44,663 bases of DNA, taken from Bacteroidetes bacterium MED-G17 (GTDB lineage: Bacteria > Bacteroidota > Bacteroidia > NS11-12g > UBA9320). The stretch spans positions 1 through 44,663 of the forward strand of contig NTKK01000011.1 in assembly GCA_002457675.1 (NCBI GenBank), given 5' to 3'. This document shows, in pieces, positions 1 to 44,663 of the stretch. How positions within the stretch are numbered: position 1 is the first letter of the stretch; the number at the start of each line of letters is the position of its first letter. Both the position numbers and the translations under genes were made by a program. The notes beneath the pieces are model-generated. The model saw only the letters and a program-made list of their open reading frames with translations. It ran no database searches and was not told the DNA's origin.

Positions 1-92
1 AGAAGCTCAGCGCCCTTGGTGTTAACAATAGCATACGGCATAGCAGAGGAAAAGACATAGACGCTGCTTGCGGTCAACTGGCGAACAAGTAG
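1..92 (+). CDS. rlmN: 23S rRNA (adenine-2503-C2)-methyltransferase, C-terminal end only
   Basis: Partial gene cut by the window edge. Reading from base 3, 29 residues run in frame to a TAG stop at 90-92. The tail contains RHSRGKDIDAACGQLANK. The RGxDIDAACGQLA signature is the conserved C-terminus of RlmN, the radical-SAM enzyme that methylates A2503 of 23S rRNA and A37 of some tRNAs (family knowledge). The CxxxCxxC cluster and the catalytic cysteines are outside the window, so activity cannot be judged. The gene converges on the DCC-family gene with about 118 bases between, in which I see no clear terminator. The call rests on this short signature alone, but the signature is distinctive. Confidence 0.85.
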   Translation, partial: KLSALGVNNSIRHSRGKDIDAACGQLANK

Positions 93-210
93 TCTCTATC
101 AAGATTATTCTATTTATCTTTAACGATTGTCTTGTCTTTTGTATATAAGCCAAGAAGTAAAGAAATAACCAATAATTTACTGGCAATTTATATCTTGAGG
201 AGACAGTTAT

Positions 211-618
211 TCAGTAAATAAATCGGCTACGCTCTTCTTCAGTAGGGATTCTGCATTCATCTCTTTTTCCGAACCATCTATACCTATTTTTCGCAACCAT
301 ATCATAAATCTTATCAGCCAAAAAAGTGGGTATTGGTTTTGCAATAATTGATAGGAACTTCCACGTCCAGCCGAGATGACTTGCTATTGACAAAACAGCT
401 CTTGACTTTTTCAACAGTTTATTGTCTTGCCAAAAACAAATACTCTCCAATGCTGAAGCGTTTTCTCCTTTTACTTTAAAAAAATCAACAGCTAATTTTG
501 ATTGAAGACTGCAGAACTTGATCGCTTTTTGTTTATCTCGTTTAATGATAAAATCTACCGCACCATTGCATAAATTACAAATACCATCAAAAAATACAGT
601 ATTTTCTTGTATCTCCAT
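211..618 (-). CDS. DCC-family thiol-disulfide oxidoreductase (DUF393)
   Basis: Small protein of 135 residues with the DGICNLC motif (D11 to C17, cysteines C14 and C17) right after a short beta strand, the hallmark of the DCC/DUF393 family. The family is thioredoxin-fold-like and is presumed to do thiol-disulfide exchange; substrates are unknown. No signal peptide is seen, so a cytoplasmic location is inferred. An in-frame ATG 39 bases upstream (657) would add 13 residues, but a good -7 promoter box (634-641) lies between the two ATGs, and the family normally begins a few residues before the DGxCxxC strand. I therefore choose the ATG at 618. It is transcribed divergently from hscA. Confidence 0.85.
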   Translation of the reverse strand: MEIQENTVFFDGICNLCNGAVDFIIKRDKQKAIKFCSLQSKLAVDFFKVKGENASALESICFWQDNKLLKKSRAVLSIASHLGWTWKFLSIIAKPIPTFLADKIYDMVAKNRYRWFGKRDECRIPTEEERSRFIY

Positions 619-633
619 ATTTAATTGCCTTGT

Positions 634-641
634 CAAATATA
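634..641 (-). promoter_or_regulatory. -7 promoter box of the DCC-family gene
   Basis: TATATTTG on the minus strand is an exact match to the Bacteroidota consensus TAnnTTTG, 15 bases before the ATG at 618. No well-spaced -33 TTG is visible. Confidence 0.5.
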
Positions 642-657
642 ACAAGCACATTTTCAA

Positions 658-689
658 TTTGGCTTGTTCTTTTACTTAAGCCATCTTTG
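658..689 (+). promoter_or_regulatory. Candidate promoter of hscA
   Basis: TTTG at 658-661, a 20-base spacer, then CATCTTTG at 682-689 (seven-eighths match to the -7 consensus TAnnTTTG). The box ends 8 bases before the hscA ATG, so the mRNA leader would be only a few bases long. It shares the divergent region with the DCC-family promoter. Confidence 0.4.
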
Positions 690-697
690 CTAAAAGC

Positions 698-2509
698 ATG
701 TCCAAAATATCTATAAACCTAAACTCAGGAGAAATTGACAAAAATCCTATCGTACTAGGTATTGATTTGGGGACAACAAATAGCCTTATTGCCCAGGTAA
801 ATCCAAAAACAAAGGAAGCTGAAGTCGTAAACTTATCAGGTGGTTCGACACCTTCCATTGTTCATATTGAAAACGGCCAAGCAACTGTTGGGCTTGATGC
901 CAAAAAATATTTAATATCACAACCTGAAAACACAGTTTTCAGCATAAAACGTCTTTTGGGGCGATCTTTTAAGGAAATCTACAATTATCAAAGCTATTTC
1001 CCTTACCAAATTTTAGATAATGATGAAAAAGATCTTGTTCAAGTAAAAGTAGATTCTTCATACTACAACCCTGTTCAACTTTCTTCCTTTATCTTAAAAG
1101 ACCTAAAACGGCAAGCAGAATCTTATTTAAATGGAGAAGTTAGCAAGGTGGTAATAACTGTGCCTGCCTATTTTAATGATGCCCAAAGACAGGCAACAAG
1201 AGATGCGGGAAGATTGGCAGGTTTTGATGTACTTAGAATAATAAATGAGCCTACAGCCGCAAGCCTTTCTTTTGGTGTTGGGCTCGATCCTAATGAAAAT
1301 ACTTGTATAGCGGTCTATGATCTAGGAGGAGGCACCTTTGATGTTTCTATTCTACATATTAATCAAGGTATTTTTGAAATACTATCAACACATGGTAATA
1401 CATTTTTAGGTGGAGATGACTTTGATAAGGCATTGTGCGATTTTTGGAGCAAAACATATAGCCTTGCAAATGACGGGCGACTCAGACTTCAAGCAGAAAA
1501 AGCCAAAATTGCCCTTAACCAAGAAGAAAATTATACCTCAGAATACCAAGAAAAAATAATTAAAATTTCTAGAAAAGCGTTCAACAGATTAGTGGACCCT
1601 ATCATAGAAAAAACGCTTAAAAGTTTCTCCGTAGCTATAAAAAATGCAGAAATAAGCGAATCCGAACTAAGTCAGATTCTATTGGTAGGAGGTTCTACTA
1701 AGAGTTATAGAGTTAAAGAAAAAATCGCTGAAAAATTTCCAAAAATTCAAATAAACGACACCATAAATCCTGACAAGGCAGTGGCATTAGGTGCTGCCAT
1801 TGAAGCAGACATTCTGGCTGGGAACCGAACAGATCTTTTGTTACTGGATATCACGCCACTGTCATTGGGATTAGAAACCTTAGGTGGCCTAATGGATGTG
1901 TTAATCCCAAGGAACTCCAAGATACCTATAAAATCGAGTAGACAATATACCACTTCCAAAGACGGTCAAAGTGGTTTGGAAATAAATGTATTTCAGGGAG
2001 AGCGAGATCTTGTTTCAAACAATAGACACCTGGGTTCATTTACGCTATCTGGTATCCCAGCAATGCCTGCAGGAATACCTAAAATTGAGGTTTCCTTTTT
2101 TTTAGATGCAAATGGTCTTTTGCAAGTCCAAGCAAAAGAGTTGCGGACCGGTGTAGAACAAAATATTCATATCAAACCTAGATATGGCCTTACCGAAGAA
2201 GATATTCAACATATGCTCAATAATTCAATAAAATTTGCCAATAATGATGTAGAACAAAGAAGCTTTATTGAAGCCGACAATGAAGCAAAATTGAATTTGA
2301 ATACGGTAGAAAAAATACGAAATCAAAATCCTGAATTTTTTGATGCACAAATAAACACTTCACTCAAGCATTTGCTTAAATCCATAAAGCAGGCACAGCA
2401 CAAAAAAGATACCCATAAATTATTGGATTTAGTCGAACAATTAAATCATCTAATAGAACCTATAGGCAATAAGATTATGGCAAAAGAATTGAAAAAGAAA
2501 GTAAAATGA
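698..2509 (+). CDS. hscA: Hsp70-family chaperone HscA (Fe-S cluster assembly type)
   Basis: A 603-residue Hsp70 protein. The nucleotide-binding domain shows GIDLGTTNS at 21-29, the phosphate-2 loop DLGGGTFDV near 207-215 and the adenosine motif LLVGGSTKS near 329. The substrate-binding domain starts at about 385 with ITPLSLGLETLGG, and a short helical lid follows. The length (about 600) and the GLETLGG sequence fit HscA better than DnaK (about 640 with an acidic tail). Known role: HscA with the J-protein HscB helps transfer Fe-S clusters from the scaffold protein. No hscB or isc gene is visible nearby, so the assignment to Fe-S assembly is by similarity. The stop codon overlaps the start of the next barrel gene (ATGA), suggesting translational coupling. 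Confidence 0.85.
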   Translation: MSKISINLNSGEIDKNPIVLGIDLGTTNSLIAQVNPKTKEAEVVNLSGGSTPSIVHIENGQATVGLDAKKYLISQPENTVFSIKRLLGRSFKEIYNYQSYFPYQILDNDEKDLVQVKVDSSYYNPVQLSSFILKDLKRQAESYLNGEVSKVVITVPAYFNDAQRQATRDAGRLAGFDVLRIINEPTAASLSFGVGLDPNENTCIAVYDLGGGTFDVSILHINQGIFEILSTHGNTFLGGDDFDKALCDFWSKTYSLANDGRLRLQAEKAKIALNQEENYTSEYQEKIIKISRKAFNRLVDPIIEKTLKSFSVAIKNAEISESELSQILLVGGSTKSYRVKEKIAEKFPKIQINDTINPDKAVALGAAIEADILAGNRTDLLLLDITPLSLGLETLGGLMDVLIPRNSKIPIKSSRQYTTSKDGQSGLEINVFQGERDLVSNNRHLGSFTLSGIPAMPAGIPKIEVSFFLDANGLLQVQAKELRTGVEQNIHIKPRYGLTEEDIQHMLNNSIKFANNDVEQRSFIEADNEAKLNLNTVEKIRNQNPEFFDAQINTSLKHLLKSIKQAQHKKDTHKLLDLVEQLNHLIEPIGNKIMAKELKKKVK

Positions 2510-3114
2510 AAAAACTAATTGTACTTATTTTGGCATGCTTGTGGCTTCCCGTTTTTTCTCAAACTACTGACAAATCAGCCCATCTTGGAGTCAAAATGGG
2601 GCTTAATTCAAGTATCATTTGGGGTGGAAAATTTGATAAGCAAAGGCCTCGTTTCGGTATTCAAACAGGTTTATACATCAAAAAACAAACGAAAAAGCAA
2701 TTTGGCAATTTTGCCGAAATTGAAATGGCCTTTACAGGGTCAAATTTCAAACATCAAACAAAAGAATATAGCAGAATTAATTTTTTGGTTTTGAATACAT
2801 CGTTTTGTAAATACCACAATATTGGTGAGCGAGGAGAAGTATTATTTGGTCTTCAAGGTGCTTTTATTCTCAGCAATGAACTTTATGCAAAAGATGAATT
2901 AAAAGCGCTTCATCGAAATTTACCCTTTAGACGAATTGATCCTCAAATCAAACTAGGTTGGGCAAATAAAGGAGATTTTAGCACGCTGCTATTGGAAATT
3001 CGTTTTAGTCTCCTCAACATTGGAGAGGATATTGAATTAACCGCTTTAGAACCAACTCTAAACAAAAATGGGAACGTGAAGAATTTCTCTATCGCTTGCT
3101 CCTTACTATTCTAA
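2506..3114 (+). CDS. Outer-membrane beta-barrel protein (PorT-like), function unknown
   Basis: 202 residues with a clear signal peptide (MKKLIVLILACLWLPVFSQ, cleavage after FSQ) and then alternating hydrophobic/polar strands: a glycine-rich first strand (HLGVKMGLNSS), several strands with aromatic girdle residues, and a final strand ending in phenylalanine (SIACSLLF), the usual outer-membrane insertion signal. It resembles the small PorT-like 8-stranded barrels common in Bacteroidota. No specific function can be read from the sequence. It overlaps hscA by four bases, so it is probably co-translated with it, an odd pairing of a cytoplasmic chaperone and a surface protein. Its stop overlaps the end of the convergent DUF2795 gene by four bases. 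Confidence 0.75.
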   Translation: MKKLIVLILACLWLPVFSQTTDKSAHLGVKMGLNSSIIWGGKFDKQRPRFGIQTGLYIKKQTKKQFGNFAEIEMAFTGSNFKHQTKEYSRINFLVLNTSFCKYHNIGERGEVLFGLQGAFILSNELYAKDELKALHRNLPFRRIDPQIKLGWANKGDFSTLLLEIRFSLLNIGEDIELTALEPTLNKNGNVKNFSIACSLLF

Positions 3115-3332
3115 AATTCATCTTCATTGAAAAAGTAATCGTCAGTTGTTGGATAATCTGCCCAGATTTCTTCAATAGATTCATATGGGTCCTCTTCTTG
3201 TTCTAAATCTTGCAGATTTTCTACTACCTCTAAAGGTGCACCTGTTCGGATTGCATAATCAATCAACTCATCTTTGGTGGCTGGCCAAGGAGCATCCACG
3301 AGATAATTAGCTAATTCTAATGTCCAATACAT
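3111..3332 (-). CDS. DUF2795 domain-containing small protein
   Basis: 73 residues starting MYWTLELANYLVDAPWPATK, matching the Bacteroidota DUF2795 family: N-terminal helix, APWPATKDELIDYA core at about 14-27, then an acidic tail ending FFNEDEF. The family is small, cytoplasmic and highly conserved in this phylum, with no established function. The strong acidic C-terminus suggests a protein-binding role, but that is only inference. A near-consensus -7 box, TATTTTCG (minus strand, 3352-3359), lies 19 bases before the ATG. The gene ends four bases inside the convergent barrel gene. Confidence 0.85.
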   Translation of the reverse strand: MYWTLELANYLVDAPWPATKDELIDYAIRTGAPLEVVENLQDLEQEEDPYESIEEIWADYPTTDDYFFNEDEF

Positions 3333-3387
3333 GATTTTCTTAAAAGTTTCGCGAAAATAACAGAATAATTGACTTTTTTGATTGGTT

Positions 3388-4116
3388 TTATTTTGCCTTT
3401 TTATTTATCTCATACATTCCTATGCCCGCTGCTACGGAAACATTTAGTGAGTTAAAGGATATGCTCATAGGAATTCTAATCTGTGCATCACATAATTTTA
3501 AAATACCGCTTTGAATACCTTTTTGCTCATTTCCTAAAATTAAAGCACATGACTTGTGAGAAATCTTTGAAAAGTCGTCGTTTCCTTTTTCATTTAGGCC
3601 ATAAATTCCTATACCCATTTCTTTCAATCCATAAATACAATCTTTAAGATGATTTACACGTGCAACTGGTAAACTCAATAGCGCTCCCGCGGAAGTTTTT
3701 ATTGCGTCTCCATTTAGAAATGCAGACTCTGACTTGGGTACAACAATCAAGTCAAAATCAAAACTTTTAGCAGTTCGAGCAATTGCGCCAAAATTTCTAA
3801 CGTCAGTAATACCGTCAAGCAAGAGAACTCTTTTTTCCCCCTCACTATTTATCAAGACTTCATCCCACTGTTTGTATTCAACAGCTGGCAACAATGCAAG
3901 CACGCCTTGATGATTCCCAGAAGAATACCTATTTAATGCTTCAGGAGGCACAAAACTATATGGAACACCATAATTTTTTATGTGCTGAAGCAAGTACTTA
4001 TTCGAATCCGTTAGTAAAATTCTGTGTATTGAAACACCGTTCTCTAAGGCTTCCTCCACAGCATGTTTCCCGTAAATTACACTAGATTTAGCCAAACCAT
4101 GCAATTTATTGAGCAC
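3388..4116 (-). CDS. rlmB: 23S rRNA (guanosine-2251-2'-O)-methyltransferase RlmB
   Basis: 242 residues of the SpoU/TrmH superfamily. The N-terminal substrate-binding domain begins around VIYGKHAVEEAL (13-24). The knotted SAM domain shows motif 1, LDGITDVRNFGAIARTA (about 100-116), motif 2, LILGNEQKGI (about 192-201), and motif 3, IPMSISFNSLNVSVAAGI (about 215-232). These are the methyl-donor-binding and catalytic Arg/Asn positions of the family. Family role: 2'-O-methylation of G2251 in the 23S rRNA P-loop. TrmH-like tRNA methylation is the alternative, but the N-terminal extension favours RlmB. It overlaps the upstream DUF2723 gene by 11 bases and is probably co-transcribed and coupled with it. 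Confidence 0.9.
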   Translation of the reverse strand: MLNKLHGLAKSSVIYGKHAVEEALENGVSIHRILLTDSNKYLLQHIKNYGVPYSFVPPEALNRYSSGNHQGVLALLPAVEYKQWDEVLINSEGEKRVLLLDGITDVRNFGAIARTAKSFDFDLIVVPKSESAFLNGDAIKTSAGALLSLPVARVNHLKDCIYGLKEMGIGIYGLNEKGNDDFSKISHKSCALILGNEQKGIQSGILKLCDAQIRIPMSISFNSLNVSVAAGIGMYEINKKAK

Positions 4117-7100
4117 CTAACCTATCCAAAAACGCCTTTCGGACATTTTCATTGTTGTAACCAAGTTGGTATTGTAAAATTTGATCCAACTCAAACCGAT
4201 TTGATTTTGAATTTAGCAAGGACTTTATCTGGTCAAATTCTTTTAATTTTTCTCGATCTGCGGTTCGAGCAGCCTGCAATAAAGAGGAGATTGTCTGGAT
4301 TTTTTGCCTTCTTCCTGCATCTCTAAGCTTTCCTTTAAACTTGGCATAATAGTTCAACAAATCTTGAACTTCAGATAGATAATTGGTTAACATGCGCTCA
4401 CCTTGGTCTGCCGATTTAGCCAAATAATAGCAATCAATAAAATACCATTTCATGTTGGGCTCCATGGGCAAGCTAGATGCTGGAATTACCGTCATACAAT
4501 GATCCAATAATTTGGTGGCTTTTTCGTTATCTCCTTGAGCAGCATACCTTCTAGATAAACTAGTAAAAGTGTTTCTGAGATTTTTAGGCACTAGGGTAGC
4601 TTTATCATCAAGAAGAATTTCATCTCCTTTTTCCATACCTCCCCAAACAAAAGTGTTCATTAACTTATCATACAGCAGATCCAAGTCGATCATTCCACCT
4701 ACTTGGTTAAGATTGCTCTCAATTGGGACTAAACGGTATGTAAGGCCTTCAAGTCGCATATACTTATCCAATCCTAGATAGGTCTTTTTGGAAGTAGTTG
4801 TGGTGAAATAAATCGGTCTTTCCCAACCATTTTTTGCGTTGGTCGCGATGATATCGTAAACAAGATAGCTCCCCTTCATTATGCCTCGTCCATTGTTATG
4901 TTTCCACATCATAGCTGGAACTATAAAAGATGAATCTTTGGCCTTTACAGTACCACTTTCAATAACTACTTGCTTATCTATTGGCAAAATAAGATTTCTT
5001 GTAGGCAAGTAGTTATCAAACTCCCCATTGCCCTGATTTACCATAAATCTTCTATCATCAGAGGTAATGAATTTAACAATTTTATCTACTTCGTAATATT
5101 TACCTTCCGGGAATATTTTAGGATTGTTATTATACCTCAAATATTCTCTTTTGCCTTCTTCCATTTGCCCTGCTGGTATACTAATTGGTAAAGCCTCAGA
5201 TTTATAAAATTTTCGTCGCAAAGCTGATGAATACCATTCTGTACTTAATAAACTTAAATTTATGATACGCACATCAGTTCTATATCCCTCTACATTTTGA
5301 GCATACCACAAAGGATATGTATCATTGTCACCATTGGTAAAAAGAATGGCATTCTCATCGCAAGAGTTTAAATAATTTTTAGCAAAAGCTAGAGCCAGAT
5401 CTCTTCCACTTCTATCATGGTCATCCCAATTTTGCGCACCCATCAAAACGGGGACAGCAAATAAGCACATAATCCCGGACAAACCTGCAGCAGTTAATCC
5501 GTTTAATCTTTTACTCAATTGATCGTAGACATAAAGCACACCCAGTCCAATCCAAATACAAAAAGTTTGAAAAGACCCAACAAAAGCATAATCTCTTTCT
5601 CTTGGTTCAAGAGGTGGCTGATTTAAGAAAACGATAATTGCCAAACCTGTAAAAACAAAAAGACAAGTGACTACCCAAGCATCCAACTTTTGCTTTTTAA
5701 ATTGATGCAAAACGCCAATAAGTCCTAAAATTAGTGGTAAGAAGAAATATGTATTTCGCCCTTTATTGCTGCTATGCAAGGGAGGTATATTTTTCTGAGG
5801 ACCTAATCGAGCATCTACAAAGCCAATGCCACTTAACCAGTTCCCATCAAATGGTTCGCCAGTAACATTCTGCACATCGCTTTGTCGCCCTACAAAATTC
5901 CAGAAAAAGTACCTAGCATACATCCAACCAATTTGATATTTGAAAAAGAAACCTATGTTTTCAGAAAACGTAGGATTTCTTTTCTTCCCTTCTAAACTAG
6001 AAATCCAAATAGGAAAACCTTGATTTTTTTCTCGTGCATCGCCCATTCTAGGAAAAATTGTTTCGTCTTTTTCATCGTATTCATATGAAAATTTTTCGCC
6101 AATTTTTTCATACTTACCGTCCTCTTTATCTTTACGATACTGCATTCTTCCTTCATTTATACCAATGGGTCTTGCCGTAAAATAGGGCCCTTTGAAGAGC
6201 GGTCTATCTCCATATTGCTCTCTATTTATGTAGCTAAGAAGACTGTGTGCATCTTCGGGATTATTCATATCAATTGTCGGCTCCGCCAACGACCGTATAG
6301 GAACCATAGCATAACAAGAATATCCAATAACTAAGAACGTGACACACAACAGAATGAGATTGTATAAAGCGTGACCATTTTTAGTTGTCCAAAACAATCC
6401 AAACGCAAGCAAACCGAATAGAACTGCAATAAAGATGATCACGCCAATATTAAACGGAAGTCCTAATTCATTTACAAAAAAGAGGTCAAAAGATGAGGCC
6501 AATCTTGGTAAACCAGGAATCAATCCCCACTGTAAAAAACCAAGAATACCTAACCCTATTGCGCTCGCCTTAAACAACCCTTTTCTACTGTAGTCATATT
6601 TATTGAAATAGTAGTAGTAAATCACGGCGGGAATAACCAACAAATTCAACAGGTGAAGGCCAATTGCCAAGCCAATTAAAAAGAAAATCAAAATCAACCA
6701 ACGATCAGCAAAAATTTGATCCTTGTTCGCTTCCCATTTTAATATTAACCAGAATGTTATTGCGGTAAAAAGAGAAGAGCTAGCATACACTTCTGCTTCA
6801 ACTGCGGAGAACCAAAAGGTATCCATAAAGGTCAAAGCCAAAGACCCAACCAGTCCAGCAGAAAAAAGTGCGATCCCTTGTGGTAAAGTTAGCTGCTTTT
6901 CGGACAACTTTATTCCCATCAACTTTTTACCAAAATGGGTAATAATCCAAAAAGTGAACATTACCGTAAGCGCAGCAGCTACTGCAGACAAAAAGTTTAC
7001 AGCAAAAGCAACATTTTCTGGGCTTCCAGCAAAAAGCGAAAATACTCTACCCAACATCAAAAAAAGTGGTGCTCCTGGAGGGTGAACTACCTGCAACTTA

Positions 7101-7231
7101 TAAGCCGCGGAAATAAATTCACCACAATCCCATAATGGGACAGAAGGTTCAATGGTTAATGTATAAACCAACAAGCTGATAGCGAAAGACAACCAACCCA
7201 AAACATTATTTACTAGTTTGAAATTCAACAT
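4106..7231 (-). CDS. DUF2723 multi-pass membrane protein (putative glycosyltransferase)
   Basis: 1041 residues. The first half carries about a dozen membrane segments; the second half is largely soluble, with a helical, TPR-like C-terminus. The family signature is near the N-terminus: VPLWDCGEFISAAYKLQVVH (about 31-50) followed by PPGAPLFLMLGR, with the acidic D/E in the first extracytoplasmic loop as in GT-C enzymes. The human DUF2723 protein TMEM260 is an O-mannosyltransferase, so a lipid-sugar-dependent protein glycosyltransferase is plausible here; bacterial function is inferred. In Bacteroidota, periplasmic protein O-glycosylation is widespread, which fits. It is followed by rlmB with an 11-base overlap. 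The start MLNFKLVNN directly precedes the first membrane helix. Confidence 0.8.
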   Translation of the reverse strand: MLNFKLVNNVLGWLSFAISLLVYTLTIEPSVPLWDCGEFISAAYKLQVVHPPGAPLFLMLGRVFSLFAGSPENVAFAVNFLSAVAAALTVMFTFWIITHFGKKLMGIKLSEKQLTLPQGIALFSAGLVGSLALTFMDTFWFSAVEAEVYASSSLFTAITFWLILKWEANKDQIFADRWLILIFFLIGLAIGLHLLNLLVIPAVIYYYYFNKYDYSRKGLFKASAIGLGILGFLQWGLIPGLPRLASSFDLFFVNELGLPFNIGVIIFIAVLFGLLAFGLFWTTKNGHALYNLILLCVTFLVIGYSCYAMVPIRSLAEPTIDMNNPEDAHSLLSYINREQYGDRPLFKGPYFTARPIGINEGRMQYRKDKEDGKYEKIGEKFSYEYDEKDETIFPRMGDAREKNQGFPIWISSLEGKKRNPTFSENIGFFFKYQIGWMYARYFFWNFVGRQSDVQNVTGEPFDGNWLSGIGFVDARLGPQKNIPPLHSSNKGRNTYFFLPLILGLIGVLHQFKKQKLDAWVVTCLFVFTGLAIIVFLNQPPLEPRERDYAFVGSFQTFCIWIGLGVLYVYDQLSKRLNGLTAAGLSGIMCLFAVPVLMGAQNWDDHDRSGRDLALAFAKNYLNSCDENAILFTNGDNDTYPLWYAQNVEGYRTDVRIINLSLLSTEWYSSALRRKFYKSEALPISIPAGQMEEGKREYLRYNNNPKIFPEGKYYEVDKIVKFITSDDRRFMVNQGNGEFDNYLPTRNLILPIDKQVVIESGTVKAKDSSFIVPAMMWKHNNGRGIMKGSYLVYDIIATNAKNGWERPIYFTTTTSKKTYLGLDKYMRLEGLTYRLVPIESNLNQVGGMIDLDLLYDKLMNTFVWGGMEKGDEILLDDKATLVPKNLRNTFTSLSRRYAAQGDNEKATKLLDHCMTVIPASSLPMEPNMKWYFIDCYYLAKSADQGERMLTNYLSEVQDLLNYYAKFKGKLRDAGRRQKIQTISSLLQAARTADREKLKEFDQIKSLLNSKSNRFELDQILQYQLGYNNENVRKAFLDRLGAQ

Positions 7232-7301
7232 GAATACAGAACCAACAAATTAAATACTTCTGAGAAATATTAGCGCATAACCTTAAGTATAAAAATTTTA
7301 G

Positions 7302-7309
7302 TTTATTTG
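7302..7309 (+). promoter_or_regulatory. Possible -7 box of the rimP-nusA-infB operon
   Basis: TTTATTTG differs at one position from TAnnTTTG. If used, transcription would begin roughly at 7313-7316, just before the hairpin at 7321. No -33 TTG is obvious. This is weak evidence, but it is the best candidate upstream of rimP. Confidence 0.3.
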
Positions 7310-7320
7310 CAGTAAAGTAG

Positions 7321-7345
7321 AAAGGGGATGCAAATCCCCTTTTTT
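7321..7345 (+). terminator. Terminator-like hairpin in the rimP leader (possible attenuator)
   Basis: Perfect 9-bp stem: AAAGGGGAT (7321-7329) pairs with ATCCCCTTT (7334-7342), closed by the tetraloop GCAA (a GNRA loop) and followed by three more T. It looks like an intrinsic terminator, yet it lies at the start of the rimP-nusA-infB operon and 15 bases before the rimP ATG. It overlaps the in-frame ATG at 7328, which argues that this ATG is not the start. It might be an attenuator or a 5' stabilising hairpin; it could also terminate an upstream short transcript. Confidence 0.6.
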
Positions 7346-7360
7346 CATGACCACTTGTTG

Positions 7361-7813
7361 ATGAGCAAAGTCAGTGCCATAAAAAATATTATCGAAAACC
7401 AACTTGCAGATACAGACTGCTTCTTGGTTGATACGGAAAGTAATTCCACAGAAACCGTCATTAAATTTTTTATTGATGGCAATGCTGGAGTTAAAATTGA
7501 CTTTTGCGCAAAACTTAGTAGAACCATTTCTAAAGAACTCGACAATTTAGGACTTGAAGAAGATGCGTTCAGGTTTGAGATTTCCTCACCAGGGATTGAA
7601 AAACCACTTGTAGACATTCGACAATTTCCTCAACATATAAATAGAACCCTAAGAATAGAACAAGACGAAAATATAATTAAGGGCATGCTTAAAAAGATTG
7701 ACGGCAATAATTTAGAAATTAAAATACCAAAATCCAAAAAATTACCAGATCAGATCGTTAATATAGAATTTAATCAGCAAATCAAAATTAAAGTAATACC
7801 AAGTTTCAAATAA
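7361..7813 (+). CDS. rimP: Ribosome maturation factor RimP
   Basis: 150 residues. The N-terminal alpha/beta domain includes the conserved ISSPGIEKPL motif (SSPGxxxPL, about residues 75-84) and the DF..CxxLSR segment; the C-terminal SH3-like domain follows. RimP binds the 30S subunit and is needed for its maturation. Its place directly before nusA (three bases between genes) and infB is the classic conserved operon order. I chose the ATG at 7361 (MSKVSAIKNII) because the upstream in-frame ATG at 7328 lies inside the hairpin and would add 11 residues unlike the family N-terminus. Confidence 0.9.
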   Translation: MSKVSAIKNIIENQLADTDCFLVDTESNSTETVIKFFIDGNAGVKIDFCAKLSRTISKELDNLGLEEDAFRFEISSPGIEKPLVDIRQFPQHINRTLRIEQDENIIKGMLKKIDGNNLEIKIPKSKKLPDQIVNIEFNQQIKIKVIPSFK

Positions 7814-7816
7814 ATT

Positions 7817-9055
7817 ATGAGTATAGGACTAATCGAATCATTTTCCGAATTTAAAGAATTCAAAAACATTGACCGCGCCACAATGATGCAAGTAATGGAG
7901 GATGTATTTAGGCAAATGCTCCGCAAAAAATATGGCACAGACGATAATTTCGATGTAATTATCAATACTGAACAAGGAGATTTAGAAATTTACCGAAATA
8001 GAAAAATTGTAGATAATCTTGAAGTAGAGGACGATAACCTTGACATTGCTATTGACCAAGCAAAATTGCTTGAAGAAGACTATGAAATTGGAGAAGAAGC
8101 CATTGAAGAAATTCATATGGAAGACTTTGGGAGAAGAACCATCCTTACTGCACGACAAACGCTAGTTACAAGAATTATGGAATTAGAAAAGGATGAACTT
8201 TATACCAAATATAAAGATAGAGTAGGCGAAATTGTAGTTGGAGAAGTTTACCAAATTTGGAAACGCGAGATGATGGTACTTGATGATGAAGGAAATGAAC
8301 TAATTATTCCAAAAGATCAAATGATACCAAGAGATTTTTACAAAAAAGGCGACAACATCAGAGCCGTTGTATTCTCTGTAGAAATGTACAATGGGAATCC
8401 AAAAATTATCCTCTCTAGAACTGCTCCTATATTCCTCGAAAGACTTTTTGAACTTGAAGTGCCCGAAATACTTGACGGCCTAATTACCATTAAAAAAATA
8501 GTAAGAGAACCTGGAGAAAGAGCAAAAGTAGCCGTAGAAAGTTATGATGATCGCATTGATCCAGTTGGTGCATGTGTTGGCATGAAAGGCGCGAGAATTC
8601 ATGGGATTGTCAGAGAGCTTCGAAATGAAAATATCGATGTTATTAATTACACAACTAACAACGTTCTGTATATCCAAAGATGCCTCAGCCCAGCAAAAAT
8701 TTCAAATATTAATATCATTACCAAAGAAGAGAGAGCTGAAGCATACCTTGCTGCAGATCAAGTAAGTTTAGCCATAGGTAAAGGTGGACACAACATCAAA
8801 TTGGCAGGAAAATTAACCGGCTTTGAAATTGATGTTTTTAGAGAAGATTTGGCAAATGACGAAACTGATGTAGATTTGGATGAATTTTCGGATGAAATCG
8901 ACGGATGGATAATTGATGAATTTAAGGCTATAGGCTTAGATACCGCAAAAAGCGTCCTTGAGGTTGAAAACGAAGATTTAATTGCAAGAACTGATCTCGA
9001 ATCAGAAACGATTGTTGAGATTAAGCGCATCTTAGAATCTGAATTTGAAGACTGA
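7817..9055 (+). CDS. nusA: Transcription termination/antitermination factor NusA
   Basis: 412 residues, in the usual size range for a NusA without the extra C-terminal repeats of proteobacteria. The N-terminal RNA-polymerase-binding domain (1 to about 125) is followed by an S1 domain (about 130-200, GEIVVGEVYQIWKREMMVLD) and two KH domains: one around PVGACVGMKGARI (about 250-262) and one around LAIGKGGHNIKLA (about 317-329). A short acidic helix-hairpin-helix-like tail closes the protein. NusA modulates pausing, termination and antitermination, and in other bacteria regulates its own operon. It is followed after 87 bases by infB, with a stem-loop in that gap. Confidence 0.93.
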   Translation: MSIGLIESFSEFKEFKNIDRATMMQVMEDVFRQMLRKKYGTDDNFDVIINTEQGDLEIYRNRKIVDNLEVEDDNLDIAIDQAKLLEEDYEIGEEAIEEIHMEDFGRRTILTARQTLVTRIMELEKDELYTKYKDRVGEIVVGEVYQIWKREMMVLDDEGNELIIPKDQMIPRDFYKKGDNIRAVVFSVEMYNGNPKIILSRTAPIFLERLFELEVPEILDGLITIKKIVREPGERAKVAVESYDDRIDPVGACVGMKGARIHGIVRELRNENIDVINYTTNNVLYIQRCLSPAKISNINIITKEERAEAYLAADQVSLAIGKGGHNIKLAGKLTGFEIDVFREDLANDETDVDLDEFSDEIDGWIIDEFKAIGLDTAKSVLEVENEDLIARTDLESETIVEIKRILESEFED

Positions 9056-9074
9056 TGAAGGCAAATAGAAAAAT

Positions 9075-9115
9075 CCAAACCAAATGAAAAACTTTGTTTT
9101 TTATTGGGTTTTTGG
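9075..9115 (+). promoter_or_regulatory. Long imperfect stem-loop between nusA and infB
   Basis: The left arm 9075-9092 and right arm 9096-9115 pair around a TTT loop. From the loop outward: ten pairs (one G-U), an A-G mismatch, then CC-AAA against TTT-GG, a two-T bulge, and a last CC/GG. No U-run follows, so it is not a standard terminator. It may be an RNA-processing or attenuation element before infB. The region is AT-rich, so part of the pairing could be chance; the matched CC/GG pairs argue against that. Confidence 0.4.
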
Positions 9116-9142
9116 TTTATTGAATAAGTATTTAAAAACAAT

Positions 9143-11848
9143 TTGGCAGCCAAGTCAAAAACATACCGTATCCAAAAAGTCGCCGTGGAACTCAATGTTT
9201 CCTTTGGTAAACTTATTGAGCACCTCAACGAAAATAATTTCGATGTAGAAGATAAAATTACAGCAAAAATTTCTCAAGAAATGTATGACCTACTTCAGGC
9301 ACATTTCTCCGCAGATAAAGAAGCAAAAGAAGAATCTTTAAGTCTAAGAAGAACTGAAAAAGTCGAAAAACAAAATATTCACGCGCAATCCCAAAAGAAA
9401 GATATCCCCAAAAAACAAACTGAAGAGGAAATTATTCTTATCAAAGACACCGGACTTTCTACTGCACCTACTGAATCCTCAAACAAAACAGAGGAAAAAC
9501 AGAATTCTGCAGAAGAAACTCCACCAATAAAAGAAGAGAACAAGCAAGAAAAAGAACTAGACGAAATTCTAGAAAAAAATAAATTACCTGGTATTAAAGT
9601 CCTAGACAAAATAGACCTCAACCCAAAAAAGAAAGTTGATACTCCAGAAAACACAAATCAAATAAATGCCTTATCAGAAGAACAAACGATTGAGGATAAA
9701 CTAGAACCTCTTGAGAAAATACCAACGCCATCAGAAGAGAATAAACCGAAAGAGGAAGAATCTGAAAAACCCCTTATCAAACCCCAGTATGAAAAACTAA
9801 AAGGTCTGTCGGTAAAAGGTAAGATAGAATTAAAAACACCAATAGAAAAGAAAAAGGAAGAACCAAAAAAAGGAAATACCGACGAAGAAGATGTCAAAAA
9901 GAAAAAAAGACGTCGGAGAAAAGTTATCTCTAAAACCGGACAAACATCAACAAGTTCAAAACCAAATAACAAAAAGACTACCCATAATAAGTTTCAACGC
10001 AATAGAAATACAGGAAATCGAGCGAAACACCGCCAGAAAAAAAGGGATAACATTCGAAAAAATATTGAACAAACTCAAGAACAAAATATACTTGACAGCA
10101 AAATACTACAAGTTACAGAATTTGTAACTGCCAATGAACTGGCAAACCTAATGGACATTAATGTCAATCAAATAATTACTGCCTGTTTCAGTTTGGGCAT
10201 GATGATTTCAATTAACCAAAGACTTGACGCAGAAACAATTGAATTATTAGCTGAAGAATTCGAATATGAAATCGAATTTATAGATGCTGAAACACAAATT
10301 GATATTGTAGAAGAGATTGATAACGAAGAGGATATGCAAGAAAGACCCCCAATTGTTACTATAATGGGGCACGTTGATCATGGAAAAACATCCCTTCTAG
10401 ACCATATTAGAAACACAAATGTTATTGCAGGTGAAGCAGGTGGAATTACTCAGCATGTTGCAGCATATGAAGTTACGTTAGAAGACGATAGAAAAATTAC
10501 TTTCATTGATACGCCCGGTCACGAAGCGTTTACCGCGATGAGAGCGAGAGGAGCAAAAGTTACAGATATGGCCATCATTGTAATCGCCGCAGACGACCGA
10601 GTGATGCCGCAAACAAAAGAAGCAATTTCACATGCACAAGCAGCCGATGTACCTATAGTGTTTGCATTCAACAAAATTGACAAGGATACTGCAAATCCAG
10701 ATAAAATAAGGGAAGAACTCTCAGCAATGAATATACTTGTTGAAGAGTGGGGAGGGCAGTTTCAAGCACAAGAAATTTCTGCAAAAACTGGACTCAACGT
10801 AGACGAACTACTTGAAAAAGTTCTACTGGAATCAGAAATACTAGAGCTCAAAGCAAATCCAAATAAAAAAGCAAAAGGGACAATCCTTGAAGCCAGAATG
10901 GAAAAAGGAATGGGTGTGTACACCTCAGTCCTCGTACAAGAAGGTACCTTGAAAGTCGGAGATTCAATACTTGGAGGATCAAACTTTGGAAAGGTAAAAG
11001 CGCTTTTTAATGAAAGAGGACAAAGAATACAAATTGCTGGCCCTTCGGCACCAGTTGGTATGTTGGGGTTCAACTCTCCACCAACTGCAGGTGATATTTT
11101 TCAAGTTCTGGGAACAGAACAAGAAGTAAAAGAAATCGCAAGTAAAAGACAACAGTTACAAAGAGAGCAAGGCATACGAGCCAAAAAACTTATCACTCTT
11201 GACGAAATTGGACGAAGACTTGCTATCGGCAACTTCAAAGAGCTTAATCTCATTATCAAAGGTGATGTGGACGGATCGGTAGAAGCGCTTGGAGATTCCC
11301 TTTTGAAACTCTCTACAGAAGAAATCCAAGTCAATGTGATATATAAATCTGTAGGTGCAATTACAGAATCAGATGTTCTTTTGGCCACCGCCTCCGAAGC
11401 TATAATTATCGGTTTTCAAGTAAGACCTACACCTTCTGCTAAAAAAATAGCTATAGATGAAGGAGTAGAAATAAAAACCTATTCAGTAATCTACAAAGCT
11501 ATTGAAGAAGTAAAAGCTGCAATGGAGGGTATGTTAGAGCCAGATATTGAGGAAAAAGAAATTGGTTCAATTGAGGTACGTGATGTATTTAAAATAAGTA
11601 AAGTGGGCACCATTGCAGGTTGTTATGTACTCAATGGAGAAGTCAAAAGAGACTCGAAAATCCGGATTATCCGAGATGGAGTCGTGATACATGACGGACT
11701 TCTTGAAAGTTTGAAACGTTTTAAAGATGACGTAAAAGAAGTTAAAAAGGGCTATGAATGCGGACTTCAAATAAAAAACTTTAATGACATCCAAATAGAA
11801 GATATGTTGGAGGTGTACCAAGAAGTGGAAATCAAAAGAAAACTCTAA
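9143..11848 (+). CDS. infB: Translation initiation factor IF-2
   Basis: 901 residues. An N-terminal IF2N helix domain ([17 protein letters not shown], about 12-28) is followed by a long charged Lys/Glu-rich linker with an Arg/Lys block (KKKKRRRRK near 253), then a second IF2-N domain (about 320-375). The GTPase domain shows G1 GHVDHGKTS at 409-417, G3 DTPGHEAF near 455-462 and G4 NKID near 510. Domains II-IV complete the factor. IF-2 brings initiator tRNA to the 30S subunit. The start is TTG at 9143: it is the only start giving the family N-terminus ([14 protein letters not shown]), and no in-frame ATG is nearby. It lies downstream of a stem-loop in the rimP-nusA operon. Confidence 0.95.
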
Positions 11849-11890
11849 GCATCTTATCAAATCATTCTGAATTTTCAAATTATCATATTT

Positions 11891-14287
11891 ATGAAAAAGT
11901 ATATTCAATTATCTGCAATCATTCTGTTGGTTTTTTCTTTTAACACTTCTTCCTTGGGACAATCCTATATTCATTACTTTGCTGATGAAGGATCTCACCC
12001 TAGAGAACATGCTGTGGATATGCAGCACATGAAAGTCGAGGTGCGCTTTGAACCACAAAAAAAATTGGTCAAAGGAGTCGTCAACCATGAATTTCAAGTT
12101 ATTCGTAATCAAATAGATACACTATTTTTTGACGGCCCAAAAATAAAAATTATCGAAGCCAAATTAGATGGGCAAGTACTGGCTTTTAAATATTTTGATA
12201 AAGGTGTTGGTGTTTACTTTGAGCCCGCCCTTAAATGGGGTGAAAAGCACAAAATTGAATTTACCTACGAGGCAACTCCCCGAAAAGGTATTTACTTTAT
12301 AGGTTGGAATACACCAAAAATTACGGATCCAATCAATCAAACACGAAAACAAATTTGGACACAAGGTCAAGGTATTGACAACCGCTATTGGATACCCATG
12401 TATGACAATATGAATGACAAGTTTACAACCGAGACTATCGTTCATTTCCCAAAAGCATACAAAGTTTTGTCTAATGGCAAATTGCTTTCGGCAAAAAAAC
12501 AGCAAGATAATATAAGATGGCATTATCGAATGGAGCAACCCCATTCAGGTTATCTGCTAATGTTGGGTATTGGTGACTTTGAAATCAAAAAATCCAAAAC
12601 AAAAACTGGTATACCAGTTCAATTTTGGTATTACCCACAACACCCTGAAAGACTAAAATGGAGTTCCATGTATACCGAAAATATGATTGAATTTTTGGAA
12701 AATGAAACGGGTATACCTTACCCTTGGGGTGGCGATGGTTATAGCCAAATTATGGTGCAAGACTTTATTTACGGAGCTATGGAAAATACCACTGCAACGA
12801 TTTTTGGCGATTTCTTTTGGGTAGATGAAAGATCCTTTAATGACAGAAATTATATTGGTGTCAACGCACACGAATTAACACACCAATGGTTTGGTGATTT
12901 AATAACCGCCCGAACAGCTGCAGACAACTGGTTGCATGAAAGTTGGGCAACTTATTACGCAAAACTATTTAAAGCTTCCGTGTACGGAGATGACCTACTC
13001 AAATGGGAGCAAAGAAATGAGCAAATTAGTGCGATTAACGCATCAAAAAAAAATCTCTACCCAATAAGACACACTCAAGCCGGCACGGCTAGATGGTACC
13101 CCAAAGGTTCACATGTTATACAAATGCTGCGTCATATTGTTGGCGATCAAGATTTCAAAAGAGTAATTAAATGGTATCTAACAGAACACCAATTTGCCAA
13201 TGTGGAAACCAATGACTTTTACCAAGCATTTCAAGATGTTTTGGGTCTAAATTTGGATTGGTTTTTCAACCAATGGATTTGGCACGGCGGAGAACCTAAA
13301 TACAAAGTAAAATATGAAAACTTCGGACAAAAAATATGGGTTTCTGTTGACCAAATTCACCAAAGGGATGACAACGTAGGGCTTTTCAAAATGCCCATTC
13401 AAATTCAAGTAAATTTCAAAGACGGAAGTCAAAGCAATAAAAATGTGTGGGTAGAAAATAAACATCATGATATATTCTTTGAGAATGTTGAAGAAAAAGA
13501 GGTTAGCTATGTTCTATTTGATGTCAACTCTGAAATTTTAAAACAAGTACAATTTGAGAAACCCTATCCTGAATTGGCTGCACAATTTCAACATGCTAAA
13601 CATATGATTGATCGGTACGATGCACTTTTAGCACTTCAAACAGAAAGTATTGAAAAGAAAAGAGAGCTGCTACAAATCGCTTTAAATAAAGAAACTTTTG
13701 AAGAGATTTTATCAGAAATTGTAAGGCAACTCGCCTCGGATCATAAATCACAAGAAACCTTGATAGAATGGCTATATTCTGCCTCTGTGCAAGTCCAAAG
13801 AGCTTATCTTTCTTCTGCAAAAATAAACCAATACAACAAAGCTTTTTTTGTAAGCGCACTTGAACACAAGTCATACAACAATATGCTTATCGCCCTTACA
13901 AAATTGGCAGCCTCTTTCCCGACGGAAGTAAAATTATTTACCGAAAAAGTTGATGAAATAAGAGGCTCTGCACAAATGATTCATCTAAAAAAGTTAGAGC
14001 TTTTAGAAAATTGGGAACAAATCGTACCATTCACAAGTAACTTATATGAATTCCGAACCCGAATTTCTGCCATTAATACGCTCAAACGAAACGGTTTTGT
14101 AAACTCAGAATTTATTGACAATCTTCTAGACGCAGTAGTTTCAACAAACCGTCGCTTGGCTTCACCAGCAAAAATTTGTTTACAATATCTTGCGCAACAA
14201 AATACCTTAAAGCAACAAATTCAAAAGCAGATTATTCTAAATTCTTTTAATGAAGAAGAATTGATTTTGCTAGATGCATTTAGATAA
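11891..14287 (+). CDS. M1-family zinc aminopeptidase, secreted
   Basis: 798 residues with a signal peptide (MKKYIQLSAIILLVFSFN..., cleavage probably after SLG or GQ). The gluzincin motif HELTH is at 327-331 with the third zinc ligand E350 in WLHESWA, and the exopeptidase motif GAMEN is at 295-299. These define the M1 family, which removes N-terminal residues from peptides. The catalytic domain is followed by a C-terminal helical region without a visible type IX sorting domain, so a periplasmic location is inferred. It starts 42 bases after infB, with no terminator seen between, so partial read-through is possible. It converges on the MarR gene with 47 bases between. Confidence 0.92.
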   Translation: MKKYIQLSAIILLVFSFNTSSLGQSYIHYFADEGSHPREHAVDMQHMKVEVRFEPQKKLVKGVVNHEFQVIRNQIDTLFFDGPKIKIIEAKLDGQVLAFKYFDKGVGVYFEPALKWGEKHKIEFTYEATPRKGIYFIGWNTPKITDPINQTRKQIWTQGQGIDNRYWIPMYDNMNDKFTTETIVHFPKAYKVLSNGKLLSAKKQQDNIRWHYRMEQPHSGYLLMLGIGDFEIKKSKTKTGIPVQFWYYPQHPERLKWSSMYTENMIEFLENETGIPYPWGGDGYSQIMVQDFIYGAMENTTATIFGDFFWVDERSFNDRNYIGVNAHELTHQWFGDLITARTAADNWLHESWATYYAKLFKASVYGDDLLKWEQRNEQISAINASKKNLYPIRHTQAGTARWYPKGSHVIQMLRHIVGDQDFKRVIKWYLTEHQFANVETNDFYQAFQDVLGLNLDWFFNQWIWHGGEPKYKVKYENFGQKIWVSVDQIHQRDDNVGLFKMPIQIQVNFKDGSQSNKNVWVENKHHDIFFENVEEKEVSYVLFDVNSEILKQVQFEKPYPELAAQFQHAKHMIDRYDALLALQTESIEKKRELLQIALNKETFEEILSEIVRQLASDHKSQETLIEWLYSASVQVQRAYLSSAKINQYNKAFFVSALEHKSYNNMLIALTKLAASFPTEVKLFTEKVDEIRGSAQMIHLKKLELLENWEQIVPFTSNLYEFRTRISAINTLKRNGFVNSEFIDNLLDAVVSTNRRLASPAKICLQYLAQQNTLKQQIQKQIILNSFNEEELILLDAFR

Positions 14288-14334
14288 CATCAAACAAAAA
14301 AATGTCTGAATTATACTTTTAGATATTTACCAAA

Positions 14335-14787
14335 CTATACCCTAATCTTATCAAGCAGTTTGTTGAGATTTTTTAACTCTTTCTTACTTAAGTTGTAAAA
14401 GATTTGGTCCATTTTGTTCAATTCATTTGATACCAAATCAAACTTTTCTTTTCCATCTTGAGTTAGTGAAATAAGCGAACATCTTTTATCTAATTTACTT
14501 TTGCTTTTGTTCACCAAATTCTTCTCTACCATTCTTCCAAGTAATCTGGGTACATCTGAGTCATTTTCCAACAAATTTGATTTTATATCCACTACGCTAA
14601 TGCTTCTTTTGTCATGATTGTCTAGTATCCGAAGTATATTAAATTGTTGATGTGTGATTCCAAATTGCTTGAAAAATTGAGCTATTTTTCCTTTGGTCCA
14701 CTGTCCGGTATAATGAATATTTATTTGGATCTTTTCCCAATCGTTTCGGAATCCACTAAGGCCTAATTCCTTCTTAAGTTTTGCCAC
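14335..14787 (-). CDS. MarR-family transcriptional regulator
   Basis: 150 residues with the winged-helix arrangement of MarR proteins: dimerisation helix at the N-terminus, HTH around ITHQQFNILRIL through ISVVDIKSNLLENDSDVPRL (about 45-85), the wing DKRCSLISLTQDGKEKF (about 100-116) and a C-terminal dimerisation helix. No ligand or target can be read from it. The start is GTG at 14785-14787, just four bases after an exact -7 box (TAACTTTG, 14792-14799), so the transcript may begin at or near the start codon. The nearest later Met lies in the wing region, so an internal start would destroy the fold. It is followed by no partner gene in the same direction. Confidence 0.85.
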   Translation of the reverse strand: MAKLKKELGLSGFRNDWEKIQINIHYTGQWTKGKIAQFFKQFGITHQQFNILRILDNHDKRSISVVDIKSNLLENDSDVPRLLGRMVEKNLVNKSKSKLDKRCSLISLTQDGKEKFDLVSNELNKMDQIFYNLSKKELKNLNKLLDKIRV

Positions 14788-14791
14788 AAGG

Positions 14792-14799
14792 CAAAGTTA
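14792..14799 (-). promoter_or_regulatory. -7 promoter box of the MarR gene
   Basis: TAACTTTG on the minus strand matches TAnnTTTG exactly and ends four bases before the GTG start. This spacing predicts a leaderless or near-leaderless mRNA. Confidence 0.5.
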
Positions 14800-14925
14800 A
14801 TAAATTGTTAAATTTTTTGTTGCATCGAAAATTGAGTGGATAGAAAAAAAATAAAAACCAAAAAATACGCACTGCTTAAATATCACGAATTTGATCTATC
14901 TCTATAACTCTAAATATAAAAAAAA

Positions 14926-15723
14926 TTACTCTAACCTCCCTAAAACCTCTAATTTTATAAAAAGAGTTGTAAAAGGTCTTACGCCCATTCTTTGTTGGTC
15001 CTTAAAGGCCAAATCAAATGGGATAATTACATTAGCCTTTTCTCCAATAGCCATATTGAGTAACGCAATTTTTACACCTGGCAATAGGGTGTCCGAAACA
15101 TTTAGGTCAATCCCATGCTGCGGATGGCTACTTTGTATAATATTCCCTTTTAAATCAAAAATATTTAAATCAACTTTAACTTTCTGCCCTAGAGTTAAAT
15201 TGGGCAATTCCTTTTTGACTTTTTTATGCAGATAAAAACTGTTATTCGTATCCAATTTATTGATAGGCCATCCTTGTTTCTTTATATATTTTCTGATTTG
15301 TACCGCCTCAAAGCTTTTCATGGTATCATAGTGTTCTTCTTTACTTAGTACATCATGGATCATCAACCCAAATTTTATCTCTTGACCAGGCTCAAAATCT
15401 TTTTTGTAATTAATTTTTAACCTTTCGGTATCCAAAGAGTCCAACTTCATACTGACTTCTATAGAATCCAATTGCCTTAGTTTGACAAAAATTCGAGGCC
15501 AAATTCCATTATTCACGGTATCCTCTACCTGATATTTTTGTTTTCGTTTTTGACCTAATCCATAGGTAGAAAACAAAACAAAATCCTTGGGCTCAATTTT
15601 TCTTCCTTCACCCTTAAAAGTCCAGCATAGTGTAAGGTCTTTTGTTGAATGACAATCTTTTCTCCTGCAAGAAACCATAGAACCCAAAAGCCATAAAATC
15701 AAAAAAATCCTAGAACAGCTCAT
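14926..15723 (-). CDS. FKBP-like peptidyl-prolyl isomerase lipoprotein, possibly degenerate
   Basis: 265 residues beginning MSCSRIFLILWLLGSMVSC, a lipoprotein signal with the lipid-anchored cysteine in GSMVSC. The C-terminal half resembles an FKBP domain: LTLGQKVKVDLNIFDLKG (about 174-191), then PGVKIALLNMAIGEKANVII and ending TTLFIKLEVL. The first half has a similar pattern (DFVLFSTYGL, FEPGQEIKFGLMI) and may be a second, diverged FKBP fold. The usual aromatic and FD-pocket residues of active FKBPs seem replaced, so catalysis is doubtful. I chose the ATG at 15723; the longer reading (from 15858) lacks a signal peptide and lies inside nrnA. It overlaps the nrnA end by 14 bases. Confidence 0.7.
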   Translation of the reverse strand: MSCSRIFLILWLLGSMVSCRRKDCHSTKDLTLCWTFKGEGRKIEPKDFVLFSTYGLGQKRKQKYQVEDTVNNGIWPRIFVKLRQLDSIEVSMKLDSLDTERLKINYKKDFEPGQEIKFGLMIHDVLSKEEHYDTMKSFEAVQIRKYIKKQGWPINKLDTNNSFYLHKKVKKELPNLTLGQKVKVDLNIFDLKGNIIQSSHPQHGIDLNVSDTLLPGVKIALLNMAIGEKANVIIPFDLAFKDQQRMGVRPFTTLFIKLEVLGRLE

Positions 15724-16720
15724 CTTTATGCTCTCTAATTTTTTGTTTAAATTTTTCAATTGTTTCTTCCAAGCCCATCTTTGATCTTCCGCCAGCTGCT
15801 TTTTGATGACCGCCTCCCTCAAAATATTTTTGTGAAAATAAGTTGACCTTAAATCCACTTTTGGTTCTAAATGATATTTTCACCATGTCTTGACGTTCCA
15901 CAAAAAGTGCTGACAAAAGAACCCCATCAATTCCTAAACCAAAGTTCGCAAAGCCTTCAGTATCTCCAGTTTGAACATTAAATTGCTTCAATTCATTCTT
16001 ATCCAAAGCTGTTATAGCCACGGGCATATCTTCCATTACAGCAAGTTTATGGTACAAAACATAACCTACTAGGCGTGTTCTCGATAGTTTACCTCGATCA
16101 AATACCAACTCATGAATTTTACTTGTTTGAATACCTAAGTCATGAACCTTTTTGGCCACCAAATGAGTAATTGCTGTGGTACTATCATGCCGAAAAGATC
16201 CTGTATCAGTCATAATGCCCACGTATAGACATTTTGCTGCCTCTAGGTTCATCCAATTTTCGTGATCAAATGTTGCAACAAATTGGTAAATTAACTCAGC
16301 TGTGCTACTTGCTTTGGGGTTCCAAAATCGGAAATCATCAAAACCTTCAGGATACTCGTGGTGATCAATCATTACCTTTTTTGACTTTGAATTTTTCGCC
16401 AAGGCGCTCAAATCATTGATTCGTGATAGATTATTAAAGTCTAAACAAAAAAGAATATCCGCATTTTCAACAAACTCTTTAGCTTTTTCTGGATTTACAT
16501 CATAATTGACAATTTCTTGCTGTCCTGGCATCCAATTAAAATTCGAAGAATAATCTGTAGGACTTACCACCGTTACTTGCCAACCTTTTGATTTAAAGAA
16601 ATGATATAAGCCAAGCGAACTTCCTAAAGCATCACCATCTGGCTTATGATGTGTGGTGATAACCAAAGACACTTCTTTATTCAATAAAGGCCAAAGCTTT
16701 TGACAAGTATTTTCTAACAT
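15710..16720 (-). CDS. nrnA: DHH-family phosphoesterase (NrnA-type oligoribonuclease / pAp phosphatase)
   Basis: 336 residues. The DHH domain contains HHKPDGDALGSSLGL (about 24-38), the metal-binding LCLDFN region near 90 and IDHHEYPE (DHH motif, about 118-125). The C-terminal DHHA1 domain has the substrate-binding GGGHQKAAGGRS near 303-314. Family enzymes of this type degrade short RNA and dephosphorylate pAp (3'-phosphoadenosine 5'-phosphate); some are instead pGpG or c-di-AMP intermediates' hydrolases, which sequence alone cannot separate. It is divergent from ndk with 54 bases between. Its end overlaps the start of the lipoprotein gene, indicating one transcript. Confidence 0.88.
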   Translation of the reverse strand: MLENTCQKLWPLLNKEVSLVITTHHKPDGDALGSSLGLYHFFKSKGWQVTVVSPTDYSSNFNWMPGQQEIVNYDVNPEKAKEFVENADILFCLDFNNLSRINDLSALAKNSKSKKVMIDHHEYPEGFDDFRFWNPKASSTAELIYQFVATFDHENWMNLEAAKCLYVGIMTDTGSFRHDSTTAITHLVAKKVHDLGIQTSKIHELVFDRGKLSRTRLVGYVLYHKLAVMEDMPVAITALDKNELKQFNVQTGDTEGFANFGLGIDGVLLSALFVERQDMVKISFRTKSGFKVNLFSQKYFEGGGHQKAAGGRSKMGLEETIEKFKQKIREHKDELF

Positions 16721-16756
16721 TGGAGAACAAAACTCGTAAAAAACCTTTGGGAAACA

Positions 16757-16764
16757 TATTTTTG
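16757..16764 (+). promoter_or_regulatory. -7 promoter box of ndk
   Basis: TATTTTTG is an exact TAnnTTTG match ending 10 bases before the ndk ATG. It lies in the 54-base divergent gap with nrnA. Confidence 0.5.
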
Positions 16765-16774
16765 CCTTTAAAAG

Positions 16775-17194
16775 ATGGCAAGTAATAGAACTTTTACAAT
16801 GATAAAGCCTGATGCCGTAGAAAATGGGTACGCGGGCGCAATTCTCAACGAAATCATTGAAGCGGGATTTTCCGTAAAAGCATTAAAATTCACTCAACTT
16901 TCTAGGGTACAAGCACAATCTTTCTATGGTGTACATAAAGAACGTCCTTTCTTTGGTGATTTGGTAGAATTTATGATCTCTGGACCTATCTATGCCGCCA
17001 TTTTAGAAAAAGACCAAGCAGTAGCAGATTTCAGAACATTAATTGGTGCTACAAACCCCAAAGAAGCTAAAGAAGGAACAATCCGCAATAAATACGCGCA
17101 AAGTATCGATGCCAACGCTATTCATGGTTCTGACAGTGACGAAAATGCCGCAGTGGAGGGGAGTTTCTTTTTTTCGCAGCTTGAAATAATTTAA
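16775..17194 (+). CDS. ndk: Nucleoside diphosphate kinase
   Basis: 139 residues, the full length of the family. It begins [11 protein letters not shown] (nucleotide-binding) and contains the active-site motif NAIHGSDS with phospho-accepting H117. The enzyme transfers the gamma phosphate between nucleoside triphosphates and diphosphates through a phosphohistidine, balancing NTP and dNTP pools in the cytoplasm. It appears to be a single-gene transcript with its own promoter box; the 116-base gap to prc shows no convincing terminator. Confidence 0.96.
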
Positions 17195-17310
17195 CTTTCC
17201 TTGCTTATCATCTAAAAATTGAAGACCATTTTTTATGTACTTCAAGTATACTCTTTCTATTTTTTGCATTATGCCACAACAAAATGTTATATTCATCCAC
17301 TAATTAGAGA

Positions 17311-19425
17311 ATGAGATTAATAAAAATTGCAGCTGTTCTTCTGCCCTTAGTTTTTGTGAGTTTTGGATTTTACCTGAAATCCAAACAAGAAAATGAGCCG
17401 CTATTGCTCAATTTAATTTTTAGCAGTCTTCAAAATGGACACTACAACCCTAGCCAAATTGACGATAAATTTTCAGAAAAAGCACTCAGAAACTACATTG
17501 AAAATCTTGACCCTAGCAAACGTATCTTCTTGCAAGAAGACGTCAAAAAATTAACCAATCAATTTAAAACCAGGATCGATAACGAAATTTTTACAGGAGA
17601 GTTGAGCTTTTTTGAAACCACTTACCAAATTTTTAACCTCCGAATCAAAAATTTAGATCCCATTTTTGAAAAAATCATGCTTGAAGGTTTTGATTTTAAC
17701 AAGAATGAAAATATTGAGCTGAACGCAGACAAAAGTGCTTTCCCAAAAAATGAAAAAGCACAAATGAATCTTTGGCGCAAGTATTTAAAATATCAGGTTT
17801 TAAGTCAATATGCCAATAAATTAGAGAACCAAAGAAACGCAAAAGAAAAAAATGACACCAATTACAACGTAGAAAGTACAGACAGTATTTATGCTCAGTC
17901 ATTAAGAAACGTTAAAAAATCAAACAATCAATGGCTGGACAGAATGCATGAAATGCGACGAAAAGATCACCTTTCTATATACATAAATTCGCTTACTTCA
18001 CTTTTTGACCCACATACCAATTACTACCCACCAAAGGACAAAGAAAACTTCGATATCAATATTTCTGGGCGGCTTGAAGGTATTGGAGCAACACTTGTTC
18101 AAAGAGACGGATACATCAATATTGTTAGAGTAGTACCTGGAGGTCCTGCATTTAAGCAAAGTACCTTGGGTGCCAAAGACATCATTTTAAAAGTTCAACA
18201 AGAAGGAGAAGAAGCGGTAGACATCACGGGGTGGCGGATTGATGATGCCATCAAAATAATAAGAGGGAAAAAAGGTACAACTGTTACACTTACTGTCAAA
18301 AAGCCGAATGAAAGTATAGAAGAGATTTCTATCGTTAGAGACGTCGTTATTATTGAAGAGACCTATGCAAAATCACTTTTACTGCAAGACAAAGATAAAA
18401 AGAAGGTTGGCTACATATATCTACCCGGATTTTATACAGACTTTAGCAAATCTGGTGGTCGTACAAGTTGGAAAGATGTCAAAAAAGAAATTGAAAAAAT
18501 AGCCGCGGATAATGCACAAGCACTCATAATTGACCTGCGTAATAATGGCGGTGGCTCACTAAACGATGTTGTTCAAATGGGTGGACTATTTATCCCTAAA
18601 GGGCCAATTGTGCAAGTAAAATACAAAGCTGATAAGCCCTACATTATGAAAGATAGAGACCCACAAACACAGTGGGATGAGCCACTAGTTATCATGGTTA
18701 ATGAATTTAGTGCATCAGCTTCAGAAATTTTAGCTGCTGCCATGCAAGATTACAAGCGGGCCATCATTGTTGGTAGCCCACAAACGCACGGAAAAGGGAC
18801 GGTTCAACGATTTGTTGACCTCAACAAAATGATTAGAAACAGCGATATTGGTGATTTAGGTGCAGTAAAACTTACTACGCAAAAATTTTATCGGATAAAT
18901 GGCGGTGCCACTCAACTCAAAGGCGTAATTCCAGATATTATCCTTCCTGACTTTTTCTCCTACATCGAAACTGGCGAAAAAGAGTACGAAAATGCCCTAA
19001 ACTGGGATAAAATTGATGCCCTAAAATACCAAATTTATTCAGCAAATGAAGTCCACTTTTCAGAGATAAAAATAAATAGTGAAAAAAGAGTGGGCATGGA
19101 CTCTACTTTTATTAAAACAGAGCAGGTGGCAAAAACTTGGAAAAAAGATAAAGACAATACAAGCTACTCACTTCAATTGGATAATTATATTGAGGGTTTG
19201 AGAAAAAGAAAAGAGCAAAGAAAATTTCAGAACAACCTTTTCAAAAAGATAGATGAATTTGATTTACAAATTTTAAGCATGGACTTGCCTCTTTTAGAAG
19301 CAGACAGTAACAAACTTAATACCTTTCAAAAGTGGCAAAAAACCCTACAAAAAGATCACCATCTTTTTGAATCTTTACAAATTGCTGAAGACCTAATTGA
19401 TGCTCAAGCCCTCACTCAAAACTAA
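17311..19425 (+). CDS. prc: Carboxy-terminal processing protease Prc/Tsp (S41A)
   Basis: 704 residues. An N-terminal hydrophobic segment (about 4-22) serves as signal or anchor. A helical N-terminal domain is followed by a PDZ domain (about 248-350, with GRLEGIGATLV). The S41 protease core contains IDLRNNGGGSL (about 408) and the catalytic serine in the SASASE motif (S469) with the general base K495 in HGKGTVQ. The catalytic spacing fits E. coli Prc with one inserted residue. A C-terminal helical region of about 150 residues follows. The family cleaves proteins with nonpolar C-termini in the periplasm. Its last 26 bases overlap the next gene, suggesting coupling. Confidence 0.93.
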   Translation: MRLIKIAAVLLPLVFVSFGFYLKSKQENEPLLLNLIFSSLQNGHYNPSQIDDKFSEKALRNYIENLDPSKRIFLQEDVKKLTNQFKTRIDNEIFTGELSFFETTYQIFNLRIKNLDPIFEKIMLEGFDFNKNENIELNADKSAFPKNEKAQMNLWRKYLKYQVLSQYANKLENQRNAKEKNDTNYNVESTDSIYAQSLRNVKKSNNQWLDRMHEMRRKDHLSIYINSLTSLFDPHTNYYPPKDKENFDINISGRLEGIGATLVQRDGYINIVRVVPGGPAFKQSTLGAKDIILKVQQEGEEAVDITGWRIDDAIKIIRGKKGTTVTLTVKKPNESIEEISIVRDVVIIEETYAKSLLLQDKDKKKVGYIYLPGFYTDFSKSGGRTSWKDVKKEIEKIAADNAQALIIDLRNNGGGSLNDVVQMGGLFIPKGPIVQVKYKADKPYIMKDRDPQTQWDEPLVIMVNEFSASASEILAAAMQDYKRAIIVGSPQTHGKGTVQRFVDLNKMIRNSDIGDLGAVKLTTQKFYRINGGATQLKGVIPDIILPDFFSYIETGEKEYENALNWDKIDALKYQIYSANEVHFSEIKINSEKRVGMDSTFIKTEQVAKTWKKDKDNTSYSLQLDNYIEGLRKRKEQRKFQNNLFKKIDEFDLQILSMDLPLLEADSNKLNTFQKWQKTLQKDHHLFESLQIAEDLIDAQALTQN

Positions 19426-20362
19426 AGTCACACGACTTTTTGGCCTTGAAAACCCAATAATACAAGCTGGAATGATTTGGTGCAGCGGCTGGAAACTTGC
19501 CTCAGCAGTAAGTAACGCCGGCGGGTTGGGCATTATTGGCTCAGGTAGTATGTATCCAAAAGAGTTAGAGGAAAATATTAAAAAATGCCAAGCCAATACA
19601 AAAAAACCATTTGCTGTCAATGTACCTCTTCTTTACCCAGCTATTGAAAAACACATAGAAATAATCATACGAAATAAGGTACCCATTGTTTTTACGTCGG
19701 CAGGCAATCCAAAAACCCACACCCCTAAATTAAAATCGTACGGCATAAAAGTAGTACATGTTGTAAGCAGTGTAAAATTTGCTAAAAAAGCCGAAATGGC
19801 TGGTGTAGATGCACTTGTTGCTGAAGGTTTTGAAGCTGGAGGACACAACGGAAGAGAAGAAACTACCACACTTGTTCTAGTTCCAGCTGTAGCCAAGGCA
19901 GTAAGCATCCCCGTAATAGCTGCAGGCGGCATTGGGAATGGACAAGCTATGGCGGCATGCATGGCCTTAGGTGCCGAAGCGGTGCAAGTGGGCACTCGCT
20001 TTGTTGCCTCAGCAGAATCTTCGGCACACACAAACTTCAAAAGATACTTACTAGAAGCAAAAGAGGGAGATACAGAATTGGTGATGAAACAACTACAGCC
20101 CGTTCGTTTACTAAAAAATGACTTTTATAAAGAAGTAAAAGCTGCCGAACTACGCGGAGCAAAAAAAGAAGAGTTAAAGAAAATTTTAGGTCGTGCAAGA
20201 GCAAAAAAAGGCATGAGCCAAGGGGAACTAAACGAAGGAGAACTCGAAATTGGTCAAATAAGTGGCTACCTTAACAACATTTTACCTGCCGCAGAAATCG
20301 TGGCAAATATGATGCAAGAGTGTATTGAAACAATAAAGAGAACCCACCGAAGTTTATCTTAA
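19400..20362 (+). CDS. FMN-dependent oxidoreductase, nitronate monooxygenase/FabK family
   Basis: 320 residues of a TIM-barrel FMN enzyme. It begins with LFGLENPIIQAGMIWCSG, has VSNAGGLGIIGSG near 40-52, the substrate loop AEGFEAGGHNG near 145-155, and the FMN-phosphate motif AAGGIGNGQAMAACMALGAEAV near 175-196. Candidates are nitronate monooxygenase (oxidises nitroalkane anions) or enoyl-ACP reductase II (FabK, last step of fatty-acid elongation); the sequence alone does not decide. The start is ATG at 19400; a TTG sits one codon before. It overlaps prc by 26 bases. It converges on the acyltransferase gene, 72 bases away. Confidence 0.82.
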   Translation: MLKPSLKTKVTRLFGLENPIIQAGMIWCSGWKLASAVSNAGGLGIIGSGSMYPKELEENIKKCQANTKKPFAVNVPLLYPAIEKHIEIIIRNKVPIVFTSAGNPKTHTPKLKSYGIKVVHVVSSVKFAKKAEMAGVDALVAEGFEAGGHNGREETTTLVLVPAVAKAVSIPVIAAGGIGNGQAMAACMALGAEAVQVGTRFVASAESSAHTNFKRYLLEAKEGDTELVMKQLQPVRLLKNDFYKEVKAAELRGAKKEELKKILGRARAKKGMSQGELNEGELEIGQISGYLNNILPAAEIVANMMQECIETIKRTHRSLS

Positions 20363-20434
20363 ATAGATTTTGATAAGTATCTAATTTTTCAAAAACGCAC
20401 GAATTCAAAACAAATAGGTTTGTGAATTAGGTTA

Positions 20435-21013
20435 TTAAAGTACTTTACTCACCAATCCATCAACAAGTTGGTACTTATCTTGACTCTCGGGGCATAATGC
20501 CATTCCAGTTTGGTCAAAGTGTAAGCGGTGGCCAAATTCACTCATCCAGCCAACTTGTCGACCAGGATTGCCAACAAAAAGCGCAAATGCAGGGACTTCT
20601 TTAGTAATGACTGCTCCTGCACCGATAAAAGCAAATTCTCCAATATCATGTCCGCAAACTATGGTGGCATTGGCACCGATACTTGCACCTCTTTTCACCA
20701 AGGTTTTTTGGTAATCTTCCCTTCTATTTACAGCACTTCTGGGGTTAATCACATTGGTAAAAACCATACTTGGGCCCAAAAAAACATCATCTTCACAAGT
20801 TACTCCAGTATAGATAGACACATTGTTTTGCACCTTTACATTTTTGCCCAGAACCACCTCAGGGCTTACCACAACATTTTGTCCAATATTGCACTTGTCT
20901 CCTAAAATACAATTGGACATGATGTGGCTGAAATGCCAAATTTTGGTTCCTTTTCCAATTTGGCAACCTTCATCAATTACAGCTGTAGGATGTGCAAAAT
21001 AAATCTGACTCAT
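20435..21013 (-). CDS. Hexapeptide-repeat acyltransferase (WbpD/WlbB-like)
   Basis: 192 residues of left-handed beta-helix built from hexapeptide repeats, visible from AVIDEGCQIGKGTKIW (about 11-26) through VVVSPEVVLGKNVKVQNNV and ANATIVCGHDIGEFAFIGAGAVI. The layout with FTNVINPRSA near 87-96 matches UDP-2-acetamido-3-amino-glucuronate N-acetyltransferases (WbpD/WlbB) and WxcM N-terminal domains. Known relatives acetylate an amino sugar for surface polysaccharide. Here the matching dehydrogenase and aminotransferase partners (WbpB/WbpE) are not present; instead it follows UDP-xylose genes by six bases. The real substrate is therefore open. Confidence 0.82.
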   Translation of the reverse strand: MSQIYFAHPTAVIDEGCQIGKGTKIWHFSHIMSNCILGDKCNIGQNVVVSPEVVLGKNVKVQNNVSIYTGVTCEDDVFLGPSMVFTNVINPRSAVNRREDYQKTLVKRGASIGANATIVCGHDIGEFAFIGAGAVITKEVPAFALFVGNPGRQVGWMSEFGHRLHFDQTGMALCPESQDKYQLVDGLVSKVL

Positions 21014-21018
21014 TTCTA

Positions 21019-21996
21019 TTATTTTTTAAACTCTCTAGGATGGGCGTATTTGTACAAATCATCTTTGGGCAAGGATTTGAAATAATCATAAGTAATTTTT
21101 AGTCCATCGGCTCGACTAACTTTTGGCGTCCAGTCTAGTAGCTTTTTAGCTCGCGAAATGTCTGGTTTTCTCTGTTTGGGATCATCCTTAGGTAAGCCCT
21201 TGAAAACAATTTTTTGATCGGTACCAGTAAGTTCTACAATTTCTTTAGCAAAATCCAAAATACTTATTTCATCGGGATTGCCAATATTAACTGGTTGCGC
21301 ATAATCACTCATAAGTAGTCTATAAATTCCTTCAACTAGATCATCTACATAACAAAAGCTTCTTGTTTGGTTGCCATCACCAAAAACGGTAATATCTTCT
21401 CCTCGCAAAGCTTGGCCGATGAACGCCGGTAAAGCACGTCCGTCGTTTAACCGCATTCTAGGTCCATAGGTGTTAAAAATACGAACAATTCTTGTTTCCA
21501 ATCCATGAAAAGTGTGATAAGCCATTGTCATGGCTTCTTGAAATCTTTTGGCCTCGTCGTACACCCCTCTTGGGCCTACAGGATTAACATTCCCCCAATA
21601 ATCCTCATTTTGAGGATGAACCAAAGGATCTCCATAGACTTCAGATGTGGAGGCAATAAGCATGCGTGCTCCTTTGGATTTTGCCAAACCCAAACAATTG
21701 TGTGTGCCTAAAGAACCTACTTTTAGAGTTGGAATAGGTATTTTAAGGTAATCTATCGGACTAGCTGGGGAGGCGAAATGCAAAACATAATCCAAATGAC
21801 CTGAAACGTGAATAAACTTACTTACATCATGGTGATAAAAGTGAAATTGTTCTAAGTCAAATAGGTGTTCAATATTTTTTAAATCTCCAGTAATGAGATT
21901 GTCCATCCCTATAACTTCATAACCCTCTTTGATAAATCTATCACATAAATGTGATCCCAAAAAGCCTGCTGCGCCTGTAATTAAAATTCTATTCAT
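21019..21996 (-). CDS. UDP-glucuronate decarboxylase (UDP-xylose synthase), SDR family
   Basis: 325 residues of an extended SDR enzyme. The NAD-binding motif [11 protein letters not shown] is at 7-17, the S/T of the catalytic triad is in STSEVYGDP (about 116-124), and the YxxxK motif is in YDEAKR (about 145-150). [14 protein letters not shown] and [16 protein letters not shown] are characteristic of UXS enzymes, which convert UDP-glucuronate to UDP-xylose. The substrate is made by the UDP-glucose dehydrogenase encoded just upstream; the two genes overlap as TAATG. The pair implies a complete two-step route to UDP-xylose for surface glycans. Confidence 0.92.
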
Positions 21997-23303
21997 TATA
22001 TGATAGTCGTTCGACCAATTGAAGCATAATAGAAACCCAATTTGTCCATTTGATCTAGATCAAACACATTTCTTCCGTCAAAAATGACTCTTTGATTCAT
22101 GGCCTCAACCATCTTGTCAAAATTGGGGTTTCTAAAGGCAGCCCATTCCGTTACAATCAAAAGTGCATCAGCATTTTGTAACGCTGCATACATATCTTTC
22201 GCATAATGTATTTTATCGCCGATCACATCTCTTATATTGTCCATAGCCTCAGGATCGTACGCTGAAATTGTGGCGCCTTCGTCCAATAAAGCACGAATCA
22301 TGTATCGAGCAGGTGCCTCTCGGATATCGTCTGTATTGGGTTTGAAAGCCAAACCCCAAATGGCAATTTTTTTACCATTCATATTACCAAAGAAATTCTT
22401 GATTTTAGGCATGAGAATAGTTTTTTGGTCATGATTTACTTCTTCAACTGCTTTGAGAATTTTGAAATCATAATCTACCTGATCTGAAGACCTCACTAAC
22501 GCTTGAACATCTTTTGGGAAGCAACTTCCACCATAACCAATACCAGGAAAAATAAATCGCTTGCCAATACGAGAATCTGTGCCTATGCCTAAACGAACTT
22601 TGTCAACATCGGCATCAAATTTCTCGCATACACGAGCTATTTCGTTCATAAAAGAAATTTTCATGGCCAAAAAAGAATTTGCCGCGTACTTGGTCAATTC
22701 CGCGCTTTTTTCATCCATAAAAATAATCGGATTGCCTTGCCGAACAAATGGGGCATACAATCTACGCATAGTATCTTCTGCTCTTTGACTTGAACAACCT
22801 ATCACTACCCTATCTGGCTTCATAAAATCATCTACAGCTACACCCTCTCGCAAAAACTCTGGGTTAGAAACCACATCAAAATCACCTTTGTAATTTTTGG
22901 CAATTGCCACTTTTACTTTATCTGCAGTGCCAACCGGAACCGTGCTTTTATCCACTATTACCTTATAATCTTTCATGATTCTCCCCAATTGGTCAGCTAC
23001 ACCCAACACATATTTTAAATCCGCAGAGCCATCTTCACCTGGGGGGGTCGGAAGAGCAAGAAATACAATTTCTACCTCGTTTATCACTTCTTCCAACGAA
23101 GTTGTGAACCTAAGCCTATTTTGTTTTAGATTTCTTTTGAACAGAACCTCAAGTCCAGGTTCATATATTGTAATTTGACCATTTTTCAGTGCATCAACTT
23201 TTTTCTCATCTATGTCTACACAATAAACTGTGTTACCACTTTCAGCGAAACAAGTACCTGAAACTAGTCCTACATATCCTGAACCTACGACCGCTATTTT
23301 CAC
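21996..23303 (-). CDS. ugd: UDP-glucose 6-dehydrogenase
   Basis: 435 residues. The N-terminal NAD domain starts [15 protein letters not shown]; the central helix carries EFLREG (about 153-158), and the catalytic cysteine lies in [12 protein letters not shown] (C near 259). A C-terminal UDP-binding domain follows. It oxidises UDP-glucose twice to UDP-glucuronate, the substrate of the overlapping decarboxylase gene. I chose the GTG at 23303 over the ATG at 23318: the former gives the family's usual start (MKIAVVGSG), and a -7 box (CATCTTTG, 23308-23315) lies between the two, four bases before the GTG. Confidence 0.93.
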
Positions 23304-23307
23304 GAAG

Positions 23308-23315
23308 CAAAGATG
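23308..23315 (-). promoter_or_regulatory. -7 promoter box of ugd
   Basis: CATCTTTG (minus strand) matches TAnnTTTG at all but the first base, the same octamer as before hscA. It ends four bases before the GTG start, so the mRNA would have almost no leader. Confidence 0.4.
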
Positions 23316-23383
23316 CATTAAATTGAGAAATTATTGATGAGATTGAAGATTTGATAATAAGGATTTCTTTCTTTGTATAACTA

Positions 23384-24139
23384 ATGAGGTGTCTGGCGGT
23401 TTCCATTTCCCTATTTTTCAGTACAATGCTATTTGGACAGACACCGCCTTCGCTACAAAAAAGCCAAGTAATTCTGCCTCAAGTAGCAGTTTCTTTTCAT
23501 AAACCCTTTGGCGATCTTGAAGAAAGATTTGGAAATAGCGCTGCTATAAGTCAATCTGTAATTTGGAAATTTAAGAATGACTTTTTTGTCAATATTACGG
23601 GTGCCTGGATAGTTGGCAATCAAGTAAAAAATAAAAATCTATTTGATGGAATTTTAGGACCATCTGGACAAATTATCGACAATAATGGAAATTTCAGTAT
23701 AGTAGAGGTCAACCAACGTGGTTTTTATGGAACAGCTGATGTTGGTTTCCTCTGGGCAAAGTTCCGGCAATACCGACACTCAGGTTTTTACTCAAGTCTT
23801 GGTTTAGGATATTTACAACACAAAATAAATGTTCAAGCACCAGAAGCTACCGTTCCGCAATTAAATGGAGAATATCTCCAGGGGTATGATCGCTTGACAG
23901 GCGGAACGGCAATAAGAATTATGCATGGAGTGCTTTTCTTATCAAATAATAGAAGGGCAAACTTCAACATGTGCATAGAAACACTTTTTGGAAATACAAA
24001 AAGTTTAAGGTCTTACAACTTCTACCCGTATAAAAAAGAATCCAATGTAAGAAAAGATATTTTGTTTGGCGGACATATTGGAATCGTATTGCCCATTTTC
24101 TTGAAAGACAAAAATGAAGAGTACTTCTACCTTGATTGA
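23384..24139 (+). CDS. Outer-membrane beta-barrel-like protein, function unknown
   Basis: 251 residues with a signal peptide (MRCLAVSISLFFSTMLFGQ, cleavage after FGQ). The mature part shows alternating strands with aromatic residues (WKFKNDFFVNITGAWIVG, GFYSSLGLGYLQHKI, ILFGGHIGIVLPIFL) and a glycine-rich pattern typical of an outer-membrane barrel or barrel-like protein. I do not recognise the family. The gene overlaps waaA by 26 bases, so the two are probably co-translated, which suggests a link to lipopolysaccharide core or lipid A assembly; this is inference from context only. Upstream is TTTCTTTG (23371-23378), a one-mismatch -7 box. Confidence 0.65.
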   Translation: MRCLAVSISLFFSTMLFGQTPPSLQKSQVILPQVAVSFHKPFGDLEERFGNSAAISQSVIWKFKNDFFVNITGAWIVGNQVKNKNLFDGILGPSGQIIDNNGNFSIVEVNQRGFYGTADVGFLWAKFRQYRHSGFYSSLGLGYLQHKINVQAPEATVPQLNGEYLQGYDRLTGGTAIRIMHGVLFLSNNRRANFNMCIETLFGNTKSLRSYNFYPYKKESNVRKDILFGGHIGIVLPIFLKDKNEEYFYLD

Positions 24140-25352
24140 TTTTTTGTACTCGCTAATTCTGTACATTTTGTATGGTATTGCAAGTTTGATAGCTCCATTT
24201 CACAAAAAGTTGAATAAACTAATTCAAGGCCAAAGAAGTAGCAAAAAATGGATTCAAAATAACAATACCAATTTTGATTACTGGTTTCATTGTGCTTCCT
24301 TGGGCGAATATGAAATGATCGTCCCTTTGGCTAAGAAAATAAAAACCCACCAGCCAGGAAGTAAATTAGTATTAAGTTTCTTCTCCCCGTCTGGGTTTGA
24401 ATATGCACAAATAAAAAATTTATTTGATCATAAATTTTACCTTCCACTAGATACCAAAAAAAATGCAAGAAAAACGGTCCAAAGCTTACAATCAAAAAAG
24501 ATTTTTTGGGTAAAGTATGACTTTTGGAAACGGCATCTTAAAGCAGCAAAAGTTTATGGAGCTGACATTTACTTAATAAACGCAAATATTATTTGGGACC
24601 AGACAAAATATACGGTTTATAAAAAATATTTTTTGTTTCCTTCCTTATCGTATTTCGATAAGATTTTTCAGCTTTATCAACAAAAAAATCCTTGGTTTCC
24701 CTCTAAAACAATTACCACTGGAGATACAAAATTTGACCGAACTAAGAGCCTTGCGTTGAAAAAATTTTCACACGAAGTCGTTGAAAATTTTGCAAAGGGT
24801 AATAAGATAATTATCGGCGGAAGTACTTATGAGCGTGAAGAAAATTTGCTTTATAATTTGCTGAAAAAAGATAAAAATGTAAAGGTAATTATAGCACCTC
24901 ATCAAATTAACCCAAAAAGAATTGAGTTCATTTTAAATAAATTTTCTGCCTTTGGAATAGAAAAATTAAGTTCGGTCCCTAACTCTAAACTTAGATATAC
25001 AAGAGTTTTACTCATAGATTCTATAGGTTTATTATCCAATATTTATAGATATGCTTCAATAGCAATTGTTGGTGGAGGTTGGGCTAAGGGTTTACACAAT
25101 ATTTTAGAGGCCGCTGCATTTGGCCTTCCAATACTTTTTGGCCCAAATCGAAAAAAACAGCCAGAGGCCCAACTATTGATGGACCGCAAAACAGCGTTTG
25201 AAATCAACGAAGAAAGCTTCATTAGCACAGTACAAAATCTTTTTTCAAGTGATAAAAAACTACATGAAATAAAAGAGACGTCTAAACAAATTTTTGAGGA
25301 ACAGTGCGGCTCTGTTGATAAGATTTTTGCTTTAACTTTTAATACATCATAA
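24114..25352 (+). CDS. waaA: 3-deoxy-D-manno-octulosonic acid (Kdo) transferase
   Basis: 412 residues with an N-terminal membrane helix (about 8-28), then a GT-B fold. Visible landmarks are FHCASLGEYE (about 59-68, containing the general-base glutamate region), GDTKFDR (about 203-209), IAPHQINPKR (about 262-271) and the nucleotide-sugar site GGGWAKGLHNILEAAAFG (about 320-337) with GPN following. WaaA attaches Kdo residues to lipid IVA at the inner membrane. Length matches the family. It overlaps the preceding barrel gene by 26 bases, and its end overlaps the convergent E1 gene by 14 bases. Confidence 0.92.
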   Translation: MKSTSTLIDFLYSLILYILYGIASLIAPFHKKLNKLIQGQRSSKKWIQNNNTNFDYWFHCASLGEYEMIVPLAKKIKTHQPGSKLVLSFFSPSGFEYAQIKNLFDHKFYLPLDTKKNARKTVQSLQSKKIFWVKYDFWKRHLKAAKVYGADIYLINANIIWDQTKYTVYKKYFLFPSLSYFDKIFQLYQQKNPWFPSKTITTGDTKFDRTKSLALKKFSHEVVENFAKGNKIIIGGSTYEREENLLYNLLKKDKNVKVIIAPHQINPKRIEFILNKFSAFGIEKLSSVPNSKLRYTRVLLIDSIGLLSNIYRYASIAIVGGGWAKGLHNILEAAAFGLPILFGPNRKKQPEAQLLMDRKTAFEINEESFISTVQNLFSSDKKLHEIKETSKQIFEEQCGSVDKIFALTFNTS

Positions 25353-27312
25353 GCATTTCAAGCTTTTCAAGCAATCGTTTTTTAGGCAAAAATTGATTTT
25401 CTAAATGGGCATGAAACGGAACGGGAGTATCCAAACTCCCTACTCTAAAAATAGGTGCGTCCAAGTAGGTAAACCAGTGTTCAGAAATATAAGCGGAAAT
25501 TTCCGACATGATTCCAAAACTTAGTGTATCTTCTTGAAGTAACAATATTTTCCCCGTTGATTTTACAACTTTTTTGACGGTTTTTTTGTCCCATGGTACG
25601 AGTGTTCTCAAATCTACTATTTGAATAGGCCAATCATGTTTATCTTGCATTTCTAATGCCCAAATAAGTCCTAAGCCATATGTTATAATACAAGCATCGG
25701 AACCAAAATCAAACACTTTTGCTTTTCCTAATGGAATTTTATGTTCACCCGTGTAAACCAATTCTCTAGAACTTCGGTACAATTTTTTGTGTTCGAAGAA
25801 TAGAACAGGATTCGGGTCTTCAATGGATTCCATAAGAAGGCCTTTGGCATCTGATGGAGAAGCAGGATAGACAACTTTTAATCCGGGGGTTTTTGCAAAC
25901 CAAGCCTCTGTGCTTTGAGAATGAAATGGTCCTGCAGCAACTCCTGCCCCCGTTGGCATTCTAATCACTACATCTGCATTTTGGCCCCACCTATAATTTG
26001 TTTTGGCCAGATTATTTACTATTTGATTAAATCCACAACTCACAAAATCCGCAAATTGCATTTCAACGATGGCTTTGTAATTCGCGATACTTAAGCCAAG
26101 TGCTGCGCCAAGAGGAGCTGCTTCTGAAATAGGTGTGTTTCTAATTCTCTCTTTACCAAAATGTTCCAAAAATCCCTCGGTAATTTTAAATACACCTCCA
26201 TATTCTGCTATATCCTGACCCATCACAATTAAGTTCTCGTGTTTTTCTAATGAATTCCGAAGGGCAGACTGAATAGCATCTACTAAACGCATTTCCTTTT
26301 TTTCAGAGATTTTAAAATTTTCGATAAACTCGTGGTTTGCGTATACATCTTTTGTTTCTTCTTCAACATTTGGTATTGGCTCTGGAAGGGAAAAAGCCCA
26401 AGATAAATCTTGATCAATCTTTTTCTCCATTTTATCTGTAATCTCCAATATTTCTTTTTTTGTTAAAAAACCTTCTTTGACTAAAAAACTTTCATAATTG
26501 GTCAATGGATCCTTTTTTGCCCAAGCATACATAAGTTCTTTTGGAACATACTTGGTGCCCGATGCTTCCTCATGTCCACGCATTCTGAATGTTCTCGCTT
26601 CTAAAAGAAAGGGATGTGGTTTATCTCTCATTTTTTTCGCCAATTTGCTAACTGTTTCAAAAACTTCAAGGACATTGTTCCCGTCAATACTTTTTGATTC
26701 TATACCGTAACCAATACCCTTATCGGCTATACTTTTACATTTAAATTGCTGGTGAGAAGGGGTAGAAAGGCCATATCCGTTATTTTCAACTACAAAAAGT
26801 ACCGGTAAATCCCATGTGGCGGCGAGGTTTAATGCTTCATGAAATTCTCCTTCACTTGTACCTCCATCACCAGAAAAAGCTATACATATTTTGTTTTGCT
26901 TTTTGAGTTTATGTGCCAAAGCCACGCCGTCTGCTACTGACAACATCGCTCCCAAATGTGAAATCATACCAACGATATGGTAATCCAAAGTGCCAAAATG
27001 AAAAGAACGATCGCGTCCTTTGGTAAATCCTTCTTTCTTGCCCATCCATTGTGCAAATAGTTTTTTTAAAGGAATTTCTCTTGTTGTAAAGACACCTAAA
27101 TTTCTATGTAGCGGAAATATAAATTCATCTTTATCTAAAGCGGCTGTAGTTCCTACAGAAATAGCTTCTTGACCTATGCCAGAGAACCACTTACTTATTT
27201 TTCCTTGGCGAAGTGAAGTGAGCATTTTTTCCTCAATCTTTCGAGGCATTAAAAGAAGTTTATACAAATGCAGCAGTTGTTCTTTTTTGTATTTGCCTGC
27301 TTTAAATTGCAT
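25339..27312 (-). CDS. 2-oxoacid dehydrogenase E1, alpha and beta subunits fused
   Basis: 657 residues. The alpha half (1 to about 325) has the thiamine-diphosphate motif GDGGTSEGEFHEAL starting at 148 and ending VVENNGYG (NN at 177-178). The beta half (about 340-657) has MGQDIAEYGGVFKITEG and the conserved RMPTGAG...HSQSTEAWF region. Such E1 fusions act on branched-chain 2-oxoacids, pyruvate or 2-oxoglutarate-like substrates; the sequence does not fix which. It lies 15 bases after odhB on the same strand, so the two probably form one complex. A fused E1 with a succinyltransferase-type E2 is notable. E3 is not in this window. Confidence 0.88.
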   Translation of the reverse strand: MQFKAGKYKKEQLLHLYKLLLMPRKIEEKMLTSLRQGKISKWFSGIGQEAISVGTTAALDKDEFIFPLHRNLGVFTTREIPLKKLFAQWMGKKEGFTKGRDRSFHFGTLDYHIVGMISHLGAMLSVADGVALAHKLKKQNKICIAFSGDGGTSEGEFHEALNLAATWDLPVLFVVENNGYGLSTPSHQQFKCKSIADKGIGYGIESKSIDGNNVLEVFETVSKLAKKMRDKPHPFLLEARTFRMRGHEEASGTKYVPKELMYAWAKKDPLTNYESFLVKEGFLTKKEILEITDKMEKKIDQDLSWAFSLPEPIPNVEEETKDVYANHEFIENFKISEKKEMRLVDAIQSALRNSLEKHENLIVMGQDIAEYGGVFKITEGFLEHFGKERIRNTPISEAAPLGAALGLSIANYKAIVEMQFADFVSCGFNQIVNNLAKTNYRWGQNADVVIRMPTGAGVAAGPFHSQSTEAWFAKTPGLKVVYPASPSDAKGLLMESIEDPNPVLFFEHKKLYRSSRELVYTGEHKIPLGKAKVFDFGSDACIITYGLGLIWALEMQDKHDWPIQIVDLRTLVPWDKKTVKKVVKSTGKILLLQEDTLSFGIMSEISAYISEHWFTYLDAPIFRVGSLDTPVPFHAHLENQFLPKKRLLEKLEMLMMY

Positions 27313-27327
27313 GTAAGATTTAGCGAA

Positions 27328-28545
27328 TTAGAACCCCAACAACTGCTCAATTGGATCCTTTCCAGCAATCAATTGTGCGGGATTTTCGAGGTATGTTTTA
27401 ATTGTTCTGAGGAATGTAACAGACTCTTTACCATCAATTATTCGATGGTCGTAACTAAGCGCTAAATACATCATGGGGCGAATTTCTACCTTGCCGTCTA
27501 TAGCAACAGGACGCTGAATTATATTATGCATACCTAAAATGGCCGACTGTGGTGGATTGATAATTGGCGTGCTAAGCATAGAACCAAAAACGCCTCCGTT
27601 GGAAATAGTAAAAGTTCCACCAGTCATTTCATCTATGGTTAACTTACCATCACGGGCTTTTTTTGCCAATCTCATAACCTCTTTTTCAATTTCCCACATG
27701 GTCATTACTTCGGCATTTCTGATGACGGGCACCATCAAGCCTTTTGGTCCCGAAACCGCAATGGAAATATCTTTAAAATCATTAAACACAATTTCATCTC
27801 CGTCAATAAAAGCGTTTACCGCAGGGAATTGTTGAAGTGCCAAGGCAGAAGCCCTGGTGAAAAACGACATAAAACCCAATCCCACTTGATGAACATCTTT
27901 AAACTTCTCTTTATACTTTTTACGAAGGTCCATGATAGGTTTCATATCTACCTCGTTAAAAGTGGTGAGCATAGCTGTTTGATTTTTTGCTTCCACAAGG
28001 CGTCTTGAGACCGTTTTTCGGAGTTTACTCATTTTTTCCCTTTTTTGGGTTCTCAAGGCTTCTTGGGGCCTTGTAGATTTTGAAATCTCTTTCGAGGTGG
28101 CTGAAATTGCATCTGCTTTGGTTATTCTTCTGTCTTTACCCGAACCTTGAACATCTTTTGCATCTATATTTTTTTCTGACAATATTTTGCTTGCCGCCGG
28201 AGAAGGCGTGCCTGTAGCATAGTTATTGCCTGCATTTTGAAGTGTTTCACGCTCTTCTTCCTTCGGCTTTTCTTCCTTAGGCTTAGTTTCCAAGCTAGCT
28301 GGCTTTTCTGCTTTTGTATCAAGTTCAGCAACCACCATCTCTACCTCTACATCTTCGCCCTCCTCTATCAATATTTTTAAAACACCATCTTCGGGAGCGT
28401 TCAGCTCTACTGTGGCTTTATCGGTTTCCAATTCAGCAATTGGGTCGTCCATTTCAACATAATCTCCAGATTTTTTCAACCATGCGGCAATGGTAACTTC
28501 ACTTACAGATTCACCTACGGAAGGAATTTTGATTTCTAAGGCCAT
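27328..28545 (-). CDS. odhB: Dihydrolipoamide acyltransferase E2, succinyltransferase (OdhB/SucB) type
   Basis: 405 residues. One lipoyl domain (1 to about 75) carries the lipoylated lysine K43 in the ETDKA motif. A proline/acid-rich linker leads to the E1/E3-binding domain (about 112-148, [10 protein letters not shown]). The catalytic acyltransferase domain ends with [16 protein letters not shown], with H367 and D371 as active-site residues. GESVSE at 11-16 and [12 protein letters not shown] are the pattern of the 2-oxoglutarate dehydrogenase E2. The neighbouring E1 is of the alpha-beta type rather than SucA, so the substrate could instead be another 2-oxoacid. The -7 box TAAATTTG (28554-28561) lies eight bases upstream. 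Confidence 0.92.
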
Positions 28546-28553
28546 TGATAAGG

Positions 28554-28561
28554 CAAATTTA
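28554..28561 (-). promoter_or_regulatory. -7 promoter box of the odhB-E1 operon
   Basis: TAAATTTG on the minus strand is an exact TAnnTTTG match, eight bases before the odhB ATG and just after the stop of the DUF368 gene (28559), which it overlaps. Confidence 0.45.
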
Positions 28562-29497
28562 CGAATATGTTATTGACTTAGCCCTGCGCTCGCTTGCTTG
28601 CCCCCATTTGAATAGACCGAAAATGATTAGTGCTCCTAAAAAAGCCAACATAATCGCCCAAATTAGTTGCGGTTCTCCTTCCATATAATTATGCGGCCAA
28701 ACGTTTTTTTGAACGATTGGAACCATTTCGCCATGGCGATTTAATGCCGTACTAATTGTTTTTTTCCACGGCCAAATTTTATTTAAAGAACCCATTAAAA
28801 ATCCAGTCAAAATGGAAATACTTAAATCAAAATAGTGATCAAGTGTCCATTTAAGTAATCTCGAAAAACTCAATAGTCCTAGTATGGCGCCTAGAGTAAA
28901 AACGGCTATCACGGAAATATCAAAAGAACTTATGGCGCGCAAAACCAACTCATATGTACCCAATAAAACCAATATGAATGAACCTGAAATCCCTGGTAGT
29001 ATCATAGCAATTATGGCAATCATTCCAGAAAAGAAAATAATAAGATAACCTTCTGAAGCTTTGACAGGCGTTAGTGTGGTTATAAAATAAGCCAGGATCG
29101 ATGCGCAAAAGAAAGCAAATACATTTTTGTAATTTACTGTTTTAATCTGCCTACCTACCAAGAAGATACTTCCAAATACCAGACCAAAAAAGAAGGCCCA
29201 AACCAAAACAGGATATTCACTCAATAAATACTTGAATAATTTGGCTAGTGAAAAAATACTTATTCCGATTCCCATTAGAAGAAAAAATAAAAAACTTCCA
29301 TTTATCTTCTCCCAAACGCCCCTTATGCCTTTCTCTTTGAACGTATTTAAAAGTTTAAAGTTTATAGCATTAATACTACTTAAAAGCTGTTCATAAATAC
29401 CCGTTATAAATGCGATTGTTCCGCCTGAGACTCCAGGGACAATATCTGCAGCCCCCATGGCCATACCTTTCAGGATTAACAATATGTTTCTGAACAT
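28559..29497 (-). CDS. DUF368 membrane protein (PopT-like undecaprenyl-phosphate translocase)
   Basis: 312 residues with about eight to ten membrane helices. The family signature is at the N-terminus: [20 protein letters not shown] (about 14-33), and a second copy-like motif, [16 protein letters not shown] (about 164-179), reflects the inverted-repeat fold. DUF368 proteins were shown to return undecaprenyl phosphate, the carrier for cell-wall and surface glycans, to the inner face of the membrane; this particular protein is assigned by similarity. A -7 box (29521-29528) precedes it by 23 bases. The odhB gene follows 13 bases downstream in the same direction. Confidence 0.88.
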
Positions 29498-29520
29498 TTC
29501 GTTTTAGATATATTTTAAGT

Positions 29521-29528
29521 CAAAAATA
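29521..29528 (-). promoter_or_regulatory. -7 promoter box of the DUF368 gene
   Basis: TATTTTTG (minus strand), an exact TAnnTTTG match, ends 23 bases before the ATG at 29497. Confidence 0.5.
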
Positions 29529-29661
29529 GGCTACAATATTAGGCATTGTATTGGTTTTATATGTAGCTCTCGGCAATAGAACAGGTATGTTAAAGCAAAG
29601 TATAGATTTCAGTACAACCCTTTTTTTGATTAACTTGTTTTAAGTAAAAACTTTTTTGATA

Positions 29662-29775
29662 ATGAACGTTAAATGGCTTTTTCTGGTGTTTGCTTTGATT
29701 TCAATAAGCTTCTTGTCTTGCAAAACATTGAGTTATCCTAAATCTAAGAAATGTGGTTGTCCCACAGATTTTTAA
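29662..29775 (+). CDS. Very small lipoprotein with C-terminal CGCP motif
   Basis: A 37-residue reading frame, ATG to TAA. It has a complete lipoprotein signal: MNVK, a hydrophobic run (WLFLVFALISIS), then the lipobox FLSC with C20 as the lipid site. The mature peptide would be only 18 residues: CKTLSYPKSKKCGCPTDF, with two further cysteines (C31, C33) in KKCGCP. Bacteroidota genomes often carry such tiny lipoproteins ending in a CP-containing tail, but I cannot name a family or function. It occupies the 284-base gap between DUF368 and icd and ends six bases before the convergent icd stop. No exact -7 box is seen; a T-rich TTTTTTG stretch lies just upstream. Confidence 0.6.
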   Translation: MNVKWLFLVFALISISFLSCKTLSYPKSKKCGCPTDF

Positions 29776-29781
29776 ACTTGC

Positions 29782-31218
29782 TTATTGTCCTTGTGCCAAA
29801 CTGTAAGCCCTTTGGTCACCATTTTTGTACAGCTTTTCTGTAGAGCTAATTTCAAAAGCACTTTGCAACTCCAAAATCTCGCTAAGTAAATCCACGTCCT
29901 TTTGGTTTTTAGAAAAACGTAGACAGTATGAATTAACCAAATCTGTAAATACTGAACCCTGTGGCCAAACCAAAGTGCCGCGATTGGTTATGCATAACAG
30001 GGTGATCTTTGTCGAAATCAAACCATGTATTTTTTTCGCTATACCTTCTGGCAGTTCATCTGACTGAATAAAAACATCAATACCCTCTTCAGTAAGTCCT
30101 TCTGAATTGGTTATTAGCATTTTATTTTGCGATGGTATTTTATGCGTATAAGTAGCTTGTTGATTAAGGTCAAATTGATTTTTCATTATATCAATGCTAT
30201 TTACTATGGCTTGGGTGTATGCTGAAGTACTTAGGTTTGGACTGTTTTCCGTGCCAAAATCGCCAGTATGTGCGCCTGAGTCAATGGTATGTCTTAACGC
30301 TTTATAAATCAATGATGCATGGGCTTGTAAGCCTATTTGACGAAGCATCGCTACACCACTTAAAAGTAGGGAAGTTGGATTGGCCAAATTTTTTCCAGCG
30401 ATATCTGGTGCTGTACCGTGAACAGCTTCAAAAATCATTATTTGATCACCTACATTGGCTGATGGAGCAAAACCCAATCCCCCAACCAGACCTGCGCACA
30501 AATCGCTTACAATATCTCCTTGCAGATTGGTCAACACAATCATATCGAAATCTTGAGGAAATCGAACCAATTGCATGCAAAGGGCATCTACAATAATGTC
30601 TTTTGCCTCTATTTCAGGATAGTCTTTTGCTATTTCATAAAAAGTTTTCAAAAACAAACCATCTGTTTGTTTCATGATATTGGCTTTGTGCCCGCAGTGT
30701 ATTTTTTTTATGCCTTGTTTCTTTGCCGTTTCAAAAGCTGTTCGAATTACTTGCTGAGAACCAGGTTTACTAATAATCCTTTTAGAAACCGCTACATCAT
30801 TGGATACAAAATGTTCAATACCACCATAAGTATCTTCAATATTCTCTCTAACCACCGTAATATTGATGTCAAGACCTGCTTTTGAAAAGATGGTTTCTAC
30901 CCCTGGAATGGTTTCAAAAGTTCTGATATTTGAGTGGGTATTCCATGTTTTTCTTGCGGTTACATTGATGCTTTTAACTCCGCCGCCTTTGGGGGTTTCC
31001 ATAGGGCCTTTAAAAAGCAATCCAAACTTTTCGATATGGGTCTTCGCTTCATCAGTCATTCCAGAATTGAATCCCTTGTCGTAGACGGATTTACCCATAT
31101 CTACAAATTGATAATGCAGGGGAACTTGAGCTCGATCAAAAATTTGTAGAACCGCATTCATTATTTCTGGTCCTATTCCATCTCCTTTGGCAACACAAAT
31201 AGTTGTTTTTTCAAACAT
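29782..31218 (-). CDS. icd: Isocitrate dehydrogenase, NADP-type with C-terminal extension
   Basis: 478 residues of the isocitrate/isopropylmalate dehydrogenase family. It begins ICVAKGDGIGPEIM (about 7-20), with substrate-binding INVTARKTWNTHSNIR (about 84-99), metal-binding DIIVDALCMQLVRFPQDFD and cofactor site EAVHGTAPDIAGKNLANP (about 264-281). The roughly 140-residue C-terminal extension matches the longer bacterial forms (as in Thermus and Rickettsia). It oxidatively decarboxylates isocitrate to 2-oxoglutarate in the citric-acid cycle; cofactor choice (NADP) is inferred from the family. A -7 box is seven bases from the ATG. Confidence 0.88.
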   Translation of the reverse strand: MFEKTTICVAKGDGIGPEIMNAVLQIFDRAQVPLHYQFVDMGKSVYDKGFNSGMTDEAKTHIEKFGLLFKGPMETPKGGGVKSINVTARKTWNTHSNIRTFETIPGVETIFSKAGLDINITVVRENIEDTYGGIEHFVSNDVAVSKRIISKPGSQQVIRTAFETAKKQGIKKIHCGHKANIMKQTDGLFLKTFYEIAKDYPEIEAKDIIVDALCMQLVRFPQDFDMIVLTNLQGDIVSDLCAGLVGGLGFAPSANVGDQIMIFEAVHGTAPDIAGKNLANPTSLLLSGVAMLRQIGLQAHASLIYKALRHTIDSGAHTGDFGTENSPNLSTSAYTQAIVNSIDIMKNQFDLNQQATYTHKIPSQNKMLITNSEGLTEEGIDVFIQSDELPEGIAKKIHGLISTKITLLCITNRGTLVWPQGSVFTDLVNSYCLRFSKNQKDVDLLSEILELQSAFEISSTEKLYKNGDQRAYSLAQGQ

Positions 31219-31225
31219 GCTGGCG

Positions 31226-31233
31226 CAAAAATA
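31226..31233 (-). promoter_or_regulatory. -7 promoter box of icd
   Basis: TATTTTTG (minus strand), an exact TAnnTTTG match ending seven bases before the icd ATG; the leader would be only a few bases. Confidence 0.5.
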
Positions 31234-31321
31234 TTTAAGCTAGTTTATAAGTCCTTCTTTTAGCCATGTAAAGAATGAGAAAATATAGTAAAATAGCTAC
31301 TATTCAAGTTGAAATATTCCT

Positions 31322-31329
31322 TACCTTTG
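31322..31329 (+). promoter_or_regulatory. -7 promoter box of rpoD
   Basis: TACCTTTG, an exact TAnnTTTG match, 44 bases before the rpoD ATG. The leader is thus longer than for most genes here. If rpoD makes the primary sigma factor, this would be autoregulation. Confidence 0.45.
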
Positions 31330-31373
31330 CTTGTTCTATTATAGAGAATATCATAATTCACTGAGTATCTTTC

Positions 31374-32240
31374 ATGAGACAACTAAAAATTAGCAAACAG
31401 TTTACCAATCGAGAGAATAAATCATTAGATAAATACCTCAACGAAATCAGCAAGGTTCCAATGATTGACGCACAAGAAGAGGTAGAATTAGCAAGAAGAA
31501 TAAGAGAGGGAGATCAAGCGGCACTTGAAAAATTGGTAAATGCCAATTTACGTTTTGTCGTTTCTGTTTCAAAACAATACCAAAATCAAGGGTTAACCCT
31601 TGGTGATTTAATCAACGAAGGAAATTTGGGTCTTATAAAAGCAGCTAAAAGATTTGATGAAACTAGGGGGTTTAAATTTATATCTTATGCGGTTTGGTGG
31701 ATACGCCAAAGTATCTTACAAGCGCTCGCAGACCAATCAAGAATTGTTCGTTTGCCTCTTAATAAGGTCGGTAGTATCGGCCGAATTTCAGCTACCGCAG
31801 CCAAACTTGAACAAGAGCATGAAAGAGAGCCAACACCTGAAGAAATTGCACAGGAACTTGATATTCAAACTTCGGAAGTAGAAAATGCTTTCAAAACCTC
31901 TGGGAGACATATGAGTATTGATGCACCGCTGACCGAAGGAGAGGACAATACCTTACTTGGTGTTTTAGACACAAATGATGAACCAAGGCCTGATCAGCCT
32001 TTGATGAAAGAATCTCTTCAAAAAGAGATAAATAGGGTTATCTCTACCTTAGCAGAAAAAGAAAGGGATGTGCTACGGTACTACTATGGACTAGATGGTG
32101 GACCAGCGCACACCTTAGAAGATATTAGCGAAAAAGTGGGTTTGACTAGGGAGCGGGTAAGGCAAATTAAAGAAAAAGCTTTGAGAAGGCTAAGAAAATC
32201 TAGCAAAAGCAAAATTTTAAAATCTTATTTGGGCCAATAA
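31374..32240 (+). CDS. rpoD: Primary sigma-70 factor RpoD (short Bacteroidota form)
   Basis: 288 residues, lacking the long region 1.1 of proteobacterial RpoD, as is usual in Bacteroidota. Region 1.2 is [16 protein letters not shown] (about 18-33), region 2 contains [17 protein letters not shown] through [15 protein letters not shown] (about 60-115), region 3 covers about 120-200, and region 4 has the HTH in [20 protein letters not shown] (about 241-260). It recruits RNA polymerase to TAnnTTTG promoters such as those in this window. It ends two bases before the convergent nadD stop, with no room for a terminator between. Confidence 0.95.
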
Positions 32241-32242
32241 TT

Positions 32243-32812
32243 TTATCGGTCCCTCAATTTATAGAGATAGTCTTCTACTTTCTGAGGAACCATATAACTT
32301 ACTGGTCTCTTCATGCGCAGCAGGCCTCTAATCAGCGTACTGGCTATGTTTAAAACGGGGCCTTTCATTACCCTTACCTTTTGGTTTTTTGCATATTCCC
32401 CACCTGAAAAGCCTTCTCTAAAGTACGCAATTATATCATTACTCATTAAAATATCCTCAAAATCTTTCCATTTATCAAAATGCTGAAGGTTATCCGTACC
32501 CATGATGAGGGTAAATTCAATTTTGGGATGTTTTTTTTGTAGTTCCTTTAAAGTTGACGAGGTATAAGATGGCCTAGGCATATTAAATTCGATATCCGAG
32601 GCTTTAAAATTTGGATTGCCCTCTACAGCCAATTTTACCATTTTCAAGCGATCTTCTCCATCATAAAGATCTTTAGGTGCTTTTAAAGGATTTTGCGGAC
32701 TGACTACAAACCATACTTCATCAAGACTTGCCTGATTTAAGATAAACTGTCCAATGATCAAGTGCCCTTGATGTATTGGATTAAATGAACCAAAAAAAAG
32801 TCCTACTATCAT
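32243..32812 (-). CDS. nadD: Nicotinate-nucleotide adenylyltransferase
   Basis: 189 residues of the nucleotidyltransferase alpha/beta-phosphodiesterase superfamily. The N-terminal GLFFGSFNPIHQGHL (about 4-18) contains the HxGH motif, and the C-terminal STLIRGLL (about 158-165) is the second signature (ISSTxIR type). It makes deamido-NAD from nicotinate mononucleotide and ATP, the central step of NAD synthesis. It is last in the leftward run eamA-yicC-gmk-nadD, with a 4-base overlap with gmk. Confidence 0.93.
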   Translation of the reverse strand: MIVGLFFGSFNPIHQGHLIIGQFILNQASLDEVWFVVSPQNPLKAPKDLYDGEDRLKMVKLAVEGNPNFKASDIEFNMPRPSYTSSTLKELQKKHPKIEFTLIMGTDNLQHFDKWKDFEDILMSNDIIAYFREGFSGGEYAKNQKVRVMKGPVLNIASTLIRGLLRMKRPVSYMVPQKVEDYLYKLRDR

Positions 32813-33381
32813 TTTGTGGCTAAGAATTGATTTACAACCGATTCTGCTTGTGCAAAAGTAAAGTCTAAATGATCATTCACAATGATCACATCAAATTGAT
32901 TTTCAAATTTTAATTCTTCTTTGGCTTTTTCTATTCGTTCCTGCAATTGATGTTCTACCTCTGTACTCCTATTTACAAGCCTTTCCAATAAAATTTCTAG
33001 TGACGGTGGTTTTAGAAAAACTGCCAAAACCTGGTCTCCAAATTTTCTTTTAATCTTCAAACCTCCAATAACATCTACATCAAATATTACTGCCTTGCCT
33101 TGAGCCCAAATATTTTCTACCTCACTCTTTAGCGTTCCATAGTATAATCCTTGGTAAACTTCTTCATGTTCTATAAAATTCCCTGTGTCCAATTCCTTTT
33201 GAAAATGCGCATAATCAAAAAAATGATAGTCCTTGCCATCAATTTCATTTGGTCTTTTTGCACGAGTAGTTGCAGAAACAGAAAAAGATAATTTTTGCGA
33301 AAACTCTTCCAAAAGGTGATTTACTAACGTTGTTTTGCCTGAACCAGAAGGAGCTGAGAAGACAATTAATTTGTTTTTCAT
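32809..33381 (-). CDS. gmk: Guanylate kinase
   Basis: 190 residues. The P-loop APSGSGKTTL is at 10-19, the GMP-binding segment SVSATTRAKRPNEIDGKDYHF follows from about 34, and the LID region contains the conserved Arg around LLERLVNRSTE (about 130). It phosphorylates GMP to GDP. It sits between yicC (stop and start overlap by one base) and nadD (4-base overlap), the order commonly seen for these three genes in Bacteroidota. Confidence 0.95.
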   Translation of the reverse strand: MKNKLIVFSAPSGSGKTTLVNHLLEEFSQKLSFSVSATTRAKRPNEIDGKDYHFFDYAHFQKELDTGNFIEHEEVYQGLYYGTLKSEVENIWAQGKAVIFDVDVIGGLKIKRKFGDQVLAVFLKPPSLEILLERLVNRSTEVEHQLQERIEKAKEELKFENQFDVIIVNDHLDFTFAQAESVVNQFLATK

Positions 33382-34256
33382 TAGACAATGTTCATTATTT
33401 GCTCTTTCATTTGCTCCAGATTTTCTTTCATCAAGACCACATTTTTTTGAATTTCTGCATAATTGGCCTTAGAACCGATTGTATTTATCTCTCTACCCAT
33501 TTCTTGACATATAAAACCTAGTTTTTTCCCTTTTGGATTTTCACCTATCGTTTCAATAAAAAACTGGCAGTGACTCATCAACCGATTTTTTTCTTCTTGG
33601 ATGTCGTACTTCTCAATATAATAGACCAACTCTTGCTCCAATCTTGATTTATCTATACTTTGATCCACTTTATATTTTGAAAATAAATCATCTAGCTTGT
33701 GTCGCATATTTTCTAATCTATTGGACTCATACTGAGCTAATTTGTCCTGATTTATTTCTATTTCCTTCACATTCTTTACTAGTACTTCTTGGATTTTCTT
33801 ACCTTCATTGGCTCGAAAATTTTGGAGTTCAGTTATCGCTTCTTCAATGGTATTTTTTATCAAACTCCACCAATTCTCGTCCCATTCTCTTTCCTCAGTT
33901 TTTAATACTTCCGGCTGATTTAAAGCAATTCTAAAAACATCATATTCTGAAGAAACATTTTGAGCCAATTTCTCAAATTTTTGGAAATAGTTGAAAAACA
34001 AATCTTCATTTACAACAAGTTTTTTGGCTGCATTATTCTTCCAATCTAACCTAATGCTAAGCGATACAGTACCTCGCTCCAAAGCACTTGATAACAAGTT
34101 CCTAATTTCATACTCTTTTTCTTGTAGTAGGCGAGGAATATGTAAATTACAATCGAAGAATTTGGCATTTACAGACTTTAACTCAACTTTGGAAGTATAG
34201 GTATCTGTCTCTAGCAAAGCACTTCCGTAACCAGTCATTGAATGCAAGCTAGCCAT
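33381..34256 (-). CDS. yicC: YicC-family endoribonuclease
   Basis: 291 residues starting MASLHSMTGYGSALLET, the family signature (SMTGYG). The YicC N-terminal domain is followed by the C-terminal DUF1732 domain with ESNRLENMRHKLDDL, LEQELVYYIEKYDIQEE and the ending GKKLGFICQEMGREINTIGSKAN. E. coli YicC is an endoribonuclease that affects small-RNA turnover; the role in this phylum is unproved. It overlaps eamA by 8 bases and gmk by one base. Confidence 0.92.
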   Translation of the reverse strand: MASLHSMTGYGSALLETDTYTSKVELKSVNAKFFDCNLHIPRLLQEKEYEIRNLLSSALERGTVSLSIRLDWKNNAAKKLVVNEDLFFNYFQKFEKLAQNVSSEYDVFRIALNQPEVLKTEEREWDENWWSLIKNTIEEAITELQNFRANEGKKIQEVLVKNVKEIEINQDKLAQYESNRLENMRHKLDDLFSKYKVDQSIDKSRLEQELVYYIEKYDIQEEKNRLMSHCQFFIETIGENPKGKKLGFICQEMGREINTIGSKANYAEIQKNVVLMKENLEQMKEQIMNIV

Positions 34257-35130
34257 TTGATTTTATGTTGATTAAATACAAACCGAAGATTAATACAAAA
34301 GTACAGATTATCTTTTTGATGCTCAGTACGTCAGCGCCCAAACATACTGCTATAATAGAAGCTAAAACGGGTTGGAGATAGATATAACTACCTGCTAATA
34401 CCGGACCACCATGTTTGATGACCGAAAAATTTAACAAATAGGTTAAAAAAGTAGTCCCCAAAACCACAAATATTACGATAGCATATACACCAGTGCTCCA
34501 AGTTGCTAGCTCTATTTGGGTCAATTGGCTAAACCCTATGGGAAAAACAAAAATTAATCCTGAAAGAAACAACCATTTGATTATACTTTGGCTAGGATAC
34601 TTTTTTGTCAATCGCTTTACATAAAACAAATAAAAACCATAGCTCAGAGCATTGAGCAAAATCAATAAATTGCCAATGGTATGATCTTGATTTACACTAA
34701 ATTTTTTCATACCTACTAAGTATAGCGCACTTGATAAACTCAATAATAGGCCGAGTATAGATTGCCATGACCATTTTTTATGCTGATTCAAGGTATTAAT
34801 AATAAATACGAAAACTGGGGTAGTTAGCATGATGATAGCTGCATTAATTGGCGTAGTTAAACTTAAACCCTTAAAAAATAAAAGCATGTTGAAAACCACA
34901 CCAAATAAGGATGCAACAACAATCTTTGGCCAATCTCCTTTTGCTATCTTGACCTTGTTTTTTACAAAAATTGCCAAAACAAAAAACAAAAAACATGCCC
35001 CCAAGACCCGAATGACAATAAATGCATAAGGCAATACAAAAGAGGGCATCACCTGTTTTGCTAAGCTATAGTTGGCAGCATAGATTAGTTGAACCAAAAA
35101 AGCGAAAAGATGAATTTTCCAAAATGGCAC
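34249..35130 (-). CDS. EamA/DMT-family transporter
   Basis: 293 residues with ten predicted membrane helices in two EamA repeats (about 1-140 and 145-290), typical of drug/metabolite transporters; the substrate cannot be predicted. I chose GTG at 35130 (start PFWKIHLFAFLVQLIYAANY), which gives the usual position just before helix 1. The longer reading from 35229 adds 33 non-hydrophobic residues and would overlap ruvA. A near-consensus box TATCTTCG (minus strand, 35134-35141) precedes the GTG by three bases. It heads the eamA-yicC-gmk-nadD run. Confidence 0.82.
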   Translation of the reverse strand: MPFWKIHLFAFLVQLIYAANYSLAKQVMPSFVLPYAFIVIRVLGACFLFFVLAIFVKNKVKIAKGDWPKIVVASLFGVVFNMLLFFKGLSLTTPINAAIIMLTTPVFVFIINTLNQHKKWSWQSILGLLLSLSSALYLVGMKKFSVNQDHTIGNLLILLNALSYGFYLFYVKRLTKKYPSQSIIKWLFLSGLIFVFPIGFSQLTQIELATWSTGVYAIVIFVVLGTTFLTYLLNFSVIKHGGPVLAGSYIYLQPVLASIIAVCLGADVLSIKKIICTFVLIFGLYLINIKSNG

Positions 35131-35183
35131 ATTCGAAGATACGAACAATGCCCCAACCAAAATATTCCAATTACTTTGTAAAT

Positions 35184-35774
35184 ATGTTTGCTTACTTGCA
35201 TGGTCAACTTTCGCATGTTGAACCCACATTTTGCATTTTAGACGTTAATGGTGTTGGATACCATCTTTCAATATCTGTTAATACATTCAACGAGATAAAA
35301 AGTGGCATCAATCAAAAAATAAAACTGTTTGTTTCTCCGATCATTCGGGAAGACACCTTTGATCTTTATGGTTTTTTCGACCGAGCGGAAAAAAATATGT
35401 TCCTACATCTAATAAGCGTTTCTGGCGTTGGCCCCTCCACTGCGCGAATTGTTCTCTCCACGTACCAAGCAGATGAAATTGCCATGGCCATTCGCACTGA
35501 AAATATTTCGATGTTAAAATCCATAAAGGGAATTGGCCCTAAGGCCGCTCAACGTTTAATCATTGATTTAAAAGAAAAAATGAGCAAAATTGACTTGGAC
35601 AATACAGGACCAGTCGATTCGAGCAACAATGTTAAAAAACAAGCTCTAGATGCGCTGCAAGCACTAGGTTTTTCTAAGGGTCCCGCTGAAAAAGCATTGG
35701 TCAAAGTGGCTCAAGAAAATAATGAAGAATTGACCACCGAAAAGCTAATTAAACACGCACTTAAAATATTGTAG
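35184..35774 (+). CDS. ruvA: Holliday junction branch-migration protein RuvA
   Basis: 196 residues. It starts MFAYLHGQLSHVEP, the OB-fold domain I, with VDVNGVGYHL-like NGVGYHLSIS following. Domain II has two helix-hairpin-helix motifs, VSGVGPSTARIVLS (about 77-90) and IKGIGPKAAQRLIIDL (about 112-127). Domain III, the RuvB-binding part (about 150-196), is complete. RuvA tetramers bind Holliday junctions and load RuvB. I start at the ATG at 35184; longer in-frame starts up to 35022 would run through the divergent eamA gene and lack family similarity. sprA follows 56 bases downstream. Confidence 0.93.
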   Translation: MFAYLHGQLSHVEPTFCILDVNGVGYHLSISVNTFNEIKSGINQKIKLFVSPIIREDTFDLYGFFDRAEKNMFLHLISVSGVGPSTARIVLSTYQADEIAMAIRTENISMLKSIKGIGPKAAQRLIIDLKEKMSKIDLDNTGPVDSSNNVKKQALDALQALGFSKGPAEKALVKVAQENNEELTTEKLIKHALKIL

Positions 35775-35830
35775 AAATATATGCGTTTTGCATTATAGTT
35801 TCGTTGTACTGTAAGAGGAAATTGTATCCT

Positions 35831-38800
35831 GTGAAGAATAAGACAAATGTACTTTTGACGCTTTTAATATCAGCATTTTGGGTTTTCATAATCCCAAAAG
35901 GAAGCGCACAAAGTGATTCAGTAAAATCTCCTTATTCATTCAAAGACTTCAAATACTTCGAAAAAGGAGAAAACACTTTTGATTTTAAAAATTCACCCAA
36001 CTTTTCAGAAAAGTATGAGTACGACCCCATTCATAAAACCTACACCCAAAAGAAATTCATAGGAAATACAGAAATTGGCGACCCCAAGCCCAAAAGTTTT
36101 AAAAAATTTATTGAAGAAAAATCCAAGGAACGAGAAAGAGCATATTTCCGCGAAAAAGCTAAAGCTGAAAATTTTGTTAGAAGTAGTGGCATTCTTCCTA
36201 AAATTTACCTTTCTCCTCCCATATTCGACAAAATTTTTGGCGGTGGGCTTATTGATATCCGACCCACAGGGTCTGCAGAGCTAACTTTTGGGGGCAATTT
36301 CAACACCGTTAGAAACCCACAGTTTAGCCAAAGACAACAACAAAATGGACAATTTGACTTCGAAACAAAACTCCAATTAGGCATCAATGGGCAAATCGGC
36401 AATAAAGTTAAAGTAAACTGGAACTATGATACCGAAGCCACGTTTGATTTCGAAAACCAAATGAAACTCAACTGGCAAGGCGAAGAAGACGATATATTGA
36501 AAAATATAGAACTTGGGAATGTAGCCTTACCGCTCAACGGGAGCTTAATCAAAGGAGGCCAAAGTCTTTTTGGTATAAAGACAAAGATGCAATTTGGACG
36601 GCTTAATGTAACCACCATCCTAACCCAACAACAAGGTGAAACCAAAGAAACACAGCTCAATGGTGGGGCCCAAGTAACCGAATTCAACATTCAAGCGCAC
36701 CAATATGAAGCAAATCGACACTTCTTTTTAGGTCAATTTTTTAGAGATCAATACAATAATGCCCTGTCTCTACTTCCTGTGGTACAAAGCAATATCCTCA
36801 TCAACTATATCGAAGTTTGGGTAACCAATAGAAGCCGCAGTTTCAACACCAATAGAGACCTTATCGCATATATGGATTTAGGCGAATTTGACCCCTACAA
36901 TGCTTCCCTTAAAGACGCTGGGAAAAGCAATGACGTACCCGACAACAAGACCAATCTGCTCTATGATCGTGTGTTGAGCAATCCAAATTATCGCCAAATA
37001 AATTCTGCACTCAACCAATGGAATAATTCGAATGTTCCCATGCGTGTGGGGCAAGATATTACCTTACTTAGCAATGCAAGATTGCTCAACAAAAACGAAT
37101 ACACGATTAATGACAGGTTGGGATACATTTCATTAAATAACTCATTGAATAACGACGAAGTTCTTGCTGTTGCATACGACTTTACTTACAACGGCGTCCG
37201 CTACCAAGTAGGAGAATTTACTAGAGACAACCCGGCAACAGTTGAAAATCCATCAGCTCTTACGGTTAAAATGCTCAAGGGCACCCTGACCAAAACCAAC
37301 CTGCCAATTTGGGATTTAATGATGAAAAATGTCTATAGCTTGGGCTCCATGGGCATCCAAGCAAATGATTTTAGATTGAACGTGGTGTATGCAGACGACC
37401 CCTCAGGAGCTGACCTAAACTACCTTCCCGTAAAATCTGAAGAAAGCCAAATTCACCAAAAAACATTGATTGATGTGTTAAATCTTGACAACATCAATCG
37501 TCAGAACGAGGCAAAGCCTGATGGGGTATTTGACTTTATTTCTGGACTAACAATCAATACACAAACAGGGCGAATCATTTTTCCAGTTTTAGAACCCTTT
37601 GGAGACCACCTGAGAAGCAAATTTATTGACCCTCAAGGCAAACAAGCAGATTATTATGCTTTTGGTAGTTTGTATGACAGCACACAATGGCTTGCCGAAC
37701 AAGACGTGCAACACAATAAATTCTTTTTGCGCGGCAGCTATAGAGGAACAAGTACAAATGAAATATCCCTAAATTCTATAAATGTGCCTCGAGGATCGGT
37801 TCGAGTTACCGCAAATGGGTCATTACTCCAAGAGGGCTCCGATTATATTGTGGACTATACCCTAGGTAAAGTGAAAATAATCAATGAAGGGATTCTAAAT
37901 TCTGGCGCAAGCATCAACGTGAGCTCTGAAAGCAACACACTTTTTAATGTGCAGCAAAAATCCTTAATGGGCACTAGACTAGATTACCAACATTCAGACA
38001 AACTTTTTTTAGGTGGGACATTTATGCACATGAGCGAAAGACCACTCACACCAAAAGTAAATATTGGTGAGGAAACCATTTTGAATTCTATTTGGGGAGG
38101 CGACATTGCCTACAGCACAGAATCACGCTTTTTGACCAAATTGGTAGATAAACTCCCTTTCATTGAAACCAAAGAAAAATCAAGTGTAAATTTTACTGGC
38201 GAATTTGCTCAAATCATCCCCCATAAACCCCGTTCTATGGGTGAAAGAGGCACCTCCTATATCGATGACTTTGAAGGTGCAGAAATACCATTTGACTTGA
38301 AATTTTGGAACAACTGGAAGCTCGCCAGTACGCCACAAGGACAAAATGACTTATTCCCTGAAACTTCCCTGGATTCGACTTATAATCATCACCGTGCAAA
38401 ACTGGCTTGGTATAGCATTGATCCAGTTTACCAATCTGTTCAGAATCTCACGCCAGATCATCTTAAAGACGATCCCAATCAACGTAGCAACCACAATGTA
38501 CGAAGTGTGGCACAAACAGAAATATTCCCAGAATTAAATCTTCAACAAGGACAACCAAGGCAGCAAGCTACTTTGGATTTGGCTTTTTATCCAAAACTAA
38601 GAGGACAATACAACTACAACGCAGGTATTCTAGATAATGAAGGAAAAATTATTGAAACCCAAATAGAAAAATCTTGGGGTGGAATTACCAGAAGAATTGA
38701 AACAAACGATTTTCAAGCTGCCAATATTGACTATATAGAGGTATGGGTCATGGATCCTTTTGCAAATGACATCAACCAAAATTCTCAAACAAAAGGCTTT

Positions 38801-41800
38801 TTGTATATCAATCTAGGAAGTGTTTCTGAAGATGTTTTACCTGACCAACAAAAATCCTATGAAAATGGATTACCAAAAGATGATAACAACGAAAATGTTG
38901 ACTTTACCACATTTGGCAGAATATCTACCTTACCAGCAATCAACAATGCTTTTGACAATGACCCAGCAGCCAGACCTTTTCAAGACGTTGGTTATGATGG
39001 GCTGAGTGATGCCGCAGAACAAGATTACTTCAAACCATTCCTAAATCAAATTGAACAAAGTCACGGAACGGCATCAAAGGCTTATCAGCAAGCGCTGAGC
39101 GACCCAAGTGCGGACAATTACGTACATCATCGAGATGAAACTTACGACAATAACCAATCCTCTATTTTAAAACGATACCAAACATTTAATGGACTCGAAG
39201 GAAACAGCTCCTTGAGCAAACTGCCTAATGGTATTCCAAAATCAAACTCTGTGAGCCCAGATGATGAAGACATAAACAATGATTTTACACTCAGTTTAAA
39301 CGAAGAATATTTCCAATATAAAATTGAAATCAGTAGAGATGCTTTCAAAGTAGGCCAAAACTACATCACCGACAGTGTAAGAGTAAGACCAAATCTACCG
39401 GCAAAAATTCAGCCAGAGGAAGTAACTTATTACCAACTTAAAATTCCTATCAGAGAGTATGAAAAAGCAGTAAATGGCATTCAAGACTTTAAATCCATCA
39501 GATTTATGAGAATGTTTATGCACGGTTTTAATGATTCAATTATTTTACGTTTTGCACAACTACAATTGGTGCGCGCCGATTGGCGACGATATCTTGAAGG
39601 ATTGAAATATCCACCAAGTGTTGGACCAAGTCCAGATCAAGATGAAGATGTAGAATTTGTTATCTCTACAGTGAATATTGTTGAAAACAGCCGACGAGAA
39701 CCCGTTGCGTATGTAGTTCCTCCTGATTTTCAAAGAGAACTTGACCCAACACAACCCAATACAGTACAACAAAACGAACAATCCCTGAGCCTTGCCGTGT
39801 GTGGACTAAAAAAAGGAGACGCAAGAGCCGCCTACAAAACCAATCAATTGGACATTAGGAATTATAAAAATTTAAAAATGTTTATTCATGCAGAAGGTGA
39901 AGACCTGAAAAATGGTGATGTGCATGCTTTTATGAGGATGGGGACAGACCTCCAAAATAACTATTACGAGTATGAAATTCCTTTACAAATAACACCTTTT
40001 GGCGCTCAAAGTGACGCAGACATTTGGCCTGATGCAAACCGTTTAGAAGTAGAATTAGAAATTTTTAATGCCTTAAAACTTGAAAGACAAAATTTTACCC
40101 AAGACCCGCTCGCATTTTTTGAAAAAAAATTACCTAACGGACATATTGTGCGGGTAAAAGGTCTCCCTGACCTAAGCAATATAAGAAGCATGATGTTGGG
40201 AATAAGAAATCCTGCAGAAAAAACTGATGGGCAGGAAAATTTATGCGCTGAAGTTTGGTTTAATGAAATGAGACTTACTGATTTTACCAACAAAGGAGGT
40301 TATGCAGCAAACGCTCGATTGGTTGCAAATCTTGCTGATTTTGCCACAATTAATGCAAATGGAAACTATGAATCTATTGGCTTTGGAGGTGTAGATAAAA
40401 CCCTCAATGAGAGGAGTATAGACGAAACCATCCAATACGATTTGTCCTCTACATTTGAATTGGGCAAGTTTTTCCCTCAAAAACTAGGCATAACCATACC
40501 TATGTATTTGGGATGGGGTGAAACTTTCGTGAACCCCAAATTTTACCCACTTAATCCAGATGTTTTGCTCAGAACAGCCATAAAAAATGCTTCAGACGAA
40601 ACTGAAAAGAAAAAAATTAGAGAAGCTGCCCAAGACTATACCTCGCGCTACAGTATCAATTTCACCAATGTGAAAAAAAATCGAGTGAATGGAGGTAAAA
40701 GCCATATTTGGGATATTGAAAATTTTAATTTTTCATACGCTTATCAAAAAATTTATCGTCGTAATCAAGTTATTGAAGAAAATATAGAACGTATTTATAG
40801 AGCCAGTATTGGCTATAACTACTCAAGCAATGCAAAACCTTGGCAGCCATTAAAAAATAAAATAAAGTCGCGGAAACTTGCAATAATTAGAGATTTTAAC
40901 ATTTCATTTTTGCCGCAAAGTTTGTCCTTTAGAACAGATGTTGACCGCCGTTACTCTGAACTTCAAAATCGAAACAATGACCAATTTCAAGCCATTGTAC
41001 CAAGATTTTTTGATAAAACCTTTCGCATCAATAGAACATATGCAATGCGTTGGAACTTAACTCGAAGTCTTAAATTTGACTATGCTGCGACAGCCAATGC
41101 TTGGGTAGAAGAACCCACAGGAGCATTAAACTCACAAGCGAAAAAAGACAGTGTAAAAAATAATTTATTGAATTTTGGCAAACTCAACGATTTTAATCAG
41201 ACGATAAACCTCAATTACACCCTACCCTTCACAAAAATTAGGAAGCTAAGCTGGATAAATACCACCGCAAGATATTCTGGCAGTTACAACTGGCGACTGG
41301 CCTCACCAAGGGCACCATATTTGGGTAATACCCTCCAAAACAGTCAAAGTTATTCTGTTAATTCCACCATGAATTTTACTTCATTTTATAATATGTTCCC
41401 TGCTTTGCGAAAACTAAATCAAAAAAGTCGAGCCAAGTCCAAAAAAGAAAAAGATAAAGTTTCATTCAACACCCTCGGAAAAATGTTAATTATGCTCAAA
41501 CAAGCGCAGTTTTCGTATACAATTAACCGAGGAACTACCTTGCCTGGATTCAAAGAAAATATTGACCTTTTTGGACAAAACTTTTTAAAACAATCTCCAG
41601 GTTGGGATTTTGTTATGGGCGAACAAAAAGAACAAATTCGTTATGACTTAGCACGCCAAGGATACTTGAGTAGCAGTCCTGTTCAAAATAATTTGTATAT
41701 CGAAACCATTACCGAAGACCTAACTGGCCGAGCCACCTTAGAACCACTAAGTGGTTTTAGAATTTCTTTAGATTTCAATAAGCGAAAATCGCAAAATACC

Positions 41801-42868
41801 CAAAGTATGTTCAGGGTAGATACCACCAACAATTACAATGATTTTAGAGATATTGGACTCAACCACAGTGGTACATTCTCTATGAGCACTATTATGTGGC
41901 GCAGTACTTTTGAAAGCCTCGATGAAGAACTATGGACAACTAGCACATACAATCAATTTTTGAATAACCGTTTTGTCATCGCCCAACGTTTACAAGCTGT
42001 TCAATTCACAACAGTTGATGCTTACAAAAGCAGCGGATTTGACCAACAAGTAGGTGTCTTAGACGACTCTACTGGATTTCCCGCAGGCTTCAACAAAAAC
42101 CATCCAGACGTTCTTCTTTATTCCTTTTTAGCAGCATACAATGGTCAAAATGCTATTAACACAAAGTTCAACCCATTCCCCGCCATTCCGCTTCCCAATT
42201 GGAGGATCAATTATAATGGATTGAATAAGCTTTTAGGTATCGAAAAAAAGGTAACTAACTTAAACATTAGCCATGCTTACAGCGCCAACTACAGTGTGGG
42301 CTCTTACTTATCTTCACTAGATTTCGGCAGTGAAGATATCTTAGAACGTGGCAATAACCTTACCCCATTCTACCAGTACCAAGGTGGTGTAACACTTGTT
42401 GAAAGAATTACGCCTCTTTTAGGTGTAGACTTAACTTTTAAAAGTGGCCTTACCATAAAGTTTGAAACCAAAAGAAATCGTAACCTTAATCTAAACTTAA
42501 ACAATGCTCAAATGGTGGAGCAACGAAACAAAGAATGGGTGCTAGGCGTTGGCTTTAGAAGCACGCGTATACGCATACCACTCAATTTTCAAGGCAAACG
42601 TTTGAAATTAGACAATGACCTCAACTTTAGGATGGATGTTTCTGTTAGAGATGGGGTTACCATTGTTCGAAAAATAGATTCAGATGTCAATACGCCTACC
42701 GCGGGAAACAGGTTGGTAAGCATTAAACCAACACTTGACTATTTGTTAAACAAAAATTTAAACCTTCGCGCTTTTTACAACCGAACAGTAAACGAACCTA
42801 GAACCACCTATTCTTTCCCTACGGCTCTTACCAATTTTGGACTCACACTTCGATATACATTGCAGTAA
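35831..42868 (+). CDS. sprA: Type IX secretion system outer-membrane translocon SprA (Sov)
   Basis: About 2345 residues with a signal peptide (VKNKTNVLLTLLISAFWVF..., cleavage after GSAQ). Right after it come SprA landmarks: IYLSPPIFDKIFGGGLIDIRPTG and GNFNTVRNPQ, then long stretches of amphipathic strands through the end RYTLQ. SprA forms a 36-strand barrel, the pore of the type IX system that exports proteins with C-terminal sorting domains and supports gliding. Length matches the family (about 2300-2500). I chose GTG at 35831, because it begins the signal peptide; the TTG at 35804 would add nine residues. No other por/gld gene is nearby. Gene order ruvA-sprA is common in Bacteroidota. Confidence 0.95.
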   Translation: MKNKTNVLLTLLISAFWVFIIPKGSAQSDSVKSPYSFKDFKYFEKGENTFDFKNSPNFSEKYEYDPIHKTYTQKKFIGNTEIGDPKPKSFKKFIEEKSKERERAYFREKAKAENFVRSSGILPKIYLSPPIFDKIFGGGLIDIRPTGSAELTFGGNFNTVRNPQFSQRQQQNGQFDFETKLQLGINGQIGNKVKVNWNYDTEATFDFENQMKLNWQGEEDDILKNIELGNVALPLNGSLIKGGQSLFGIKTKMQFGRLNVTTILTQQQGETKETQLNGGAQVTEFNIQAHQYEANRHFFLGQFFRDQYNNALSLLPVVQSNILINYIEVWVTNRSRSFNTNRDLIAYMDLGEFDPYNASLKDAGKSNDVPDNKTNLLYDRVLSNPNYRQINSALNQWNNSNVPMRVGQDITLLSNARLLNKNEYTINDRLGYISLNNSLNNDEVLAVAYDFTYNGVRYQVGEFTRDNPATVENPSALTVKMLKGTLTKTNLPIWDLMMKNVYSLGSMGIQANDFRLNVVYADDPSGADLNYLPVKSEESQIHQKTLIDVLNLDNINRQNEAKPDGVFDFISGLTINTQTGRIIFPVLEPFGDHLRSKFIDPQGKQADYYAFGSLYDSTQWLAEQDVQHNKFFLRGSYRGTSTNEISLNSINVPRGSVRVTANGSLLQEGSDYIVDYTLGKVKIINEGILNSGASINVSSESNTLFNVQQKSLMGTRLDYQHSDKLFLGGTFMHMSERPLTPKVNIGEETILNSIWGGDIAYSTESRFLTKLVDKLPFIETKEKSSVNFTGEFAQIIPHKPRSMGERGTSYIDDFEGAEIPFDLKFWNNWKLASTPQGQNDLFPETSLDSTYNHHRAKLAWYSIDPVYQSVQNLTPDHLKDDPNQRSNHNVRSVAQTEIFPELNLQQGQPRQQATLDLAFYPKLRGQYNYNAGILDNEGKIIETQIEKSWGGITRRIETNDFQAANIDYIEVWVMDPFANDINQNSQTKGFLYINLGSVSEDVLPDQQKSYENGLPKDDNNENVDFTTFGRISTLPAINNAFDNDPAARPFQDVGYDGLSDAAEQDYFKPFLNQIEQSHGTASKAYQQALSDPSADNYVHHRDETYDNNQSSILKRYQTFNGLEGNSSLSKLPNGIPKSNSVSPDDEDINNDFTLSLNEEYFQYKIEISRDAFKVGQNYITDSVRVRPNLPAKIQPEEVTYYQLKIPIREYEKAVNGIQDFKSIRFMRMFMHGFNDSIILRFAQLQLVRADWRRYLEGLKYPPSVGPSPDQDEDVEFVISTVNIVENSRREPVAYVVPPDFQRELDPTQPNTVQQNEQSLSLAVCGLKKGDARAAYKTNQLDIRNYKNLKMFIHAEGEDLKNGDVHAFMRMGTDLQNNYYEYEIPLQITPFGAQSDADIWPDANRLEVELEIFNALKLERQNFTQDPLAFFEKKLPNGHIVRVKGLPDLSNIRSMMLGIRNPAEKTDGQENLCAEVWFNEMRLTDFTNKGGYAANARLVANLADFATINANGNYESIGFGGVDKTLNERSIDETIQYDLSSTFELGKFFPQKLGITIPMYLGWGETFVNPKFYPLNPDVLLRTAIKNASDETEKKKIREAAQDYTSRYSINFTNVKKNRVNGGKSHIWDIENFNFSYAYQKIYRRNQVIEENIERIYRASIGYNYSSNAKPWQPLKNKIKSRKLAIIRDFNISFLPQSLSFRTDVDRRYSELQNRNNDQFQAIVPRFFDKTFRINRTYAMRWNLTRSLKFDYAATANAWVEEPTGALNSQAKKDSVKNNLLNFGKLNDFNQTINLNYTLPFTKIRKLSWINTTARYSGSYNWRLASPRAPYLGNTLQNSQSYSVNSTMNFTSFYNMFPALRKLNQKSRAKSKKEKDKVSFNTLGKMLIMLKQAQFSYTINRGTTLPGFKENIDLFGQNFLKQSPGWDFVMGEQKEQIRYDLARQGYLSSSPVQNNLYIETITEDLTGRATLEPLSGFRISLDFNKRKSQNTQSMFRVDTTNNYNDFRDIGLNHSGTFSMSTIMWRSTFESLDEELWTTSTYNQFLNNRFVIAQRLQAVQFTTVDAYKSSGFDQQVGVLDDSTGFPAGFNKNHPDVLLYSFLAAYNGQNAINTKFNPFPAIPLPNWRINYNGLNKLLGIEKKVTNLNISHAYSANYSVGSYLSSLDFGSEDILERGNNLTPFYQYQGGVTLVERITPLLGVDLTFKSGLTIKFETKRNRNLNLNLNNAQMVEQRNKEWVLGVGFRSTRIRIPLNFQGKRLKLDNDLNFRMDVSVRDGVTIVRKIDSDVNTPTAGNRLVSIKPTLDYLLNKNLNLRAFYNRTVNEPRTTYSFPTALTNFGLTLRYTLQ

Positions 42869-42869
42869 A

Positions 42870-43430
42870 TCAATTTAAAAAGTAATGTTTTGGTGCATTG
42901 AAAAGCAATTGCCAATCAGTTCCTTGTTTTTTCATCATTTTCGACCAAAATTTTTGACTTTCTAGTGCCTCGCCAAAAATAAATGCTGAGTGGATGTCTG
43001 AGATAATCCATGTATTTTCTTTCACTTCTTCTTGAAGCTGACCAGCAGCCCAACCAGAATAACCTAGAAAAAACTTATACGCACTTTGTGATTGCGGAAG
43101 AATCTCAATTGTTTGAATAGCTTGTTCAATATGCCCACCCCAAAAAATACCTTTTTGTATTTCTACTGCATCTTGAATGGCGTCATTTTGATGTAAAAAA
43201 TGAAGCGTATTTAACTCCACTGGACCGCCTTGGTAAAGGTCATTTTTTATGCCCAATTCCCCTTTCAATTGCTTATTCATATCGGATGCTATTTTGTTAT
43301 TAAGCACAAAACCTAGAGAACCTTTTGCGTTATGCTCAACCAAGTAGATCACACTTCTTTCAAAATGCGGATCCTGCAGAAATGGCTCTGATATTAGTAC
43401 TTTGCCTTTAGCAAGGATTTGAGATGTCAT
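42870..43430 (-). CDS. YqgE/AlgH-family protein
   Basis: 186 residues of the UPF0301 family: AKGKVLISEPFLQDPHFERS (about 7-26), HNAKGSLGFVLN, the LYQGGPVELNTLHFLH stretch (about 67-82) and FFLGYSGWAAGQL (about 125-137). The family is widespread and structurally known but lacks an agreed function. I start at ATG 43430 (MTSQILAKG); the in-frame ATG at 43475 would read through the gap terminator hairpin, giving 15 residues absent from the family. The stop lies one base from the sprA stop on the opposite strand. Confidence 0.88.
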   Translation of the reverse strand: MTSQILAKGKVLISEPFLQDPHFERSVIYLVEHNAKGSLGFVLNNKIASDMNKQLKGELGIKNDLYQGGPVELNTLHFLHQNDAIQDAVEIQKGIFWGGHIEQAIQTIEILPQSQSAYKFFLGYSGWAAGQLQEEVKENTWIISDIHSAFIFGEALESQKFWSKMMKKQGTDWQLLFNAPKHYFLN

Positions 43431-43433
43431 AAG

Positions 43434-43467
43434 CACAAAAAAAGCGAAGCCAGAGAGACTTCGCTTT
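43434..43467 (-). terminator. Intrinsic terminator after gap
   Basis: AAAGCGAAG at 43441-43449 pairs perfectly with CTTCGCTTT at 43459-43467 around a nine-base loop. Read on the minus strand (direction of gap), the stem ends in a run of seven T. It starts 20 bases after the gap stop and ends just before the yqgE start. Confidence 0.8.
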
Positions 43468-43486
43468 ATTGCCAATATTTTTTCTT

Positions 43487-44479
<993 letters not shown>

Positions 44480-44492
44480 CTAAATTGCATCG

Positions 44493-44500
44493 CAAAAGTA
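44493..44500 (-). promoter_or_regulatory. -7 promoter box of gap
   Basis: TACTTTTG (minus strand), an exact TAnnTTTG match, 22 bases before the gap ATG. Confidence 0.5.
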
Positions 44501-44577
44501 CTTTTTTAGACAAATATTGTATAATTCAATTTTGTGTATTTCTTTTGCATCCCCGATAGAAAACGGTTCAAGTAAAT

Positions 44578-44652
44578 GGCCCCTTCGTCTATCGGCTAGG
44601 ACGCCAGGTTTTCATCCTGGAAAGAGGGGTTCGATTCCCCTAGGGGCTACCA
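44578..44652 (+). tRNA. tRNA-Glu (anticodon TTC)
   Basis: Complete cloverleaf. The acceptor arm GGCCCCT pairs with AGGGGCT (with a G1-U72 wobble), the anticodon stem CCAGG/CCTGG encloses the loop TTTTCAT with anticodon TTC, and the T arm is GGGG-TTCGATT-CCCC. The discriminator A is followed by an encoded CCA (44650-44652). It reads GAA and GAG codons. It is divergent from gap, with about 107 bases between. Confidence 0.95.
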
Positions 44653-44663
44653 AAGCGGAATAG

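Follow-up and report, generated by a model that had tools for sequence, protein, structure and literature searches.

A promoter-proximal hairpin before rimP-nusA-infB in Bacteroidota, probably an attenuator with NusA as its likely effector

The window analysed here—a stretch of 44,663 nucleotides from Bacteroidetes bacterium MED-G17—is contig 3 of a 1.67-Mb genome that is 99% complete. It carries rimP, nusA, and infB in series on one strand, preceded by a short leader (Table 1), and the upstream neighbour of this leader is a divergent TMEM260-like gene starting at 7231. An ATG at 7347 was considered as the start of rimP and rejected, since homology places the start at 7361. A four-codon open reading frame (ORF; ATG ACC ACT TGT TGA) opens at that ATG, just past the U run of the leader, and runs to 7361, its stop overlapping the rimP start codon (TGATG); it is probably a product of chance.

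Table 1. Features of the rimP-nusA-infB locus in the window.
Feature	Position	Strand	Basis
Putative -7 promoter box TTTATTTG	7302..7309	+	One mismatch to TAnnTTTG
Leader hairpin, 9-bp stem, GCAA loop 7330-7333	7321..7342	+	Sequence, folding, order comparison
U run, putative intrinsic terminator	7340..7345	+	Sequence; first three U also in stem
rimP, 150 aa, first gene of the operon	7361..7813	+	Homology; Pfam RimP_N 1.4e-13
nusA, 412 aa	7817..9055	+	Pfam NusA_N 7.6e-30, KH_5 8.7e-27
infB (IF2)	9143..11848	+	Pfam IF-2 2.6e-39; start approximate

The first-pass annotation described a perfect 9-bp stem with a GCAA loop and a U run ahead of rimP, and all of these are confirmed in the sequence: the arms are AAAGGGGAT (7321–7329) and ATCCCCTTT (7334–7342), followed by a run of six U that begins inside the stem. 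The stem can be extended through G7320·U7343 and A7319–U7344, which consumes the U run. The hairpin lies 18 nt from the rimP start. Folding of positions 7310–7363 yields −15.8 kcal/mol (z −2.87), with 2 of 200 shuffles folding equally well.

A generic terminator scan does not list this hairpin, probably because most of its U run is absorbed into the extended stem; it was found by a dedicated scan. Across all contigs of the genome, searched in stretches for stems with at least four G–C pairs and at least six T among the eight nucleotides after the stem, 74 terminator-like hairpins were recovered. By rough gene calls, 43 of them follow a same-strand ORF, 13 fall within ORFs, 14 elsewhere, and four solely in leaders. 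The rimP hairpin is one of these four; a further one lies on the minus strand at G000:C10:58718-58741 (in L092 and L093). In stability, the trimmed rimP-leader stem (−10.9, with a median of −13.55 for the set) comes 57th among the 74, which fits the published observation that terminators at 5′ ends are weaker on average than those at 3′ ends (PMC2965389).

Conservation was assessed in an order set of 58 genomes, 55 of which, the genome of the window included, contain RimP; no RimP match was obtained in the remaining three (G004, G032, and G033). Each of the 55 rimP leaders, and with them all 29 distinct arm pairs, folds around a GGG:CCC core, the stretches having been retrieved by GGG..CCC patterns and aligned on that core, so that the three core pairs are invariant by construction. 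A detector for a hairpin plus U run passes 53 of the 55, compared with 4 of 275 shuffles. MAFFT misplaced stems of differing loop length, and pairs were instead counted on the GGG:CCC-anchored arms. Of the cells in the 29 distinct arm pairs, 95.0% are paired, against 81.5% in shuffles and 46%–76% when the arms are slid. Both sides of a pair are changed in 38 cells, where shuffles give 12.2, and the covariation score reaches 0.447, where shuffles give 0.172; none of 500 shuffles attains any of these three values, and the number of further pair types, 16, was matched by 3 of 500. Five pairs show a change on both sides, which is not unusual, as 75 of 500 shuffles reach that number. At the fifth pair, numbered from the core's outer G and adjacent to GGGG, A–U, C–G, G–C, U–A, G–U, and U–G all occur, with no mispair. 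Compensatory changes, which the first-pass annotation had proposed to look for in related genomes, are thus present, and the stem is conserved across the order. The loop is free to vary, with a GNRA sequence in 2 of 55 leaders, and the GNRA cap to which that annotation had attached meaning is therefore incidental.

An RNA model of the hairpin (R1) was rejected as a finder, since it also matches ordinary terminators, and the alignment derived from it, which mixes strands, was excluded from the pair counts. Because R1 does not distinguish this hairpin from ordinary terminators at other sites, the specificity of the element rests on its position. One order genome holds a second RimP-like match (G029:C6:31228-31640), closely preceded by a hairpin match of its own; this is either a second copy or contamination.

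Across the phylum, 288 of 296 genomes gave a RimP match, and 89 of these were examined as a non-random sample: the 29 best RimP matches among those listed, plus 60 picked for family spread. The detector passes 26 of the 29 (2 of 145 shuffles) and 55 of the 60 (13 of 300 shuffles), which brings its shuffle rate over the order and both phylum sets to 19 of 720. It had replaced a first version that allowed no mismatches (54/55, 20/29, and 47/60, with 22 of 1,440 shuffles) and hence missed families with an internal mismatch. Another or a doubtful hairpin was chosen in L165, L174, L220, L223, and L226, with the leader hairpin nonetheless visible in L174 and L223; L161 was misread where a contig edge cuts the region. 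Detection was absent or doubtful in G190, G333, and G340, which have U-run hairpins 505–970 nt before the NusA match, upstream of the stretch scanned or of the RimP match. Stem types differ by family and include GAGGGGAC/GTCCCCTC, GAAGGGAACG/CGTTCCCTTC, TCGCCC/GGGCGA, and the mismatched AGTGAGCG..CTCACT. In a further, named set—80 genome records retrieved via NusA, among them Pedobacter, Mucilaginibacter, Odoribacter, and Brumimicrobium—a hairpin and U run precede rimP in 73 of the 75 records with a readable rimP ORF, a set that is not independent, as at least five of the 80 records repeat order-set genomes.

The two misses in the named set, L241 and L242 (the latter being G039), keep the stem with an unclean U run. 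The same holds for genus g14 (G038, G039, G044, and G051), whose U runs are weak or interrupted, as in ACTTGTTTT and AATTGTTA. Stems of this lineage (L088, L129, L047, and L050, as well as L241 and L242) are mostly GAGGGGC/GCCCCTC, with AAGGGCC/GGCCCTT in L047. A stem with a broken or weak U run is unexplained by a plain terminator reading; a shift to factor-dependent termination, or another use of the hairpin, is possible in g14.

Several families carry variants of their own. In family f25, the leader type is AGTGAGCGYC..CTCACT with an internal mismatch (L153, L156, L157, L163, L164, L166, L168, L177, L214, L215, L234, and L236); GNRA loops occur in 10 of 12 f25 leaders examined and in 3 of 3 from family f5, on differing stems. 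Nine leaders of family f2 (L028, L032, L036, L037, L040, L044, L048, L049, and L087) share a longer loop of identical sequence, AAGCCAAAAGCA, set in a GGGGAC/GTCCCC stem, with close variants in other f2 leaders; the loop sequence looks as if it were read by a protein. By eye, tandem U-run hairpins precede rimP in L203, L204, L217, and L221, the first with a G-rich 5′ arm and the second with a C-rich 5′ arm of the GCGCCCG..CGGGCG type—an arrangement that recalls the tandem of Gammaproteobacteria (PMC2965389) in the opposite order.

The hairpin is also tied to a promoter signal. The box TTTATTTG ends 11 nt before the hairpin and is close to TAnnTTTG, given as the consensus of the Bacteroidota −7 box in an excerpt of PMC7366714. 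From the ‘−7’ placing of the box, transcription is expected to start at about 7314–7317, which would leave some 4–7 nt before the stem, probably too few for an alternative antiterminator structure. Of the 55 order leaders, 53 have an exact TAnnTTTG in the 60 nt preceding the core, against 117 of 2,750 mononucleotide shuffles, at a distance of 16–30 nt in all but one; the outlier, at 50 nt, may be a different box. The two order leaders without an exact match are that of the window, whose one-mismatch box lies 14 nt from the core, and that of G006, which has none. As the spacing in the window is at the short end, its stem should begin a few nucleotides from the RNA 5′ end. The first-pass annotation had anticipated such a position as pointing to a stabilising cap or very short leader RNA; the position looks right here, and it is no argument against a terminator, given that the corresponding Streptococcus agalactiae transcript stops at 31 nt.

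In the named set, where a script placed the core in 73 of 75 leaders, the box is present in 64 of 73 at 12–32 nt from the hairpin, with one at 44 nt, and the first in-frame ATG (ATG starts only, GTG and TTG being left aside) follows the C run at 7–117 nt. The narrower range of box distances suggests, to a moderate degree, that the promoter, more than the start codon, sets the position of the hairpin; the middle halves of both distributions are alike in width (18–28 nt for the box and 14–26 nt for the ATG).

Genomes without rimP offer a natural experiment. A Pfam RimP_N search at E 0.01 found no RimP in 17 of 392 phylum genomes, of which 12 (eight of family f34 and four of family f48) have NusA and a readable upstream region; the unreadable five end at contig ends (G383 and G408) or have no NusA match (G206, G308, and G405). 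In none of the 12 does an ORF of at least 90 aa (at least 110 aa for the first five) end directly ahead of nusA. A U-run hairpin stands immediately before nusA in all 12, with TAnnTTTG 7–31 nt upstream of it in 11, as judged by patterns written after the sequences had been read; a general detector that dispenses with those patterns likewise returns the hairpin in 12 and the box in 11, where 240 dinucleotide shuffles yield 9 and 0, respectively. In seven of the 12 genomes, the hairpin is weak, at −6.6 to −8.5 kcal/mol. The eight f34 hairpins read GGGC..GCCC, and the four of f48 (GGCGCTCC..GCGTC type) have no GGG:CCC core; in G402, a stronger terminator-like hairpin lies farther upstream. Since the 12 genomes fall into two families, they do not represent 12 independent losses, perhaps only two. 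From these sequences, what appears to be new is that the leader unit stays with nusA when rimP is gone.

Taken together, these observations are best explained by a promoter-proximal attenuator of rimP-nusA-infB, the Bacteroidota form of the rimP-leader, with NusA as the most likely effector, a reading to which we assign a probability of about 0.7. Polymerase would start at the TAnnTTTG-type promoter and make an RNA of around 30 nt (around 40–50 nt in most relatives, by box spacing), whereupon the hairpin and U run would halt a portion of transcripts before rimP. Plentiful NusA would most likely raise termination and thereby switch off the operon that encodes it, and scarce NusA would let polymerase read through; the hairpin is thus probably a brake by which NusA limits its own production. 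Attenuation had already been suggested in the first-pass annotation, and it gains from the conserved stem, the compensatory changes, the link to the promoter, and the rarity of such hairpins among the leaders of this genome; we infer termination in vivo and the response to NusA. That NusA is the effector is likely, and is favoured by the persistence of the hairpin beside nusA in genomes devoid of RimP.

More tentatively, the leader could be a phylum-wide, promoter-anchored sensor that gauges the speed of NusA loading onto newly started polymerase and is inherited with nusA. The hairpin lies mostly 12–32 nt from the −7 box, so the decision might fall during the exchange of sigma for NusA, and the unit stands before nusA where rimP has been lost.

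It is rather unlikely that the attenuator answers instead to RimP, IF2, NusG, or nascent 30S subunits. The identical GGG:CCC core of the order leaders does suggest a reader of that core, and IF2 is encoded downstream, infB still following nusA in at least 6 of the 12 RimP-less genomes. The hairpin unit tracks nusA without rimP, which argues against RimP—not a required effector there—and for NusA or IF2, and excerpts of PMC12288461 report that NusA attenuates its own operon in Bacillus subtilis.

Less probable still is an element that stabilises the 5′ end or controls translation beside the start codon, termination being incidental. Such a role would suit a hairpin a few nucleotides from the expected 5′ end and near the start codon, and would suit g14, which keeps the stem despite its poor U run; against it stand the joint occurrence of hairpin and U run in 53 of 55 order leaders and 73 of 75 named-set leaders and, with moderate force given their similar middle halves, the wider spread of ATG than of promoter distances. 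A terminator of an upstream or antisense transcript is very improbable: the reverse complement is also terminator-like (R1 matches G000:C3:7314-7347 on the minus strand), but the upstream gene of the window diverges, 51 of the 69 nearest upstream ORFs in the named set are codirectional and 18 divergent, with the hairpin before rimP in 73 of 75, a TAnnTTTG box sits just upstream of the hairpin in 64 of 73, and conservation follows rimP and nusA, not the upstream gene. A functionless chance hairpin can practically be dismissed, for although 19 of 720 shuffles of such intergenic sequence give T-run hairpins, this one is conserved with compensatory changes in the order and recurs with its U run across the phylum.

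For the window itself, the leader would be an ordinary housekeeping control element. More broadly, attenuation of the nusA operon would be extended to Bacteroidota on comparative evidence, the absence of rimP would point to NusA or IF2, not RimP, as the regulator, and a very short, well-bounded leader would make NusA feedback testable in a phylum that uses distinct promoter and translation signals.

Among known systems, the closest is the rimP-leader, named by Naville and Gautheret, who termed it the most ubiquitous attenuator and regarded NusA as the best effector candidate (PMC2965389). Shared with it are a G-rich 5′ arm, a C-rich 3′ arm, and a U run in the leader of rimP-nusA-infB (a 5′ UTR, going by the predicted promoter), as well as a GGG..CCC core (55 of 55 order leaders), no larger conserved element, and a distance to the gene start that is 4–130 nt in the published family. 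The C–G pair directly after GGG in that family (GGGc..gCCC, its lower-case letters marking a preference; PMC2965389) is absent from the window, which has a fourth G–C pair and then A–U; among the 29 distinct order rows, the pair after GGG is G–C in 25, A–U in three, and C–G in one, and the next pair is C–G in 8 of 29. Unlike the published rimP-leader, the Bacteroidota leader is predicted to be very short, with its hairpin near a TAnnTTTG box, and some families have an inverted core (TCGCCC..GGGCGA) or, as in f25, a mismatched stem. The main text of PMC2965389, whose species lists are in its supplement, contains neither ‘Bacteroid’ nor ‘Flavobacter’.

Rfam family RF01770, identified in an excerpt of PMC5955585 as the rimP leader of Gammaproteobacteria, likewise comprises a terminator hairpin in the same operon. 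At the leader of the window it gives no match at the gathering score, nor even at E 10; its scoring covered 150 of 270 first-look candidates, with 16 sub-threshold matches elsewhere. Other Rfam families produce only weak matches at 7200–7500, all far under their gathering scores. For Bacteroidota, the literature search returned nothing on this leader beyond one sentence in the excerpted PMC9723704, which mentions a structured rimP 5′ element without an Rfam match in Flavobacterium psychrophilum; it is probable that this is the same hairpin.

Control at this site is also reported in other bacteria. In Escherichia coli, rimP is preceded by terminators and NusA acts on the operon that encodes it (excerpts of PMC6511841), and a rimP fusion in a Rho mutant appears in part of PMC7815308. 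The B. subtilis nusA attenuator is alike in being an operon-leader terminator, subject there to the NusA autoregulation reported in the excerpts of PMC12288461; its leader is about 180 nt long (PMC2965389), compared with a predicted 45 nt or so here. A closer parallel in length is found in S. agalactiae, where, according to excerpts of PMC4448216, transcription of gbs0413-gbs0418 (rimP-nusA-infB) terminates 31 nt past the start and the short and long RNAs have a common start: that leader, from another phylum with another promoter type and measured by RNA-seq, is very short, as the Bacteroidota leader is predicted to be.
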